The position numbers and the translations under genes were made by a program. From Prochlorococcus sp. AG-355-A18 (lineage in GTDB: Bacteria; Cyanobacteriota; Cyanobacteriia; PCC-6307; Cyanobiaceae), in contig QCDH01000003.1 of assembly GCA_003280985.1 (NCBI GenBank), forward strand, positions 73,591 through 137,590: a stretch of 64,000 bases of DNA, read 5' to 3'. The notes below the pieces were generated by a model, which saw nothing but the letters and a program-made list of their open reading frames with translations, was not told where the DNA came from and did no database searches. Below are positions 1 through 64,000 of this stretch, piece after piece. Positions within the stretch are counted from its first letter, which is position 1; each line of letters opens with the position of its first letter.

Positions 1-2
1 GT

Positions 3-44
3 AAAGAAATGAGAACTTTTAAAATTGCTGTTTCAGGAAAATGA
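3..44 (+). CDS. 3' end of an upstream gene (partial)
   Basis: An open frame enters from the left edge and stops at TGA (42-44). Its stop overlaps the ATG of the next gene in an ATGA junction, the usual sign of translational coupling in this genome. Only 13 codons are visible, ending in ...KIAVSGK, so the product cannot be named. Confidence 0.4.
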   Translation, partial: KEMRTFKIAVSGK

Positions 45-367
45 ATAGTAAACTAGAAAAAAAGGAAAACAATATAGAAAAAAGTTTTTTTTCTATATTT
101 ATAACGACTTTTACAACAATCTTTATTGCTGAACTTGGCGATAAAACTCAGATAGCCACATTGATGCTTTCTGCGGAATCGGGCAAGCCAATTATTGTTT
201 TTTTAGGAAGTTCCCTTGCATTAATAAGCTCTAGTATAGTAGGAGTTCTTATTGGTAAATGGGTATCAAAAAAAATATCTCCTAGCAAATTTGCTTTATC
301 AACTGGTGCTTTAATGATACTGATAAGTATATTTTTAGCTTATGAAACTTTCAAAAATTATTTTTAA
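41..367 (+). CDS. GDT1/TMEM165-type (UPF0016) transporter, half-size, first copy
   Basis: A 108-residue membrane protein with the family signature E-L-G-D-K-T-Q at about residues 31-37, which in GDT1 proteins lies in a membrane helix and binds the transported cation (Mn2+ or Ca2+ in studied members). Three hydrophobic stretches are visible. Plastid and yeast relatives are about twice this length and carry the motif twice; here the second motif is on the abutting gene, so the two products probably act as a heterodimer. A Mn2+ transport role would suit a photosystem II organism but is inference. Confidence 0.85.
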   Translation: MNSKLEKKENNIEKSFFSIFITTFTTIFIAELGDKTQIATLMLSAESGKPIIVFLGSSLALISSSIVGVLIGKWVSKKISPSKFALSTGALMILISIFLAYETFKNYF

Positions 368-679
368 ATGGTTTTAAGTTTATTACTATCAACATTTCTA
401 ACTGTTTTCATAGCTGAATTAGGTGACAAAACTCAACTAGCTACTTTAACTATAAGCGGCACTTCAAATAAACCATTAGCAGTTTTTCTAGGATCTTCTT
501 CAGCACTTGTTTTTGCAAGTTTACTAGGAGCTTTAACAGGCGGTTCTATTTCAAGTTTTTTACCCGAAGTAGTTCTTAAGTCAATTGCCTCCATTACATT
601 TTTTATCATTGGTATAAGGCTTTTTCTCAACTCTTTCACTATTGAAAAGGAAGAAAAAGAAGAGAAAGAAAATAATTAG
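368..679 (+). CDS. GDT1/TMEM165-type (UPF0016) transporter, half-size, second copy
   Basis: This 103-residue protein also carries E-L-G-D-K-T-Q near its N-terminus (about residues 17-23), followed by two further hydrophobic segments and a short Glu/Lys-rich tail. Its ATG begins at the base after the stop of the first half-gene, so the two are co-translated. Sequence similarity between the copies is obvious around the motif, which fits an old duplication with the products forming one pseudo-symmetric transporter. Confidence 0.85.
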   Translation: MVLSLLLSTFLTVFIAELGDKTQLATLTISGTSNKPLAVFLGSSSALVFASLLGALTGGSISSFLPEVVLKSIASITFFIIGIRLFLNSFTIEKEEKEEKENN

Positions 680-751
680 TTTTAAGCTTGGATAATAAGG
701 TGTAATAATGAAGTGTATAACTCTAAATTAATTTATAATTTCATTTAGATC

Positions 752-2974
752 ATGTTCACAGCATCCTCAATAATTGATAATCTTAATCAGTCAGAAAGAT
801 TAGAATATAAAAAATTATGCAGATTATTAAAAATAACAAAGAAATCTGATAAGGATAAATTAGATATCGCTTTAACAGCTCTAGAAAAACTTGAAATAAT
901 TAATAAAAATGAAAATGATGAATATACCTGCATAAAAGATAGTGATCATTTTGTCGCCAAAATAAGATGTAGTAGCAAAGGCTATTGCTTTGCTGTAAGG
1001 GGAAAAGACAAAGAAGATATTTACATTAAAGAAAATCTACTTAACTATGCATGGAATGGAGATAAAGTTTTAGTAAGGATAATAAAAGAGGGTTATAGAA
1101 GAAGATCACCTGAGGGAATAGTTGATTGTATTCTTGATAGATCAAATCAAATACTTCTTTCTAAAGTTGAAATAATAAATAATGATGTATATGCAATCCC
1201 AATAGACGATAGGATACTTTCTAAAATTAAACTTCCAAAAGATAATAAAAAATACACTTTCAATCCAGATAATAAGAATGTAGTAAAAGTTGAGATTGAT
1301 AGATTCCCCATAGGTCAAGAAGAAGGACTAGGTCATGTGATACAAGAACTAAAACTAAACAATAATGAAGACTATGATACAGACTTTGTTTTATCTAAAA
1401 GCAATATCGTTAAATCATACGATTTAAATCATATTAAATCAAAAAAAATAGAACAAAGCGAGAGGGTAGACCTTACAGATAAAAACTCTTATTTATTCAA
1501 AAGTTGGAATTCTAATAATTCTCCAATGCTTCCAATGATTCAAATAGAGCAGGAAAAAAATAAAAATACTAAATTGTGGATACATACAAATAATCTTGCA
1601 GAAAGAGTAGATCTAAATAGTAAAAAATCTCTAGAAATATTATTCAAGTGCTTTGAATCATTACCCTTATTAAATGATTGGCAAAATTACCTTGGTGAAG
1701 CCATAAGAAATGATTCTGAATTTAAATTTGGTGAAAAGAATGAAGCAATAAGCCTCTGTATCAATTTAAATAGTAATAATGAAATAATTGATTGGTCATT
1801 TCATCTTACTTTAGTAAAATGCACTCTTATTGTTGGAAGTGAACATACTGAAGCACTTCTATCTAGAAAAAGCAAATCAAGAATAACCTCTCGGGTATTA
1901 AAACCTATAAAGGAATATGTCGACGATTTAGATAAAATAATAGAAATTTCATGTTCATTTAGAGAAAACCATCTTTTGCAGGGTAAGGTGGAAATTCCTG
2001 CGACACTGAATAAGATTGAAGCACTAGAAGAATTTTTTATTCACAATCCTGCTGAATATTCAAAAGGATATTTTGAATCATTAAATAAAGAAGATTGCCA
2101 ATCTTACCTTTCACCAATACTATATGAAGCTAATTTAATATGGTTCAAACATTCAAATCAATATAGCTTAAAAAGTGCTGGATACATCTCAAATGGAATA
2201 GATTACGTTAATGCTAATGAAATTATCAAATATTCAGAATTTATTGATAATGATGTTGAGCTTAATGAAGATGGCAATTTGACATTTAGTCAAGTAATTA
2301 AATTATGTGACGACGATAATAAAAAAAGAATCTTACATAAAATTCTAATTAATGAATTTAAGGACAATGAAATAAGGTTGATATCTAAACATCCTGATAA
2401 TGATGAATCAGAAAAATTATTTATTACTCCATGGACAATTCCTGGATTTGACTTCACAAATCTTATAAATCAGTACTGTATTTTTAATATGATAATAAAT
2501 GGTAAGAAATCAAAGAAAAATAATATAAATGAAATTAATATATCTGAGAGTAATTCATTAAAATTAGTAAATTGGGATATATTTAATTCATCAATTTCAA
2601 AAAATCTAGAAATATTATTTAACAAGTTTGTGATAGATAAAATTAATGAATTCAAGTACAAAGTTAACCAATATAAATCTAATATGATAAATATAAAAAA
2701 AGTTAGACAAGCAGAGGCATTACTAGGTAATACTTATAGTGGGTTTATTTTATCAGTACAAACATATGGTTTCTTTGTTGAGATATCAGAACTAAATGTA
2801 GAGGGTTTAGTACACGTAAGTACTCTTAATAATGATTGGTATGAATACAGGTCAAGGCAAAATCTATTGATTGGAAGAAAATCCAAAAAATCATATAAAG
2901 TTGGAGATGCAATAGAAGTAAAAATAATAAAAGTTGATATCCTTAAATATCAAATTGATTTAGAATTAACTTAA
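752..2974 (+). CDS. RNB-family (RNase II/R-like) protein with degenerate active site, possibly Zam-like
   Basis: A 740-residue protein with RNase II/R architecture. An N-terminal winged-helix/OB part is followed by the conserved S-E-R-V-D-L junction (about residues 237-242), an RNB-like core, and a clear C-terminal S1 RNA-binding domain (about 660-740, with GFILSVQTYGFFVEI and EGLVHVSTL). In catalytic members, a run of aspartates (DxxxxxDxDD) precedes a V-H-I-A-D-type segment. Here the matching W-I-H-T-N-N segment (near 275) is preceded by a region without that cluster. It therefore looks like a non-catalytic or strongly divergent RNA-binding member. Cyanobacteria carry such a paralogue under the name Zam; this assignment is inference. 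It stands alone, with no tightly linked partner. Confidence 0.75.
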   Translation: MFTASSIIDNLNQSERLEYKKLCRLLKITKKSDKDKLDIALTALEKLEIINKNENDEYTCIKDSDHFVAKIRCSSKGYCFAVRGKDKEDIYIKENLLNYAWNGDKVLVRIIKEGYRRRSPEGIVDCILDRSNQILLSKVEIINNDVYAIPIDDRILSKIKLPKDNKKYTFNPDNKNVVKVEIDRFPIGQEEGLGHVIQELKLNNNEDYDTDFVLSKSNIVKSYDLNHIKSKKIEQSERVDLTDKNSYLFKSWNSNNSPMLPMIQIEQEKNKNTKLWIHTNNLAERVDLNSKKSLEILFKCFESLPLLNDWQNYLGEAIRNDSEFKFGEKNEAISLCINLNSNNEIIDWSFHLTLVKCTLIVGSEHTEALLSRKSKSRITSRVLKPIKEYVDDLDKIIEISCSFRENHLLQGKVEIPATLNKIEALEEFFIHNPAEYSKGYFESLNKEDCQSYLSPILYEANLIWFKHSNQYSLKSAGYISNGIDYVNANEIIKYSEFIDNDVELNEDGNLTFSQVIKLCDDDNKKRILHKILINEFKDNEIRLISKHPDNDESEKLFITPWTIPGFDFTNLINQYCIFNMIINGKKSKKNNINEINISESNSLKLVNWDIFNSSISKNLEILFNKFVIDKINEFKYKVNQYKSNMINIKKVRQAEALLGNTYSGFILSVQTYGFFVEISELNVEGLVHVSTLNNDWYEYRSRQNLLIGRKSKKSYKVGDAIEVKIIKVDILKYQIDLELT

Positions 2975-3039
2975 ATAAATTTTCACAAAATATATTATGG
3001 AAATATTAACCAAAAAATTTAAGATAACTTTTTATAATT

Positions 3040-3483
3040 ATGTTTAAAAAAAAATATTTACTATTAACTCTTTTTTTAATAATTATTTTTCAAATTTTAT
3101 TATATACAAATAATAATCAGAAGACTTCATTTAGATACTTTAAATGGACCCTCCAAGAAGTAAGTATAGGTAAGTTAATCAGTATTTCTTTTTTTTCTGG
3201 TTTATTTGTAAGCACTTTATTGAATACATCAATTACTAGTACTAGTTTCAGAAAAAAAACTTTCGAAAATGTGGAAGATGATTTTGTATCTAATAATAAT
3301 GAGGAAGAAATGGAACCAAACGTTGAGATGCCGCCACAAAGGGATATTAGAGAAACTCAACCAACAATTTCCGTTAATTACAGAGTAGTCAAAAATATGA
3401 ATGATAATAATTTAAAAAAAGATCAAAATTATTCAAATCAGGATATTAAAGATGACTGGGATAATGCTGATAATGATTGGTAG
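3040..3483 (+). CDS. Small membrane protein with acidic tail, unknown function
   Basis: A 147-residue protein. It opens with a hydrophobic helix (residues 5-22), has a second hydrophobic stretch at about 47-65, then a long hydrophilic, Asn/Asp/Glu-rich region ending in alternating acidic and Trp residues. This suggests two membrane segments with a soluble acidic domain. I recognise no domain. It lies between the RNB-like gene and a DUF2996-like gene on the same strand with short spacers. Confidence 0.6.
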   Translation: MFKKKYLLLTLFLIIIFQILLYTNNNQKTSFRYFKWTLQEVSIGKLISISFFSGLFVSTLLNTSITSTSFRKKTFENVEDDFVSNNNEEEMEPNVEMPPQRDIRETQPTISVNYRVVKNMNDNNLKKDQNYSNQDIKDDWDNADNDW

Positions 3484-3529
3484 AAAAATAGATTAATAAA
3501 AAAATGTTTTTTAATTTATAATATGATAA

Positions 3530-4108
3530 ATGGTTTTTTTTATGGAAGAAAATTTAGACAAAAGTAATGAAGTAAATAAAGAAATATCTGATAATACTAC
3601 TAGACCAAATTCTGAGGAAACAAAAGGGCCTAAATCAGAAAAAGTTATCAATATTGATATAAATAATGGTGATTCTGCTACTAAAGTTGTTATAAAAAAT
3701 GAAATTAATACTCCCGAAAAACCTATAACAAAACCAAAAAAAGATTTCCCAGTAGAGAAAAAGCCTTTCCAAGAATTTATTAACCTACACCTAATTCCTT
3801 CACTTACTGAGGAAATTAAACAAAGAGGATTAGAAATAAACAATATTAACCTCACTAAAACAAATAGACCTATTGCGGGAGATAAATGTTGGGTAATAAA
3901 TTGTGAAATTAAAAATACATGTAACTTTTGGTTATCCTTTGAGAAGGATGACATTAGTTCATTAAAAAGTATTTCTTTATCAAAACCTAATCAAAAACCA
4001 AGTATTATTGAATCTTTTCTTATTGACGAAAAAAGAATTACCCTAAAATTAATTATTTCAAGAGTACTTCAAAGATTGAATGGGCAAAAGTTAATAGGAG
4101 TTAATTAG
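3530..4108 (+). CDS. DUF2996-like cyanobacterial/plastid-lineage protein
   Basis: A 192-residue soluble protein. The first about 75 residues are low-complexity and rich in Lys, Glu, Asn and Thr. The C-terminal about 110 residues form a compact domain with K-P-F-Q-E-F-I-N, K-C-W-V-I-N-C-E and W-L-S-F-E-K-D-D-I stretches, which match what I know of DUF2996 from cyanobacteria. A second in-frame ATG at 3542 is an equally good start. The position just upstream of acsF suggests, without proving, a photosynthesis-related role. Confidence 0.6.
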   Translation: MVFFMEENLDKSNEVNKEISDNTTRPNSEETKGPKSEKVINIDINNGDSATKVVIKNEINTPEKPITKPKKDFPVEKKPFQEFINLHLIPSLTEEIKQRGLEINNINLTKTNRPIAGDKCWVINCEIKNTCNFWLSFEKDDISSLKSISLSKPNQKPSIIESFLIDEKRITLKLIISRVLQRLNGQKLIGVN

Positions 4109-4188
4109 AAAAACAATAACACCAAGTTAACTTTTCCCTCGAAAATACAAATCATAGTAAATAATAGTATTAATAAACCGAATAAAAA

Positions 4189-5361
4189 ATGGCTCAATCA
4201 ACTGTTGAATCAAAAAATAAAAAAGATTTTAATAATGGAAAGATACCAGCAAAAGAAACAATTTTATCGCCAAGATTCTATACAACAGATTTTGAGGCTA
4301 TGGAAAATATGGATTTATCAATAAACGAGGAGGAATTGGAAGCTATATGTGAGGAATTTAGGAAAGATTACAATAGACATCATTTTGTAAGAAATAGTGA
4401 ATTTGAAGGCGCTGCAGAAAAATTAGATCCTGAAACAAGAGAGCTTTTTGTTGATTTTCTCGAGGGAAGTTGTACTTCAGAATTTTCAGGTTTTTTACTA
4501 TATAAGGAACTTAGTAAGAGAATTAAAGTAAAAAATCCTCTACTTGCTGAATGTTTTGCTCATATGGCCAGAGATGAAGCAAGACATGCAGGTTTTTTAA
4601 ATAAATCAATGAGTGACTTTGGACTTCAGTTAGATTTAGGTTTTTTAACAGCAAATAAAGATTACACTTATTTCCCACCAAGAAGTATTTTTTACGCTAC
4701 CTATTTATCCGAAAAAATAGGTTATTGGAGATACATCGCAATTTATAGGCATCTAGAAAAGAATCCAGATAGCAAGATTTTTCCACTTTTTAATTACTTT
4801 GAGAATTGGTGTCAAGACGAAAATAGGCATGGTGACTTTTTCGACGCATTAATGAAAGCACAACCACGTACCGTTGAATCATTAAGCCAAAAAATTACCA
4901 TTGGGGGCTCTACCTTTACACATCCACTATTTGACTATTTCCATAGATTTAGATACTTTTTGAACAATCATCCATTAACGTCCAAGTTATGGTCTAGGTT
5001 TTTCTTACTTGCTGTATTTGCAACTATGTATGCAAGGGATCTGGGGATAAAAAAGGATTTCTACGCTTCTTTAGGATTAGATGCTAAAGATTACGACCAG
5101 TTTGTTATTAATAAAACTAATGAAACTTCTGCTAGAGTTTTTCCTGTAGTGCTGGACGTTTATGATAAATCTTTTTACGGAAGATTAGATAAAATAGTAG
5201 AAAATAATAAGGTTCTTTCCGATATTGCAAGCAGTGAGGTAAATACAGTATCTAAAACTTTTAAAAAATTACCTAAATATTTATCGAACGGTTACCAGTT
5301 ATTAAGACTATACTTATTAAAACCTCTTGATAGCAAAGATTTCCAACCTTCGATTAGATAA
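4189..5361 (+). CDS. acsF: Mg-protoporphyrin IX monomethyl ester oxidative (aerobic) cyclase
   Basis: A 390-residue diiron oxygenase that forms the isocyclic E ring of protochlorophyllide, using O2. Both diiron ligand motifs are visible: E with D-E-A-R-H (about residues 129-133) and the second E with D-E-N-R-H (about 210-214). The [10 protein letters not shown] stretch near 95 is characteristic of AcsF. Length matches the family. It acts in the same pathway as ChlH, encoded further on. Prochlorococcus relies on this oxygen-dependent enzyme for chlorophyll. Confidence 0.96.
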
Positions 5362-5391
5362 TCTTTATAAAGAGAAAAATTATAGAATCAA

Positions 5392-6816
5392 ATGCTTTCG
5401 TCACAAATCAAATCAAATGAAATTGTTTTTGGTGGTTGCAATAAAGATTTATTAGAAGAAATTATTTTCTTTGGGATTGGACTTGGAGCTGATTTTGTGG
5501 AAATATTTATAGAAAATACTGATAACTCAAGTGTTTTAGCTGAAGAAGATTTTATTACATCTGTAAGTCCATCATTTGGAAGGGGTGCAGGTATTAGGAT
5601 CTTTAAAGAAAAAAAGGATGGATTTGTAAGTACAAATGATTTAACAAAGCATGGCCTGATGAGATCAGTATCTCAGGCTATTGAGATGTTAGACATAACA
5701 AACAACAAAAAAGGAGAAGCATTTAGCGGTTTAAATGAACATAGAGACTATAGTTTATCCAAGAAAAAATGGATTAATGAAGTCCCATCTATTCATGAGA
5801 TAAGTGAAAAACTACTAGTCAGCACAAAGTCTCTAAAGAAGAACGACAAAATAATAACTAGAAAAGGAAGTTACTCAAGAAATTTGCAAGAAGTAATAAT
5901 AGCTTCCAGCGATGGAACCTATGTCTCAGATATCAGATTGCATCAAACAGTTGGACTCAATGTAATTGCTAGTGATGCCCAATATAGATCTAGTGGAAGT
6001 AGAAGATTTGGATCGTCAGGAATGCCTAATGAATTCAGATTATGGAATCACGAAAAAGCAGCTAATGAGGTGTTTGAAAGTTCAATGAATATGTTGTATG
6101 CAGATTATGTTGATGCGGGACAAATGCCTGTTGTATTAGCTAATAAATTTGGTGGCGTTATATTCCACGAAGCCTGCGGTCATTTACTTGAAACTACTCA
6201 AATAGAAAGAGGAACAACACCATTTGAAAATAAATTGAATGAAAAGATTGCACATGAATCTGTAACAGCAATTGATGAAGGAATATCAGAAGGATCCTTT
6301 GGTTCATTATCAGTAGATGATGAAGGTATGGAACCAGAAAAATCAGTTCTAATAAAAAATGGAATTTTAAAAAAATTCATATCAGACAGAGCTGGTGAAT
6401 TGAGAACTGGCCATAAAAGGACAGGGAGTGGAAGAAGACAAAATTATTCCTTTGCTGCAGCTTCAAGAATGAGAAATACTTATATAGCTAAAGGTGAGCA
6501 CTCGAAAGAGGATTTAATCAATAGTATTAGTGATGGTCTTTACTGCAAATCAATGGGCGGTGGCAGTGTAGGTGCTACAGGACAATTTAATTTTGCGGTA
6601 GAAGAAGGATATCTTATTAAAAATGGAAAATTAACTAATCCAGTAAAGGGAGCAACTTTAATTGGTGAGGCTAAAGAAGTTATGCCAAAAATATCAATGT
6701 GCGGAAATGACCTCGAATTAGCTCCTGGATTCTGTGGATCCATTAGTGGAAGTGTCAACGTAACTGTTGGCCAACCTCATATTAAGGTTGATTCAATCAC
6801 TGTTGGCGGAAGATAG
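5392..6816 (+). CDS. tldD: TldD-type metalloprotease subunit
   Basis: A 474-residue member of the TldD/PmbA family. The zinc-binding H-E-A-C-G-H motif is at residues 259-264, inside G-V-I-F-H-E-A-C-G-H-L-L-E, and the C-terminus has the Gly-rich A-P-G-F-C-G-S-I-S-G-S segment. In E. coli TldD with TldE (PmbA) forms a heterodimeric protease that trims unfolded peptides. The partner gene begins 3 bases after this stop, so the two are co-expressed. Length is normal. Confidence 0.94.
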   Translation: MLSSQIKSNEIVFGGCNKDLLEEIIFFGIGLGADFVEIFIENTDNSSVLAEEDFITSVSPSFGRGAGIRIFKEKKDGFVSTNDLTKHGLMRSVSQAIEMLDITNNKKGEAFSGLNEHRDYSLSKKKWINEVPSIHEISEKLLVSTKSLKKNDKIITRKGSYSRNLQEVIIASSDGTYVSDIRLHQTVGLNVIASDAQYRSSGSRRFGSSGMPNEFRLWNHEKAANEVFESSMNMLYADYVDAGQMPVVLANKFGGVIFHEACGHLLETTQIERGTTPFENKLNEKIAHESVTAIDEGISEGSFGSLSVDDEGMEPEKSVLIKNGILKKFISDRAGELRTGHKRTGSGRRQNYSFAAASRMRNTYIAKGEHSKEDLINSISDGLYCKSMGGGSVGATGQFNFAVEEGYLIKNGKLTNPVKGATLIGEAKEVMPKISMCGNDLELAPGFCGSISGSVNVTVGQPHIKVDSITVGGR

Positions 6817-6819
6817 TAT

Positions 6820-8172
6820 ATGGATTCAAGAGAAATTACAACTCAAATCTCCAAAGCTGCAGATTTCTTAAATATTAAAAAATGGGATTATGGCGCAAGC
6901 TTTTCTAATGACTATTCTGTGCAAGTAGATAAAGGTGAGGCTAAACAACTTAAGGCATCACAAAAGCAAATTTTAACTTTAAGAGTTTGGAATGAATCTA
7001 ATTTAGTTGGTATTACAACAACAAGTGATATCAGTGAATCTGGTATTAAAAAGGCTCTAAATCAAGCAAATATTGCATCTGAATTTGGAAACAAGAATGA
7101 AAGAACAGAATTCTCACCACTAGCCAAGGATCCTATTGAAGTTAAGGAATCAAAAAAACGAAATCCTTTCGGAATAAAAAAATTACTTATGCTTTTAAGA
7201 GAAGCAGAAGTAAAACTAATAGAAAGCCATGAATCAATAAAATCTGTTCCATATAATGGACTATCTGAGAGTTTTTATGAAAGAGTTTATGCAAATAGTG
7301 AAGGTGCCTTTCGGAGCCATAATAAAAGTCAAGCTGCACTTTATTTATATGCAAGAGCAGAAGAGAAAAATAAGAAACCTCGTAGCTCAGGTTCCGTAAA
7401 ACTTGGATATGGAGTTGAAGATATTGATATAGAGTCCTGTATTAAAGACGCTTCTAATAAAACAATTTCTCATTTAAATTATTCATCTATCAGAACTGAT
7501 AAATATTTAATATGTTTTTCCCCAGAGTCTTTTTTAACGATCATTAATGCCTTTAGTTCAATGTTTAATGCTAGAAGCATTTTAGATGGAGTTAGCTTAT
7601 CTAATAAAAATTCTATTGGAGAGAAGCTATCCACAGAAGCACTCAATATTTATGATGATGGTCTTCACGAACATAATATTTCTTCATCACCATTTGATGG
7701 AGAAGGAACTCCTACCAAAAGACTATGTCTAATTAACAAAGGGAGAATTGAGAATTTTATACATTCTGAATCAACTGCAAGAATATTTAAGACAATCCCT
7801 ACCGGTCACGCTGGACTAGGATCAAAAGTTTCCGTATCTCCTGATTGGATAGTAGTTGAGAAATCAGAGGAAAACTTTGATCTCAATACATCATTAGATC
7901 ACTCTACTTATGAAGGAGAATTTGTTTATATTGAAGAATTAAATGCAATTCATGCAGGTGTCAAAGCAAGTCAAGGCTCATTCTCTCTTCCATTTGATGG
8001 ATGGCTTTATAAAAATGGTAAAAAAATTTCAATAGAATCTGCAACTGTCGCAGGCGATATTAAATATCTTTTGAAAAATATAGTAAATATTGAATCTAGC
8101 AAGGAGGTAACAACGAGTGGAATTTCTCCACATATATGGGTAGATGAATTATCAATAACTGGTGACGCGTGA
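6820..8172 (+). CDS. pmbA: PmbA/TldE-type protease partner
   Basis: A 450-residue paralogue of TldD that lacks the HExxxH zinc motif, as expected for the TldE/PmbA subunit. Family features are G-L-G-S-K-V-S-V-S-P near residue 335 and G-S-F-S-L-P-F-D-G-W near 390. It follows tldD by 3 bases and overlaps the GTG start of fmt by four bases, so tldD-pmbA-fmt form one tightly coupled unit. Confidence 0.92.
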   Translation: MDSREITTQISKAADFLNIKKWDYGASFSNDYSVQVDKGEAKQLKASQKQILTLRVWNESNLVGITTTSDISESGIKKALNQANIASEFGNKNERTEFSPLAKDPIEVKESKKRNPFGIKKLLMLLREAEVKLIESHESIKSVPYNGLSESFYERVYANSEGAFRSHNKSQAALYLYARAEEKNKKPRSSGSVKLGYGVEDIDIESCIKDASNKTISHLNYSSIRTDKYLICFSPESFLTIINAFSSMFNARSILDGVSLSNKNSIGEKLSTEALNIYDDGLHEHNISSSPFDGEGTPTKRLCLINKGRIENFIHSESTARIFKTIPTGHAGLGSKVSVSPDWIVVEKSEENFDLNTSLDHSTYEGEFVYIEELNAIHAGVKASQGSFSLPFDGWLYKNGKKISIESATVAGDIKYLLKNIVNIESSKEVTTSGISPHIWVDELSITGDA

Positions 8173-9155
8173 GAATTTTATTCTGGGGAACACCTGAATA
8201 TTCAATTGCGAGTCTTGATATTTTTCTAAAATCTAAGCATGATATAATTGCAGTAGTTAGCCAACCTGATAAGAAAAGATCTAGGGGAAATAAATTAATA
8301 TCCTCACCTGTTAAGAGCTTTGCAGAGCAAGAATTTATAAAAATTTATACTCCAGAAAAAATCAAGGGCAATATACAATTTATAAATGAACTAAAATCAC
8401 TAACTTGTGATTTATTTGTTGTTATAGCTTACGGCAAAATTTTACCTAAAGAAATATTGGAAATCCCAAAATTTGGTTGTTGGAACGCACATGCTTCATT
8501 ACTTCCAAGATGGCGTGGTGCTGCCCCAATCCAATGGTCCCTAATGAAAGGCGATGAATTTACTGGTGTAGGAATTATGAAAATGAATGAGGGACTAGAT
8601 ACTGGCGACGTATTATTGGAAGAAAAAATTAGGATAGATAATAACGATAATTTAAATACACTATCTGATAAACTTAGTTATTTATCTGCAAAATTATTTT
8701 TAAATGCAATAACTTTGCTCGAGGAAAATATTAATAAAAATACTAATTATCAATTAACAAAACAAAATACCATTGGGAGAGAAATTACTTACGCAAGAAT
8801 GATTGAAAAATCTGACTATAAAATAGTTTGGAGTGATGAGGCATTTAAAATTTCTCAAAAAATAAAAGCATTATACCCACGAGCAAATACAACTTTTAGA
8901 GGTAAAAACCTAAAAATAATTAAAATCAAAGTTTTGAATAGTGAGGTTATTAAAAATGAAAAATACTTTATCATGAGCGATAATACAAAACCAGGTATTA
9001 TTCTTGCTGTCATAGAAAATGAAGGAATAATAATTTCAACTAAAACTGATCCGATTATTTTGTTAGAAGCAAAACTTGAAGGCAAAAAAATATCTAGCAA
9101 AAATCAATTGATACAACAGTTAAAGCCAACAGTAGGTGAATATCTCTCAGATTAA
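8169..9155 (+). CDS. fmt: Methionyl-tRNA formyltransferase
   Basis: A 328-residue enzyme that formylates the methionine on initiator tRNA using 10-formyl-tetrahydrofolate. Family motifs: F-W-G-T-P-E at the N-terminus, N-A-H-A-S-L-L-P-R-W-R-G-A-A-P-I-Q at about residues 106-122, and G-L-D-T-G-D near 144. The start is GTG at 8169, overlapping the pmbA stop (GTGA). Its TAA overlaps the terC stop from the other strand. The initiator tRNA it acts on is encoded at 31.97 kb in this same window. Confidence 0.95.
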   Translation: MRILFWGTPEYSIASLDIFLKSKHDIIAVVSQPDKKRSRGNKLISSPVKSFAEQEFIKIYTPEKIKGNIQFINELKSLTCDLFVVIAYGKILPKEILEIPKFGCWNAHASLLPRWRGAAPIQWSLMKGDEFTGVGIMKMNEGLDTGDVLLEEKIRIDNNDNLNTLSDKLSYLSAKLFLNAITLLEENINKNTNYQLTKQNTIGREITYARMIEKSDYKIVWSDEAFKISQKIKALYPRANTTFRGKNLKIIKIKVLNSEVIKNEKYFIMSDNTKPGIILAVIENEGIIISTKTDPIILLEAKLEGKKISSKNQLIQQLKPTVGEYLSD

Positions 9156-9865
9156 GTTTTAGATTCTTTTTTAGAAAATCCCCATATGAAAGCAAAAAGA
9201 ATCAAAATATAAAAATAATAGTCTGGAAGAATAGACTCTTTAATTAAGGTATTTAGTAAAAGCTTTATCCCGACAATTAAAATTGCTACGTAACCTGCCG
9301 TTTCTAATCTAGAAAATATATCAAGAAGTTTTAGAAAAATCCCCGATGTAAATCTTAATGCTAATACGCCAATTACTGCTCCAAATATAATTAATATATA
9401 TTGATCGCTAATAGCTACTGCAGTAGTGATACTGTCTATGGAAAATGCAAAATCAGTAATTGAAAGAAGTGCTACAACCCTTAAGAACCTAAAATTATTT
9501 TTATTATTATCTGTCCCATTTTCAGCGTTTTCTATATCTGAATTTAAAAAAACATTAGAGAAAAATAAATATACTAAATAAAAACCAGCAAAAACTCTAA
9601 TAAGAATAAACTTTAGAAGAACATTAGATAATATGATTAGAATAATTCTGAATAATAAAGATATTGTTATACCAATATTTAAGGCTCTTGACCTTAATTC
9701 TGAACTGTCGAGGGATTTAGTAAGAGAGGCTAGTGCAACAGCATTATCTGCCGATAATAATAATTCTAGAGCTATTAATATTGGTAAAAGTGTAAAGATT
9801 TCGTACCAACTATCTACCTGATCTAGTGTGGGTATAAAAGAATTTATTGCGGCTGAATCCATCAA
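9152..9865 (-). CDS. TerC-family integral membrane protein
   Basis: A 237-residue polytopic protein with about seven hydrophobic segments. It contains the TerC signatures E-L-L-L-S-A-D-N-A-V-A-L near residues 33-44 and a second acidic in-membrane site D-F-A-F-S-I-D-S-I near 137-145. TerC relatives export metal ions, and the plant homologue is needed for thylakoid assembly. It is convergent with fmt; their stop codons overlap. A second ATG one codon in is an equally possible start. Confidence 0.88.
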   Translation of the reverse strand: MMDSAAINSFIPTLDQVDSWYEIFTLLPILIALELLLSADNAVALASLTKSLDSSELRSRALNIGITISLLFRIILIILSNVLLKFILIRVFAGFYLVYLFFSNVFLNSDIENAENGTDNNKNNFRFLRVVALLSITDFAFSIDSITTAVAISDQYILIIFGAVIGVLALRFTSGIFLKLLDIFSRLETAGYVAILIVGIKLLLNTLIKESILPDYYFYILILFAFIWGFSKKESKT

Positions 9866-9936
9866 ATATTATTCACAATCAGTATAAAATCTAATATAAT
9901 GTATCGGATATTTGTAATCAAGATTGATAATTATAA

Positions 9937-12900
9937 ATGAGTTTAAATACTTTAGTTGATTATATTTCTAACTCACAAATTACTTCAGAATTAATAAAAA
10001 GAATTTCAAAAAATAATGAATTAAATATTGTTGGTTCAAGTAGATATGCTAAATCAATAATTTTAGATAGCATCGCAAAAAAAGAGGGAAAAAATATATT
10101 ATTAATTTGTCCTAATGTAGAAGTTGCCTACAAATGGATTGGTTATTTTGAAAGTATAAATAATAAAGCAGTTTTATATTATCCTCCAAAAGAACATCTA
10201 CCATACTCCTCAATTAATAAATCGAAAGAGATTGAATTTAGTCAGCTTACTGTTTTATCCAAATTAATAAAAAAAGAGAAAAATGAACTTAATATTGTTA
10301 TATCAACAGAGAGATCACTACAACCTCATCTAATAAATAAAAACTTTTTAATTGAAAACAAGTTAGATTTGCAAAAAGGGGGTCAAATCGAGATTCAAGA
10401 ATTAGCAAATAAGCTTACTTTGCTGGGTTATACAAAGGAAAATGTGACTTCAACAGAAGGATTCTGGAGTAGGAGAGGGGAAATAATAGATATTTATCCT
10501 ATAAATAATGAGTTTCCTATAAGATTAGAATTTTTCGATAATGTAATTGAAAAAATAAGAGAATATGATCCACACACACAGAAAACATTAGAAAGTATAA
10601 ATAATATTGAAATAATACAAGCGGGATTTGATTTGCTACTAAAAGATAAGTTAAATAACTTATCTAAGAACAGTATTTTTAATTCAGAAGATATAAATAA
10701 AAATAATCTTGATCGTTATTTAGGAATAATTGAAGAAGAGCCTTCAAATATAATTGATTTTATAAATAGGGACACAATTCTTGTCATTGATGAATTAGAA
10801 GATTGCAAAAAATTTGCAAATAATTGGTATCTAGATTCAGAAAGTAATTTTGATAATTGTGCGTATGAATTAAATGAGAACCTTAAAAACAATGACATAA
10901 ATTTAGAAGCCAAAGCTAATTTGCATTTAAAGTTTGACGAAATATTAAATTCACTAGGAAATTTTAATTTAATAAAATTTTATGAATTTGAATCTAAAGT
11001 CAATATTGACAATAGGTTTTTGTTAAACGATAAAAGATTAAATTCATACTCTAAAAATATAGGGAAATTATCCAAAGATATAAATCAAAATATAAAAAAA
11101 AATGAAAAAGTATGGATATTATCAGCACAGCCATTGAGAACTAGGACTTTACTTTTTGAGCACGAATGTAATACAAATTTCTTAAATAATCCAAATGATA
11201 TTGATGAAGCATTTAAGTCAATTAATAATTCAACTCCTTTAATTTTAAAAAATAAGAACAATTATGAAATCGAGGGTTTTTATCTTCCGATATGGAAAGT
11301 AGTCCTGATAACAGATAAAGAATTATTTTCACAACAATCTCTTTTTAATAATGTATTCATAAGAAGAAAAAAAAGAAGTGTTAATTCAAATATAAATGTA
11401 AATAAGATTAGTCCAGGAGATTTTATAGTTCATAAAAATCATGGGATAGGAAAATTTTTAAAAATAGAAAAAATTAATATAACTGGAGATTCAAGAGATT
11501 ATTTAGTCATTCAGTATCAAGATGGGAAGATAAGTGTTGCCGCTGATCAACTCGGTAGTGTTAACAGATATAGATCAAGCGGAACAATAACGCCAAAAAT
11601 AAATAAATTAGGAGGGACAGAATGGGAAAGAATAAAAGATAAAAATAAGAAACAAATCAAAAAGGTTGCTGTCGATATATTAAAACTTTATGCAAAGAGA
11701 GAAAAATTAAGGGGACACATATACCCAGAAGATGGTCCTTGGCAAGATGAATTAGAGGAATCATTCCCTTATCAACCAACCCCAGATCAAATTACTGCTG
11801 TAAAGGAAATAAAATCTGATATGGAAAGCGATAAGCCAATGGACAGGTTAGTTTGTGGAGATGTAGGATTTGGCAAAACAGAAGTCGCTGTTCGGGCTAT
11901 TTTTAAAGCTATAACATCAGGCAAACAGGTAATATTACTAGCACCTACAACAATCCTAGCTCAACAACATTGGAGAACAATAAATAATAGATTTTCACCT
12001 TACCCAATAAAAGTATCCTTACTCAATAGATTCAAATCCATTAATGAAAGGAAGGAAATCTACGCAGGTTTGAAAAATAACAAAATTGATTTAGTAGTGG
12101 CAACGCACCAAATTTTAGGAAAAGAAATAGAAATTAAAAACTTAGGATTACTTGTTATTGATGAAGAACAAAGATTTGGAGTAAGACAAAAGGAGAAAAT
12201 AAAAAAAATCAAAACCAATATAGACGTTTTAACTCTCTCAGCAACTCCAATTCCAAGAACTCTGTATATGAGCTTATCTGGACTAAGACAAATGAGCTTA
12301 CTAAATACTCCTCCTCCATCAAGAAGATCAATAAAAACATATTTATCTGAAATAGATATGGATGTTATAAGAACTGCAATTAATCAAGAACTTGATAGGG
12401 GAGGTCAAATTTTTTATGTTCTTCCAAGAATTTCTGATATTGATCAAGCTGTAGACAAATTAAAAAATATGTTTCCCAGCTTAAAATTTATTGTTGCTCA
12501 TGGGCAAATGAACGAAACAGAGCTTGAAAATGCAATGATTGCTTTTAATAATGGAGAAGTTGATCTTATGATATGCACAACGATAATTGAAAGTGGATTA
12601 GACATCCCTAAAGTAAATACAATCATTATTGAAGATTCTCACAAATTTGGCCTTTCACAACTTTATCAACTTAGAGGTAGAGTTGGTAGAAGCGGGGTAC
12701 AAGCATATGCTTGGTTATTTTATCCAAATATAAATAAGGTTAATGACGCTGCAAAACAAAGATTGAAAGCGATAAAAGACTTTTCAGAACTAGGGAGTGG
12801 ATACCAACTTGCAATGAAAGATATGGAAATAAGGGGTATTGGTAGTTTACTAGGAGAAGAACAAAGTGGAAAGGTTAATGCTATTGGATATGATTTATAT

Positions 12901-13449
12901 ATAGAAATGCTCCATGAGGCTATATCAGAAATCAGTGGGCAAGAAATACCAGAAGTTAGCGATACTCAAATTGATCTACCAATAAATGCATTTATACCTG
13001 CAACATGGATATTAAACAGGGAAGAGAAACTTGAAGCTTACAAATCTGCTACTGAATGTTCAAATAATGCTGAACTAACAGAATTAGCTACTGATTGGGT
13101 GAATAGATATGGAAACTTACCCAAACCTGTTGAGTCCTTAATTATGATAATGAGACTAAAATTACTAGCCAAAAAATGCGGTTTTAATAAGATCAAGCTC
13201 AAAAAGCCAAACATCTTGATAGAGACCAAATTAAAAAATTCTACTTTTAAAATTTTCAAAAATTCCTTAGCAAGTAGTGTTCAAAATAAATTCAATTTTA
13301 ATGAAGGAGAACAATTATCAATCATCACTATAAGGGGTTTAGGAGCAACTGAAATTCAAAACCAAATTGATCAATTAATGTTGTGGTTCGAGTCTTTTGA
13401 GAGAGAAATAAAGAGTTTCGATAAAGAACTTCTCATTAAAAGAGAATAA
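9937..13449 (+). CDS. mfd: Transcription-repair coupling factor Mfd
   Basis: An 1170-residue DNA translocase that removes stalled RNA polymerase at lesions and recruits UvrA. Domain order is complete: an N-terminal UvrB-like part, the CarD/RID-like polymerase-interacting domain (P-G-D-F-I-V-H-K-N-H-G-I-G near 491), then helicase motifs with Walker A G-D-V-G-F-G-K-T-E (near 641) and I-D-E-E-Q (near 742), the R-G-R-V-G-R motif VI, and the C-terminal TRCF domain. Length is normal for the family. It stands alone after a divergent promoter region shared with terC. Confidence 0.97.
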   Translation: MSLNTLVDYISNSQITSELIKRISKNNELNIVGSSRYAKSIILDSIAKKEGKNILLICPNVEVAYKWIGYFESINNKAVLYYPPKEHLPYSSINKSKEIEFSQLTVLSKLIKKEKNELNIVISTERSLQPHLINKNFLIENKLDLQKGGQIEIQELANKLTLLGYTKENVTSTEGFWSRRGEIIDIYPINNEFPIRLEFFDNVIEKIREYDPHTQKTLESINNIEIIQAGFDLLLKDKLNNLSKNSIFNSEDINKNNLDRYLGIIEEEPSNIIDFINRDTILVIDELEDCKKFANNWYLDSESNFDNCAYELNENLKNNDINLEAKANLHLKFDEILNSLGNFNLIKFYEFESKVNIDNRFLLNDKRLNSYSKNIGKLSKDINQNIKKNEKVWILSAQPLRTRTLLFEHECNTNFLNNPNDIDEAFKSINNSTPLILKNKNNYEIEGFYLPIWKVVLITDKELFSQQSLFNNVFIRRKKRSVNSNINVNKISPGDFIVHKNHGIGKFLKIEKINITGDSRDYLVIQYQDGKISVAADQLGSVNRYRSSGTITPKINKLGGTEWERIKDKNKKQIKKVAVDILKLYAKREKLRGHIYPEDGPWQDELEESFPYQPTPDQITAVKEIKSDMESDKPMDRLVCGDVGFGKTEVAVRAIFKAITSGKQVILLAPTTILAQQHWRTINNRFSPYPIKVSLLNRFKSINERKEIYAGLKNNKIDLVVATHQILGKEIEIKNLGLLVIDEEQRFGVRQKEKIKKIKTNIDVLTLSATPIPRTLYMSLSGLRQMSLLNTPPPSRRSIKTYLSEIDMDVIRTAINQELDRGGQIFYVLPRISDIDQAVDKLKNMFPSLKFIVAHGQMNETELENAMIAFNNGEVDLMICTTIIESGLDIPKVNTIIIEDSHKFGLSQLYQLRGRVGRSGVQAYAWLFYPNINKVNDAAKQRLKAIKDFSELGSGYQLAMKDMEIRGIGSLLGEEQSGKVNAIGYDLYIEMLHEAISEISGQEIPEVSDTQIDLPINAFIPATWILNREEKLEAYKSATECSNNAELTELATDWVNRYGNLPKPVESLIMIMRLKLLAKKCGFNKIKLKKPNILIETKLKNSTFKIFKNSLASSVQNKFNFNEGEQLSIITIRGLGATEIQNQIDQLMLWFESFEREIKSFDKELLIKRE

Positions 13450-13521
13450 ATTATTAAATAATTATTTAAAATCCGCGAAAGAGTTTGAATTCGGTTAGGT
13501 TTATAAAAATAAATTTAATTT

Positions 13522-13683
13522 ATGGGTGAATATATAGACGTCGGAATCCAAACTTCGATTTTACCCTTATCAATCATTCTTTCATCAATTGTTCTTGGTA
13601 TATTTGCAATATTTGGGGAAGAAACAGAAAATGATGATGATGATTCCGATTCAGGAAGTGGTGGCCTCATGCAACCCATTTGA
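13522..13683 (+). CDS. Small single-span membrane protein with poly-Asp tail
   Basis: A 53-residue protein. A hydrophobic helix at about residues 10-32 is followed by an acidic run of Asp/Glu/Ser and a conserved-looking end G-G-L-M-Q-P-I. The layout (one span, Asp run, Gly-Gly-Leu, Pro near the C-terminus) is repeated in the island protein at 35412-35594. It is convergent with the next gene, with only 2 bases between their stops. Function unknown. Confidence 0.7.
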   Translation: MGEYIDVGIQTSILPLSIILSSIVLGIFAIFGEETENDDDDSDSGSGGLMQPI

Positions 13684-13685
13684 AA

Positions 13686-14054
13686 TTATTTATAACTAAT
13701 TTTTTTTGATTTTCTTTTAGAAACTCTAAATATCCTATAAACAGAGCCTGTCATTAAAATCAAAGCAGTAAAAGAAGACGCAAAAATAAAAATCACCAAA
13801 AATATCTCGTAGAGATATGAAAAGAGATCACTTAATATTAAAAAAGTTTTATTAAATGTTCTAGGTAAATTTTGTAGCAGCAAATTTTTATTAGGGATTA
13901 GGTAATTTATATAAACTAATAAAATACTCAAAATAAACAAAAATAAAGATTCCGTAAGTAGTCTTCTTTTAGATTTTCTTCTTAAATTTAATTTTTTTTT
14001 AAAAATATATTTATCTGATTTAATATTCAAATTAGGGATGTTTAAATCTGCCAT
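13686..14054 (-). CDS. Small membrane protein, unknown
   Basis: A 122-residue protein with a very basic N-terminal 35 residues (K-K-K-L-N-L-R-R-K-S-K-R-R), then hydrophobic segments at about 36-52 and 80-105, and a basic C-terminus. This suggests two membrane spans with both ends on the positively charged, cytoplasmic side. No recognised domain. It lies downstream of the DUF4335-like gene on the same strand. Confidence 0.6.
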   Translation of the reverse strand: MADLNIPNLNIKSDKYIFKKKLNLRRKSKRRLLTESLFLFILSILLVYINYLIPNKNLLLQNLPRTFNKTFLILSDLFSYLYEIFLVIFIFASSFTALILMTGSVYRIFRVSKRKSKKISYK

Positions 14055-14138
14055 AAATCAAATCTCAAATAATAAATTTGAATTAATCTGAAGATAAAAC
14101 AATAGTATCGTGTTTGTATTTAATATGCTAATAGCTCT

Positions 14139-14729
14139 TTATTCTGGTTTTATTAGTTCTTTTTTTTCTATATTTTCTATAGGATTACCAAAATAAATAA
14201 AAGAAGAAGAGAATAGAATTAAAGAGCAAATTGCAATAAACGGTGGAAAAAAGAAATTGAAAAATTTAACTTTTTTATTTAACCCAAATTTTAATTTTTG
14301 AGGAATTCTATTAGGTATATCAGTTTTTTTTATTCTTACTTTTGGCGATTCATTTAACTGATCAAAACAATTTATAGTATCTGAAAGCAATGAATTACCA
14401 ATCTTTAAAATTAAAGGCTTTACATTTGGTTTAGAGCTCTTAAGAACAATATTATGTTCGTGAAGATTATCAGCTTTTATATCAATTAATTTAGACTCAA
14501 ATAAAGGTATTTTGTTTTTTATTAAAAGATTTGAATAAATATAAAAAGCATTCATGATAGGCTCCAAATGCTCAATTTTACCTTCAATAAGTGGTTTATC
14601 AATTATGGTTAATTTCCATTGAGAGATTATAGATATTTGATCTTTATTTTCATTATTGGAATAATCTGGTAATCCAATTATTTCGAGACTTACTGAAGAT
14701 TGATGAAATGACAATTTATTTTGCATCAT
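14139..14729 (-). CDS. DUF4335-like cyanobacterial protein
   Basis: A 196-residue protein with a soluble N-terminal domain (S-V-S-L-E-I-I-G-L-P start, Q-W-K-L-T-I-I-D-K-P) and a single C-terminal membrane helix at about residues 157-178. The domain, the C-terminal anchor, and its place directly after a DUF3038-like gene (1 base between them) match the DUF3038-DUF4335 pair of cyanobacteria. Function is unknown. Confidence 0.65.
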   Translation of the reverse strand: MMQNKLSFHQSSVSLEIIGLPDYSNNENKDQISIISQWKLTIIDKPLIEGKIEHLEPIMNAFYIYSNLLIKNKIPLFESKLIDIKADNLHEHNIVLKSSKPNVKPLILKIGNSLLSDTINCFDQLNESPKVRIKKTDIPNRIPQKLKFGLNKKVKFFNFFFPPFIAICSLILFSSSFIYFGNPIENIEKKELIKPE

Positions 14730-14730
14730 A

Positions 14731-15252
14731 TTAAAAATCGTATAAAAAATTTTTCAACTTTTGATAACCTTGATTTGAGATGCAAAACGATAAAGTAAGC
14801 AAAGATTTTATGATAATTTCATCATTTTCAGCTTGATTTAAGAGCTTTTTCACTCTCATACTATCCATATTAAATCTCTCTTTTATCAACTCAATAAATC
14901 TCTTATTAAAATCATTCCAAATAACTGAATTCTCTTCAAATTCTTTAGATTTCAGTATCTCTCTAATGTAAGGATATAAATATTTAGACATTTCAACCGT
15001 AATTATTATTAAGGCATCGAATTCGTTAAGTTTAATATTGTTACAAACATAAGATTTTCTCAGTGGATTATTATTTCTTAATTTCCAAATAGTGACTTTA
15101 TTCGGCAGAATATTATTTAAGTTAAGTTTATTTGATAAGGCGTAAAAGGACTGTATTCCGTTTAAGTCAATAGTTTCAAGTATTAATAATAATAAGTCAA
15201 GCTTCTCAATAGATTTTCTTGATACTTGATTTACTCTATTTAAAACTGTAAT
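14731..15252 (-). CDS. DUF3038-like protein, probable ATT start
   Basis: The frame is open from 15261 down to 14731, but the first ATG is only at 14991, which would give just 86 residues. The codons upstream encode a convincing protein: a Leu-rich helix (L-D-L-L-L-L-I-L-E) followed by W-K-L-R-N-N-N-P-L-R, running without a stop into the ATG part. This reaches the length I expect for DUF3038. No ATG, GTG or TTG lies in the extension; ATT at 15250-15252 with AAGAG just upstream is the best candidate. Alternatives are a frameshift near the start or an internal start. It sits 1 base from the DUF4335-like gene. Confidence 0.6.
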   Translation of the reverse strand: MTVLNRVNQVSRKSIEKLDLLLLILETIDLNGIQSFYALSNKLNLNNILPNKVTIWKLRNNNPLRKSYVCNNIKLNEFDALIIITVEMSKYLYPYIREILKSKEFEENSVIWNDFNKRFIELIKERFNMDSMRVKKLLNQAENDEIIIKSLLTLSFCISNQGYQKLKNFLYDF

Positions 15253-15291
15253 TGTTCTCTTTTAGAAGATAAGCAAATTATAACAGAATTA

Positions 15292-15489
15292 TTATTCCAT
15301 TTTTTGAAATAAAAAAGAATATAACTGATCAAGCTCTTCAATAGTTAGCATTCCATAACTCCATAATAATATTGGTAATGGAGTTTTATTTTTTATAGAT
15401 AATTTTATACCAAGTTCAATAGAAGACTCCTCTAAACCGATTTCATTAAATAGATAAAATATCATTTCTCTTGAAAGAAAATTATTCAT
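15292..15489 (-). CDS. DUF2949-like small protein
   Basis: A 65-residue protein with E-L-G-I-K-L-S, P-L-P-I-L-L-W-S-Y-G-M-L-T-I-E-E-L-D-Q-L, a pattern I know from the cyanobacterial DUF2949 family. The ATG overlaps the stop of the preceding monooxygenase gene (ATGA), so the two are translationally coupled. Function unknown. Confidence 0.72.
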   Translation of the reverse strand: MNNFLSREMIFYLFNEIGLEESSIELGIKLSIKNKTPLPILLWSYGMLTIEELDQLYSFLFQKME

Positions 15490-16649
15490 AAGTTTTGTTT
15501 GATTCTTGAGTAAATTAGAGATTTAGTCATTTGATTGAGTACTAATTTTCTTATAAAAACAACTTTATTTAAAAGTAAAAAAGAGAATTTTCTTATAGGA
15601 AATAAAAAAAAGTGTCTATTCGCAAAAATTGATATCAATGAATCAGTTATTAAAATAGTAACGATAATATCTAAAATTCTGCTTGAAACATATTTAAATT
15701 TAAATAAAAGTAATTGTATTTTAGTAATGGCATTATTTTCATTAAAAATATCAAAAATAGTATTAACGTCTCTCCAACAACTATTAAGACCCTGACCACC
15801 TACAGGATGAAATGTATGAAATGCATCTCCTACAAAAACTAATTTTTTAAAATTTAAAACTGGTAAATTTAAGGATAATGAAACAGGAAAAATATTACAT
15901 TCGCCAATCATTTGATCCAACTTGAATTCATCCGGCAAAATAGTTGATAAATTATCCATTAAAAAATTCTTATCAGAATTTAACCTTTCAATAGCCTTTA
16001 ATGTACTGGAAGTCCAAATTACTTGATATAAGTTTTTTTCTAAAGGTAATAATGCAAGTGGGCCTTCTTTTCTAAAAATTTCATAAGCGCGCTTTTCACA
16101 ATGGCCTCTAACAGATACTTTAAAAGTTAAACAAGACTGGCTATAAGATTTTTTTATATCTACAAAATCCAACAATTTTTTATCAAGTGAATTTGCTCCC
16201 GTAGAAAGGAATTGATAATCAAATAATATTTTTTTACGAAACAATCTCTGTGGCGTCATAAAAAAAATATTTTCATAATTATCAATCTCATGAAAAAATA
16301 CATTCATAAGATCCGAATGTTTAACAACCCAGCCAATATTTTCAGCAGAACTTATATCATCATCTAAGTCAGAAGTTGATAAGTTGGTCAAAGCAGAAGT
16401 TAGGCTATCTGAAATTGAAAGGGTATCAAAGCCAAATAAAAATGGTTCTAATTTTTCCCAAAGTCTGAATTTAGATAAGATTTTTTTTGTTGAGTGAGTA
16501 ATTGCATAAGTTTTATCTTTATCAATTAATCTATCTTTTGTTAATAAATCAGTTAAAAAAATATTGCAATCAAATTTTGAAAGTGCAATTGAAAGTAATA
16601 AGCCTGTAGGACCAGATCCAGTAATTTTAAAATTTAATTTATGTTTCAT
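15486..16649 (-). CDS. UbiH/COQ6-type FAD-dependent monooxygenase
   Basis: A 387-residue flavoprotein hydroxylase. The N-terminal Rossmann motif G-S-G-P-T-G-L-L-L-S (about residues 11-20) binds FAD. The second FAD motif, F-V-G-D-A-F-H-T-F-H-P-V-G-G-Q-G-L-N near 285, is typical of aromatic-ring hydroxylases of quinone pathways. In cyanobacteria the substrate is not certain; a quinone or related aromatic compound is a family-based guess. It is upstream of the coupled DUF2949 gene. Confidence 0.85.
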   Translation of the reverse strand: MKHKLNFKITGSGPTGLLLSIALSKFDCNIFLTDLLTKDRLIDKDKTYAITHSTKKILSKFRLWEKLEPFLFGFDTLSISDSLTSALTNLSTSDLDDDISSAENIGWVVKHSDLMNVFFHEIDNYENIFFMTPQRLFRKKILFDYQFLSTGANSLDKKLLDFVDIKKSYSQSCLTFKVSVRGHCEKRAYEIFRKEGPLALLPLEKNLYQVIWTSSTLKAIERLNSDKNFLMDNLSTILPDEFKLDQMIGECNIFPVSLSLNLPVLNFKKLVFVGDAFHTFHPVGGQGLNSCWRDVNTIFDIFNENNAITKIQLLLFKFKYVSSRILDIIVTILITDSLISIFANRHFFLFPIRKFSFLLLNKVVFIRKLVLNQMTKSLIYSRIKQNL

Positions 16650-16668
16650 CAGATAATATAAATATCAA

Positions 16669-17310
16669 CTATCTATTCAAATAAATATAACAAATTTCCT
16701 CAAAGGCTGGTCTTAATAAATAGGGGTACTCACCAACCCATAAGTTAATTTCAGGAAGCCATGCATCGGTCAAATAAAAATCTCTGTCAAAATTACGGTT
16801 ATCAGATGTTATTAAACATCTAATACTAGAACCAACCCTAATTTGACTATGCTTATTTTCCATAGGAAAACTTAATTTTTCCAAATAACCATCCTCATCT
16901 TCTAATTCAAGTACTAACCAAGTCCTTTTGTTTTCGATAACTTCTAATCGACCTTGCCTATTAGATTGTTCTCTTGAACTTTCAATCTTTTCTGTTTTAT
17001 AAATATCTGATATGTAGCCATCAAATATAGAAAAAAATTTATATTTTCTTAATTGCAAATTTTTTCTACTTGATTCAAGAATTGGTCCCCAGATTATATA
17101 CAAAAAGAAGCCTACACATAGGAATAACCAGAAATTATTAGTTTGATCTCCAGTCGAACTAATTATTAATGAGATAAATCCACCAATTGAAGAAACTATC
17201 ACTCTTTGAAGAATTTTTCTTGGATTCCCCAACGCATATTTAAATTGACTTCCTGTACCAACTGCAGGTATAAGTTTTGAAATTTGACTTGAATTAATTG
17301 GAATTAACAT
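16669..17310 (-). CDS. Conserved cyanobacterial membrane-anchored protein, unknown
   Basis: A 213-residue protein with two hydrophobic segments (about residues 38-54 and 60-78) and then a soluble beta-rich domain of about 130 residues (K-R-T-W-L-V-L-E-L-E-D, L-T-D-A-W-L-P-E-I-N-L-W-V-G-E-Y-P). The well-formed Trp-rich end suggests a conserved fold, but I cannot name it. Its start is 1 base past the stop of dapB, so it is likely co-transcribed with it. Confidence 0.6.
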   Translation of the reverse strand: MLIPINSSQISKLIPAVGTGSQFKYALGNPRKILQRVIVSSIGGFISLIISSTGDQTNNFWLFLCVGFFLYIIWGPILESSRKNLQLRKYKFFSIFDGYISDIYKTEKIESSREQSNRQGRLEVIENKRTWLVLELEDEDGYLEKLSFPMENKHSQIRVGSSIRCLITSDNRNFDRDFYLTDAWLPEINLWVGEYPYLLRPAFEEICYIYLNR

Positions 17311-17311
17311 T

Positions 17312-18160
17312 TTAAAAAATCAATTTTTCAAGTCCATAAACTAAAGTTTCATAATTACCAATTTTTTTAATAGCCTGTAAAACTCCTGGCATATATGCCT
17401 TTCTATCAATAGTGTCATGCTTAATTGTGTAAGTTTCTCCAGGAGATCCCATAATTACTAACTGATGAGCGAGTAATCCTGGTAATCGTACAGAATGTAT
17501 ATTAATTCCTGAATCTCTGACCCCTCCCCGCACACCTTTCAATGACTCAGACTCTTTTACTATATTCTGATTAAATTTCTTTGGATATTCTTCAATCATT
17601 TCTGCAGTTTTTATACACGTCCCACTAGGAGAATCAGCTTTTTGATTATGATGCATCTCTATTAATTCAATATTGTCATAAAACCTTGCAGCTACCGATG
17701 CCGCCTGCTGAAGAAGAACCATACCTACTGAAAAATTAGGAATTATTGCACAACCAACAGATGCTTTCTGAGCAAAAAGAGACAAATCTTGTATTTGCGA
17801 AGGGCTTAGACCTGTAGTTCCTACTACTGGTGATACTCCATATGCAATAGCTGATCTGGTATTTTCATATACAGAATCAGGATGAGTAAAATCAACCAAC
17901 ACAGGTTTGATATTTTCATTTCTATAATTTTGACTTACAGAACATAAAGTTCCTTCAAAATCATTTGAAACAAAAACATTACATTTTTTTACCTTCAATA
18001 ATTCAGAAATATTTGAGCCATTGTTCTTTTCGTTTATGTCGATTGCTGCAACAAGTTCACAATCTGTAGAATTTAATACAGTATTAACCACCTCGCTGCC
18101 CATTCTGCCTAAAGCTCCGGACACTAGTACTGGTATTGGTTTTTTAGAATTTTCAATCAT
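17312..18160 (-). CDS. dapB: 4-hydroxy-tetrahydrodipicolinate reductase
   Basis: A 282-residue NAD(P)H-dependent enzyme of the diaminopimelate/lysine pathway. The N-terminus has the nucleotide site V-S-G-A-L-G-R-M-G, there is V-V-G-T-T-G-L near 118, and the catalytic signature [12 protein letters not shown] is near 170. Length is normal. It is divergent from chlH, with about 100 bases between the two starts. Confidence 0.95.
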
Positions 18161-18262
18161 TTTTTTAAAAATTTTTTTTTTAAAGGTTGTTACACGCTAT
18201 TTATATTGCACACAATAACGTCTTTTCATTCGTAGGCTGGTAGAAATACTTAAAGAAAATCA

Positions 18263-21200
18263 ATGTTTACGCAGGTCCTCTCAGCAAACCGCAGAGTTTC
18301 TCCTGTTGAGGATAACAAACACAAAGTTGTAATAAAAGCAGTTTATGTTGTCCTTGAGCCACAATACCAAAATTCCTTAACGGAAGCTGCAAAATCAATA
18401 AATAGGATGAATGGGCCAATAGGTATAGACCTTAGCGGCTATCTTATCGAAGAACTTAGGAATGATAGAAATTTTGAAGATTTCAAAGAAGATATAGCTA
18501 ATGCAGATATATTCGTTGCTTCTCTAATTTTCATTGAAGACCTTGCTCAAAAAGTGGTTGATGCAGTATCTCCATTTAAAGACAAACTTAAAGCATCAAT
18601 TGTTTTCCCCTCTATGCCAGAGGTAATGAGATTAAATAAGCTAGGTTCTTTTAGTATGGCCCAACTTGGCCAATCTAAAAGTATTATAGGAGATTTAATA
18701 AAAAAGAAAAAAGAATCTGATGGAGTAAGTTTCCAAGATTCAATGTTGAAGTTATTAAATACACTACCTTCAATACTTAAATACCTACCAGTGGAAAAGG
18801 CTCAAGATGCTAGAACATTTATTCTGAGTTTTCAGTACTGGTTAGGTGGTACCACTGAAAACTTAAAAAACTTCTTGTTAATGATTTCTGAAAAGTATGC
18901 TGTTTCAGAGATCATGAAAGATCAAATAGAAGAATTCAAAATTCAAGACCCTGAAACGTTCCCAGATTTAGGAATTTGGCATCCTCTTGCTCCTTGCATG
19001 TTTGAAAGCCTTAAAGAATATCAAAATTGGGAAAATAATAGGAAAGATATAAATCCTAAAGATGACAAAACGCCAACGATAGGCTTAGTGCTTCAAAGGA
19101 GTCATATTGTTACGGGAGATGATGCTCATTACGTTGCTGTTATTCAAGAATTGGAATACAGAGGTGCCAGAGTACTACCTATCTTCTGTGGGGGTCTTGA
19201 TTTTTCTAAACCAGTTAATGAATTTTATTTTGATTCCATAAATAAGGATCAACCTATAGTGGATGGAGTTGTATCTCTAACGGGATTTGCACTAGTTGGT
19301 GGGCCAGCAAGACAAGATCATCCTAAAGCTATTGAAGCTCTAAAAAGGTTAAATAGACCCTATATGGTTGCTCTTCCATTAGTCTTCCAAACTACACAAG
19401 AATGGGAAGATAGTGACCTAGGTTTACACCCTGTTCAGGTAGCACTTCAGATTGCAATTCCAGAGCTTGATGGTGCTATTGAACCTATTATTCTCTCAGG
19501 TCGTGATGATGCTACAGGTAAGGCGCATACGCTCCAAGATCGAGTTGATGTAATAGCTGAAAGAGCAATAAAATGGTCAACTTTAAGAGTTAAACAAAGA
19601 AAGGATAAAAAATTAGCCATCACTGTTTTTAGTTTCCCACCAGACAAAGGAAATGTTGGTACGGCAGCATATTTGAATGTTTTTGGTTCAATTTATAGAG
19701 TACTTCTTGAAATGAAATCGAAAGGATATCAAATAGATGAACTTCCAAGTAATTCAAAAGAATTAATGGAAAAAGTAATTAACAACCCTGAAGCGATGGA
19801 TGGCTCTCCAGAGTTAAATATTGCTCATAAAATGTCAGTAAAAGAATATGAAGAGTTCACACCATATTCACAAAGACTCGAAGAAAATTGGGGTAAACCT
19901 CCTGGAACCCTTAATAGTGATGGACAAAACCTACTTATCTATGGAAAACATTTTGGAAATGTTTTCATAGGAGTTCAGCCTACATTCGGTTATGAAGGTG
20001 ATCCCATGAGATTGCTCTATTCAAGAAGTGCTAGTCCTCATCATGGTTTTGCTGCTTATTACACATATGTAGAAAAAATCTGGGGAGCTGATGCTGTTCT
20101 ACATTTTGGAACTCACGGCTCACTTGAATTTATGCCAGGGAAGCAGATGGGCATGAGTGAAACTTGCTATCCGGATTCTCTCATTGGATCATTGCCTAAT
20201 TTGTATTACTATGCTGCGAATAATCCTTCTGAAGCAACAATTGCGAAGAGAAGAGGGTATGCTTCAACCATTAGTTATCTGACTCCTCCAGCAGAGAATG
20301 CAGGACTTTACAAAGGGCTTAAAGAACTAAGTGAACTCGTTGGTTCTTATCAACAATTAAGAGAAAATAGCAGGGGTATTCAAATTGTTAATGCAATAGT
20401 TGAGACTTCTAAACAATGTAACCTTGACAAAGATGTAGAGCTTCCTTCAAAAGACGTTGAAGAACTTTCAATAGATGAAAGAGATTTATTTGTTGGTAAT
20501 GTCTATAAACAGTTGATGGAAATTGAAAGTAGATTGTTGCCTTGCGGTCTTCATACTATTGGAGAAGCTCCAACAGCAGAAGAAGCTGTTGCAACACTTG
20601 TAAATATTGCATCTCTAGAGAGAGAACAAGAAGGATTAAGATCTCTTCCTGGATTACTCGCAGAATCTATCGGTCTAACTATTGAACAAATTTATGATGG
20701 TAATAATAAAGGTGAACTTAAATTTGTAGAGTTAAATGAAAAAATCATAAAGACAGCAAGAGAGTCGATTTTTGCAATGGTTAACTCTTTAAAAATTGTT
20801 GATGGCAGAGTTTATTTAGAAAAATCACTTCTTTCCAAACTTTTAGATTTACTTAAAGTTTTTGGTCTAAATCTACCTACCCCTTGGCTAAGGGTATGCA
20901 GATTAAATGGATTTAATGAAGTTAATCAAAAGGAATTAAATAAATTATTTGATTACTTACTTTTCTGTCTGGAACAGGTCTGCGCAGACAAAGAAATGGA
21001 TAGCCTCATTAAAGCTCTAGATGGAAATTATGTTTTACCTGGACCAGGTGGAGATCCTATTAGAAATCCAGGTGTTTTGCCCAGTGGTAAAAATATCCAT
21101 GCACTTGATCCTCAATCAATCCCAACCACAGCAGCAGTAGCTGCAGCGAAGTCTGTTGTTGACAAATTAATTGAAAGACAAAAAGAAGAGCAAGGAACTT

Positions 21201-22273
21201 GGCCTGAAACAATAGCTTGTGTTTTATGGGGTACTGATAACATCAAAACTTACGGAGAATCACTGGCACAAATCTTATGGTTTGTTGGAGTAAAACCAAA
21301 ACCAGATTCTGTTGGAAGAATTAATAAACTAGAATTAATTCCTTTAGAGGAATTAGGTAGGCCAAGAATAGATGTAGTAGTTAACTGTTCAGGAGTATTT
21401 AGAGATCTATTTATCAATCAAATGGCATTAATAGATCAGGCAGTCAAATTAGCAGCTGAAGCTGATGAACCATTGGAATCTAATTTTGTAAGGAAACATT
21501 CACTAGAACAAGCAGAAAAAGAAGGCACTTCTATCAGAGAAGCATCAGCAAGAGTATTCTCTAATGCAAGTGGTAGTTACAGTTCAAATGTTAATTTAGC
21601 CGTAGAAAATTCAACATGGGAGGAAGAAAATGAATTACAAGAAATGTATTTATCCCGCAAAACATATGCTTTTAATGCCGATAATCCAGGTGAGATGAAT
21701 CAAAAAAGAGAGGTATTTGAGTCAGTAATGAAAACAGCAGATGTTACATTTCAAAACCTTGATTCTTCAGAAATTTCATTAACAGATGTAAGTCATTATT
21801 TTGATTCGGATCCAACAAAATTGATCAAGACATTAAGAGATGATGGGAAAGAACCAAGTAGCTATATAGCGGATACAACCACTTCTAATGCTCAAGTTAG
21901 AACACTTGGAGAAACTATCAGATTAGACTCAAGAACAAAACTTTTAAATCCAAAGTGGTATGAAGGTATGCTCAAATCTGGTTATGAAGGAGTTAGAGAA
22001 CTTTCTAACAGACTTAATTACACTCTTGGTTGGAGTGCGACAAGTGGTCAAGTAGATAATTTTGTATATGAAGAAACTAATGAAACATTTATAAATGACG
22101 AAGAGATGAGAAAAAGATTAATGGATCTAAATCCTAATAGTTTCAGAAGAATTGTTGGAACATTGCTAGAAGTCAATGGTAGGGGGTATTGGGAAACTTC
22201 AGATGAGAATATAGAACAGTTGAAAGAACTATACCAAGAGGTAGAGGATAAAATCGAAGGAGTTAAAGAATAA
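18263..22273 (+). CDS. chlH: Magnesium chelatase subunit H
   Basis: A 1336-residue porphyrin-binding subunit that works with ChlI and ChlD to insert Mg2+ into protoporphyrin IX, the first committed step to chlorophyll. CobN/ChlH family motifs are present, such as [15 protein letters not shown] near 615 and [12 protein letters not shown] near 925. Length matches cyanobacterial ChlH. It is a single gene, divergent from dapB and convergent with folP, with only 8 bases between stops. Confidence 0.97.
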
Positions 22274-22281
22274 TAAATTTA

Positions 22282-23127
22282 TTATTTTCTGTAAATCCTA
22301 TCAGCTACTTTCAAGATTTGATAATTTAGTTCGACATTGTGAACTCTGACAATTTCAATATTAAATTGAGAACAAAGACAACTTATTGCAAGTGATCCTA
22401 TATCCCTTTCTTTTGGATTTTTCTCATTTAAAATATCTCCTATAAATCTCTTCCTAGATGCACCTATCAAAATTGGCAAATTCCATTTTTTAAATACATT
22501 TAAGTTTCTCAAGATTTCCAAATTATGAATCATATCCTTTGAAAAACCAATTCCAGGATCCACTATTATATTTCTTTCAGATATATTTTTTTCTAAAGCA
22601 TTCTTAATTAAATTATCAAGCGAGCATGTTATATCACTCAATACATTCTGGTAATTGGATAGTTGATTCATATTTTGACTGTTACCACGACTATGAGTTA
22701 TGACGAATGGACAATTGAATTTTGATACAACATCCAAAATTTTAATATCTCTTCTTCCTCCCGTGACATCATTTATCCAATTAGCACCATTTAAAAGAGC
22801 TTCGTAAGCAACTTCAGAATTAAAAGTATCAATAGAAATTAAAATATCTGGAAATTTCGATTTTATTAATTTTAGATATGGGATCAATCTTTTTATTTCT
22901 ACACTAGATCCAACTTCTATAGCCCCAGGTCTCGTACTTTGAGCACCAAGATCAATAACATCAACACCATTGTTCAAGAAATGATTTACTTGATCTAAAA
23001 CTTTTTTTGAAGAGTTTAATTCCCCACCATCACTAAATGAATCAGGAGTTAAATTAATAACTCCCATAATTGAAGTTTTTTGGCCCCATTCTTTTGGCCA
23101 TTGATTTTTCTTATTGATAATTTGCAA
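22282..23127 (-). CDS. folP: Dihydropteroate synthase
   Basis: A 281-residue folate-pathway enzyme joining 4-aminobenzoate to the pterin pyrophosphate. Signatures: [14 protein letters not shown] near residue 21, [11 protein letters not shown] near 59, and [10 protein letters not shown] near 221. The start lies 17 bases inside tpiA, so folP is translated from the same message. Confidence 0.95.
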
Positions 23128-23836
23128 TTCTCGCGAAACTATTCGGATCTAATGAAGCCCCGCCAACTAACACCCCATCTATATCACTCATTGACATGAT
23201 TTCATCAATATTATTAGGTTTAACAGAACCTCCATATTGAATAATTAAATCATCAAAACCTATTAATTTCCGAATCAAAGAACATATCTTATTAGCGTCT
23301 TCTGCCTCACATGTTTTACCAGTGCCAATAGCCCATATTGGTTCATAGGCAACAATTAAATTAGATGGATCTGTATTTTCTAATCCTTGTTCAACCTGTC
23401 TAGTAATAACTCTATCAGCTTCTCCTCTCTCTCTTTGTTCTAATGTTTCTCCTACACAAACTATTGGAGTAAGTCCACTAGATTGCGCAAAAACTGCTCT
23501 TTTATTAATTTGTTCATCACTTTCACTAAAATATTTCCTCGGTTCACTATGTCCAACGATTGCATATGAGACACCATGTTCAAGTAGCATTTTTGGAGAT
23601 ATTTCTGCAGTAAATGCTCCTTGATCTTCCCAATGAATATTTTGACTAGCAATATTTAAATATTCAAAATCAGAATGATCAGAAAAGGTTGAAATAGCTG
23701 TAAAAGGTGGAGCAATAACAACTTTACGATCGTCTTTGATATTTTTTATTAAAGGAATGAACTCTTCTAAATAGGATTTAGCTTCAGCACAAGTCATGTG
23801 CATTTTCCAATTACCAGCAATTACAGATTTTCTCAA
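23111..23836 (-). CDS. tpiA: Triosephosphate isomerase
   Basis: A 241-residue glycolysis/Calvin-cycle enzyme. Motifs: A-G-N-W-K-M-H at the N-terminus (substrate Lys), G-H-S-E-P-R-K (catalytic His near 95), the catalytic Glu in [11 protein letters not shown] near 165, and Y-G-G-S-V-K-P. It overlaps folP by 17 bases. Length is normal for the family. Confidence 0.97.
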
Positions 23837-23888
23837 AATACTATCTCCAAGAAAAATATACTAATACAAAGTGAGTTGAATAAGCTAA

Positions 23889-24065
23889 CTATTCAAAAAT
23901 TAATTCATTTTTTAGAAATATTACTTTATCTCCCTTCTTTAACTTCCTTCCTCTCCTTGTCTCAATTACACCATTAACCTTAACAGAACCAGATTTAATA
24001 AAAATTTTTGCTTCGCCACCAGAATATACCAAATTTTTCCATTTTAAGAATTGATCCAATTTCAT
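23889..24065 (-). CDS. S4-domain RNA-binding protein (YbcJ/YaaA-like)
   Basis: A 58-residue protein consisting of a lone S4 domain: K-L-D-Q-F-L-K-W at the start, G-G-E-A-K-I-F-I-K-S-G-S-V-K-V-N-G near residue 16, and R-R-G-R-K-L-K-K-G-D-K-V. The S4 fold binds structured RNA; small free-standing members associate with ribosomes in some bacteria, so the role here is only a family guess. It lies upstream of tpiA on the same strand. Confidence 0.82.
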   Translation of the reverse strand: MKLDQFLKWKNLVYSGGEAKIFIKSGSVKVNGVIETRRGRKLKKGDKVIFLKNELIFE

Positions 24066-24123
24066 TGTTTTTTATACCCAAACATATTGATAAAGTAGGA
24101 TAAATAATTAAATATATAATATC

Positions 24124-25830
24124 TTGAGACTAATACCACCAGTCAGACCATATTCAAATAGATTTATCAAAGGTTTTATATGCATGCTTATTTACGTAGC
24201 TTGTTGGCCTTTATTAGCTTATTTAGCTGGAAACTTAATCCCAGCAATTGGGTCAGGTGATCTCTCAAAAGTATCTAGCATAATAATTAAGTCATTATTT
24301 ATATTTTTAGTTCAGAAAACTGCTCAATTTGGACAGGATGTATTCATCGCAAAACCATCTTTAGAAATTAGCGAAGTGATGAGAGGAAATTTATTTAACA
24401 GAATTCAAAAAATAAAGATGAATTCTGTTGAAAATATTTCAGCCGGGGACATCACATATAGACTTACAGAAGATGCCGACAGGGTAAGCGAAGTTATTTA
24501 TAAAACAGCTCAAGATACTATTCCATGCACTCTACAGTTGTTAGCGGTAATAATCTACATGTTTTATTTAGACTGGTCACTTACAGTATCAACATTCGTT
24601 TTAGCACCATTGATTATTCTTTCAGTTAACAGTTTTGGAAGAAGGGTTTTAATAGCATCCGAAAAAAGTCAAGAATCAACTAGTAATTTAGCAGGTTTAA
24701 TAGGTGAATCTATAAATGGAATGTCCACGATAAGAGCTTTTGCTGCAGAAAATTGGATTGAGAAAAGATTTTATAAAAGATTAAGTACAAATAAAAAGGC
24801 AAAATATAAAACATTAAAACTACTTGCATTTCAACATCCAGTTGTAGGATTTGTTGAAGCATTTGGAATATTAGCAATATTAGGTTTAGGAGCCGCAAGA
24901 ATCAATCTAGGCCTTCTAACAAGCGAAGAATTTAGTAGTTTTTTTGCAGCAATATTAATGCTTATTGATCCAATAAGCCATGTAAGTACAAACTTTAATG
25001 ACTATAAACAGGCAGAAGCCTCAATAAAAAGGTTGAAAAACATAAATCAAGAACCTGTCGAAGATGATAAAGAAAATTTACAAAGAATATCCGATTTTGG
25101 AGGCAAAATAAGTTTCAAAAAAGTAAATTTCGCTTACAAAAAAGATAATCAAGTACTTAAAAATATCAATTTAGAAATTAAAAGAGGGGAAGTAACAGCA
25201 TTTGTTGGAGCTTCTGGAGCTGGTAAAAGTACAATGTTGGCTTTGATATTAAAGTTTATAACTCCAAATAATGGAGAAATTTTTATAGATGATAAAAATC
25301 TCAAAATATTAAATACAAAAGATATTAGAAAAAACATTGCCTTAGTACAACAACAGCCTTTTTTGTTTTCAGGAAAAATTATTGATGTAATAAGAATGGG
25401 CAGAAATTTCACCAAAGAAGAAGTTATAGAATCAGCAAGAAAAGCAAACGCGCACAACTTTATTCAAAAGCTTCCTGAGAAATATGAAACTGAGATAGCT
25501 GAAAGAGGATCAAATTTCTCAGGTGGTCAGATCCAGAGGATAGCAATTGCAAGAGCAATACTCGGGAACCCCTCAATTCTTCTTTTAGACGAAGCAACAA
25601 GTGCGTTAGATGCAGAATCAGAATTTGAAGTCCAAGAAGGTCTTAATCGTGCGATGAAAGATAGAACAGTTATTGTAATTGCTCATAGGTTATCCACTAC
25701 TCAAGAGGCAAATAAAATAGTTGTTTTCGATAAAGGGGAAATTATTGAAGTGGGGAAACACATTGATTTAATAAATAAATCTGGAATTTATAAAGAATTA
25801 TGTGAAAAACAATTAATTAAGAAATTATAG
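24124..25830 (+). CDS. ABC transporter, fused membrane and ATPase domains (exporter type)
   Basis: A 568-residue half-transporter. The N-terminal six-helix exporter domain (about residues 15-300) is followed by the ATPase: Walker A G-A-S-G-A-G-K-S-T near 365, signature F-S-G-G-Q-I-Q-R, Walker B I-L-L-L-D-E-A-T-S-A-L-D and switch A-H-R-L. The protein would work as a homodimer in the membrane. Substrate (lipid, peptide or drug) cannot be told. Start taken as TTG at 24124; an internal ATG at 24184 would shorten it by 20 residues. Confidence 0.92.
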   Translation: MRLIPPVRPYSNRFIKGFICMLIYVACWPLLAYLAGNLIPAIGSGDLSKVSSIIIKSLFIFLVQKTAQFGQDVFIAKPSLEISEVMRGNLFNRIQKIKMNSVENISAGDITYRLTEDADRVSEVIYKTAQDTIPCTLQLLAVIIYMFYLDWSLTVSTFVLAPLIILSVNSFGRRVLIASEKSQESTSNLAGLIGESINGMSTIRAFAAENWIEKRFYKRLSTNKKAKYKTLKLLAFQHPVVGFVEAFGILAILGLGAARINLGLLTSEEFSSFFAAILMLIDPISHVSTNFNDYKQAEASIKRLKNINQEPVEDDKENLQRISDFGGKISFKKVNFAYKKDNQVLKNINLEIKRGEVTAFVGASGAGKSTMLALILKFITPNNGEIFIDDKNLKILNTKDIRKNIALVQQQPFLFSGKIIDVIRMGRNFTKEEVIESARKANAHNFIQKLPEKYETEIAERGSNFSGGQIQRIAIARAILGNPSILLLDEATSALDAESEFEVQEGLNRAMKDRTVIVIAHRLSTTQEANKIVVFDKGEIIEVGKHIDLINKSGIYKELCEKQLIKKL

Positions 25831-25859
25831 CTCTAATTTATTTACTAAAAATTAACTCC

Positions 25860-26078
25860 ATGGACAAAAACACAAATGATTCTGCAAATCCAGTTTTAAC
25901 CTTTGAAGGCAAAAAATATTTAATAAATGAACTTTCTAATGAAATAAAAGAATCTATAAAAGTACTACAAATAGCGGAGACACAACTTAAGATGCATCAA
26001 GATACTCTCAAATTACTTTCAATTAGTCGAAACTCTTTAGTTAATCAATTAAGAGAAAAACTAAAAAACTTAGAATAA
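25860..26078 (+). CDS. DUF6447-like small protein
   Basis: A 72-residue mostly helical protein: N-P-V-L-T-F-E-G-K-K-Y, then K-V-L-Q-I-A-E-T-Q-L-K-M-H-Q-D-T-L-K-L-L, then basic helical end. This pattern matches my memory of DUF6447, found in marine picocyanobacteria. It follows the ABC exporter by about 30 bases on the same strand and is convergent with carB. Function unknown. Confidence 0.65.
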   Translation: MDKNTNDSANPVLTFEGKKYLINELSNEIKESIKVLQIAETQLKMHQDTLKLLSISRNSLVNQLREKLKNLE

Positions 26079-26082
26079 AATT

Positions 26083-29000
26083 TTAATAATTATGGATTTC
26101 TTGTAAAGAGTAAGTATTAATTTTATTGCATTGCAAAGCTTTGATCGCCTTAATTGCTGCCTTTGCTCCAGGAATAGTCGTAAAAGTTGGAATATTATAT
26201 TCTAAAGCAGCACGTCTTAAATAAGCATCATCATGAAGAGCCTGTGAGCCAATTGGAGTATTAATTATTAATTGAACAAGTCCCGAACGAATTAGGTCCT
26301 CAATATTTGGTCTTCCTTCATGAACTTTCAAGACTTCTTCAACTTGAATTCCTAAATTCACCAAATACGCAGCTGTGCCTTTTGTTGCGATTAATTTAAA
26401 TCCTAAAACCAAAAGTTCTCTAGCAACTTCCTCAAGATTTTTTTTATCTAAATCATTTGTAGACAAAAAAGCTACTCCTTCTGAAGGCACACCATTACCT
26501 GCAGCCAATTCCGACTTGGCATATGCAATTCCAAAATCTTTAGCCAAACCCATTACTTCTCCAGTAGATCTCATTTCAGGGCCAAGTAATGTATCAGATC
26601 CAGGAAATCTTTTGAAAGGTAAAACGGCCTCTTTTACTGCCTGATACTTTGGAGAAAATTCTTCTGTGAAGTTAAGATCTTCTAATGTAGAACCTTGCAT
26701 TAACTGGGTAGCTAATTTTGCAACTGGTTTACCTATGGCTTTTGAAACAAATGGAACTGTCCTAGATGCTCTTGGATTTGCTTCAAGGATAAATAATTTA
26801 TTTTCTTTATTATTTGTATTTATTACTGCAAATTGCAAATTAATTAAACCAACAACATTTAATCTTTGCGCAATTAATTTAGTCCAGTTCCTTACATTTT
26901 CTATTGTGGATGTTGAAAGAGAAATGGATGGTAAGCAACAAGCTGAATCTCCTGAATGAATTCCTGCAGGTTCCACATGTTCCATTAGGCCAGCAATTAC
27001 AACCGCCCCCTCTGAATCGCATAAAGCATCAACATCTATCTCAATTGCATTATTCAAATATTGATCAAGAAGGATAGGATGGTTAGGCGATACCTTTACT
27101 GCTTCAGAGATGTATCTGAATAATTCATCCTCATCTTTAACAATTTCCATTGCCCTTCCACCTAAAACATAAGAAGGTCTTACAACCAAGGGGAATCCTA
27201 TATTTTTTGCTACTATTTCTGCTTCATTTTGATTACGTGCAATACCGTTTAAAGGTTGTCTAATATTTAATTCTTCAAGAATTTTTGTAAATTCCTCTCT
27301 ATCTTCTGCTAAATCGATAGATATTGGAGAAGTCCCAAGAATTTTTGATCCAGTTTTGATCCCATCATTAGATCTAAGCCATTCAAATAAAGGTAATGAT
27401 AATTTCAGTGGGGTTTGACCTCCAAATTGAACAATCAAACCATAAGGATTTTCAGCTTCTATTATGTTGAGCACATCCTCCAAAGTTACTGGCTCAAAAT
27501 ATAAAATATCGCTAGTATCATAATCTGTTGATACAGTTTCTGGGTTACTATTAACCATTATTGTTTTGTAACCATTTTTAGAAGCTTGATATGATGCATG
27601 ACAACAACAGTAATCAAATTCTATTCCCTGACCAATTCTGTTTGGACCTCCTCCTAAAATCATAATTTTTTTTGATTTACTATTTTCTGAAATCTCGCTA
27701 TCAAAAATTTGAGAATTTAAATTAATAAAGTGTTCTTCGTAAGTTGAATAATGATAAGGAGTTGAGGATGAGAATTCTGCTGAACAAGTATCAACAGTTT
27801 TGTAAATAGGAATTATATTAAGTTTTTTTCTATATCTTCTTACTTCAAAAAACTCAGAATTAGTTAATTTTGCTATCTGTTGATCTGAAAAGCCTAATTG
27901 TTTAGCATGTAACATCAAATCCCTATCTAGAGTATAAAGTTGTTTATCTTTCAAAAAATCATTTTCAAAATTAAAGATATTACGTAATTTTTCGATAAAC
28001 CATAAATCTATATTTGTAACTTCTTGAATATAATTATTAGTTTTACCAAGCTGCATAGCTTTTTTAATAAGGAGAATTCTTTCAGATGTAGGGTTTCTTA
28101 AACTATTTTTAATTTGACTCTCATCTTTAAATTCATCTTGGGAATCACATTCCCATCCAAAAACACCTACTTCTAATGACCTTAATGCTTTCTGAAATGA
28201 TTCTTCAAAAGAACGACCTATTGCCATTGACTCACCAACAGATTTCATAGCAGTGCTCAAGGTATTTGATGAGCCTTTAAACTTTTCAAAAGCAAATCTT
28301 GGGATCTTAGTAACTACATAATCAATCGATGGCTCAAAACATGCAGGTGTTTTTTTTGTAATGTCATTAATAATCTCATCAAGTGTATAGCCAACAGATA
28401 ATAAAGCTGCAATCTTAGCTATGGGGAATCCAGTTGCTTTACTTGCCAAAGCAGAGGATCTACTTACACGAGGATTCATTTCTATAACAATTACTTCTCC
28501 ATTAGATGGATTTATTGCAAATTGAATATTACTCCCTCCTGTTTCAACTCCCACCTCTCTAATAATCTTCAATGACAAATCGCGCAACCTCTGATACTCC
28601 TTATCTGTTAAAGTCTGTGCAGGAGCTACAGTAATCGAATCACCAGTATGGACACCCATTGGATCTAAATTTTCAATACTACAAACTATTACCACGTTGT
28701 CAGCAGTATCTCTCATTACCTCTAGTTCAAACTCCTTCCATCCAATGAGCGATTTTTCAATTAATATTTGATTACTTGGACTTTCCTCTAAACCTGTTTT
28801 ACACAACTCGACAAATTCTTCAAGGTTAAAAGCAATTCCACCCCCTACTCCACCTAAAGTAAATGCAGGCCTTATTATAAGAGGATAGGAACTAATATTT
28901 TTTGATACCTCCATAGCTTCATCTAGGTTAGATGCAATACCAGATGGACAAACATTTACATTTATTTTCTCCATCGATTCTTTAAATAATTTCCTATCTT

Positions 29001-29379
29001 CAGCTTTATTAATAGCTCTTAAATCAGCTCCAATTAATTCAATATTATTTTGTTTTAAAAAATCTGACTCTGATAATTTAACCGCAAGATTCAAAGCGGT
29101 TTGACCTCCCATAGTGGGAAGAATTGCATCAGGTTTTTCTCTTAGAATTATCTGAGAAACTATTTCAGGAGTTAATGGTTCAATATATGTTTTGCTTGCA
29201 ATATCAGGATCAGTCATAATTGATGCTGGATTTGAATTTATCAAGACAATTTCATAACCAGCATTTCTTAATGCTTTGCAAGCTTGAGTACCAGAGTAAT
29301 CAAATTCGCATGCCTGACCTATAACAATCGGCCCCGAACCTAGAATAAGAATTTTTTTAAGATCACCTCTTTGAGGCAT
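26083..29379 (-). CDS. carB: Carbamoyl-phosphate synthase large subunit
   Basis: A 1098-residue enzyme making carbamoyl phosphate for arginine and pyrimidine synthesis. Two homologous ATP-grasp halves are visible: [19 protein letters not shown] near residue 11 and [16 protein letters not shown] near 577. The C-terminal MGS-like regulatory domain has [11 protein letters not shown] near 985. Length is normal. The small subunit (carA) is not in this window. Confidence 0.97.
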
Positions 29380-29486
29380 AATTTAAACTTTCATTTATCT
29401 CATGCTACTTATAAATCAGAAGATGTTAATCAAGTTACTTGAAAAGCAACATTTGTTTCTATAGTATTGAAAGAAATTAATTTTTT

Positions 29487-30125
29487 ATGAGCGAACTTCA
29501 GCGACTTAAAAGTTTGTTGCCTCCAGAGAATGAAAGTTGGGTATTTGTTGAAGCTGCTGCGGCTATAGATCCTCCTTTAATAACACTTGAGGAAATCGGT
29601 CGTGATGAAGTAGAAATTCAAATAGATTTAGATGAATGGGATAACTTTGCAATTGACCATAGAAACTTATTATTTTGGCACGAGGTTGGGAAAATCCAAA
29701 ATGACACAATACCCAGAGATGGATGGGAAATGGCAGCTCTTGCAATAGGACTTGGTGGGGCAATAGGAGAGTTGTGGGTACAAGATGGGTTACTTTTATT
29801 ACTTGCTCTTGGTTTATCAAGTTTTGCAGGATATAGATTATATTTAAAAAATAATTCTGAAAAAAAACTTCAAGATGCTATTTATGCAGATGAAAGAGCT
29901 ATAGATCTTGCTTGTAGATTTGGATACAGCATCCCAAATGCTTATAAAAGTCTTGGAGGAGCATTAAAGGAATTAATAGAGAAGACACGAAAAAAGAAAA
30001 AAAGAAGTTTCTTTGAAGATAGATTAGATGCCTTAAGAAAAAGTGCAGAAAAAGCAAGATCAGAATTATCTCAGCAAGAAGGCTCAGAAAAATCAGTTTC
30101 AAGTGAAAATGTTTATGGACAATAA
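29487..30125 (+). CDS. DUF3318-like cyanobacterial membrane protein
   Basis: A 212-residue protein. A conserved N-terminal part (S-E-L-Q-R-L-K-S-L-L-P-P-E-N, L-L-F-W-H-E-V-G-K-I-Q) is followed by two hydrophobic stretches (about 87-117) and a charged helical C-terminus rich in Lys, Arg and Glu. This layout fits the cyanobacterial DUF3318 family. The end overlaps the start of rsfS, so the two are coupled. Confidence 0.75.
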   Translation: MSELQRLKSLLPPENESWVFVEAAAAIDPPLITLEEIGRDEVEIQIDLDEWDNFAIDHRNLLFWHEVGKIQNDTIPRDGWEMAALAIGLGGAIGELWVQDGLLLLLALGLSSFAGYRLYLKNNSEKKLQDAIYADERAIDLACRFGYSIPNAYKSLGGALKELIEKTRKKKKRSFFEDRLDALRKSAEKARSELSQQEGSEKSVSSENVYGQ

Positions 30126-30459
30126 AAGTTTGGTTTTAATAGCAGCCAAAGCATGTGATGAAAAAAAAGCAAGAGATATAAAACTTATAAAAATTGACAA
30201 AGTATCATTTATAAGTGAATGGATTTTAATTGCAGAAGGATTATCTGATGTACAAGTAAGATCTATAACTAACTCTGTAGAAGGAGAGCTTAGAGAAAAG
30301 GCTAAAGTTGAACCTATACGAAAAGAAGGGATTAACGAAGCAAAATGGGCCTTACTTGATTATGGTGATTTGATAGTTAATATTTTTCAACCCGAAATAA
30401 GAAAATATTATGACCTTGAATCATTCTGGAGTAATGGAGATAATCTTATATTTCCATAA
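30115..30459 (+). CDS. rsfS: Ribosome silencing factor RsfS
   Basis: A 114-residue member of the RsfS/Iojap family, which binds ribosomal protein uL14 and blocks subunit joining when nutrients are scarce. Motifs: A-A-K-A-C-D-E-K-K-A near the N-terminus, E-W-I-L-I-A-E-G-L-S-D-V-Q-V-R-S-I near 38, E-A-K-W-A-L-L-D-Y-G-D-L-I-V-N-I-F near 80, and F-Y/W-type end L-E-S-F-W-S. Two ATGs (30109 and 30115) are possible starts; both overlap the end of the DUF3318-like gene. Confidence 0.9.
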   Translation: MDNKSLVLIAAKACDEKKARDIKLIKIDKVSFISEWILIAEGLSDVQVRSITNSVEGELREKAKVEPIRKEGINEAKWALLDYGDLIVNIFQPEIRKYYDLESFWSNGDNLIFP

Positions 30460-30468
30460 TTTTATTTT

Positions 30469-30963
30469 ATGAATCAATCTAAATGTCCTGTTCCTAGAGA
30501 GCAGCAACCTACAAATGAATTCATAGAATTATCAAAATCAAAAATTTTTTCTTGGCCAAAAACAAAAAAGTCACTAATTTTTATATTGATAAAATTCTGG
30601 TTAGGAGCTTTTGTTCTATTTCTTGTTATTTCTTCAGGTAGTGTATATTTCAAAACGTCGCTTTTAAAATATATTCTATTAAGTTTTTTTAGCAGCTTAT
30701 CAATACCTCTTTTAGTTTCAATAAGGTTATATCTGGGTTGGAAACATATATTTAATAGATTAATATCTGAAAAAGTCGAATACGAGGAGTCCGGTTGGTA
30801 TGACGGTCAAGTATGGGAAAAGCCATTAGTTTTGAAAGAAAAAGAATCACTTATTGCCTCAATCGAGGTAAAACCTATTTTAAAAAATTTAATTCAAATT
30901 TTTTCTATAATTTTAGTCTTAGCTTTGTCTGGTATTTTGATTTTTCAATATAACAATTTCTAA
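30469..30963 (+). CDS. CGLD27 / Ycf36 (DUF1230) membrane protein
   Basis: A 164-residue protein with the family signatures C-P-V-P-R-E-Q-Q-P-T-N-E near the start and E-S-G-W-Y-D-G-Q-V-W-E-K-P near 103. Hydrophobic helices lie at about residues 34-56, 62-84 and 140-158. Homologues are present in cyanobacteria, plastid genomes (ycf36) and green algae; the algal name CGLD27 comes from a conserved green-lineage list, and the exact job is unsettled. It abuts the asparaginase gene. Confidence 0.85.
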   Translation: MNQSKCPVPREQQPTNEFIELSKSKIFSWPKTKKSLIFILIKFWLGAFVLFLVISSGSVYFKTSLLKYILLSFFSSLSIPLLVSIRLYLGWKHIFNRLISEKVEYEESGWYDGQVWEKPLVLKEKESLIASIEVKPILKNLIQIFSIILVLALSGILIFQYNNF

Positions 30964-31929
30964 ATGAGTTCTAATTTCAAAAACCTCTACACCTCTAACA
31001 ATCCTCCCTTACAAGCAACCTTAATGAGAGGATCAAATATTGAGTCGATCCACAAGATTCATGCTGTTATTACAGATAAAAAAGGGAGGGTTTTAATGTG
31101 CGCAGGAAATCCAGAATATAAAAGTTTCATAAGGTCAGCACTAAAACCTTTTCAAGCAATACCTTTTGTTAGTAGTGGAGCTGCATCAAAAATCAATAAT
31201 GAATCAAAATCAATTGCATTAGCATGCGGTTCACATAGTGGATCAAAACTTCATTCAAGGGAAGCATTCAAAATTTTATGGGAATTTGACATTGACATAA
31301 ATAAACTTAAATGTCCAAAATCAAAGACGAGTCCATTAGAACATAATTGTTCTGGTAAACATGCTGCTTTTTTGGCTACATGCAAAAAAATGAATTGGCC
31401 ATTAGATAGTTACTTAAAGGGGGATCATCCTCTTCAAATAGAAATATTCAGAATTGTCTCTGAATTACTTGAAATCCCATCATCTGAAATAAACGCAGAA
31501 CGTGATGATTGTGGTGCACCGACTCTTTATTTGAAACTATTAGAAATGTCGAGGTTATATTCACTTCTGAGCAGTTCCGAAAATGCTGAATTAGAACAAA
31601 TCAGTAGAGCTATGACAATAAACCCAATAATGATAAGTGATAACAATAAATTTGATACAGAAATAATTAAAGCTTCTCATGGGAACGTTATTGGTAAAGG
31701 TGGAGCCGAGGGAATACAGTGTCTATGTAAAGTAAATGAAGGGATAGGTATAGCTTTAAAAGTAGAGGACGGTTCAAAAAGAGCAAAGCATGCTGTTAGT
31801 CTTCACTTGCTAAAACAGTTAGAGTGGATTTCTGACTTAAGAATTCAAGACATCGAAGAAAAGGTGCTTAATTTTCCTGAAGGAGTGCGACTTGAAGTTA
31901 AAGGTAAAGTAAAATTCCAAGAATCCTAA
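30964..31929 (+). CDS. Asparaginase family (L-asparaginase II-like)
   Basis: A 321-residue protein with P-L-Q-A-T-L-M-R-G-S near the start, C-G-S-H-S-G near 89, L-E-H-N-C-S-G-K-H-A-A-F near 124 and D-D-C-G-A-P-T near 182. This matches the bacterial L-asparaginase II family, which hydrolyses asparagine to aspartate and ammonia. It starts at the base after the CGLD27 stop. It is the last core gene before the tRNA that anchors the island. Confidence 0.85.
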   Translation: MSSNFKNLYTSNNPPLQATLMRGSNIESIHKIHAVITDKKGRVLMCAGNPEYKSFIRSALKPFQAIPFVSSGAASKINNESKSIALACGSHSGSKLHSREAFKILWEFDIDINKLKCPKSKTSPLEHNCSGKHAAFLATCKKMNWPLDSYLKGDHPLQIEIFRIVSELLEIPSSEINAERDDCGAPTLYLKLLEMSRLYSLLSSSENAELEQISRAMTINPIMISDNNKFDTEIIKASHGNVIGKGGAEGIQCLCKVNEGIGIALKVEDGSKRAKHAVSLHLLKQLEWISDLRIQDIEEKVLNFPEGVRLEVKGKVKFQES

Positions 31930-31973
31930 AAAACAGGAAAAATAACCCTTTCAGATGTATGCTATGTATATGA

Positions 31974-32053
<80 letters not shown>

Positions 32054-32055
32054 GG

Positions 32056-32079
32056 AAGCAGCTTCACAGCTGCTTTTTT
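32056..32079 (+). terminator. Terminator after the initiator tRNA
   Basis: An 8-bp perfect stem (AAGCAGCT / AGCTGCTT) with a 4-base loop, followed by a T run. A closely related hairpin follows the distal tRNA fragment at 42569, so the duplication reaches past the tRNA into the terminator. Confidence 0.85.
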
Positions 32080-32140
32080 AGTGACCGCAGTACGACTCAA
32101 GCCATAGGACGGGGACTTGAGCAAGACCAGGAGCTGCATT

Positions 32141-32242
32141 ATGGTAAAAATGTATTTTAACGGCAAATCTTTCGTATATTGCAAGAGCCAAGAAGAGAAA
32201 ACAATAAAGCTTACTTATAGAGGATCTAGTTACTTGAGATAA
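32141..32242 (+). CDS. DUF4278-like micro-protein
   Basis: A 33-residue protein ending in K-L-T-Y-R-G-S-S-Y-L-R. The K-L-T-Y-R-G-x-x-Y core is the signature of the cyanobacterial DUF4278 family, whose members usually carry this motif near the N-terminus; here it sits at the C-terminus and the protein is very short. It is the first gene inside the island. Confidence 0.55.
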   Translation: MVKMYFNGKSFVYCKSQEEKTIKLTYRGSSYLR

Positions 32243-32298
32243 ATAAATCTCATATCTATTAGATATTTAATAAACCATTTTTTTAGAGGTACTATGCT

Positions 32299-32433
32299 AT
32301 GAAATTTACTAATTCTCCTTTTACCATACTCGACAAGAATATGAACGCATTAGATTATCAAAAAAGAAATCTTATAAATGAGGACTATTGGGGAAGGGAA
32401 AATGATAATCAAACAAAAGAAGATTTTAAATAG
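32299..32433 (+). CDS. Micro-protein, unknown (island)
   Basis: A 44-residue hydrophilic protein with a compact N-terminus (M-K-F-T-N-S-P-F-T-I-L-D) and E-D-Y-W-G-R-E-N-D in the middle. An AGAGG sequence upstream is a plausible ribosome site, though it lies about 10 bases from the ATG. No family recognised. Confidence 0.5.
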   Translation: MKFTNSPFTILDKNMNALDYQKRNLINEDYWGRENDNQTKEDFK

Positions 32434-32693
32434 AGTACCTTTTGCCTTTTGCAGATAAATAATACTTTGTTTACCAGCATAAAAAAAGGAGCTTATTTTA
32501 GATCGACTGTCAATCAGATATCTACTTTTGATGAGTGTGTTCTGTATCTTGAATTGATCTCCAATAATTTATGGTTTGCTTCAGTTATTAAATAGTTCGT
32601 AGTGATACAAATGTTTTGATTGTTTGATATTGGGGTTTTGTATATTGCTAATACCTATCGAATAAGGTTTCTTAGGACAGTTACTAAATCCTC

Positions 32694-32822
32694 GTGGAGA
32701 AAGCTTTAGTAAATTTCTTTTACTGGTTACTAATGAAATCAGCCGAATCACACTATGGTTCGTCATTGGTTCCAGTAAAAGTTCCATCTAATTCGATTAA
32801 ACCTTTTTCTAAATTCAAATAG
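32694..32822 (+). CDS. Micro-protein, paralogue of the next ORF (island)
   Basis: A 42-residue protein with a GTG start: M-E-K-A-L-V-N-F-F-Y-W-L-L-M-K-S-A-E-S-H and a Pro/Ser/Lys-rich tail. The first 18 residues match the next micro-ORF (32894) at most positions, so both are probably genuine genes from a duplication. One short amphipathic or membrane helix, unknown function. Confidence 0.5.
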   Translation: MEKALVNFFYWLLMKSAESHYGSSLVPVKVPSNSIKPFSKFK

Positions 32823-32893
32823 AAAAAGTTTTGGTTAAGATAATAAAAAATTTAATTAGCTGTTCCTTAATCAGGTACAACTAAAATAATCCA

Positions 32894-33031
32894 ATGTATA
32901 AAGCCCTTATCAACTTCTTTTATTGGTTGTTGATTAAATCTGAGGAATCAGCAAAAAGTTCGTCATCATTGGAAGTTGAATCTGCCGCAAATAAGGTCGT
33001 TCTATTTAATTTTCAAGGTTCTGTAAGGTAA
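32894..33031 (+). CDS. Micro-protein, paralogue of the preceding ORF (island)
   Basis: A 45-residue protein: M-Y-K-A-L-I-N-F-F-Y-W-L-L-I-K-S-E-E-S, followed by a Ser-rich and then hydrophobic tail. It shares the K-A-L-x-N-F-F-Y-W-L-L-x-K-S-x-E-S pattern with the ORF at 32694, while the C-terminal halves differ. Unknown function. Confidence 0.55.
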   Translation: MYKALINFFYWLLIKSEESAKSSSSLEVESAANKVVLFNFQGSVR

Positions 33032-33213
33032 GAATTAAATAATTATTTCTTTGCTTCTAATGCTTTTACTAGAGTGGCATGCCTGATGTATGACTTTTAC
33101 ATGGAGATCTAGTATTACTAATATAGTATAAACTATCCACTAATGGATCTATATACACAAATCGACAAATAATACTTTAAAATGATAGACCTAGAGACAG
33201 GAACGGACTTGAG

Positions 33214-33615
33214 ATGACACAGTCAAAACTTGAAGAATTACTGAAGATAGATACTGAATCATATAACCTTTTACGAGTACTCCATATGTTCATGAAGTTA
33301 GATAAATCTCAGGATGTTCCACTACAAGCAATGGCAGTATTTTGGTTCGTAGCTACCTATAACAATTGCAGTAAAAAGAATATTGAGGAACACTTTAAAA
33401 TGAGCAAAGCTAGCGCATCAAGACTTACAGACTATTTAAGTAGATATCACAGACTAGGCAAAGTTGGTTTAGGTTTAATTTCAAAAGAAGCTGATCCTAA
33501 AGACAAAAGGAGAACACTTTTGAAACTAACCAGGAAAGGAAAGGATTTAATAGAAAAGTCTTTTAGTACCCTTTATGAAGACGTAAAGGATTATGAAATA
33601 GATTATGAGGTGTAA
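33214..33615 (+). CDS. MarR-like winged-helix transcription regulator
   Basis: A 133-residue protein with a winged-helix core: helix-turn-helix N-I-E-E-H-F-K-M-S-K-A-S-A-S-R-L near residues 55-70 and the wing D-P-K-D-K-R-R-T-L-L-K-L-T-R-K-G, the typical D-x-R-D/K-R-R...L-T-x-K-G pattern of MarR proteins. It begins an operon of three genes joined by TAATG overlaps. It may repress its own operon or other island genes. The ligand or signal is unknown. Confidence 0.82.
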   Translation: MTQSKLEELLKIDTESYNLLRVLHMFMKLDKSQDVPLQAMAVFWFVATYNNCSKKNIEEHFKMSKASASRLTDYLSRYHRLGKVGLGLISKEADPKDKRRTLLKLTRKGKDLIEKSFSTLYEDVKDYEIDYEV

Positions 33616-33806
33616 TGAATACTTGCAACTCTATTAATTCCATAACCCTTGGAAAACTTTTAAAGAAATATAATTTAACTCCCAAGAATAAGCAGAAAGT
33701 TATTTTATTAGCCCAACGGAAAACCGCAACATGGTCTGGTCTCAATAGACTTGCAAGAAAACTAGAATTTAAACAGTCAGTAGCTAATCAACAGCAGCAA
33801 CAGTAA
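33615..33806 (+). CDS. Small basic protein, unknown (island operon)
   Basis: A 63-residue protein with a basic helical centre (L-G-K-L-L-K-K-Y-N-L-T-P-K-N-K-Q-K-V) and a C-terminal Gln run. Start and stop both overlap the neighbouring genes in TAATG junctions, which strongly supports that it is translated between the regulator and the ClpS-like protein. No family recognised. Confidence 0.65.
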   Translation: MNTCNSINSITLGKLLKKYNLTPKNKQKVILLAQRKTATWSGLNRLARKLEFKQSVANQQQQQ

Positions 33807-34105
33807 TGATGGAATTATCTACCACTTCACCTACTACAGTCTTAGAACCAAAGACTGCAAAACAAAAATATCCAGAAGCAAGAGTGATAGTTCTGGATGA
33901 TAACTTTAATACGTTTCAACATGTAGCAAAATCCCTTTTGTCAATAATTCCAGGAATGAGTGAAAAGAGATCATGGGACCTAGCCATTAAAGTAGACAAG
34001 TCAGGTTCCGCAGAAGTATGGAGGGGTAATTTTGAACAGGCTGAATTTTATCACGAGCAACTAGTTAGTAAAGGTTTAACTATGGCTCCAATTGAAAGAA
34101 CTTAA
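33806..34105 (+). CDS. ClpS-like Clp protease adaptor
   Basis: A 99-residue protein with the ClpS fold pattern: V-I-V-L-D-D-N-F-N-T-F-Q-H-V near 27-40, a helix around S-L-L-S-I-I-P-G-M-S, A-I-K-V-D-K-S-G-S-A-E-V-W-R-G near 60-75 and E-Q-A-E-F-Y-H-E-Q-L. ClpS delivers N-degron substrates to the ClpAP/ClpCP protease. Two substrate-pocket positions differ from canonical ClpS: N-D-D becomes L-D-D, and the V-H-x-x-G histidine is Asp. Cyanobacteria have a second, divergent ClpS with altered specificity, which this may be. A second ATG one codon in (33809) is possible. Confidence 0.8.
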   Translation: MMELSTTSPTTVLEPKTAKQKYPEARVIVLDDNFNTFQHVAKSLLSIIPGMSEKRSWDLAIKVDKSGSAEVWRGNFEQAEFYHEQLVSKGLTMAPIERT

Positions 34106-34236
34106 AATTTAATTGAGAGTAATGTAAGAATTTACTTTAGTAAATTAAGCAAAGACAAATAAAATGTTAAATATCTGGGGTTTGTCGTAAAAGCATTTTA
34201 TAAAATATATCGAAATTTAATATTTGGAGAAAATGT

Positions 34237-34410
34237 ATGGAAAATAAAAAAGTGATAAAAGTTGAACCATTGAATTTCTACTCAAATGATATGACTCTAA
34301 CTAAAGATCAGCTAGTTCATAATCACTTGAAGTTGACGTATCAAAAAAACTTAGTTTCTGATCTAGATCAAAAACATAAAACATGGGCTAAAGAAGATGC
34401 AGCAAGTTAA
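34237..34410 (+). CDS. Small hydrophilic protein, unknown (island)
   Basis: A 57-residue protein, M-E-N-K-K-V-I-K-V-E-P-L-N-F-Y at the start and K-H-K-T-W-A-K-E-D-A-A-S at the end. The bases for this C-terminus and the stop recur in degraded form at 37219-37266, so the gene has a decayed relative further along the island. Confidence 0.55.
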   Translation: MENKKVIKVEPLNFYSNDMTLTKDQLVHNHLKLTYQKNLVSDLDQKHKTWAKEDAAS

Positions 34411-34514
34411 TTTTACTTGTGATGAGTGTGTTTTAATATATTTAATTTCTAAAAATTGATGGTTTACTTTTTGATGATTTATATTAACTAAATATACTTT
34501 TATTTTAAAAAGAA

Positions 34515-35024
34515 GTGTTAGATATTTTGAATAAGATTTTTACTTTTATATTAATTCTAATATTACCTGCGTATGCTTACGCGGGCTTTCCTGAAGGTGA
34601 GAAGGGTTACGATTTAAATAAAATAGAAAAGTCATTCAAACTTCCTTGTAGTGAAATTGGAAATGATCAATGTCTTGCAAGAGCAGTAGCTATGGGAGGT
34701 TGTATTTATAGTTTTGAAATTAACAAAGGGAAAGAAAATGAAGACGCCTTAAAAAAATCAGATGAAGTTTTAATTGCTCTTTTAGATGGAAACAGTTTGG
34801 ATATAAATAATATGTTTGAAAATGATGGATCAATTAAAAATGATATTAGATCTGAAGTAATTAGCAGAATAAATTCTTGTCGTGAAGCTACTAAAAAAGC
34901 AATACCTAATTTAGTTAAGTTACCTGAAGGGATGGAAATGACAGAAGAGAGACTTGAAAGCTTGACTAATACTTATCCTCAGTACTATCTATACATGTTT
35001 GAACAAATGAGAAATGGCAAATAA
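34515..35024 (+). CDS. Exported protein with Cys pairs, unknown (island)
   Basis: A 169-residue protein with a cleavable signal peptide (hydrophobic residues about 8-21, then A-Y-A-Y-A-G). The mature part has cysteines in C-S-E-I-G-N-D-Q-C-L and M-G-G-C, plus one in I-N-S-C-R, which could form disulfides in the periplasm or lumen. Start taken as GTG at 34515 after an AAGAAG-type site. It lies between the ClpS operon and the first hli gene. Confidence 0.65.
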   Translation: MLDILNKIFTFILILILPAYAYAGFPEGEKGYDLNKIEKSFKLPCSEIGNDQCLARAVAMGGCIYSFEINKGKENEDALKKSDEVLIALLDGNSLDINNMFENDGSIKNDIRSEVISRINSCREATKKAIPNLVKLPEGMEMTEERLESLTNTYPQYYLYMFEQMRNGK

Positions 35025-35113
35025 TTACTTCTTATTCTTAAATATTATTTTTATACATATATGTTACAGAAATGTATAGATTAAACATAAATATAAGCAT
35101 ATACGACCAATTT

Positions 35114-35143
35114 CTTTACATTAATTAATATTAATGTTACATT
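35114..35143 (+). promoter_or_regulatory. Shared 30-bp upstream block of hli transcript A
   Basis: This block begins CTTTACA and ends AATGTTACATT. It matches 37384-37413 at 27 of 30 positions. It ends 27 bases before the ATG of the first hli gene; the other copy ends 25 bases before its hli gene. The flanks are much less similar, so the block is a candidate operator or core promoter. Confidence 0.6.
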
Positions 35144-35170
35144 AGTTTACATAAATCACCCTTTATAAAA

Positions 35171-35278
35171 ATGACTCCTGAAGCAGAAAGATTTAACGGT
35201 TGGGCAGCAATGCTCGGTTTCGTTGCAGCTGTTGGCGCATACGTAACAACTGGTCAAATTATTCCTGGTTGGTTCTAA
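35171..35278 (+). CDS. hli: High-light-inducible protein (HLIP), 35 residues
   Basis: A single-helix member of the light-harvesting-like family: A-E-R-F-N-G-W-A-A-M-L-G-F followed by T-G-Q-I-I-P-G-W-F. E-R-F-N supplies the ExxN chlorophyll-binding motif; the usual Arg after Gly is Trp here. HLIPs bind chlorophyll and carotenoid in thylakoids and protect photosystems under stress. The stop overlaps the next hli start (TAATG). Confidence 0.92.
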   Translation: MTPEAERFNGWAAMLGFVAAVGAYVTTGQIIPGWF

Positions 35279-35412
35279 TGACAAACACAAAAACAGTTGA
35301 GAAGGAAAAGATTATAGCTGAGAAGCTTAACGGCAGATTTGCAATGATGGGCTTTATTGCTCTTATTGGCGCTTATCTAACAACAGGTCAAATTATTCCA
35401 GGCTTTGTGTAA
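35278..35412 (+). CDS. hli: High-light-inducible protein (HLIP), 44 residues
   Basis: Contains A-E-K-L-N-G-R-F-A-M-M-G-F and L-T-T-G-Q-I-I-P-G-F-V, the complete one-helix chlorophyll-binding signature. The N-terminus T-K-T-V-E-K-E-K is almost the same as in the hli gene at 37439, so these two are recent duplicates. It is coupled by TAATG overlaps to genes on both sides. Confidence 0.94.
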   Translation: MTNTKTVEKEKIIAEKLNGRFAMMGFIALIGAYLTTGQIIPGFV

Positions 35413-35594
35413 TGCTCGAGGCAGGAATTAACACTTGGATTAACACTATACTTTTTCCTTTTATGCCAGTCATAACAGTATTTCTTGTTAGTGCATTAAT
35501 GTTGAGTGATTTGCCATGGAATGATGATGATGACGATGATGATGGCGGCGGATTAATTTCCCCGGTGTATAACTATGTTCCCCAAGGGGCTTAG
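35412..35594 (+). CDS. Small membrane protein with Asp run, hli partner
   Basis: A 60-residue protein: one hydrophobic helix (about residues 14-31), a run of seven Asp, then G-G-G-L-I-S-P-V-Y-N-Y-V-P-Q-G-A. The start overlaps the stop of the preceding hli (TAATG), so the two are made together. The layout resembles the core-genome micro-protein at 13522. Function unknown; a thylakoid partner of HLIPs is a guess. Confidence 0.75.
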   Translation: MLEAGINTWINTILFPFMPVITVFLVSALMLSDLPWNDDDDDDDGGGLISPVYNYVPQGA

Positions 35595-35609
35595 AGGACA
35601 TGTATCAAA

Positions 35610-35723
35610 ATGACTTTCATCTCATCTTTATTTAACTCAGTTCCTTCAAGTGCTAAAGACCTTTTAGAGTTTGGTTTCTTTCTTACTGTGGGTATTACAG
35701 CAGGAAAAGTAGGACTCTTATGA
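35610..35723 (+). CDS. Micro membrane protein, unknown (hli operon)
   Basis: A 37-residue protein: F-N-S-V-P-S-S-A-K-D-L-L-E, then a hydrophobic end F-G-F-F-L-T-V-G-I-T-A-G. The stop overlaps the next start (ATGA). Its position inside the coupled hli run supports translation. Confidence 0.55.
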   Translation: MTFISSLFNSVPSSAKDLLEFGFFLTVGITAGKVGLL

Positions 35724-35806
35724 AAACATATCTAATTGCCATATCACTATTTGGCATTGCAGTAATTACTACTGCGATAGCACCAAGTATTGCTTACGCA
35801 CTATAA
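35720..35806 (+). CDS. Micro membrane protein, 28 residues (hli operon)
   Basis: Nearly the whole protein is one hydrophobic helix (L-I-A-I-S-L-F-G-I-A-V-I-T-T-A-I-A) ending A-P-S-I-A-Y-A-L. The ATGA overlap with the preceding ORF argues for real expression. It could equally be a short signal-peptide-like piece. Confidence 0.5.
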   Translation: MKTYLIAISLFGIAVITTAIAPSIAYAL

Positions 35807-35841
35807 AAATTTAATCACTCTTATTAACGAACAATTAAAAA

Positions 35842-35970
35842 ATGGAAAACTCAAAACCAACTTATTGGCAAAATGCCGAGAGAACCAATGGAAGAATGGC
35901 AATGATGGGTTTATTCGCATTGGTTGTAAACTACGGTCTTTTTGGCTGGATCATCCCAGGTATTTTTTAA
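35842..35970 (+). CDS. hli: High-light-inducible protein (HLIP), 42 residues
   Basis: Carries A-E-R-T-N-G-R-M-A-M-M-G-L-F-A-L and F-G-W-I-I-P-G-I-F. The W-Q-N-A-E-R-T-N-G-R start resembles the more conserved HLIP type with an N-terminal Trp. It follows the micro-ORFs of the first hli run by 35 bases. Confidence 0.93.
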   Translation: MENSKPTYWQNAERTNGRMAMMGLFALVVNYGLFGWIIPGIF

Positions 35971-35971
35971 A

Positions 35972-36064
35972 ATGAATATAGATATTTTCTTAATCTCTTT
36001 CTTTACATATCTATTAGTGCCAGTGGTAATGGTTGCTAAGGGTAGAAAAAATAAGGCATTTTAA
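35972..36064 (+). CDS. Micro membrane protein, hli partner
   Basis: A 30-residue protein that begins 1 base after the hli stop. One helix (I-F-L-I-S-F-F-T-Y-L-L-V-P-V-V-M-V) is followed by a basic tail (K-G-R-K-N-K). Same arrangement as the other hli plus micro-protein pairs of the island. Confidence 0.55.
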   Translation: MNIDIFLISFFTYLLVPVVMVAKGRKNKAF

Positions 36065-36065
36065 A

Positions 36066-36242
36066 ATGTCTTATTTCGCAAAAAATAATTATATAAAATA
36101 TGACGAATGGTTTGATGAGAATATTTCTCCACTTGATTTAAAATTTTATTACGAAGAAAAACGATTCTCAAATACTCTTCATGAAAAATTTTATTTATTG
36201 TCAACCTCAAAAATATTCATTGGGGGTTCTGAAAAAAAATGA
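36066..36242 (+). CDS. Small hydrophilic protein, unknown (hli run)
   Basis: A 58-residue protein rich in Tyr, Phe, Lys and Glu, beginning M-S-Y-F-A-K-N-N-Y-I-K-Y-D-E-W-F-D and without a membrane segment. It starts 1 base after the preceding micro-ORF, so it appears to end this hli operon. No family recognised. Confidence 0.6.
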   Translation: MSYFAKNNYIKYDEWFDENISPLDLKFYYEEKRFSNTLHEKFYLLSTSKIFIGGSEKK

Positions 36243-36327
36243 TTAATATAAAATATTTTTTTTAATTACTGCTCCTAATAATAATTAAAGAAAAATAAGG
36301 TAAGTGATTATATTATCAACAAAAAAA

Positions 36328-36372
36328 GGACGTAAGATACGTCCGATTAAAAGCTTGATAATCCCCATCACC
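36328..36372 (+). other. Hairpin plus CCCCATCACC element downstream of hli operon
   Basis: A perfect 7-bp hairpin (GGACGTA / TACGTCC, 36328-36344) is followed at 36363 by CCCCATCACC and then AACCC with five T bases. The same 10-mer recurs at 36476 and 46935 near the 3' ends of candidate small RNAs, so this may be a degraded or shortened member of that family, or the operon's 3' end. Confidence 0.4.
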
Positions 36373-36390
36373 CAACCCTTTTTAAAATAA

Positions 36391-36510
36391 TAGCACTACA
36401 TATGGTGTTTGTATGTAATAAATTTTACCTATTGATGGGGTTGTAAGTTTCCATTTATTTTGTCATGATAGAAATCCCCATCACCTAGGCTCGAAAGAGT
36501 CTTTTTTTTT
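36391..36510 (+). ncRNA. Candidate small RNA (island copy) with CCCCATCACC motif
   Basis: No ORF. In order: GCACTAC...GTGTTT near 36393, GATGGGG (36434-36440), CCCCATC (36476-36482, complementary to it), ACC, and a terminator hairpin with a GAAA loop (36487-36502) followed by T bases. The same order occurs at 46.85-46.97 kb with a different terminator stem. Exact 5' end is not visible. It may belong to a known Yfr family, but I cannot assign one. Confidence 0.5.
36487..36510 (+). terminator. Rho-independent terminator of the candidate small RNA
   Basis: A 6-bp stem with one G-T pair (AGGCTC / GAGTCT) and GAAA loop, followed by nine or more T bases. Confidence 0.75.
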
Positions 36511-36629
36511 TAGCTAAAAATAACTTTTACGTGAAGGTTTCTAACAGCAAAATAAAACAGTCTATTTAGATACACAAAAAATCAATTGCAAAGCAATAGG
36601 ATACTTTTACTAAAGATAAAGTATTCAAT

Positions 36630-36884
36630 ATGTCATTAAAAAATCAAACTAATAAAATCTATCCATGGGATTATCAAATAGGAGATGATAATTACCAATT
36701 AGAGCCTTGGATTCTAGAGAAAGGAAAAGAATATGTTTCCATTATGAAAAATATTGATAACAAAGGTTTTTTTTATTTACAAAAAAATGGCGAGAAACGT
36801 CTCTCTCTTAAAGCTTTACAAATAAAATCTACTTATAAACAATTGATGAATTTAGGATATAAGCTACGAATAACTAAGTTCTAA
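36630..36884 (+). CDS. Small soluble protein, unknown (island)
   Basis: An 84-residue protein: I-Y-P-W-D-Y-Q-I-G-D-D-N-Y-Q-L-E-P-W-I-L at the N-terminus and a basic helical C-terminus (L-S-L-K-A-L-Q-I-K-S-T-Y-K-Q-L). No signal peptide or membrane segment. No family recognised. Confidence 0.6.
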   Translation: MSLKNQTNKIYPWDYQIGDDNYQLEPWILEKGKEYVSIMKNIDNKGFFYLQKNGEKRLSLKALQIKSTYKQLMNLGYKLRITKF

Positions 36885-37383
36885 TTTTTTAAGGGTATAT
36901 TTTACTGAGATCAAACTCTGGTTTTACATAATTAATAAGAAACGGAGAGCTAGAGGCAACCACATACATAGAAGAAGCATTAGTAATAAAGTAATAGCAT
37001 GGACATTGGGAATGTAATGCTCTTTAAAAACTTGATCCTTCATTAATTTATCTAGCTTTCCTTAATTTTATCTCCCTTCTGATAAGTAAAGCTATAACAA
37101 CTACACACATATTCATCAGAAAAACGTTTAATGGCATTAATAAAAAAAGTATTTACTTAATTGATAGCAAGAATGTTAGTCTGAAAATATTAAGATTTAC
37201 TGATAGTAAGAGAGAGAGAAAACATCAAACATGGGTGAAAAAAAAGATGCAAAAAGTTAATTACTTGTTGAAAGAAATTAAATTTTAGAAAGGGTAACTA
37301 CATAAAGCAAATTGATGACTTTGACTCATAACTGTGACATTTTGTTTTAATTTATTTAAAATCTAAGATAAATAGTAATATTA
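36885..37383. other. Gene-poor stretch with a degraded repeat
   Basis: No convincing gene with a start codon. A long start-less open frame on the plus strand reaches 37288 and ends in bases related to the 3' end of the 34237 gene. Otherwise it is AT-rich sequence without recognised structure, leading into the promoter of the next hli gene. Confidence 0.5.
37219..37266 (+). pseudogene. Remnant related to the 3' end of the 34237-34410 gene
   Basis: The stretch around AAACATCAAACATGGG, through AAGATGC...AAGTTAATT to ACTTG, lines up with the last codons, stop and trailing bases of the gene at 34237-34410. Insertions and substitutions break the frame. It reads as a decayed duplicate. Confidence 0.4.
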
Positions 37384-37413
37384 CTTTACACTAAGTAATA
37401 TAAATGTTACATT
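37384..37413 (+). promoter_or_regulatory. Shared 30-bp upstream block of hli transcript B
   Basis: It matches 35114-35143 at 27 of 30 positions and ends 25 bases before the hli ATG at 37439. Same-distance conservation in otherwise unrelated flanks suggests a shared promoter or operator. Confidence 0.6.
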
Positions 37414-37438
37414 TTATATGTAGGATTTCATTCTTCTT

Positions 37439-37594
37439 ATGAACTCAAAAAAAGTTAAAGTTCTCGAAACAAAAACAGTTGAGAAGGAAAAAGTTGTTGC
37501 TGAAAAGCTCAATGGCAGATTTGCCATGATTGGTTTCATAGCTGCTATTGGTGCTTACTTAACAACAGGTCAAATTATTCCTGGGTTCGTCTAA
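37439..37594 (+). CDS. hli: High-light-inducible protein (HLIP), 51 residues
   Basis: Contains A-E-K-L-N-G-R-F-A-M-I-G-F and T-T-G-Q-I-I-P-G-F-V. From T-K-T-V-E-K-E-K onward it is nearly the same as the hli gene at 35278, but has a longer N-terminus (N-S-K-K-V-K-V-L-E). It is followed without a gap by a membrane micro-protein. Confidence 0.94.
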   Translation: MNSKKVKVLETKTVEKEKVVAEKLNGRFAMIGFIAAIGAYLTTGQIIPGFV

Positions 37595-37705
37595 ATGGAC
37601 TTTATTTCTAAACGCCAAGGATATGTTCCTTTTAAGGTAGTTCCTTACATTTTCTTTATTTCTGTAATTTTAAGTATCACTACAGCAACTGAAGTGTTCG
37701 TATAA
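37595..37705 (+). CDS. Micro membrane protein, hli partner
   Basis: A 36-residue protein that starts at the base after the hli stop. A short basic N-terminus is followed by one helix (V-V-P-Y-I-F-F-I-S-V-I-L-S-I-T-T-A). The same hli plus micro-protein arrangement is seen at 35412 and 35972. Confidence 0.6.
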   Translation: MDFISKRQGYVPFKVVPYIFFISVILSITTATEVFV

Positions 37706-38106
37706 ATTTTCAACAAACATATTCATGAGAGCTTGCTTCTAGAAATATAATCGAGCTTTTTTTCTTTCTGTGATGAGTAGTGTGTTCATAAAAAAGTTTA
37801 GATTGACTATCAATCAAAAAAGTTAGAACGAGAATTATTAGCTATTAATAAATAAAGGATACTAATGAAGCTAAAAATCAATATAAATTTTATAGAAAAA
37901 TATTTAGCTTATTTAATAAACGATATTTAATATAAGCGGATTACAAAAAAATTAAAAAAATATGATTTAATGGCGGACGTTGACGATCAAAGATTTCATC
38001 ATTTTAGATCGACTGTTAATTAATTATTTCCCTTAATAACAACTTAATATAAGTAATTATCAAATTAAATTTATGCTTAAATATTTCAGTTCTCATTAAC
38101 TTACAA
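37706..38106. other. Gene-poor stretch with two dispersed-repeat copies
   Basis: No supported gene. It holds GATGAGTAGTGTGTT (37772-37786), directly followed by a TTTAGATTGACTATCAATCA copy (about 37797), and a second related copy at about 38002. A terminator-like run of T bases follows AGCTTGCTTCTAG... near 37757. Both motif families recur elsewhere in the island. Confidence 0.5.
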
Positions 38107-38325
38107 ATGTATTATTCAGAAACTAAAGTGATAATGGGTGGTCTAGCCCATGTTCCAATATTAATCTTCATAGTAAATTTTATTAAAGGAAAGTTTGAAT
38201 CTATAGCATCAAAAGTAGTTGAAGTTAAAGCGGAAGAGCCAAAGGTAAAATTAGTTGAAGTTAAAGAAGAGGAAGTAAAAGCGGAAGAGGTAAACGCAAG
38301 TGAAGTTAAAGAAGAAGCAGAATAA
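38107..38325 (+). CDS. Membrane-anchored protein with Lys/Glu repeat tail (island)
   Basis: A 72-residue protein. A hydrophobic helix (about residues 9-26) is followed by imperfect repeats of the type V-E-V-K-A-E-E (V-E-V-K-A-E-E-P, V-E-V-K-E-E-E, V-K-A-E-E-V). The tail could form a charged extended helix. A later ATG (38134) is an alternative start just ahead of the helix. No family recognised. Confidence 0.6.
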   Translation: MYYSETKVIMGGLAHVPILIFIVNFIKGKFESIASKVVEVKAEEPKVKLVEVKEEEVKAEEVNASEVKEEAE

Positions 38326-38430
38326 CAGGAAGAAATGATTAAGAAAGAGGTTTTAATCCCTCTGCGTTAGATCGACTTTAAATCAATTAAAAGTGCGAAT
38401 AAAGTGTGAATAGAAAAATTTTTTTTTAAA

Positions 38431-38574
38431 TTACCTTTTATAGATAAATCTTTGTATGTCTTCGAATAGATTAGATTTTGATTTAAAAAATCCATTACTT
38501 TTTAAATAAGATTTTCCTTTTTCTATATTTTCAATTCTTTTTTCATAAGAATTTTCATCTAAATTTTTTTGCAT
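38431..38574 (-). CDS. Small basic protein, unknown (island)
   Basis: A 47-residue hydrophilic protein on the minus strand: M-Q-K-N-L-D-E-N-S-Y-E-K-R-I-E-N-I-E-K-G, then S-N-L-F-E-D-I-Q-R-F-I-Y-K-R. Balanced charge and helical periodicity favour a real gene; there is no independent support. Confidence 0.45.
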   Translation of the reverse strand: MQKNLDENSYEKRIENIEKGKSYLKSNGFFKSKSNLFEDIQRFIYKR

Positions 38575-38838
38575 AAAAAAATAGTCGGAATCTTATTCTG
38601 AATAATGCTCACAAAAAAGCGGTAACCTTAAATACAAAATTTAGATTCTTTTTTGAATTGCTTCTCATTCAAACTAAAGATCAAATAAAAAAGTTTCTTT
38701 CTTAAATTTTGAAAATTATTAATTAAAAATAAATTAAAAATAAAATTCTTAGAAAAAATGTAGTTTAGGTAGGAAACACTACATCAATTACCTATTAGGA
38801 ATAATTAACTTGTAAATATAAATCTATCTCGCATAATT

Positions 38839-38967
38839 ATGGAATTCTTTAAAAAATTCATGACTGAGAAAGCTGAAAAGCTTAACGGTAAAGCTGCAAT
38901 GCTTGGAATTTTTGCCCTAATAGGGGCTTACTATTTTACAGGTCAAATTGTTCCAGGTATTTTCTAA
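38839..38967 (+). CDS. hli: High-light-inducible protein (HLIP), 42 residues
   Basis: Carries K-A-E-K-L-N-G-K-A-A-M-L-G-I-F-A-L and F-T-G-Q-I-V-P-G-I-F. It is monocistronic: a strong terminator follows at 38992, and it lacks the 30-bp block seen upstream of the other two hli transcripts, so it is probably regulated separately. It is the fifth hli gene of the island. Confidence 0.94.
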   Translation: MEFFKKFMTEKAEKLNGKAAMLGIFALIGAYYFTGQIVPGIF

Positions 38968-38991
38968 CGAAAAGCTTACTAAGACTTTTGG

Positions 38992-39019
38992 GGGGTTGGT
39001 AATTTTCAGCCCCTTTTTT
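38992..39019 (+). terminator. Terminator after the hli gene at 38839
   Basis: A 7-bp stem (GGGGTTG / CAGCCCC, one G-T pair) with an 8-base loop and six T bases. Confidence 0.8.
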
Positions 39020-39028
39020 ATTTAATGA

Positions 39029-39166
39029 CTAAGAATCTCTTGATAACTTGTTTTTCATATCTTCAATATTCTTGATTAATTTTTCTATCCATTCTGTATT
39101 GTCATCTTGTTTTAGATATGTAATTTTTGGTTGATTAATTTCAAGTGTTTCGAAATCTCCACTCAT
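39029..39166 (-). CDS. Small acidic helical protein, unknown (island)
   Basis: A 45-residue protein, M-S-G-D-F-E-T-L-E-I-N-Q-P-K-I, then an amphipathic helix (W-I-E-K-L-I-K-N-I-E-D-M-K-N-K-L). A clear AGGAGA ribosome site precedes the ATG on the minus strand. No family recognised. Confidence 0.6.
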   Translation of the reverse strand: MSGDFETLEINQPKITYLKQDDNTEWIEKLIKNIEDMKNKLSRDS

Positions 39167-39393
39167 AAATTCTCCTTTGTATATTTGTTTAGCTACATCT
39201 TTGTTCTAATTGATTTGACTAAAATACTGCGTATCTAATGTGTGCGGTTTGAGGAACATTTAGGTACGGAAAGAGGTATGTTTTTTTAGTCATTTAAATC
39301 TATGGTTGACCTAAATTAGAAATATGGTTGTCATGAGTCGGTTGCATTGCTACAACTGAAATCAACCATAAACTTTAAATTGCATTAAATAAA

Positions 39394-39576
39394 ATGACTT
39401 ACTACAGTTGCTTTGATCAAAAAGGAAACATAATTGCTCGCTGTCAGACTAAAGAAGATATAGATGTTCTTAAGAAAATGGGCAGACCAATAATGGAAAT
39501 AAAAGAAATGAAAAAAGAGGAATCAGTTGTTTGTTCTTTAACTGGTAGTCCATCCGATTACAACGAAGATTATTAA
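39394..39576 (+). CDS. Small soluble protein, unknown (island)
   Basis: A 60-residue protein: Y-Y-S-C-F-D-Q-K-G-N-I-I-A-R-C-Q-T-K-E-D-I-D-V-L-K-K, with a third Cys near the end (V-V-C-S-L-T-G-S-P). The first half looks like a small folded unit. The next micro-ORF begins 4 bases after its stop. Confidence 0.6.
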   Translation: MTYYSCFDQKGNIIARCQTKEDIDVLKKMGRPIMEIKEMKKEESVVCSLTGSPSDYNEDY

Positions 39577-39580
39577 GAGT

Positions 39581-39712
39581 ATGACTCAAAGATCACTTCA
39601 ATTAAATCAACATGGAAGATCAGTAGTTTTTTTGTTGGTTGCATTGAATAGCATTTGTACTTTCTTTTCTACTTTTGAAAAAGCATTAACTGATCGCGAA
39701 AGAGCAAGATAA
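39581..39712 (+). CDS. Micro membrane protein, unknown (island)
   Basis: A 43-residue protein: hydrophilic first 13 residues, a helix (V-V-F-L-L-V-A-L-N-S-I-C-T-F-F), and a charged end (A-L-T-D-R-E-R-A-R). It follows the preceding gene closely and is followed by a terminator at 39765. Confidence 0.55.
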   Translation: MTQRSLQLNQHGRSVVFLLVALNSICTFFSTFEKALTDRERAR

Positions 39713-39764
39713 AAATATTTAGTTATTTGTGTATTAACAGTCAATCAATAAAATTTAAGACATA

Positions 39765-39792
39765 AAAAAAGACCCTTTTAGAGGTCTTTTTT
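39765..39792 (+). terminator. Bidirectional-type terminator
   Basis: AAAAAAGACC / GGTCTTTTTT with an 8-base loop; the A run and T run let it act in either direction. Confidence 0.75.
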
Positions 39793-40178
39793 AAATGGTG
39801 ACGACAGAAAGGAGATCTATTTAATAATCAGATTAAGAATTTTCTTAGAAATTAGTTTTGAAAGTAAAAGTGATTACTCACTTCTTCATGCTTTACAAAC
39901 GACTTTATTTTTAAGATAGTTCAGAATTAATCCCGAAAGTTTAATTTCTGATCACTTAACTTTCTTTCCGTAAAGGTTAGATTAGTTAATTTACCTTGGT
40001 ATTGCAGACCATGGATTAGTGAAGATCTAGTTGGTCAACCTTGGTCGAGTCGATCACCAGAACTGTCGTATAATTAAAGTAATCGGTCACAGATATTTTG
40101 CATGAATCCTTAAGATTGATTTAATCATGATTAATTAAATCTTTAATCCTCGGACCACATCATCTCTTGGTAAGCAGT
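39793..40178. other. Noncoding stretch, nothing recognised
   Basis: No ORF with convincing composition on either strand and no hairpin with a T run. It lies between a terminator and a set of minus-strand genes. Confidence 0.4.
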
Positions 40179-40535
40179 TTATTTTTTTGTTTTACAAAGA
40201 ATATAAAGCCAACCAAAGAAAGTAGCAAAAGCAAGTATTGAAGCAATATTCTTATTCAATGGACTTAAATAACTGTTTATTGCTAGTGGTACATGAAGAA
40301 TCACTAAATACCAATATAAAGTAGATAGTAATCCGAATAATAAAGCCAGAAGAATATAAAAAGGCAAGATATATAATCTTCTTTTTTTAATTCTTTCCTC
40401 TGTAATATTTTCGGATAAACCAATTCTTGACCAATAACCTCCATTTAATTGAAGAAAAAACTTTAAAAATATTCCGTAGGTATTTATAAAAAATCTAGAT
40501 AAAGCAAATAACGGCGTAATTATAAATCGTTTCAT
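40179..40535 (-). CDS. Small membrane protein, unknown (island)
   Basis: A 118-residue protein with a hydrophobic N-terminus (about 5-27), a charged linker (S-E-N-I-T-E-E-R-I-K-K-R-R), and two or three further spans (about 55-80 and 90-112). It follows the 60-residue gene at 40543 on the same strand, 7 bases apart. No family recognised. Confidence 0.55.
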   Translation of the reverse strand: MKRFIITPLFALSRFFINTYGIFLKFFLQLNGGYWSRIGLSENITEERIKKRRLYILPFYILLALLFGLLSTLYWYLVILHVPLAINSYLSPLNKNIASILAFATFFGWLYILCKTKK

Positions 40536-40542
40536 TAAAGCT

Positions 40543-40725
40543 TTAAAATTTAATTTGTTCAGTTATGGAAATCTGACTTATATTATTAACTTTTTTTTCT
40601 CTATATTTCGTTAGGAAAAATACCATTGAGCTAAAAACAACTAAAAATCCTATTAATGATATTCGATAGAAAAGGTCATCAGACATATCAAAAAAAGCAG
40701 ATCTTTTAAATTTGTTTCTCATCAA
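40543..40725 (-). CDS. Small single-span membrane protein, unknown (island)
   Basis: A 60-residue protein with one helix (about 23-40, I-S-L-I-G-F-L-V-V-F-S-S-M-V-F-F-L) between a basic N-terminus and a polar end. Probably co-transcribed with the membrane protein at 40179. Confidence 0.55.
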   Translation of the reverse strand: MMRNKFKRSAFFDMSDDLFYRISLIGFLVVFSSMVFFLTKYREKKVNNISQISITEQIKF

Positions 40726-40902
40726 AAAAAAGGATTGTTTACTCTCTAATGTAGATTCACAATCAGTTACTAGCTTTTAGCTATGCAAGTAGTAAGCGTT
40801 TCATAAAAAACAGCTAATGAAAATAGATTTTATTTAGGATATAAAAACAAAATTTAGGTACTTTATTAGATAAAGTAGGGTCGAGGTTAGTTCGACAATC
40901 AA

Positions 40903-41181
40903 TTAAAAGTAGCTCGAAATAACAGTTGAATCATAAATATGACCTGCACTCTCAATTAATGGTTTAACTTCTGGATCTTTAAACATAGCTATTGCTTTAC
41001 CTTCTTCACCCTGCTCAATGACAATTACACTGGTTGGATCGTCTTTATTTACACCTTTGTATAAACAAGTCATTCCAGATTCTTTCATCATTTGTATATT
41101 TTCTTCACTGTCATAAACAGCAGCCCATTCTTCATAAGGGACACTAATTTTGAATGTGAAAACAGTAGTTTCAAGAGACAT
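40903..41181 (-). CDS. DUF3764-like protein
   Basis: A 92-residue protein: T-T-V-F-T-F-K-I-S-V-P-Y-E-E-W-A-A-V-Y-D-S, L-Y-K-G-V-N-K-D-D-P-T-S-V-I-V-I-E-Q, ending A-G-H-I-Y-D-S-T-V-I. This matches my memory of DUF3764, a small alpha-beta family that is enriched in marine picocyanobacteria and probably adopts a dimeric ferredoxin-like fold. Function unknown. Confidence 0.7.
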   Translation of the reverse strand: MSLETTVFTFKISVPYEEWAAVYDSEENIQMMKESGMTCLYKGVNKDDPTSVIVIEQGEEGKAIAMFKDPEVKPLIESAGHIYDSTVISSYF

Positions 41182-41223
41182 GAAAAAAGAGCAACTTGCT
41201 TCTCATTGTAGATTGACTGTCAA

Positions 41224-41436
41224 TCAATAAGCAGCTCCTCCTAATTCCTCGAGTAATTCATTATTATCTCTTTTTTCATACCACTTATTTAAATCTTCAT
41301 CACTTACTGTTCTAAATAAAAATAAGGATATCTTTTCCAAATAATCAGCAATATAGATTCTAGAAATTGGGTTTAGAGAAACGAAAATTAAAGTAATTAA
41401 AACTAACAAAAGCCCAGCTGAGAGTATAAGTTTCAT
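41224..41436 (-). CDS. Small membrane-anchored protein, unknown (island)
   Basis: A 70-residue protein with an N-terminal helix (L-I-L-S-A-G-L-L-L-V-L-I-T-L-I-F-V) that could be an anchor or signal, then an acidic helical tail. A TTGACTGTCAA dyad lies directly at its stop codon. Confidence 0.55.
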   Translation of the reverse strand: MKLILSAGLLLVLITLIFVSLNPISRIYIADYLEKISLFLFRTVSDEDLNKWYEKRDNNELLEELGGAAY

Positions 41437-41513
41437 CCTTTTGAATATTAAGTTTTATAAGCCTATTTCAACATCTAAATAATATATTCATAATCTAAAT
41501 CTTTAAAAAATAA

Positions 41514-41852
41514 TTAACCTGAGAATCCCATTTTCTGTTCTGCTGCCATTAATGATCCAACAAGCTTATGCTCAGCAACTTTTTCCTCGTCAGTCATAAC
41601 TGGCTTGATATCAAAATCTATATCAAACTTAACTTTCCAAGGAGCAAAATGTTCTGTCATTTTTATACCTGCTGAAGCTTGGACAATAATATAAACATTA
41701 TTTGAGTAAGAGGCATGATACCTTCCCATAACTTTGAATCCTTCAAACTCATCATTCAAAGTTCCATCTTCAACAACCTTTAAAAAAAGATCGTAAGCTG
41801 CACCCATAAGAGCAACATTTTTAAAAGTTGCAGTTACAAAATAAGTATTCAT
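41514..41852 (-). CDS. DUF3303-like protein (island paralogue)
   Basis: A 112-residue protein. It contains V-Y-I-I-V-Q-A-S-A-G-I-K and H-F-A-P-W-K-V-K-F-D-I-D-F-D-I-K-P-V, the latter closely similar to the core-genome protein at 57823 (H-F-A-P-W-R-A-K-F-G-I). The pattern fits the DUF3303 family. Island genes are often extra copies of core families, as here. Confidence 0.6.
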   Translation of the reverse strand: MNTYFVTATFKNVALMGAAYDLFLKVVEDGTLNDEFEGFKVMGRYHASYSNNVYIIVQASAGIKMTEHFAPWKVKFDIDFDIKPVMTDEEKVAEHKLVGSLMAAEQKMGFSG

Positions 41853-41970
41853 TTGATTAATAAATCTAAAATTATTTCTAAGATATAGTATTTAAAATTG
41901 AGTTAAGGATCTTGAAATGAAAACTTCTGCTTAAGGAATTATTATAGATCAAATGTTAATCTATAACAGA

Positions 41971-42108
41971 CTAAGTTATCTCGTAGCTATCGAATTTAGT
42001 TTTTAACTTTGCTGCTTTATGGATTAAAGCCACCGCTTCTTTTCTTCCATTAGCATTATTAACTTGGAGTATAAGGTCTTCATATTTCTTTACGATTTTC
42101 TTTTTCAT
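41971..42108 (-). CDS. Small helical protein, unknown (island)
   Basis: A 45-residue basic protein: K-K-K-I-V-K-K-Y-E-D-L-I-L-Q-V-N-N-A-N-G, then E-A-V-A-L-I-H-K-A-A-K-L-K. Likely two short helices. It is the last ORF before the distal end of the island. Confidence 0.5.
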   Translation of the reverse strand: MKKKIVKKYEDLILQVNNANGRKEAVALIHKAAKLKTKFDSYEIT

Positions 42109-42346
42109 AGTTTAGATTAAATGAAAACCATTTTTAATTCTATCAGGAGTAGGAGATCTACTGCTTGAGATAGGAATCAACGGTAAAACCTCAGAGTAAA
42201 CAAATTGGAACGGGTTCACTCGTAGGAGTTAGTCATAAACGATCAAATTGATTTTTGCAGGTATTTATTACTGCATTATTCTCAAATAAAGACAGAATAT
42301 TTATCAACCCTAATTTTTTTCGGGTTAAAGAAAATTGCCTGATTTT

Positions 42347-42466
42347 GTTACACGTGTAATATTGGTATAATTAAAATCACTTGATATATCTGTTAATTTT
42401 AAACTTTAGGTGTTACACGTGTAACATCGAAAAACTGTTAAAGGTGGTGTAACAAGCCGTGTAACA
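42347..42466. promoter_or_regulatory. Cluster of TTACACGTGTAA palindromes and half-sites
   Basis: Two palindromes (42348-42359 and 42413-42424; the second extends to a perfect 16-bp TGTTACACGTGTAACA) and two direct half-sites GTGTAACA (42447-42454 and 42459-42466) lie in 120 bases, ending about 50 bases before the distal attachment repeat. Candidate binding sites for a recombinase, its accessory factor, or a regulator. No ORF here. Confidence 0.6.
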
Positions 42467-42514
42467 TCAGAAGTCAAAACCATTGCCATCAATGGTTTAC
42501 AAGGAAAATAAGTA

Positions 42515-42565
42515 GGGCTCATAACCCGAAGGTCGGAAGTTCAAATCTCCCCCCCGCCACCATTT
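42515..42565 (+). repeat. Distal attachment-site repeat (51-bp tRNA 3' fragment)
   Basis: An exact copy of 32003-32053: anticodon stem, variable loop, T arm, acceptor 3' strand and CCA of the initiator tRNA. The 5' half of the tRNA is absent, so it cannot be functional. It marks the far end of the island. Confidence 0.9.
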
Positions 42566-42568
42566 AGT

Positions 42569-42591
42569 AGCAGCTTAAAAGCTGCTTTTTT
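42569..42591 (+). terminator. Duplicated tRNA terminator at the distal end
   Basis: AGCAGCTT / AAGCTGCT stem with T run, related to the terminator after the intact tRNA (32056) but with a different loop. Confidence 0.75.
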
Positions 42592-42925
42592 ATTATTCGC
42601 AGTTGTTACAGCAATTATAAAAATAAAGATTAATACATCTTAACTAAAAGAGTTTATTAAAAATTATTTGAGATCTTTTTGAATAGAGAATTTCAAGTCA
42701 ACTCTAACTAATAGACCAATAATGATTAAAAAGATTCCAATGTATGAGTTCAAAGATAGGTCCAAAAATATTAAATTAATTTTCTAACTAAATTTTAACT
42801 CACAAATCATATCTATTTAATAAGCCAATAAAAAAGAATTTAAAAAAATCTGAAATTTGAAAATTTTCATCTTGAAAAAGTAACTTTATAAAGTAAAGTT
42901 AAATCTAACTAATTTGGAAAATTAT

Positions 42926-43072
42926 ATGCAGGATTTACTACAGCGGGATTTAGGTTCAAGCTTGTTATCAATAGCTGTCATATTAGGTTGGTTAGGTCTA
43001 TTTTTTGTATTTTTGAGAGTATTAACAATTTCAATTAAAAGAATCCTTGAAGCTGTTTTCAAAAAATCGTAA
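42926..43072 (+). CDS. Small membrane protein, unknown
   Basis: A 48-residue protein with one helix (L-L-S-I-A-V-I-L-G-W-L-G-L-F-F-V-F-L) and a basic C-terminus (I-S-I-K-R-I-L-E-A-V-F-K-K-S). It is the first gene past the island end and precedes the PetP-like gene. Function unknown. Confidence 0.55.
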   Translation: MQDLLQRDLGSSLLSIAVILGWLGLFFVFLRVLTISIKRILEAVFKKS

Positions 43073-43143
43073 TTATTGAAATAAATCAATAATACAGAAT
43101 TAATCGCATAAATCCTTTATCACTAAGTATAATAACCTAAAAA

Positions 43144-43533
43144 ATGTCAATTTTAGATAAGGTAAAGATAGGAAATTCAGTTCAAGTTAACCTAAAACTA
43201 TCTAGGGATAGACTTACCAAAGAAACTATTGATGCAATAAATGTTTCTTCATTGGGTAAGATAAGTGACTTCAGAATAACTGATGGTAAAGGTATTGGAG
43301 TTGTATTGCAATTATCTAATGGAAAAGAGCAATGGTTTTTTGAGGATGAAATTGATCTTCTCGACGAAAATGGTAAGGTAATCAAAAGAAATAATTATAA
43401 AAAAGAAAATAGTAATCTTATATTTGTTTTTTTAAGAGGATTAAATTATGAAAATAAAAATAAAGTAAGCGAGTTGCTTAATCCAATTAACTTTTTTATC
43501 TGGCTGGTTGTATCGTTTAAAGATATTTTTTAA
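43144..43533 (+). CDS. PetP-like SH3-fold protein (DUF2862) with C-terminal extension
   Basis: A 129-residue protein. Residues about 1-78 match the DUF2862/PetP pattern: G-N-S-V-Q-V, S-L-G-K-I-S-D-F-R-I-T-D-G-K-G-I-G-V-V-L-Q, and Q-W-F-F-E-D-E-I. PetP is a small peripheral subunit of the cytochrome b6f complex in cyanobacteria and red algae. Here a roughly 50-residue basic and then hydrophobic extension (F-F-I-W-L-V-V-S-F) follows, which could attach it to the membrane. The b6f role is inferred from the family. Confidence 0.65.
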   Translation: MSILDKVKIGNSVQVNLKLSRDRLTKETIDAINVSSLGKISDFRITDGKGIGVVLQLSNGKEQWFFEDEIDLLDENGKVIKRNNYKKENSNLIFVFLRGLNYENKNKVSELLNPINFFIWLVVSFKDIF

Positions 43534-43610
43534 TCCGTTAAAAAATTTTCTAAAATAAAAATAATTTAACAATTTTATTTAAATATACTTTCAATAATTA
43601 AAATTTTTTA

Positions 43611-44606
43611 ATGGCACAAAATATTATCGATGTAAGAAATTTATCTAAGTCATTTGATATCTCTTCTAAAGAACCAGGTTTAAAAGGAACTATTAAACAT
43701 TTTTTCAGAAGACAAACAAAAAGTTTAAAGGTTATAAAAGATATAAGTTTTGAGATTAAAGCAGGGGAAATAGTAGGTTTTCTAGGTGCTAATGGAGCCG
43801 GGAAAACAACAATATTAAAAATGCTCTGTGGCTTAATTTATCCAAGTGAGGGATCTATTTTGGTTTCAGGCTACTTACCTTTCAGGAGAAAAGAAAATTT
43901 CCTGAAGAATATCACCTTAATAATGGGACAAAAGCAACAACTTATTTGGGATCTTCCACCAATTGAATCATTCTATTTGAATGCATCAATATATGACTTA
44001 AATAATGTCGAAGCTAAAAGGAGAATAAAAAAACTATCAGAAATGCTTGAAATTGATGAAGAGCTATTCATACCTGTTAGAAAACTATCACTAGGTCAAC
44101 GTATGAAATCAGAATTACTAGCAGCTTTGATACATGAACCAAATATTCTATTTTTGGACGAGCCGACACTTGGACTAGATATTAATGCACAGAGAAATTT
44201 AAGGAAATTCCTTCAAAAATATAATAAAGAAACTAATGCAACGATATGCCTAACCAGTCATTATATGAAAGATATTACATCGCTATGCAAGAGAGTTATA
44301 TGTGTGCACGAAGGGGCGATATCATATGATGGGGAACTTGACTCATTATTAAAAAAACTTTCTCCTGTTAAAGAAATATTGATAGTTTGTCGCTCAGAAG
44401 AGGATGCAATTAAATTAGAAAATTCCGGTTTTACTGTTAAAAATAAAATAAAGAATGAAATCACTTTAAAAATTAAAAACAACTCTATTACCTCTTCACT
44501 AAAAACTATCCTAAATAATTTTGATATTGAAGACCTTTTTATAAATGAACCACCCATAGATGAAGTTATTGGGAAGGTATTAATCAAAAAAGATTATGAT
44601 ATCTAA
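43611..44606 (+). CDS. ABC transporter ATPase (ABC-2 type)
   Basis: A 331-residue ATPase: Walker A G-A-N-G-A-G-K-T-T near 64, signature L-S-L-G-Q-R-M-K, Walker B I-L-F-L-D-E-P-T-L-G-L-D near 180, and a C-terminal accessory domain. It works with the two permeases that follow; the first overlaps it by 11 bases. Substrate unknown. Confidence 0.92.
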   Translation: MAQNIIDVRNLSKSFDISSKEPGLKGTIKHFFRRQTKSLKVIKDISFEIKAGEIVGFLGANGAGKTTILKMLCGLIYPSEGSILVSGYLPFRRKENFLKNITLIMGQKQQLIWDLPPIESFYLNASIYDLNNVEAKRRIKKLSEMLEIDEELFIPVRKLSLGQRMKSELLAALIHEPNILFLDEPTLGLDINAQRNLRKFLQKYNKETNATICLTSHYMKDITSLCKRVICVHEGAISYDGELDSLLKKLSPVKEILIVCRSEEDAIKLENSGFTVKNKIKNEITLKIKNNSITSSLKTILNNFDIEDLFINEPPIDEVIGKVLIKKDYDI

Positions 44607-45390
44607 TTTGATTAACCGTAAAATATTCACCTTATTAAAAGTCCAATATTCCAACATGCTGGAATATAGGGTAGAAATTGCATTATGGGCAATTTCAGGG
44701 ATTATTCCTTTTTTTATGTTAAACATTTGGACAAATAACAATCTAAATGAATCAATAAACATTAGTGATATATTGCTTTCTAGGTATTTCTTATGTGCTT
44801 TTTTTGTAAGACAGTTTTCTGTAGTTTGGGTTGTATTTAGTTTTGAAGAGGATTCTCTCATGGGGAAGGTATCTCCGTATTTAATCCAACCTTTAAATCC
44901 ATTTTTCCGATATTTTGCACAACATCTTGCAGAACAAATAACAAGATTTCCTTTTGCACTAATAATCGCATTTTTCTTTTTTATTTTTAATCCAGAAAGT
45001 ATATGGATACCAAATTTATTTATTTTAATCTTATCGATAGTATCTACTTTCTTATCCTTCTTGATTCAATTTTTAATGCAGTCAATAGTTGCATGTCTAT
45101 GTTTCTGGACAGAGAAAGCGTCATCGATAGAAAGATTGTTATTTATACCAACTTTATTTCTCTCAGGTCTTTTAGCACCAGTAGTTTCATTTCCCGTATA
45201 TGTTAAATCTTGGATTTATTTGACTCCTTTCCCATATCTAATTGATTTCCCTGCAAACTTACTTTCAGGTAATGAAACAAATATTAGTGCAGGGTTAACT
45301 ATGCAAATTCTATGGATTTTATTACTTTTCCCATTATTTAAAAAAATTTGGTCTAAAGGAACGAAAAAATATACAGCTATGGGGTCATGA
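44596..45390 (+). CDS. ABC-2 type permease
   Basis: A 264-residue protein with six hydrophobic segments. N-terminal L-L-K-V-Q-Y-S-N-M-L-E-Y-R precedes the first span, and the P-Y-L-I-Q-P-L-N-P-F-F-R-Y loop is typical of ABC-2 permeases. It overlaps the ATPase gene upstream and the second permease downstream, so the three form one complex. Confidence 0.85.
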   Translation: MISNLINRKIFTLLKVQYSNMLEYRVEIALWAISGIIPFFMLNIWTNNNLNESINISDILLSRYFLCAFFVRQFSVVWVVFSFEEDSLMGKVSPYLIQPLNPFFRYFAQHLAEQITRFPFALIIAFFFFIFNPESIWIPNLFILILSIVSTFLSFLIQFLMQSIVACLCFWTEKASSIERLLFIPTLFLSGLLAPVVSFPVYVKSWIYLTPFPYLIDFPANLLSGNETNISAGLTMQILWILLLFPLFKKIWSKGTKKYTAMGS

Positions 45391-46181
45391 ATTTAAGAAA
45401 ATATCTAAAAGTTTATAAAAAATTCATACATACTTCTTTAGCATCTGAATTTGAGTATAAGACAAATATATTAATTGATTTAATTACTGCCATTTTAAGT
45501 TTAATAGGGAGTATTTTTCTACTATCAATTTTCTTTCATAATAATGGATATATTGGAGGATGGACATTTGAACAGGCACTAATAATTCAAGGTATTTATA
45601 CAATTTTGAATGGAATAACAAATACATGGTTTAATCCTAATCTTACAGAAATAGTTAAACACATAAGAGAAGGAACATTAGACTTCGTACTTTTAAAACC
45701 TATTGATAGTCAATTTTTTATTTCCTTTAAAAAAATAAATCCATCTGGATTTTTAGAAATATTGCTTGGATTTTTCTTGTTGTTCTTCTGCATTAGAATT
45801 AATCAAATAAATATGAATTTAAGTTTTCTGACCCTATCCTTGATTACGATAAGCTGCTCGATTTGTATTTTATATAGCCTATGGTTTTTTATCTCTACTA
45901 CTACAATTTGGTTTGTTAAGACTTGGAATGCAATAGAAGTATTAAGATCATTCCTTTATATTGGAAGATTTCCTCTAAATTCATTTTCATTTTCTTTAAG
46001 AGTTTTTTTTAGTATCATCATTCCTATTGCTTTTATAACAACAATTCCTTCTGAAGTTTTTCTAGGACTTTCTCAATTTTGGAAAATTTTGCTTGAAGTT
46101 ATTGTTGCTATTGTGTTTCTTATAACTTCAAGAAGGTTCTGGTTATTTGCATTAAAATTCTATTCATCAGCATCTAGCTAA
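45387..46181 (+). CDS. ABC-2 type permease, second subunit
   Basis: A 264-residue six-span protein, F-E-Y-K-T-N-I-L-I-D-L near the first span and I-R-E-G-T-L-D-F-V-L-L-K-P-I-D-S near 95, a loop pattern shared with the first permease. The start overlaps that gene (ATGA). The two permeases would form the transmembrane channel as a heterodimer. Confidence 0.85.
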   Translation: MNLRKYLKVYKKFIHTSLASEFEYKTNILIDLITAILSLIGSIFLLSIFFHNNGYIGGWTFEQALIIQGIYTILNGITNTWFNPNLTEIVKHIREGTLDFVLLKPIDSQFFISFKKINPSGFLEILLGFFLLFFCIRINQINMNLSFLTLSLITISCSICILYSLWFFISTTTIWFVKTWNAIEVLRSFLYIGRFPLNSFSFSLRVFFSIIIPIAFITTIPSEVFLGLSQFWKILLEVIVAIVFLITSRRFWLFALKFYSSASS

Positions 46182-46187
46182 ATATTA

Positions 46188-46451
46188 TTAAATAACAGCC
46201 TTACAAAATTCCCAAATTTGTTGTTTACTTTTAAGATTAGAAAGCCTAGATAATTTCTTGAAATAAGTTTTAGATTTTTCAACCGCTAAAAGCCTACAGT
46301 TGTATTCAATTTTATAATTTCTTGATATGGTTCCTAATTTGAGTGCAACATTACAAAGGATAACTATTAAAGTAAGGAAGAAAACTGTACCTAAAAATTG
46401 TGAAAATGATTTTGAATAATTTTCATTTTCAGTTTTTAATTCAAACTTCAT
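46188..46451 (-). CDS. Small single-span membrane protein, unknown
   Basis: An 87-residue protein with one helix (F-L-G-T-V-F-F-L-T-L-I-V-I-L-C-N-V-A-L) after an acidic N-terminus and a basic, Leu/Lys-rich C-terminus. The start overlaps the stop of the next upstream gene (TAATG), so the two are coupled. Confidence 0.6.
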   Translation of the reverse strand: MKFELKTENENYSKSFSQFLGTVFFLTLIVILCNVALKLGTISRNYKIEYNCRLLAVEKSKTYFKKLSRLSNLKSKQQIWEFCKAVI

Positions 46452-46678
46452 TACTTAACTATATGCTGAGGGCACTTAATTGCAGCAATAGCAACAGCCG
46501 TAACTTTAAAATTTTTTGAATTCTCAATAACCTTTTTAACTTCTAATGATCCAAATTTATAACTTGCATCACTGTAAGAAAGAAGTAAAGATTTATAGTT
46601 ATCATGACCTAGATTTCTATACTCACAGAAATTATCACCAACATAATTCAAAAGAGTTAGTAAAGTTAATTCAATCAT
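46451..46678 (-). CDS. Small soluble protein, unknown
   Basis: A 75-residue protein: L-L-N-Y-V-G-D-N-F-C-E-Y-R near the start and A-I-A-A-I-K-C-P-Q-H-I-V-K at the end. Coupled to the membrane protein at 46188 by a TAATG overlap. No family recognised. Confidence 0.6.
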   Translation of the reverse strand: MIELTLLTLLNYVGDNFCEYRNLGHDNYKSLLLSYSDASYKFGSLEVKKVIENSKNFKVTAVAIAAIKCPQHIVK

Positions 46679-46844
46679 TAAAGCTTTTTATTAACAAAGT
46701 TCTTACGAATGATACTGTGCAGGAAATTTTTAACAAGTAAAATTACCAAAAACATTTGAAATCATAAAATAGGATTTTTACTCATAGAATTTAAAATTAA
46801 AATATTATTCCAGGATTTTTAAATTTAAATATAAGAAAATCATT

Positions 46845-46972
46845 AAAGCACTACCTGTAGTGTTTAATGAAGATTTAGCTTGCGCTACAGATAGGGGGTT
46901 GCATTTTTTAAGAAATTGGTTTAAAAATAAGGTTCCCCATCACCCGGCCCCGCATATGTGAGGCCTTTTTTT
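46845..46972 (+). ncRNA. Candidate small RNA (core copy) with CCCCATCACC motif
   Basis: No ORF. In order: a perfect 6-bp hairpin CACTAC/GTAGTG (46849-46862), GATAGGGGG (46890-46898), CCCCATCACC (46935-46944), then a terminator stem GGCC...GGCC (46946-46965) with seven T bases. The same ordered elements occur at 36391-36510 in the island. GGGG can pair with CCCC. The 5' end is a guess. Confidence 0.6.
46946..46972 (+). terminator. Terminator of the core small-RNA copy
   Basis: GGCC-C-CGC / GTG-A-GGCC stem around an ATAT loop, followed by seven T bases. Confidence 0.8.
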
Positions 46973-47131
46973 ATGGTTTTTAAATAAGGTATCTATAAAA
47001 GAATTATTTAATAAAACTAGTTATTCATTAACCCCTTTGATAATGAGTAATAATAAGAATGAATTTATCTTGTTAATCAATAAACCTTCTTTAGGATTTT
47101 CACTACAAATTTATTGAAATTCTCAATTAAT

Positions 47132-47944
47132 TTATAAAAAACTTTTTATGGATTTAATCAGTAAGCTAATACCAACCAAAATACAAACTACTATAAAAGT
47201 TTTCTTAATTAGAACATTCCCATTTAATTTTGACAGGTGAGCCCCGAAATAACCTCCTGTAAAGGAACCAATTATTAATACTATCAGAATATTTGAAGGA
47301 ACTGATCCTATCCTTGCCAAAAATACTGCTCCTACAAAATTCCAAAAAATTCCAACAGTAAAAAAAGTCATACTTATGGCTCGAAGAAAATCCATTTCAA
47401 AAGTTTTTATTAATAGAATTGTTACAAGCAATCCAGTTCCTGAAGAAATAGAACCATTTAATATACCTATAAGAAAAATAAAAATTAAAAATCTAATTTT
47501 ATGAACAAAATTAAGCTTTTTATTACCAGATGACAAACCTAAATCTGGTTTAAGGAATGAATAAAAAGCTAATAATATGGATATTATTCCTAAAATTAGG
47601 TACAAGTACTTTTCTGATATATATTCAACTAAAGAAGCTCCAAAAATTACTCCAGGTAATCCAAAAATTAAAATTTGCCAAGAAACACTTATATCATTAC
47701 CTAAAGATTTGTAATTTCTTAAGGAACCCCCTATTCCTAGTGCTACTGTTGCAAATTTATGACTAGCCAAAGCCTGATAATAAGGAACTCCAGATAAAAT
47801 CAATGCTGGCAATTGTAATAATCCTGCTCCTCCCCCAGAAATCGCTGAGAAAGTATTAGAAAAAAACGATATCAAAAATATATAAATACTTTTAAATAAA
47901 GAATGATCAAAATTTCCTAATAATATTGTTAATAAATAAAGCAT
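47132..47944 (-). CDS. TauE/SafE-family permease
   Basis: A 270-residue protein with about eight hydrophobic spans. Family features: S-G-G-G-A-G-L-L-Q-L-P near residue 36 and G-S-I-S-S-G-T-G near 165, the twin Gly-rich repeats of the TauE/SafE fold. Members export sulfite, sulfonates or related anions; the substrate here cannot be told. Confidence 0.85.
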   Translation of the reverse strand: MLYLLTILLGNFDHSLFKSIYIFLISFFSNTFSAISGGGAGLLQLPALILSGVPYYQALASHKFATVALGIGGSLRNYKSLGNDISVSWQILIFGLPGVIFGASLVEYISEKYLYLILGIISILLAFYSFLKPDLGLSSGNKKLNFVHKIRFLIFIFLIGILNGSISSGTGLLVTILLIKTFEMDFLRAISMTFFTVGIFWNFVGAVFLARIGSVPSNILIVLIIGSFTGGYFGAHLSKLNGNVLIKKTFIVVCILVGISLLIKSIKSFL

Positions 47945-48076
47945 TAACTATAAATTTAAATTGCCCTTTATCTTAAAAAAGAGAAAATTATTCTTTTCAT
48001 AAGAAGCATTATCTTATCTTTTTCAATCATACTTTAAAAAAAACTGTTATTATCAAAAAAAATTATCAAGAATTTT

Positions 48077-48418
48077 ATGCATAGACAAGATGCAATTTAT
48101 CTTGATCAGTTTAGTCCCAAGATAAGTAATAAAAATTGGAGAGAGTCACTTAATAAACTTACTAATTATAAATGTATTTATTGCGGCAAACCCTCAGAAT
48201 CACTTGACCACCTTCACCCAATGTCAAAAGGAGGGATCAGCAGTACAAATAATTGCGTACCATGCTGTTTGTCATGTAATGGGAAGAAATCAGATTCAGA
48301 AGTTCTTAGTTGGTACAGAAAACAAATTTTTTATGATCCTCGAAGAGCTATGGCGATACGAGCATGGTTTAATGATGATTTAAAACTAGCGTCAGTTCTT
48401 TTGAAATACTTAAATTAA
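48077..48418 (+). CDS. HNH nuclease-domain protein
   Basis: A 113-residue protein consisting of an HNH domain: paired C-x-x-C zinc ligands (C-I-Y-C and C-L-S-C), L-D-H-L-H-P-M-S-K-G-G near 44, and T-N-N-C-V-P-C-C. Small free-standing HNH proteins are common in picocyanobacteria; the target is unknown. No phage or intron context is visible, so a housekeeping nuclease role is as likely as a mobile one. Confidence 0.88.
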   Translation: MHRQDAIYLDQFSPKISNKNWRESLNKLTNYKCIYCGKPSESLDHLHPMSKGGISSTNNCVPCCLSCNGKKSDSEVLSWYRKQIFYDPRRAMAIRAWFNDDLKLASVLLKYLN

Positions 48419-48505
48419 ATAATGAATGATAAATTGATTGAGATTCGAAAAAAAATATATATATATCCTTGAATAGGATCCTATATTTAGTAAGCAATGT
48501 TTTTA

Positions 48506-48700
48506 TTAAATTATTCTTATTCTTTCTGAATTTATATTATTACTCTTAAAAATAGAGATATTAGAATAATCATCTTTCCACATTATTGGTGAATCTATAA
48601 CCTTTCTCTCTGGAGACTTTACTGAAAAAATCAATCCAAATACAAAAAGAATAGTAATCAAAATTATAGTCAATACAAATTTGTCTGAAATATTATTCAT
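48506..48700 (-). CDS. Small single-span membrane protein, unknown
   Basis: A 64-residue protein with one helix (V-L-T-I-I-L-I-T-I-L-F-V-F-G-L-I-F-S-V) and a polar tail. It starts 9 bases after the stop of the exported protein at 48710, so it is probably on the same message. Confidence 0.6.
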   Translation of the reverse strand: MNNISDKFVLTIILITILFVFGLIFSVKSPERKVIDSPIMWKDDYSNISIFKSNNINSERIRII

Positions 48701-48709
48701 TAACCTAAT

Positions 48710-49111
48710 CTATCTTGAAAAATTTTTGTCAGGAGTAGTTTTTTCGTAAATTTCCAGAAAATATGATTTAAAATAATTAATTCCCTCATTTCCAATCAAT
48801 CCAATTGACTGTCCGCAATCATTTACTACTTGTGATGAAATTTGATTTGCTAAGTCGCTTTTCTCAATCCATTTTTTCTGAGGATTGTAAGAGAACGATA
48901 TAATGTTTTCAGTCTTTACAATAGCTGATTTCATTGCTTCATCTTTAGAAAGACCATTTTGGATAGCATTGCAATATTTCTTAGAGAAATTATTAGAAAT
49001 CCTATTTTGTAGCAAACTAACACTAGGATCGGAAGTATCAAAAGCTAAACCTATTGCGGGTTTTAATTGGAAAATTATAAATAAAAATAAGACAAAAAAT
49101 GATTTTAACAA
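48710..49111 (-). CDS. Exported protein with signal peptide, unknown
   Basis: A 133-residue protein with an N-terminal signal (hydrophobic 4-20, then G-L-A-F). The mature part has two cysteines (K-Y-C-N-A-I-Q-N-G and V-N-D-C-G-Q-S) that could form a disulfide. Likely periplasmic or lumenal. No family recognised. Confidence 0.65.
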   Translation of the reverse strand: MLKSFFVLFLFIIFQLKPAIGLAFDTSDPSVSLLQNRISNNFSKKYCNAIQNGLSKDEAMKSAIVKTENIISFSYNPQKKWIEKSDLANQISSQVVNDCGQSIGLIGNEGINYFKSYFLEIYEKTTPDKNFSR

Positions 49112-49263
49112 CAGCTATTAATCAATAGTACATAAGTAATATAATAGTATTTTAAAATTGTCTTTTCAATTAAATCTGATAATTATTAAAAGCAAATTAA
49201 ATTTCAATTTATTAATAATTAAAAGTATTGCGATAAGTTCAGTAATAATAGTCAGAGGTTTAT

Positions 49264-49497
49264 TTGACTACAAATATGTACGAATCATTGATGACATTGC
49301 TATTTTTTCCTGATTGGACAAATGGATTACCTTCAGATTTCTTAATTCTTCATTTTTTTGTAGGAGCTGTGATTTTCCCATTCAACATGATTCATGCTAA
49401 AGCAAGAAAAATTGACAGTCAAAACCCACAGGAAGCCGCTAATGGGTATAAAAATTTAGATAATGCAACATTTTTTGGATACGAGGAAATCAATTAG
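49264..49497 (+). CDS. Small membrane protein, unknown
   Basis: A 77-residue protein with a central hydrophobic stretch (L-I-L-H-F-F-V-G-A-V-I-F-P-F) and polar C-terminus (K-I-D-S-Q-N-P-Q-E-A-A-N-G). Start may be TTG at 49264 or ATG at 49276. It is followed by another small membrane protein on the same strand. Confidence 0.55.
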   Translation: MTTNMYESLMTLLFFPDWTNGLPSDFLILHFFVGAVIFPFNMIHAKARKIDSQNPQEAANGYKNLDNATFFGYEEIN

Positions 49498-49530
49498 ATT
49501 TCCATAAAATTTATTTAAGGAATTAGTTTA

Positions 49531-49758
49531 TTGATGATAATTTCCCTAAATACATCTTTAGATCTTAAAGTATTTAGTCCCAGTGAACCCATAGGAATAT
49601 TCATAATTTTTGTAGGATTAATATTTACTGGCATGATTTTCTATATTATTTATGCTGTAAGCACTAATAAAGAATCCTTGGAAGACAAAAAAATAAGAAC
49701 TAAAAAGGAGTACTTGCAAAAGGAGAAAATAGGAAAATTATTTCCTAAGAAAAAATAA
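49531..49758 (+). CDS. Small single-span membrane protein, unknown
   Basis: A 75-residue protein: one helix (I-G-I-F-I-I-F-V-G-L-I-F-T-G-M-I-F-Y-I-I) followed by a strongly charged Lys/Glu tail. TTG at 49531 is directly followed by ATG at 49534, the better start. Confidence 0.6.
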   Translation: MMIISLNTSLDLKVFSPSEPIGIFIIFVGLIFTGMIFYIIYAVSTNKESLEDKKIRTKKEYLQKEKIGKLFPKKK

Positions 49759-49982
49759 ATTTAATTGCTTTATTACTATAAAGATATTTATTTATATTAT
49801 TAATTATTAAATCAGTAGGATCTAAAAACATTAGTTTTAATTCTCTTAAATCAAACATTTTTCTAAAAATTTAACTATAACAATAAAACTTTTTTTACGA
49901 GGACTTCATATTGTTAATTGCACATCTTAATTATTTTCATATCAAGCAAAAAATGTTAAAAATGGAAAAATAATTTGAAATC

Positions 49983-50486
49983 TTGGAGAATTCAACTCAA
50001 TATCTATTTCTTGCTAGTGGAGTGAACAATGGAGAAGGGTTTTGGATTGTGGGAATAAAAAATTGCGATGAAAATATTCTTGAGGATGAAAATCTTTTAG
50101 ATTGCCATAGAAAAGAATTAATAGGTAATGAATCAGCAAAAGATATTCTTTTAGCTATTAATTTAAACGTAAATAATTTATTAAATGAACTAAGAAATAA
50201 AAATTATTTAATTGCGAGACCTTCAATAGGGATTCCATTTGATATCCCTTTAGAAATCTTGGAAAATATTTTTGATTTTTGGTTAGATATTTATAAAAAT
50301 CATAAAGCTTGGGAAGCTTGTTTAGGACTTCTTAAAGTTAGAAAAAGGATTCCCCTAACAAACCTAATTGAGAGTGAAAGTTTAAAAGGAAATTCTAAAA
50401 AATGGGCTATAAAAATTGAAACTTTACATAATTATGTTCCTTCTTCTCTTAAAAATGAAAAATTAAATGACCCCATGTGGGAATGA
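49983..50486 (+). CDS. Soluble protein, unknown, first gene of a coupled run
   Basis: A 167-residue protein: L-F-L-A-S-G-V-N-N-G-E-G-F-W-I-V-G-I near the start, I-A-R-P-S-I-G-I-P-F-D-I-P near 78, and W-E-A-C-L-G-L-L-K near 105. Start taken as TTG (49983). It ends in an ATGA overlap with the next gene, opening a four-gene coupled run that includes a phosphoribosyltransferase and a deoxyribosyltransferase-like protein. No family recognised. Confidence 0.6.
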   Translation: MENSTQYLFLASGVNNGEGFWIVGIKNCDENILEDENLLDCHRKELIGNESAKDILLAINLNVNNLLNELRNKNYLIARPSIGIPFDIPLEILENIFDFWLDIYKNHKAWEACLGLLKVRKRIPLTNLIESESLKGNSKKWAIKIETLHNYVPSSLKNEKLNDPMWE

Positions 50487-50746
50487 TTTTATCTTTAAAT
50501 ACTAAAAATATTTACTTAGTTGGATATTTAAGTAAAAATAGAATAACTAATAATTTAAAAATGAATAAGCCATATTCTTTTAGTATCGATCAAATGAACG
50601 GTATAGTTGAGGATACATATGCCAAGATAATAAATGAATGTGAAAATTTAAAAAAAAATACTAATTGTCCAAATGAACAAGTATTAGCACTTTTAAGTGT
50701 AATTGCTTCAAATTACGCTACCAAAACAGAAAAAAACGAAAATTAA
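50483..50746 (+). CDS. Small helical protein, unknown, coupled run
   Basis: An 87-residue protein starting at the ATG that overlaps the previous stop. The second half is helical with two Cys (I-I-N-E-C-E-N-L and N-T-N-C-P-N-E-Q-V-L). The next gene begins 1 base after its stop. No family recognised. Confidence 0.6.
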   Translation: MILSLNTKNIYLVGYLSKNRITNNLKMNKPYSFSIDQMNGIVEDTYAKIINECENLKKNTNCPNEQVLALLSVIASNYATKTEKNEN

Positions 50747-50747
50747 T

Positions 50748-51143
50748 ATGATTAGTTATTTTACTTGGAGCGAATTTGATGAAAGCGTAGAACAAATAGC
50801 TAATAAATGTAGGTTTAAGGAGTTTTCTGGAATATATGGAGTTCCTCGTGGTGGATTATGTCTTGCTGTAGCACTAAGCCATAAATTAAAAATTGAATTA
50901 ATTTCAGAACCACTAAAAAATTCACTAATAGTAGATGATGTTTATGAAACTGGTCTCACATTAACGAGCTTCAAGGATATTGAAGGAGCAATGTTTTATG
51001 TATTATTTAGTAAAATCAAACCTACGTGGTGGAATACAGTATTTATATCTAAAAAAAGCCAATGGATTGTTTTCCCTTGGGAAAATACTTTAACTTCAAA
51101 AAGTGACCGCGAAGATTACATCAAAAAAAGAGGTTTGAGTTGA
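50748..51143 (+). CDS. Phosphoribosyltransferase-fold protein
   Basis: A 131-residue type-I PRTase-like protein: G-I-Y-G-V-P-R-G-G-L near residue 28 and the PRPP-binding loop L-I-V-D-D-V-Y-E-T-G-L-T-L near 61. Such enzymes move a base to or from PRPP. It is shorter than hypoxanthine or orotate PRTases, so the substrate is open. It overlaps the next gene (TTGA), a deoxyribosyltransferase-like enzyme, which suggests a joint nucleotide role. Confidence 0.8.
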   Translation: MISYFTWSEFDESVEQIANKCRFKEFSGIYGVPRGGLCLAVALSHKLKIELISEPLKNSLIVDDVYETGLTLTSFKDIEGAMFYVLFSKIKPTWWNTVFISKKSQWIVFPWENTLTSKSDREDYIKKRGLS

Positions 51144-51598
51144 GTAAGAAATTATATTTGGCAAATCCATATGGATTTTCAAAACAAACTAAAACACTTT
51201 TAAATGAATTTATTGAAATCTTCAATGATTTAAATGTAGAAGTATTTGAACCTTTTGAAAGAGCAAAACCATTAACACAACAAAAAAGTCAATGGGCATA
51301 TGAAGTTGCAAGTAGTAATTTCAATGATTTAAAAGAATGTGATTGTATTTTTGCGATTGTTAATGGAAATCCTCCAGATGAAGGGGTAATGATTGAATTA
51401 GGTATCGCAATTGCTCTAAAAAAAGAAATCTTTTTATTCAGGGATGATTTTAGAAATTGTTCTGATAGCGATCAATACCCATTAAATCTAATGTTATTTC
51501 TTGGCCTGCCTAAAGACAATTGGGAAAAATATTATTTTGAATCATTACAAGACATAAAAAGTAATAAAAAAAGATTTATTGAGTGGGCAAAAAAATAG
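51140..51598 (+). CDS. Nucleoside 2-deoxyribosyltransferase-like protein
   Basis: A 152-residue protein with L-Y-L-A-N-P-Y-G-F-S at the start, V-F-E-P-F near 36, C-D-C-I-F-A-I-V-N-G-N-P-P-D-E-G-V-M-I-E near 67 and G-I-A-I-A-L-K-K near 90. D and E of the P-D-E-G...E pattern are the catalytic region in this family, which swaps bases between deoxynucleosides. TTG start overlaps the PRTase stop. Confidence 0.8.
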   Translation: MSKKLYLANPYGFSKQTKTLLNEFIEIFNDLNVEVFEPFERAKPLTQQKSQWAYEVASSNFNDLKECDCIFAIVNGNPPDEGVMIELGIAIALKKEIFLFRDDFRNCSDSDQYPLNLMLFLGLPKDNWEKYYFESLQDIKSNKKRFIEWAKK

Positions 51599-51683
51599 CC
51601 AAATAAACCATTACCCTTAATTAGAAGTTTTGAGTTTGAATATATCTTTTGGAGGTGCTAGAATAACATTTATTTAGAAAATT

Positions 51684-51860
51684 TTGACACAAGTTACAGT
51701 TGGAGAGAACGAGGGGATTGAGTCAGCCCTTAGAAGATTTAAAAGACAAGTATCTAAGTCGGGAATCTTTGCAGATTTAAAAAGACTAAGACATCACGAA
51801 ACTCCTATTGAAAAATATAAAAGAAAGTTGCAACAGAGACGAAAAGCTAGAAGAAGATAA
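51684..51860 (+). CDS. rpsU: Ribosomal protein bS21
   Basis: A 58-residue small-subunit protein with a TTG start: [24 protein letters not shown], and a very basic end ([11 protein letters not shown]). Length and motifs fit bS21, which helps mRNA docking on the 30S subunit. Confidence 0.93.
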
Positions 51861-51891
51861 TCTGCCACAGCTCATAAAGTTTTTGAATTTG

Positions 51892-51914
51892 GTTTGATAT
51901 TACAAACTTTTTTT
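51892..51914 (+). terminator. Weak terminator between rpsU and the HhH gene
   Basis: GTTTG / CAAAC stem, 6-base loop and seven T bases after rpsU. Confidence 0.5.
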
Positions 51915-51939
51915 AGAAAGGTTTAAAATAAAATTTTAA

Positions 51940-52263
51940 CTACTTAAGTTTTTTAAGCTTCTTAACAAGATTTATTCCAACTCCTGACACGGCAAGAAGA
52001 TCTTTTTCATCTGCAGAGATAACTGCCTTTGTTGTTTTAAATCCAGCCTCATACAAAGCTTTTGCGCTTTTTGCTCCAACACCTGGAAGTGTAGTCAAAG
52101 TTTCAATATTTTTCTTAGAATTAACCGCTTTGGTTTTTGTTTTTGTTTTTGCTTTCGTTTTAGCAGACTTTGCTGCTTTTTTTTCTTTCTTTAAAGGAGT
52201 TTCAGGAATTACTGCACTTTTAAATAAAATAGATTTTAGTTTGCTGAGAAATTTAGAAATCAT
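51940..52263 (-). CDS. Helix-hairpin-helix DNA-binding protein
   Basis: A 107-residue protein. A basic, Lys/Thr/Ala-rich linker (about 25-50) is followed by two helix-hairpin-helix units: L-P-G-V-G-A-K-S-A-K-A-L near 58 and V-S-G-V-G-I-N-L-V-K-K-L near 92. This fold binds DNA backbone without sequence specificity. The Lys-rich linker suggests nucleoid or repair association, but no partner gene is adjacent. Confidence 0.82.
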   Translation of the reverse strand: MISKFLSKLKSILFKSAVIPETPLKKEKKAAKSAKTKAKTKTKTKAVNSKKNIETLTTLPGVGAKSAKALYEAGFKTTKAVISADEKDLLAVSGVGINLVKKLKKLK

Positions 52264-52533
52264 TGCAATATATAAGTAATAAAATTAGCTATCCTGTTTT
52301 AATATTATCAAATTCCAGAGGAAATAATAATGAGACAAAAAACTAACTGAATAGAAATAATTTATTTACAATTATATAAAGACACACATTTAATATTTAT
52401 GCAAGCTTACAAGCCATTGCAAGGTATTCTAAATTTTTTTAAAACTAAAAAAAAGATAAAATGATCATTCAAAATTTAAAGGTATATTTATTAATAGTAA
52501 AGTTAAAATCTTATTAAAGAACAGTTCATAAAA

Positions 52534-53130
52534 ATGAAGCTTATTTTCATAAGTGGACCTTCCGGAAGCGGTAAAACAACTTTATCAAATCATATTATTA
52601 AAAAAAATAAAAATGGTATTGTGTTAAGAACAGACAATTACTATAAGACAGGGTTAATAAGTAAATTACTACCAAAATTTGTAGAAGGTTTTTTTGATAG
52701 AAGTATTAGTTTTAATAACGAACTATTCAAAAAAGATTTTGATTTTATTTATAAGAATGGAATTTCAATCTGTGATCGTTATTATAATTTCGAAAAGAAA
52801 ACAATTCAAAATATCCTAAATGAAACAAAAAATATTAAATTTTTAATTGTTGAAGGTATATTTGCTAAAGAATTCTCAAGCACTTTAAATAATAAGGATT
52901 ATATTTTTTTAGAAATAAAAACTAAAAAAAATGAGTGCATGAAAAGAGTTGTCCAAAGAGATATAAAAGAAAGAGGGAAGGATAAAAAACAAGCTGAGAA
53001 TGATTTCTTAAAATCATGGAGCATTTATTATGAAAAATTCAAACCTATTAGCATAAAAAATAATACAAATAAATTCATTATTAAAAAAAACACTGACATA
53101 GATAAAATTCTGAAAAACTTATTTAATTAA
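52534..53130 (+). CDS. Uridine kinase-like P-loop protein
   Basis: A 198-residue kinase: Walker A G-P-S-G-S-G-K-T-T (residues 8-16), V-L-R-T-D-N-Y-Y-K-T near 30, and D-R-Y-Y-N-F then L-I-V-E-G-I-F near 108, with R-V-V-Q-R-D-I-K-E-R-G in the lid. This is the layout of uridine/phosphoribulokinase-type enzymes. The substrate is likely a nucleoside but is not certain. Its end overlaps the convergent oxidoreductase gene by 12 bases. Confidence 0.82.
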   Translation: MKLIFISGPSGSGKTTLSNHIIKKNKNGIVLRTDNYYKTGLISKLLPKFVEGFFDRSISFNNELFKKDFDFIYKNGISICDRYYNFEKKTIQNILNETKNIKFLIVEGIFAKEFSSTLNNKDYIFLEIKTKKNECMKRVVQRDIKERGKDKKQAENDFLKSWSIYYEKFKPISIKNNTNKFIIKKNTDIDKILKNLFN

Positions 53131-54285
53131 GTCTTTAATTTTTTTCTCTAATATTAAAGCACTTAAAATTGAGCCTTCAATTCTGCCAAATCCATCTCCT
53201 TCAAACCAGTCTCCACAAAATCCAATTTTATATTTTCTACTAAATTGTAAAGATAATGGTACTGCAAGGCCAGAGGGCTGTGAAGCTCTCCATTTCATAA
53301 TAGATATTTTTTCATCAAAAGTTAATTTATGTACTACAGAATTCTCTTCAAACAGTTTATTGAAATTTGCAATTATTTTTTGTTTAAAAACTTCTTCATC
53401 ATTTACATTTAGATAAGAATTAATTAAGTCTGCATTTTTTGAATGCACTACAATTCCTAATTTATTATTATCTTGCAGCTGAAAAATAATTCTTTCAAAT
53501 CTATATTTTTTTTCTAAATTATTTTTTAAATAAAAATACCTCTGTTTTTTAGAATAATAATCTTTATAACTATAATTTTCATTTGTATAAATTAAAAAAG
53601 TTAACCTAGGAATAAATGTTTGTTCTTCTAAGAAATTTAATAGTAAATCTATTTTTTTATCACTATTAATAGGAATTGCTTTTCTTAATGGAATTTGCTT
53701 TACGTTTAATATTTTTAAAGACCTCTTATGTAACAACAAATTAGTTGAACAAATTAGATATTTAGACTTGAATTTGTCGCCATTTTTTGATGTTAGTAAC
53801 CATTCCTTATCATTAAACTTAATGTCAACTATTAAAGTTTCAAAGAAAAAATCAATTTCCTCTTTTAAATTATTTGACTCGATAATCTTTTTCGATAATT
53901 CACTCATGGAATCTAAAGAAAAATAATTAACCCCGCAAGAAAATTCAGATTTTTTTATGGTTTCTAAATTAGAATCTTCATTTAAAAAAAATATTTCTGA
54001 GTCGTCAATTTTTATATATTTATTTTCCAATAATTCATCAATATATCTTTTTAATAGAAGATTATTTTTACTGTTAGATATATTAAAATTTGGAGCACCA
54101 TGGTTTAATTTCCATCCTTCATATTTTTTGCTTATTCTTGTACTTGATCTCCCTCCAAGTCCGCGACCAATTTCAATTAATCCAACTTTTTTTGTAATAT
54201 TATTTTTCAGATACTTCGAAGCGAAAACACACGCAGATATACCTCCACCTATTATTAATAAGTCATATATAACATCACTTTTCAT
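53119..54285 (-). CDS. FAD-dependent oxidoreductase (renalase/amine-oxidase-like fold)
   Basis: A 388-residue flavoprotein with dinucleotide motif I-I-G-G-G-I-S-A-C-V-F near residue 11, G-R-G-L-G-G-R-S-S-T-R near 40, and the C-terminal F-C-G-D-W-F-E-G-D-G-F-G-R-I-E-G-S near 360 that contacts FAD. Substrate unknown. It has strong AT bias, like its neighbours. Confidence 0.82.
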   Translation of the reverse strand: MKSDVIYDLLIIGGGISACVFASKYLKNNITKKVGLIEIGRGLGGRSSTRISKKYEGWKLNHGAPNFNISNSKNNLLLKRYIDELLENKYIKIDDSEIFFLNEDSNLETIKKSEFSCGVNYFSLDSMSELSKKIIESNNLKEEIDFFFETLIVDIKFNDKEWLLTSKNGDKFKSKYLICSTNLLLHKRSLKILNVKQIPLRKAIPINSDKKIDLLLNFLEEQTFIPRLTFLIYTNENYSYKDYYSKKQRYFYLKNNLEKKYRFERIIFQLQDNNKLGIVVHSKNADLINSYLNVNDEEVFKQKIIANFNKLFEENSVVHKLTFDEKISIMKWRASQPSGLAVPLSLQFSRKYKIGFCGDWFEGDGFGRIEGSILSALILEKKIKDLIK

Positions 54286-54305
54286 AAGTTTAATATTGAC
54301 ATAAA

Positions 54306-55109
54306 TTATCTTTCATTTTCTAAAAAACTATAAACAGAATCAATTTTCTCTGATGATGAAAAATCAGATTCAATTAAAGGTGTAATATTATTTTTTTTAT
54401 AAAAGCTAACTAAATCGTTTGTGAAATCAAAAAAATTCTCCAAGGCATATAAATATTTTTCAGATATATATACCTCTTTCCAAGGACGAAATTTAAACCT
54501 TGCTATAAATTGTTTAGAAGGAATAAATAAACTTCCAAATAAATTTAATTTTTCTTCATTAGCTACGTTTTTAAGAAAAGTCACCTCATTCTGAAGAACT
54601 TTAATATCTGTACCATATTGAAACCAAATTGAATTTATTAACCCAGTCGAAATTTTTTTTTCGAACCTTTCCCTTTCTGAAGAAATATTATAATATTTTT
54701 TCAAATATGGATTGTAAGCTATACCTAATTTAACTTTTAAATTTTTTTCTTTTTTTAAATAAGCTAATACATCGACTGAGTCATAGTTTTTTTTCTTATT
54801 TGATCCCGACACAAGCAGAATTTCATAATTTTTATTAGTCTGAGAACTTTTAATAAAATCTAAAAACTCCTGATATGATTTTTCTTTATTTTTTGTATAT
54901 TGATGATAAAGACTATAATGATAGGTCACATTAAATTCATTATAGTTTTTAGATATATATTTAATAGTTGAATTAAATAAATCCTTCTTTAAAAGTCCTT
55001 TACATGGAATATTTATATTTTTTATATTATTTAATTTGCAGAAATTAAGTTTATTGTCTAACTGAGAAATATTTTTAAAGGATAATTCAAATCTTATATT
55101 ATTGTTCAT
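54306..55109 (-). CDS. TIM-barrel-like protein, possibly MTHFR superfamily
   Basis: A 267-residue soluble protein. Alternating beta/alpha pattern, F-E-L-S-F near the start, I-L-L-V-S-G-S-N near 95, K-L-G-I-A-Y-N-P-Y near 127 and L-F-G-S-L-F-I-P-S near 187 resemble the strand ends of the methylenetetrahydrofolate reductase superfamily. The match is weak and length is typical of a single barrel. It is directly upstream of the oxidoreductase, so the two may share a pathway. Confidence 0.5.
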   Translation of the reverse strand: MNNNIRFELSFKNISQLDNKLNFCKLNNIKNINIPCKGLLKKDLFNSTIKYISKNYNEFNVTYHYSLYHQYTKNKEKSYQEFLDFIKSSQTNKNYEILLVSGSNKKKNYDSVDVLAYLKKEKNLKVKLGIAYNPYLKKYYNISSERERFEKKISTGLINSIWFQYGTDIKVLQNEVTFLKNVANEEKLNLFGSLFIPSKQFIARFKFRPWKEVYISEKYLYALENFFDFTNDLVSFYKKNNITPLIESDFSSSEKIDSVYSFLENER

Positions 55110-55537
55110 TGTTTAGTAGTCATATTTAGTCACTCAACATCTTAACGAAAACACGCATCTGCTACGATTCTTATTTTGGAAGTCGTTTTTTATTCTTAGC
55201 CTCTAGAAATAACTGGGGGAAATCTCTAATATAGCTTTTAAAGAAATTTTATCTTCTGCAGTTTTTCAATAATTTGATTAAAACATTTCCAATTTTCTTG
55301 TATTACTAAACCGGGCCATGATAAAAAAGACTTCCAAAAATCCAAAAAAATAAAAATAAAAAAACCTCATAACAAATAAATTTTTAATTTTACTAATTAA
55401 AATTAAAAACATTAGTTCAATTGTATTAGAAAATAATTAATAAAATATTTCCTTTCTTCTTATCGCAGATATTTAATCCATGAAAGATTTTCATGAACTC
55501 GAGAGGTTAGAATAACAAAAAAGTATTATTTTAGAAT
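55110..55537. other. Noncoding stretch upstream of a small conserved gene
   Basis: No convincing ORF or RNA hairpin with a T run on either strand. It contains the divergent promoter region of the 54306 and 55538 genes. Confidence 0.4.
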
Positions 55538-55942
55538 ATGGCTAGCCAAGATTATCTAATTGCAATAGCTTTAATAGAGCAAAACTTAGTTAGAGCAATG
55601 CCTCTTGGAGGTAAAGAAATTAAAGATAATTTAGAGGAATCAGAAAATTTCAAGAAACTTGGAGAAGAGGTAATTTTAAATCTTCTAATGAGAGTGTTTC
55701 AAAGAAGTGATGAAGGTGCTTTAAAAAGGGCTTCTGAAGAAAAAGGTTTGCTCCTTGTTCATATGCATCCTAAAAGAATGCAGAAAGAGCTTCCATTCAT
55801 TAAATCTGAATGGATAAGAGATGGAGATACACAACAGTTTCTAAAATACCTTGGCAATCTCTCAAAAGAAGTATGGACAGCATCTTTCGTAAAATACAAA
55901 GGGATTGAATTTACTTCTATCTCGAAGAATGATGAGATCTAA
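55538..55942 (+). CDS. Conserved soluble protein, unknown
   Basis: A 134-residue protein: I-A-L-I-E-Q-N-L-V-R-A-M-P-L-G-G-K near the start, helical centre with M-R-V-F-Q-R-S-D-E-G-A-L, and W-I-R-D-G-D-T-Q-Q-F-L near 90. No membrane segment. No family recognised. Confidence 0.65.
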   Translation: MASQDYLIAIALIEQNLVRAMPLGGKEIKDNLEESENFKKLGEEVILNLLMRVFQRSDEGALKRASEEKGLLLVHMHPKRMQKELPFIKSEWIRDGDTQQFLKYLGNLSKEVWTASFVKYKGIEFTSISKNDEI

Positions 55943-55965
55943 ATATATTAAAAATATTTTTCTTT

Positions 55966-56646
55966 TCAAAGAATTTCTTTCTTTACAATATTATTTTCCT
56001 TTGTGACTCTAAAGCAGTTTCTACCATTACCAAAATCAATTGAGGAATAGTCAAAATCATTTTTAATATGCAAGGCACAATTACCCTCAATACATATACA
56101 AGATTCAATAATTTCCCTCAGAATAACATCATTAACGTAAGGTTCCCTCTCTTTCTCTTCATCGAAATGCGGGCAGGCAATACCTTCAACTATGCCTAGG
56201 CAATCAATTATAGCTAATTCTTTAGCATAAGAATCAGTTATACCTTTATCAAACCAACAAATAGCCCCAGCACTTACACCACTCATTACAATTCCTTTTT
56301 CATAAGCATTTCGCAAAATTTTATGTAAATTCCATTCTTTCCAAACAGCTAACATACTTTTTGTATTTCCTCCGCCAACATAAATGATGTCTTGAGTTAA
56401 AACTTTCTCTTCTAAGTTTTCTGTTCTATAGAAGAAATCAATATGGCTTGTTATGCAATCAAGTTTAGAAAATGCTCTATAAAAATTTAGTTTGTACAAA
56501 CTATTATCACCAGATGCTGTTGGAATAAAGCAAATCTTGGGTCTTTTTTTATTACTTAAAGAAATTATATATTTTTCAATTTCTAGAGATCCTAATGAAC
56601 GTCCAAAACCTCCTCCCCCAATTGCGACTATATTTTTACTAGGCAT
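55966..56646 (-). CDS. Peptidase E-like (S51) serine hydrolase
   Basis: A 226-residue protein with G-G-G-G-F-G near the start, C-F-I-P-T-A-S-G-D near 36, I-I-Y-V-G-G-G-N-T near 87 and the nucleophile elbow M-S-G-V-S-A-G-A-I-C-W near 120. This matches the S51 class-I-amidotransferase-like peptidases (peptidase E, cyanophycinase). No cyanophycin synthetase is in view. Divergent from the acetyltransferase gene. Confidence 0.85.
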   Translation of the reverse strand: MPSKNIVAIGGGGFGRSLGSLEIEKYIISLSNKKRPKICFIPTASGDNSLYKLNFYRAFSKLDCITSHIDFFYRTENLEEKVLTQDIIYVGGGNTKSMLAVWKEWNLHKILRNAYEKGIVMSGVSAGAICWFDKGITDSYAKELAIIDCLGIVEGIACPHFDEEKEREPYVNDVILREIIESCICIEGNCALHIKNDFDYSSIDFGNGRNCFRVTKENNIVKKEIL

Positions 56647-56666
56647 ATTTAATAAAAGATTTGTAT

Positions 56667-57137
56667 ATGAATTTAAGACAAATTACCATTAAAGATCAAC
56701 TGGAATTAAAGAAGGTTTATTTTGATTCAATTCAATCTTTAGATGAAAAAATTTATAATAAAGAACAAAAAAGCGCCTGGTCAAGCCAAGCTTGGAATAA
56801 CCCAAATTTTGATAAGTCAATAATTAAAGGAAAAGGATGGCTTATAAGTAAACAAGGAATTATTATTGCTTTTGCCACAAGATATCCTACCGATAGAATT
56901 GCGCTATTTTACTGTAAAGGTAAATTCCAAAGAAAAGGCTACGGCTCTAAATTACTTCATAAAGTAGAAGATGAAGCAAAGAAAGAAGGTTTAGATTCTC
57001 TTTATACTGAAGCGAGCTTAATAAGTTATGAATTATTTCTTAAAAATAAATGGGAAATTATACGTAAAGAAAAAGTAATTATAAATAACAATCTTTTTGA
57101 AAGATATAAAATGACTAAAATTATAAAAATTAATTAA
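56667..57137 (+). CDS. GNAT-family acetyltransferase
   Basis: A 156-residue protein with the GNAT fold: R-Q-I-T-I-K-D at the N-terminus, acetyl-CoA loop K-F-Q-R-K-G-Y-G-S-K-L-L near 90, and Y-T-E-A-S-L-I-S-Y-E-L-F-L-K-N-K-W near 115. Target molecule unknown. ATG at 56667 preferred over a TTG two codons earlier. Confidence 0.85.
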   Translation: MNLRQITIKDQLELKKVYFDSIQSLDEKIYNKEQKSAWSSQAWNNPNFDKSIIKGKGWLISKQGIIIAFATRYPTDRIALFYCKGKFQRKGYGSKLLHKVEDEAKKEGLDSLYTEASLISYELFLKNKWEIIRKEKVIINNNLFERYKMTKIIKIN

Positions 57138-57143
57138 TTAATA

Positions 57144-57467
57144 ATGTCCGGCAAAAGCAAGGGATTAATTCTGATTCAAAGGGTTCTAATTTGGGCGTTA
57201 TACTTTTTTTCAGGATTTATACTTTATTCAAACCAAGGTATTTTGCCTTCATTTATAATTACTTTCTCAAGAATTATTTATCCATTATCTGTTTTTTGGT
57301 TACAAATAAGAATTAAAAAAAGAACCAATTTTTTGCCTATTGATTCAAAAATGACAACTTCGCAATTGTGGTTCAATTTATTACCCGTTATTGCATCTCT
57401 ATTAACTGTGATTTTTTCTTTAACAAATTCTTTCTTATATATCCTAGGAAAATTAATTAACTCTTAA
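57144..57467 (+). CDS. Small membrane protein, unknown
   Basis: A 107-residue protein with three hydrophobic stretches (about 9-26, 33-52 and 78-100). It follows the acetyltransferase by 6 bases on the same strand. No family recognised. Confidence 0.6.
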   Translation: MSGKSKGLILIQRVLIWALYFFSGFILYSNQGILPSFIITFSRIIYPLSVFWLQIRIKKRTNFLPIDSKMTTSQLWFNLLPVIASLLTVIFSLTNSFLYILGKLINS

Positions 57468-57580
57468 ATAAACTAATTATTATTTATTAGCCTAAGAAAT
57501 TACTCTCATAAAAACATAATGTAAAGAAGCTTGTATTTTTCTTATATTTGTTTAAATTTTAAATAGTGATCAATAAAATC

Positions 57581-57730
57581 ATGAAAAATATTTCATTAAA
57601 GGGAAATATTAATTTTGATAAAAAAAAAGAAATAAATGATTATGAATTATTCTCTTTAAAAATCACAGATAGTTTATATAAAAAAGATATTGGCAAATTC
57701 CTTGAGACTCTCTCTTCTCACTTTATTTAA
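57581..57730 (+). CDS. Small hydrophilic protein, unknown
   Basis: A 49-residue Lys-rich protein: M-K-N-I-S-L-K-G-N-I-N-F-D-K-K-K, ending L-E-T-L-S-S-H-F-I. Codon use looks like neighbouring genes. No family recognised. Confidence 0.45.
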   Translation: MKNISLKGNINFDKKKEINDYELFSLKITDSLYKKDIGKFLETLSSHFI

Positions 57731-57822
57731 GAAAATTTCCTTTTTCTGATCTTCAAATTCAAACAGTCCCATTAATTAATAAGTATTTGAGGGATAATGA
57801 TCAAAACCATAAGATTACTCCA

Positions 57823-58140
57823 ATGCAATTATTTCTTGCTGACTGCCAATTCCCAGATATTGAGAATCAAGTGAAAGCTTATCAATTATTTGTAGAAGCT
57901 TGGGAAAACGGTGAAATTGCAAAATCAGATAAAACAGATAAATTTGAGATGTTATTTAGAGTTCATGCTCCAGGGGAGGGTAGAGTAGTTTGTCTATGTA
58001 AGGCAGAGAGTGATAAAGAAATTTTCGAGCATTTTGCTCCATGGAGAGCCAAATTTGGCATTCATATGGAATTTACACCTGTAATAAGTTGTCAAAATGT
58101 TGTTGATTACCATAAGGATTTGTTCAAAACTTTAGGGTAA
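57823..58140 (+). CDS. DUF3303-like protein (core paralogue)
   Basis: A 105-residue protein: L-F-R-V-H-A-P-G-E-G-R-V-V-C-L-C-K-A and H-F-A-P-W-R-A-K-F-G-I-H-M-E-F-T-P-V, shared with the island protein at 41514. Start taken as ATG (57823); a TTG at 57787 would add 12 residues. Function unknown. Confidence 0.65.
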   Translation: MQLFLADCQFPDIENQVKAYQLFVEAWENGEIAKSDKTDKFEMLFRVHAPGEGRVVCLCKAESDKEIFEHFAPWRAKFGIHMEFTPVISCQNVVDYHKDLFKTLG

Positions 58141-58163
58141 TTAGTTAAAATCTAAAAATTATT

Positions 58164-58343
58164 GTGATTAAACCTTTTCCCAATCTAATTAATAAAAAAA
58201 AAGATAAAAATCTTCCTTCTTCAAAAAATAAGCTTAAGAAAGAAGAAAACGTCAAATCTAAACCATTAATAATATTTGGTTTTATCATCTCATTAACCTC
58301 CATCTCTTTACTTTTATTCACTATTAATAATAAATTTGGATGA
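58164..58343 (+). CDS. Small membrane protein, GTG start, unknown
   Basis: A 59-residue protein: Lys-rich first 33 residues, then one helix (L-I-I-F-G-F-I-I-S-L-T-S-I-S-L-L-L-F). A basic N-terminus followed by one helix is the usual layout of small inner-membrane or thylakoid proteins. Start is GTG without a strong ribosome site. Confidence 0.5.
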   Translation: MIKPFPNLINKKKDKNLPSSKNKLKKEENVKSKPLIIFGFIISLTSISLLLFTINNKFG

Positions 58344-58412
58344 TACATGAGTAATTAGAACTATTACCTAGCGACAAATATGTTCTATTATAAATTAAAA
58401 ATAACTAACTAA

Positions 58413-58529
58413 ATGGCGTTTAACGAAGGGGGGATGGCATCAGGCCTTCTAATCATCGCAGTATCTATAGTTTTTGCTGCCGGTTTTGGATTTTTAGTCT
58501 TGCATTTTGTACCCGGAACTCCATTTTAG
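58413..58529 (+). CDS. Small single-span membrane protein, 38 residues
   Basis: M-A-F-N-E-G-G-M-A-S-G, then one helix (L-L-I-I-A-V-S-I-V-F-A-A-G-F-G-F-L-V-L) and H-F-V-P-G-T-P-F. The well-formed ends suggest a conserved thylakoid-type small subunit, but I cannot assign it to a known photosystem or NDH subunit. Confidence 0.65.
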   Translation: MAFNEGGMASGLLIIAVSIVFAAGFGFLVLHFVPGTPF

Positions 58530-58561
58530 GTTATTCAACTGAATTTGATTCACAAAATACC

Positions 58562-58831
58562 TTAAACATTTACAGTTTCTAAATCCTGCATTTGATTATC
58601 ATCAAAATTAGATTTCTTCTTTAATCGATAGGCATAAACTAAAGATCCTAAAGCTATCGCACTAGAGGCGAGAATCCCTGATATCAGTATCAAGGCAAAA
58701 AGACCTCCAATTAGTCCACCTTTTAATCTAAGCAAATTTGATTTAATTAAAAGTATTGATAAAAAAATAATAGTAGCTTTAAGAGAAGAAATTTTAAAAA
58801 AAGTAAATGGACAAAAGGGATTTAACAACAT
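58562..58831 (-). CDS. Small membrane protein, unknown, uncertain start
   Basis: The C-terminal part (G-G-L-I-G-G-L-F-A-L-I-L-I-S-G-I-L, Y-A-Y-R-L-K-K-K, acidic end) looks like a real membrane protein. The first 32 residues lie opposite a plus-strand stretch that also looks coding, so the true start may be TTG at 58735 (57 residues) rather than ATG at 58831. Confidence 0.55.
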   Translation of the reverse strand: MLLNPFCPFTFFKISSLKATIIFLSILLIKSNLLRLKGGLIGGLFALILISGILASSAIALGSLVYAYRLKKKSNFDDNQMQDLETVNV

Positions 58832-58888
58832 TTCTTTGGCGGAATATAATTTAGATCGATTCTAAAAATAAATTTTAAAAACCGCATA

Positions 58889-58913
58889 AAAAAAGACTCA
58901 AATGAGTCTTTTT
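58889..58913. terminator. Bidirectional terminator
   Basis: AAAAAGACTC / GAGTCTTTTT with an AAAT loop, between converging genes. Confidence 0.8.
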
Positions 58914-58935
58914 AAATAAATTTAAATATGATAGT

Positions 58936-59073
58936 TTATGCATCAGGGTCAAAATTCTTTAGGTTTGGACCAGCCACAAGACCAACTAGACCAAAAAGTA
59001 CTAAAGAACCAATTCCAAAGCCTGCTGCCCATGGATTGAAACCACCTAAAGCAAAAGAAGCTAATAAATTCAT
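58936..59073 (-). CDS. Small single-span membrane protein, unknown
   Basis: A 45-residue protein: M-N-L-L-A-S-F-A-L-G-G-F-N-P-W-A-A-G-F-G, then a helix (I-G-S-L-V-L-F-G-L-V-G-L-V-A-G) and P-N-L-K-N-F-D-P-D-A. The Gly/Ala-rich helix and polar end look like a thylakoid small protein. The ATG at 59073 is preferred; an upstream ATG (59142) adds 23 unlikely residues. Confidence 0.65.
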   Translation of the reverse strand: MNLLASFALGGFNPWAAGFGIGSLVLFGLVGLVAGPNLKNFDPDA

Positions 59074-59274
59074 AATTTTAAAACATAATATCTCCGAGTT
59101 AGCATACAGATTTTTATGAAAAATATACCTATATTGAGACATTTCTTCGTATTTATTTAGAAACTTTTAATTTTTCCATCTATAAGAAATCCACAAAATT
59201 TTTATTATTTGTTTTATTATCAAAAGATTACTATTTTTTGGCACACTTTAAGACCATCAAAACTGTATTTTCTA

Positions 59275-59655
59275 ATGACTTCCAACTATACCTTTATTTA
59301 TGATGGAGAATGCCCATTCTGCAATCATTTTGCTGAGCTCCTTGAGATCAAAAGCAAGATAAATAATATTAAAATTCTTGATGGTCGTAAAAATTTAACC
59401 TTAATTAAATCCCTCCTAGAGAAAGGTTATGACCTAGATAAAGGAGCTATTCTCCTAAAAGATGAAGATATCTTTCATGGGGCAGATGCAATTAGTACTA
59501 TTTGCAAACAAATAAATAATCCCTCAAGTAGTTTACTTTTGTTACTTTCTAGAGTGTTTAAATCAAATAAGCGAACAAATTTGATATTTCCTTTACTAGT
59601 CAGAGCCAGAAGATTTGCATTGATATCAAAAGGTATCTCAATATCCCTAGTTTAA
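59275..59655 (+). CDS. DCC-family thiol-disulfide oxidoreductase-like protein (DUF393)
   Basis: A 126-residue protein starting with Y-D-G-E-C-P-F-C-N-H-F, the D-x-x-C-x-x-C motif that defines the DCC family, and with D-G-R-K-N near 32 and H-G-A-D-A-I-S-T-I near 66. The two Cys are the expected redox pair. Start ATG 59275 preferred; upstream ATG at 59209 adds 22 residues without family support. Confidence 0.85.
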   Translation: MTSNYTFIYDGECPFCNHFAELLEIKSKINNIKILDGRKNLTLIKSLLEKGYDLDKGAILLKDEDIFHGADAISTICKQINNPSSSLLLLLSRVFKSNKRTNLIFPLLVRARRFALISKGISISLV

Positions 59656-59762
59656 AAATAAAAACTTTCTAAATATTAAATAACATATTTATAAGCTTCT
59701 GTCTCAATAAATGATAATTAATTATTTCTTAGCTAGAACTAGGTGGTAACAACAAGTATTAA

Positions 59763-59948
59763 ATGATAGAAAACTTCAATCCCTTTATTTCATTGGGCGG
59801 TGATAACCAAAAAGTTAATCATATGGCTGAAGCGGCACTTGAAATGAATTTAACTTGCAATGATTTAAAGAAGGATTTAAATTTAACTGATGGTGATGTA
59901 GTGGATATGTTGCAACTAGTCATGGATAGGTTTAAAAATAGTAATTAA
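59763..59948 (+). CDS. Small soluble protein, unknown
   Basis: A 61-residue protein: F-I-S-L-G-G-D-N-Q-K-V-N, then a helical, acidic rest (L-E-M-N-L-T-C-N-D-L-K-K-D, V-V-D-M-L-Q-L-V-M-D). No family recognised. Confidence 0.6.
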   Translation: MIENFNPFISLGGDNQKVNHMAEAALEMNLTCNDLKKDLNLTDGDVVDMLQLVMDRFKNSN

Positions 59949-59989
59949 GTAAATATCTTAAATAATAACTATATATTTATTATTTTTTA

Positions 59990-60292
59990 ATGAAAACAGT
60001 ACAAATTGAGTTTTCGAAATATGAACTAGTTAACTTTTTATGGCCTGAATTAATAGAAGACTACGGATTTGATAAAGCCAGAAAAATAGTTTCACAAGCT
60101 ATTGACTTACAAAAAATGAATGGGACTAAAAATAGCACCATGCCAATTATATTTTCAGGAACAGGTGGATTAGCTCTAATACGAATACAAATGCTAGAAA
60201 AAGAAAACTTTGATATTAGTTATAAAGATAATCAAGTTTTAATATTTAATCTAAAAAGAAAGTCATTTCAAATCTTGAATGAAGCAAACTAA
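59990..60292 (+). CDS. Small soluble protein, unknown
   Basis: A 100-residue protein with alternating strand and helix pattern: V-Q-I-E-F-S-K-Y-E-L-V-N-F-L-W-P-E, I-I-F-S-G-T-G-G-L-A-L-I-R-I-Q near 53. Possibly a small alpha-beta domain. No family recognised. Confidence 0.6.
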   Translation: MKTVQIEFSKYELVNFLWPELIEDYGFDKARKIVSQAIDLQKMNGTKNSTMPIIFSGTGGLALIRIQMLEKENFDISYKDNQVLIFNLKRKSFQILNEAN

Positions 60293-60357
60293 TCTAAATT
60301 AGTAATTTCTCGATAAAGCCAAAATTCCCTTATAGTCTAATAAACAACTAATTTATA

Positions 60358-61074
60358 ATGACTTTTGAAGCGACCTACCTTGGTTCAAATGGTTGGCTTA
60401 TAAAATTTAATAAAACCAATTTAATTATTGATCCTTGGCTCAAAGGAGATTTAATATTTCCTCCAGGTGAGTGGTTTTTTAAAGGATCATTAGAAGAAGA
60501 AATTTCAATCGATAAAAAAATAGATATTATTTTGTTAACTCAAGGATTACCTGACCACTGTCATGTTCCAACATTAGAAATGTTCAGGAAGGATATACCT
60601 ATAATTTGCCCTAAAAGTGCTCTTGAAACATTAAAAAATATCGGTTTTAGTTCAATTAAAGTGCTTATGCCAACTGAAAAGACAAATCATTCTAATTTAA
60701 GTTTTGAAGCTACCGCTGGAGCTCCAGTACCACAAATAGAGAATGGATATATTGTTAAAGACGATCAAGACAATGGGTTTTATATAGAACCCCATGGATA
60801 TCTTGATGAAAATATAAACAAGCAAAGTCTTGATGCAGTCATTACTCCCACAAAAAATTTAGAATTACCCCTAGTAGGTTCTTTTGTAAAAGGTGCTGAT
60901 GTAATCCCTAAATTGATTAACAAATTCAATCCAAAATATATACTTTCAAGCACCATAGGCGGAGATGCAAAATTTTCAGGTTTTTTAAATAATTTTATTT
61001 CAGTTCAGGATTATAAAGAGAAATTAAATTGCAATCTTGTAGATCTAAAGAGTATGCAATCTATTATGATTTAA
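60358..61074 (+). CDS. Metallo-beta-lactamase-fold protein with incomplete metal motif
   Basis: A 238-residue protein with the MBL fold: A-T-Y-L-G-S-N-G-W-L-I near the start, L-I-I-D-P-W-L near 21, and L-L-T-Q-G-L-P-D-H-C-H near 57. In active family members this loop is H-x-H-x-D-H; here the first two His are Gln and Leu while D-H is kept. It may bind one metal or none. Relatives of this kind occur in cyanobacteria and plants; the substrate is unknown. Confidence 0.75.
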   Translation: MTFEATYLGSNGWLIKFNKTNLIIDPWLKGDLIFPPGEWFFKGSLEEEISIDKKIDIILLTQGLPDHCHVPTLEMFRKDIPIICPKSALETLKNIGFSSIKVLMPTEKTNHSNLSFEATAGAPVPQIENGYIVKDDQDNGFYIEPHGYLDENINKQSLDAVITPTKNLELPLVGSFVKGADVIPKLINKFNPKYILSSTIGGDAKFSGFLNNFISVQDYKEKLNCNLVDLKSMQSIMI

Positions 61075-61145
61075 ATCGATTCAAAAAGATCTTTAATTAA
61101 GTCATTTAGCTTGAAAGTAAATCAACTTTAAAAGGAGCTCAAAAA

Positions 61146-61511
61146 ATTCATTCTTTTTTTATTACCTCAATATTTTTATTAGCTTTAAATAGTAGCTATG
61201 TATGTGAAAATTCAAAGCTTAATCTTGTGATGAGAAATAATATTAATGGTGACTTTTCCATAGTAGAAAAAATATCTGACTTAAAGCCAGGAGCATTTAT
61301 AAATATTAATTGGAATAAAAAAAAGCTTATGCTTCCATATTCTCTAAGAAAAGACTATATTTCCTTTACAGATAAAAAATGGGACTGGAGGTACCAATTT
61401 AAACAGGACGGATCGATTAATATTAATAATCCTTCTTTATACGAATTACTCCCTTCAGGAAAAGTTAAAGCACATTACTGTAAATCAGAAGATAAAAGTT
61501 CTAACTTATAA
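61146..61511 (+). CDS. Exported protein, probable ATT start, unknown
   Basis: The first ATGs in frame are at 61227 and 61230, but the codons before them are open and encode a signal-peptide-like sequence (F-F-I-T-S-I-F-L-L-A-L-N-S-S-Y-V-C-E). A strong ribosome site (AAAGGAG at 61131-61137) lies 8 bases before ATT at 61146. From there the protein is 121 residues. ATT starts are rare (known from infC). The mature part ends with a second Cys, so a disulfide or lipid-attached Cys is possible. Confidence 0.6.
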   Translation: MHSFFITSIFLLALNSSYVCENSKLNLVMRNNINGDFSIVEKISDLKPGAFININWNKKKLMLPYSLRKDYISFTDKKWDWRYQFKQDGSININNPSLYELLPSGKVKAHYCKSEDKSSNL

Positions 61512-61561
61512 TTCCAAAATAAATATTCTAGATTTTTTAACTTCTAAACTTCTATGTAAAG

Positions 61562-64000
61562 ATGAACAATCCAATAAACCAAAAAAGTATTTCAAGATAT
61601 GTAAAACTTAAAGATTACAAAGTTTTTGATTATGAAATTCCAGAAATCTTTTTGGACTTCGTAATTAAGAAAAATGCTGTAAACGTTACGACGAAACTAA
61701 ATTTGGTAAAAAAAAATAAGAATACCAGAAATCTAATTCTTGATGGTGAGGATATATTTATAAAAAAAATATTTATAGATGAATCACTACTAGAAGAGGA
61801 AAACTATAAACAGCAAAGAAATAACTTAAAAATTAAAAATGTAAATAAAGATAATTTTTTATTAAAAATAGAAGGAATAATTAAACCAAAAGAAAATACA
61901 TCCCTTTTAGGGATGTATGAGAGTAATGGAATTATAACTACGCAATGTGAGGCAGAGGGATTTAGAAGAATAAGTTTTCACTCTGATAGGCCTGACATTC
62001 TAAGCAAATACACTGTGAGAATTGAGGCCGACAAGAATGATTATCCTGTTTTACTTTCAAATGGTAACATCGTAAAACATAATGATCTTACAAATAATCG
62101 ACATGAAATAATTTGGAAAGACCCATATCCAAAACCTTCATACCTATTTGCATTGGTGGCGGGTAAACTTAATTATGTAACAGATAATTTCGTAACAAAA
62201 TCGAATAAAAAAGTAAAAATAAATATTTATGTTGAGTATGGCGATGAAAAATATGTCCAGCATGCAATAAGTTCCTTACAGAAATCTATGAAATGGGACG
62301 AAGATAAATATAACCTCGAATACGATTTGTCAGTGTTCAATATAGTTGCAATCAGGCACTTTAATATGGGAGCAATGGAAAATAAAAGTCTCAATATTTT
62401 CAACTCAAAACTAATACTCGCAAATTCTGAAACGACAACTGATGAGGAATTAGAGAGAATAGAGGGTGTGATCGCCCATGAATACTTCCATAATTGGACG
62501 GGTAATAGGGTGACTTGTAGGGATTGGTTTCAATTATCTCTTAAAGAGGGTTTAACAGTATTCAGAGATCAACAGTTTACAGCAGACCTTCATAATCTTG
62601 AAATCAAGAGACTTGAGGATGCAAAATTTCTTAGAAGAAATCAATTTAGAGAGGATTCTGGTCCAACATCTCATCCTGTAATGCCAGAAAGATACCAAGA
62701 AATAGACAATTTCTATACGACCACGATATACGAAAAAGGATCAGAAATAATTAGAATGCTCAACAAGCTTGTAAAAGATGAAAATTTCTATAAAGGATTT
62801 AGTAATTACATCTCAACATATGATGGGAAGGCTGCAACAATAGACCAATTTGTCGATAAAATTTTAGAGCATAATAATGAAATCGATCCTGAAGAATTCA
62901 AAGTCTGGTACAAGCAAAATGGCACACCAAAAGTTAAATTCAAGAGAATCTGGGATCAAACAGACGAAAAACTCACAATTGAGGCCTCTCAAAGTAATCC
63001 AATAAAGAAGAACCCATATAATGATTTACCTCTAATAATTCCTATAAATCTGGCTATATTTTTCGGAAACAATAAAACTATAGAAAAAACAGTTGTTTTA
63101 AAAACAAAAAAACAAGAATTTATTTTTAGGAATGTTAGATCACAACTCCAAATCCCTTTAGTAACTTATTTTCGCGAATTCTCCTCACCAGTTGATTGGA
63201 AATCTGACACTACCTTGGATGAAAAATTTTTAATCTTAAAATATGAAAAAGATTTTTTTACACTATCTAATACTGTAAGAGAATTATTTAAAAAAATAAT
63301 TTTGTATAGATTAGATGAAAAGCCAGATCACAAAGTTGAAAATAAATTAATCAACACTTTAGTATCATTTATAAAAAATAAAGATACAAATTTGTCTCTC
63401 TTATCAGAATTACTTAGTATTCCGACATTTGCGGAAATTGAATCGGAGATAGAAAATATAGATCCTTTAAAGATATATAAAACTATTGACGAATTAAATA
63501 ATTTATTCGGTACCAAATTAAAAGAAGAATTATATTTTAAGCTTCAAGAAATAGAGAAAAATCTAGATAAAGTTTGGCCAGAAGGTAAAAATGAAAGAAA
63601 ACTAATCGAAACTATTTGGAAACTACTCTTGCACGGTAATGATGAGGAAATTAAATGCAAAATAATTAATTATGTCGATAGTAATTCGATGACTCTAGCA
63701 AAAGCTGCATTGAATTCTTTCAGTAGGATTAATTGTCCTGAAAGAGAAATTATTTCAAATATATTCTTCAATAAATGGAAAAATAATAGTGTCGTTTTGG
63801 ATAGTTGGTTCTCATTCAATGCATCTATAGAAATTGATGAAAAAACAAACAGCATTGAAAAATTATTTGAAAATAAGTTTTTTGATTCAAAATCACCTAA
63901 CACTTTAAGAGCTATATTAAATACTTTCGTGACAAGAAATAGTACTTTTCATGCATTGGATGGTTCTGGTTATAAATATATTGCAAAAAAGATAATTGAC
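61562..64000 (+). CDS. pepN: Aminopeptidase N (M1), 3' end beyond the window
   Basis: 813 codons are present and the frame is still open at the right edge. Family motifs: G-A-M-E-N at residues 270-274 (substrate exopeptidase motif) and the zinc site H-E-Y-F-H with N-W at 306-312, followed by the downstream Glu helix. N-terminal part matches the E. coli-type PepN of about 870 residues, so only the end is missing. It trims N-terminal residues from peptides in the cytoplasm. Confidence 0.95.
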   Translation, partial: MNNPINQKSISRYVKLKDYKVFDYEIPEIFLDFVIKKNAVNVTTKLNLVKKNKNTRNLILDGEDIFIKKIFIDESLLEEENYKQQRNNLKIKNVNKDNFLLKIEGIIKPKENTSLLGMYESNGIITTQCEAEGFRRISFHSDRPDILSKYTVRIEADKNDYPVLLSNGNIVKHNDLTNNRHEIIWKDPYPKPSYLFALVAGKLNYVTDNFVTKSNKKVKINIYVEYGDEKYVQHAISSLQKSMKWDEDKYNLEYDLSVFNIVAIRHFNMGAMENKSLNIFNSKLILANSETTTDEELERIEGVIAHEYFHNWTGNRVTCRDWFQLSLKEGLTVFRDQQFTADLHNLEIKRLEDAKFLRRNQFREDSGPTSHPVMPERYQEIDNFYTTTIYEKGSEIIRMLNKLVKDENFYKGFSNYISTYDGKAATIDQFVDKILEHNNEIDPEEFKVWYKQNGTPKVKFKRIWDQTDEKLTIEASQSNPIKKNPYNDLPLIIPINLAIFFGNNKTIEKTVVLKTKKQEFIFRNVRSQLQIPLVTYFREFSSPVDWKSDTTLDEKFLILKYEKDFFTLSNTVRELFKKIILYRLDEKPDHKVENKLINTLVSFIKNKDTNLSLLSELLSIPTFAEIESEIENIDPLKIYKTIDELNNLFGTKLKEELYFKLQEIEKNLDKVWPEGKNERKLIETIWKLLLHGNDEEIKCKIINYVDSNSMTLAKAALNSFSRINCPEREIISNIFFNKWKNNSVVLDSWFSFNASIEIDEKTNSIEKLFENKFFDSKSPNTLRAILNTFVTRNSTFHALDGSGYKYIAKKIID

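Follow-up and report, generated by a model that had tools for sequence, protein, structure and literature searches.

The 64-kb stretch of Prochlorococcus DNA analysed here (the window, 29.3% GC) carries an intact initiator tRNA-Met gene (CAT) at 31974..32050 on the forward strand, recognised by ARAGORN and by the Rfam tRNA model, which forms the left junction of a genomic island. A 48-nt remnant of the 3' part of this gene, equal to 32003-32050, lies on the same strand at 42515..42562 and constitutes the attachment (att) core, reaching from the anticodon stem to CCA. Six of the eight single-copy sites examined are empty, in the sense that they join the tRNA directly to the DNA found to the right of the window remnant; the other two (G116 and G147) have different DNA after their single-copy tRNA. 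This direct junction between tRNA and right-flank DNA implies that about 10.5 kb has been inserted in the window.

Islands of this type in Prochlorococcus are reportedly the tycheposons of Hackl et al. (2023). Seven target tRNAs are listed for them, tRNA-Met among these, in PMC10872708. As described there, they resemble the window island, or rather the window island resembles the tycheposons in being bounded by an intact tRNA at one end and a 3' tRNA remnant at the other, with variable cargo in between, and it has empty sites in relatives. A tyrosine recombinase beside the intact tRNA is a further shared feature, here found in intact sister islands, whereas the window copy is unlike the elements so described in that no recombinase of its own was found in the island, at the tRNA end or elsewhere. 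The genome to which the window belongs (G000, 70% complete) likewise gave no match to the integrase family described below.

The cargo shows several features of its own. A Glutamine-II riboswitch is located within the island at 32086-32121, directly past the regenerated tRNA and its terminator. A quasi-palindromic repeat, TAGATYGACTNTCAATC, recurs between island genes at 32499, 37799 and 41209, and also at 38004 and 38367; these repeats are possibly cassette boundaries. Five short related reading frames at 35153-38967, which we take to resemble high-light-inducible (hli) genes, have relatives in at least 12 of 16 island loci compared. In G064 (L163), the cargo is inverted with respect to 33214-40535 of the window, with the order of the ends unchanged.

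Immediately before the tRNA remnant lies a dense noncoding cluster of short repeats. The original prediction had placed palindromes and directly repeated half-sites there, beside the distal attachment repeat, and all of them are found where it put them, in a stretch with no open reading frame of at least 80 aa. Its description of the two palindromes as perfect holds over the full 16 bp of the second and needs a small correction for the first, which is perfect over 12 bp only. The latter, P1 (TTACACGTGTAA, 42348-42359), and the former, P2 (TGTTACACGTGTAACA, 42411-42426), are spaced 65 bp apart. Both can be read as inverted pairs of octamers with no strand of their own, namely TGTTACAC/GTGTAATA for P1 (42346..42361; 161 and 153 bp from the core) and TGTTACAC/GTGTAACA for P2 (42411..42426; 96 and 88 bp from the core). 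Two direct forward-strand copies of GTGTAACA follow with a 12-bp period, D1 at 42447..42454 (60 bp from the core) and D2 at 42459..42466, whose end is separated by 48 bp from the start of the core, GGGCTCATAAC, at 42515. Counted from the core's first base, the octamers of the window therefore stand at -161(-), -153(+), -96(-), -88(+), -60(+) and -48(+). The only Rfam match in the cluster was a sub-threshold tmRNA hit that spans the tRNA remnant, and it was rejected.

This accumulation is far above chance. GTGTAACA, counted on both strands, occurs six times in the window, and five of the six copies fall within 42346-42466, as compared with a mean of 0.90 and a maximum of 3 in 100 dinucleotide shuffles of the whole window; from base composition alone, the Poisson probability of at least five copies in 121 bp is about 1e-14. 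Looser matching is less telling: allowing up to two mismatches, TTACACGTGTAA has five matches in the window, two of them exact, which is weakly above chance (shuffle mean 1.91, with 5 of 100 shuffles reaching five).

The original prediction had proposed a genome-wide count and a search beside the tRNA fragments of other islands. In the window's own genome, exact TTACACGTGTAA occurs only at the two sites of the cluster, and the reversed control gives none. Across a survey of 266 Prochlorococcus genomes, it occurs at 25 sites in 14 genomes, every one inside this same cluster, with two sites 65 bp apart in 11 genomes and one extra copy of the 65-bp unit in G042; the 14 genomes align as a single conserved noncoding segment. 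By BLAST, this segment, the distal arm of the attachment site (42225..42511, forward strand), is present in 17 of the 266 genomes and, in diverged form, in G145. Of 15 testable genomes, 12 have it next to the tRNA-fMet remnant, the remnant being present in 11 and starting at the contig end in G041; in G254, G150 and G233 homology ends just short of the core, leaving an arm with no tRNA remnant, and two further genomes fall outside the 15 (G106 and G190, whose contigs stop within the arm). The motif is confined to the attachment-site cluster rather than common throughout the genome and unlinked to such sites. Next to the arm, a possible small minus-strand reading frame with a conserved leader occupies 41980-42224, and the BLAST query used for the arm matches 120 of 266 genomes, mostly through its first ~45 nt (42180-42224), which in some genomes occur twice and ahead of various genes.

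The octamers are not invariant within the arms. Across the 17 arms, the right half of P1 (GTGTAATA) is intact in 16 and the left half (TGTTACAC) in 14, the left and right halves of P2 in 11 and 15, D1 in 14 and D2 in 15, one of the three missing copies of D1 and one of the two of D2 being sequence that was not covered; some type-A arms (defined below) have damaged octamers. In these 17 close arms, columns within octamers show no significantly stronger conservation than those around them (10/48 versus 40/137 variable columns, P=0.35), nor do they in two subsets of arms (P=0.16 and 0.48). No copy of the cluster was found in 110 viral stretches containing TGTTACACGTGTAA, nor in the 125 viral loci among the matches listed by further scans.

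P2 also matches exactly the parS consensus, TGTTNCACGTGNAACA, and an exact match to this consensus occurs in 10 of 266 genomes, in this cluster. This resemblance to bacterial parS made a centromere read by ParB appealing. We dropped it when no ParB domain was found: HTH_ParB was not found in 26 of 26 genomes searched nor ParB_N in 17 of 17 cluster genomes, with most control genomes positive and several of the genomes incomplete. The direct octamers and the pairs at the other island end described next are not parS, and the layout and letters follow the integrase type, so that a centromere is extremely improbable. As a separate observation, an unrelated viral contig (L069, L123; IMGVR_UViG_3300037423_000235) has many TGTTACACGTGTAACA and TGTTTCACGTG-type sites, several of them right ahead of AGGAGG-like stretches, in a parS-like multi-site pattern.

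The same octamer pair is found at the opposite, integrase-bearing end of intact sister islands. Past the intact tRNA, G222 has GTGTAACA-actg-GTGTAACA and G124 has GTGTAAAA-attg-GTGTAACA, while G031 and G115 have two copies of ATGTCAAC with a period of 12, their distal arm being different too. A GTGTAACA-like pair stands 121-122 nt past CCA in the eight type-A proximal ends examined that retain the arm, seven of them with an integrase (G104, G117, G124, G190, G235, G251 and G216) and G222 with none. We then searched the 14 islands with both ends covered, blind to the letters, for a pair of period 12 that the two ends share, leaving out those with one end only (distal for G038; proximal for G190, G216, G066, G006, G182 and G145; the distal ends of G006, G182 and G066 show no remnant in the stretches examined). 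The outcome was positive in eight of the 14 (G124, G235, G251, G104, G117, G222, G115 and G031), and for each of these none of 500 dinucleotide shuffles reproduced the common pair.

No common period-12 pair was found in the other six, G042, G196, G064, G041, G000 and G036. The first five give no integrase match and lack the proximal pair, and they cease to resemble intact islands 86, 49, 76, 40 and 41 nt past the tRNA, respectively. G000 is the window's own genome: its residual proximal arm occupies 32051..32091 on the forward strand, with similarity stopping 41 nt past CCA and before the place that the octamer pair takes in intact islands, so that the window island has octamers on its distal side only. 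Because the integrase and the proximal pair are both absent, the window island is probably immobile by itself. The sixth, G036, shows AGTACA at either end, repeated with periods of 11 and 13; its 7-kb element (L261), at the same tRNA-fMet, encodes an integrase, a phage capsid/protease protein and a VapE-like helicase, and looks like a capsid-encoding phage satellite.

Short direct pairs are not restricted to tRNA-fMet. Pairs with a period of 10-12 were counted, with no shuffle control, past tRNA-Gly and tRNA-Ser(cga) at integrase loci and past a tRNA-Pro 3' half (L226, L227, L225, L233 and L234); at four tRNA-Ser(tga) sites, L228 has no pair, L229 a clear one, and L230 and L231 weak ones. This suggests that such pairs are a general arm layout.

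In both G124 and G115, a gene for a 449-aa protein adjoins the proximal octamer pair; in intact islands, the start of this gene lies 276-277 bp past the core, at the end opposite the distal arm. With the G124 protein as query, the family is present in 15 of 266 genomes (E<=1e-15). It is intact at 95% identity or more in six of the 17 cluster genomes (G104, G117, G124, G190, G235 and G251); in G106, a distant relative is present in broken pieces. The protein is not recognised by Pfam, PHROGs, NCBIfam or PDB sequence searches; the 36 matches to Pfam PF00589 in 19 genomes include none inside cluster-bearing islands, a blank that we attribute to the divergence of the integrase. By eye, the motifs GLRNHE, WRTKSK, YDLRHT, MGH and KHY can be picked out, which we take to be the tyrosine-recombinase pattern with Y replacing the usual first H of the HxxR box. 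An AlphaFold model is poor (pLDDT 58.6) and shows an N-terminus of helix, three strands and helix; used as a Foldseek query, it nonetheless retrieved tyrosine recombinases or their relatives at ranks 1-24, with a best E-value of 2.8e-4. This supports, though it does not prove, that the 449-aa protein is a divergent tyrosine recombinase, and the low-confidence fold would give the intact sister islands an element-encoded recombinase with an arm-binding N-terminal domain.

A family of picocyanobacterial tyrosine recombinases that escapes standard profiles and lies next to tRNA genes has been described (PMC10187409), and in these respects the fMet integrase is alike. According to that source, the family is found at tRNA-Phe or tRNA-Cys, which are different tRNAs, and is distinct from tycheposon integrases, a description that sets it apart from the fMet integrase. 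Arm sites of the fMet islands do not appear in the titles and abstract openings among the literature matches listed, a set whose scope does not include the founding tycheposon paper.

Two specificity types can be distinguished among these integrases, and they differ at the end of the protein that would be expected to read the arms. Between types A and B, the N-terminus is identical at only 19 of 65 positions (29%, alignment columns 1-72), versus 237 of 341 (70%, columns 111-457) in the core-binding and catalytic part. The arm letters change together with this N-terminus: at the same -60/-48 positions, and at both ends, type A has GTGTAACA and type B has ATGTCAAC. The type B arms of G115 and G031 contain ATGTCAAC-like sites at -129, -107, -79(-), -60 and -48; palindromes are absent there and single sites stand at -129, -107 and -79. 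Eleven of 166 genomes at least 75% complete have two fMet cores, nine of them with GTGTAACA arms (the eight with the cluster plus G145) and two with ATGTCAAC arms (G031 and G115). G145 is instructive in this respect. Its arm, which over the best-matching 92 query bases is 77% identical to the window, has GTGTAACA at -86, -60 and -48 and neither palindrome, which indicates that the direct octamers are the constant part and the palindromes are not. The other side of its core is 84% identical to the G115 proximal end and has one ATGTCAAC at +173. Locus L208 (G145:C26) runs from a GTGTAACA-type distal arm through the fMet core into a ATGTCAAC-type proximal end that keeps one of its two sites, and is an apparent tandem of two element types at one tRNA.

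These letter changes bear directly on an operator, which the original prediction had suggested as a target of the MarR-like protein encoded at 33214. That protein does have a MarR_2 match, and palindromic sites are typical of operators. Its counterpart in G031 is nevertheless identical at 123 of 133 residues, although the sites there read ATGTCAAC; among islands with the cluster, G042, G196 and G041, all three covered end to end, have no DNA match to the gene, and no exact octamer lies near the marR gene. We dropped MarR as the reader on the G031 identity and its absence from the other three islands, and regard an operator for an island regulator as highly improbable. Iterons of a replication origin for the excised circle were considered as well, since iteron origins combine direct repeats with inverted half-sites and the cluster layout resembles them; an unrelated viral contig (L116, near 6580-6645) has an iteron-like array of this sort, a palindrome followed by direct TGTAACA half-sites. 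The pairs of the islands, however, flank the att core at constant spacing and vary with the integrase type, and no initiator family was found in the eight island reading frames scanned, which leaves very little probability for an origin.

Matched motifs on both sides of the core also occur in viruses. The viral contigs L413-L416 carry the fMet core with no tRNA 5' half, as in a free attP, with an integrase of the same family (28-39% identical) alongside; L414 duplicates the L413 junction, and L417 is an intact tRNA. In L415, which our reading of its frames suggests to be tailed-phage-like, TTGATGC is found at -71/-59 and TTGATGCA at +172/+184, an arrangement reproduced by none of 500 mononucleotide shuffles. 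L413 and L416 have GGCCCA at -62/-49 and from +167 on, and failed the octamer-pair test. Arm motifs on both sides of the core are accordingly seen in the eight islands of 14 and in L415. Recombinase arm sites, one of the options raised by the original prediction, are strongly supported by these matched viral sites together with the octamer pair at the integrase end of sister islands and the change of letters with the integrase N-terminus.

A small helix-turn-helix (HTH) protein adjoins each integrase (L159:3041-3277 and L206:2465-2695). Its HTH_17 matches, one of which passes the curated cut-off while the other falls below it, and its weak PHROG excisionase matches suggest that it is excisionase-like. 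This protein might be a recombination directionality factor that reads the octamers, above all the palindromes, in place of the integrase. It differs between types A and B too (36 of 74 positions identical), and palindromes would fit a dimeric winged-helix protein. On the other hand, excisionase sites usually lie on one arm, as in lambda, and matching direct pairs at a set spacing on either arm have the look of integrase arm sites. We judge it unlikely that the octamers as a whole belong to such a factor, although it may read some of them.

We conclude that the cluster is very probably the distal attachment-site arm of a tycheposon-type island at tRNA-fMet, with GTGTAACA as the arm-type site of the 449-aa tyrosine recombinase. 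In integrases of the lambda family, N-terminal domains bind arm sites, catalytic domains bind the core, and DNA bending joins the two; the attP sites of lambda, L5 and Tn916 have short repeated arm motifs flanking the core that are read by a small N-terminal domain. Repeated short motifs on both sides of the core are what the fMet islands share with these sites. What sets the islands apart is a divergent integrase, the addition of two palindromic octamer pairs to the direct one, and swapped letters in elements that share a tRNA core.

By analogy, we infer that the N-terminal domain of the integrase would bind the GTGTAACA octamers and the catalytic domains the anticodon-stem core. D1 and D2, at 48-67 bp from the core, are matched in intact islands by the same-letter period-12 pair located about 170 bp away on its other side. 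Integrase protomers could then bridge arm and core sites, with the DNA bent into a recombination complex. P1 and P2, read as head-to-head octamer pairs, probably serve as additional arm sites, biasing the reaction toward one direction or adjusting the supply of integrase; they are not universal, and both G145 and the other specificity type lack them.

The break points at 40, 41, 49, 76 and 86 nt past the tRNA suggest that the integrase end has been lost repeatedly, although the breaks at 40 and 41 nt might be one event. More speculatively, and with somewhat less than even confidence, N-terminal domains and arm letters may be exchanged together among integrases that share the fMet core, giving each element a private address that avoids cross-reaction, while orphan distal arms persist and may dock relatives.

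These findings define, at the level of sequence, the working ends of Prochlorococcus fMet islands, and the arm sites point to an integrase overlooked by the profile libraries used. With core and geometry constant and letters that differ, the islands offer a natural experiment on the evolution of arm specificity in integrases. Lastly, intact and 'decapitated' islands become distinguishable from sequence, a distinction relevant to the possible fixation of cargo genes, those for high light included, in ocean populations.
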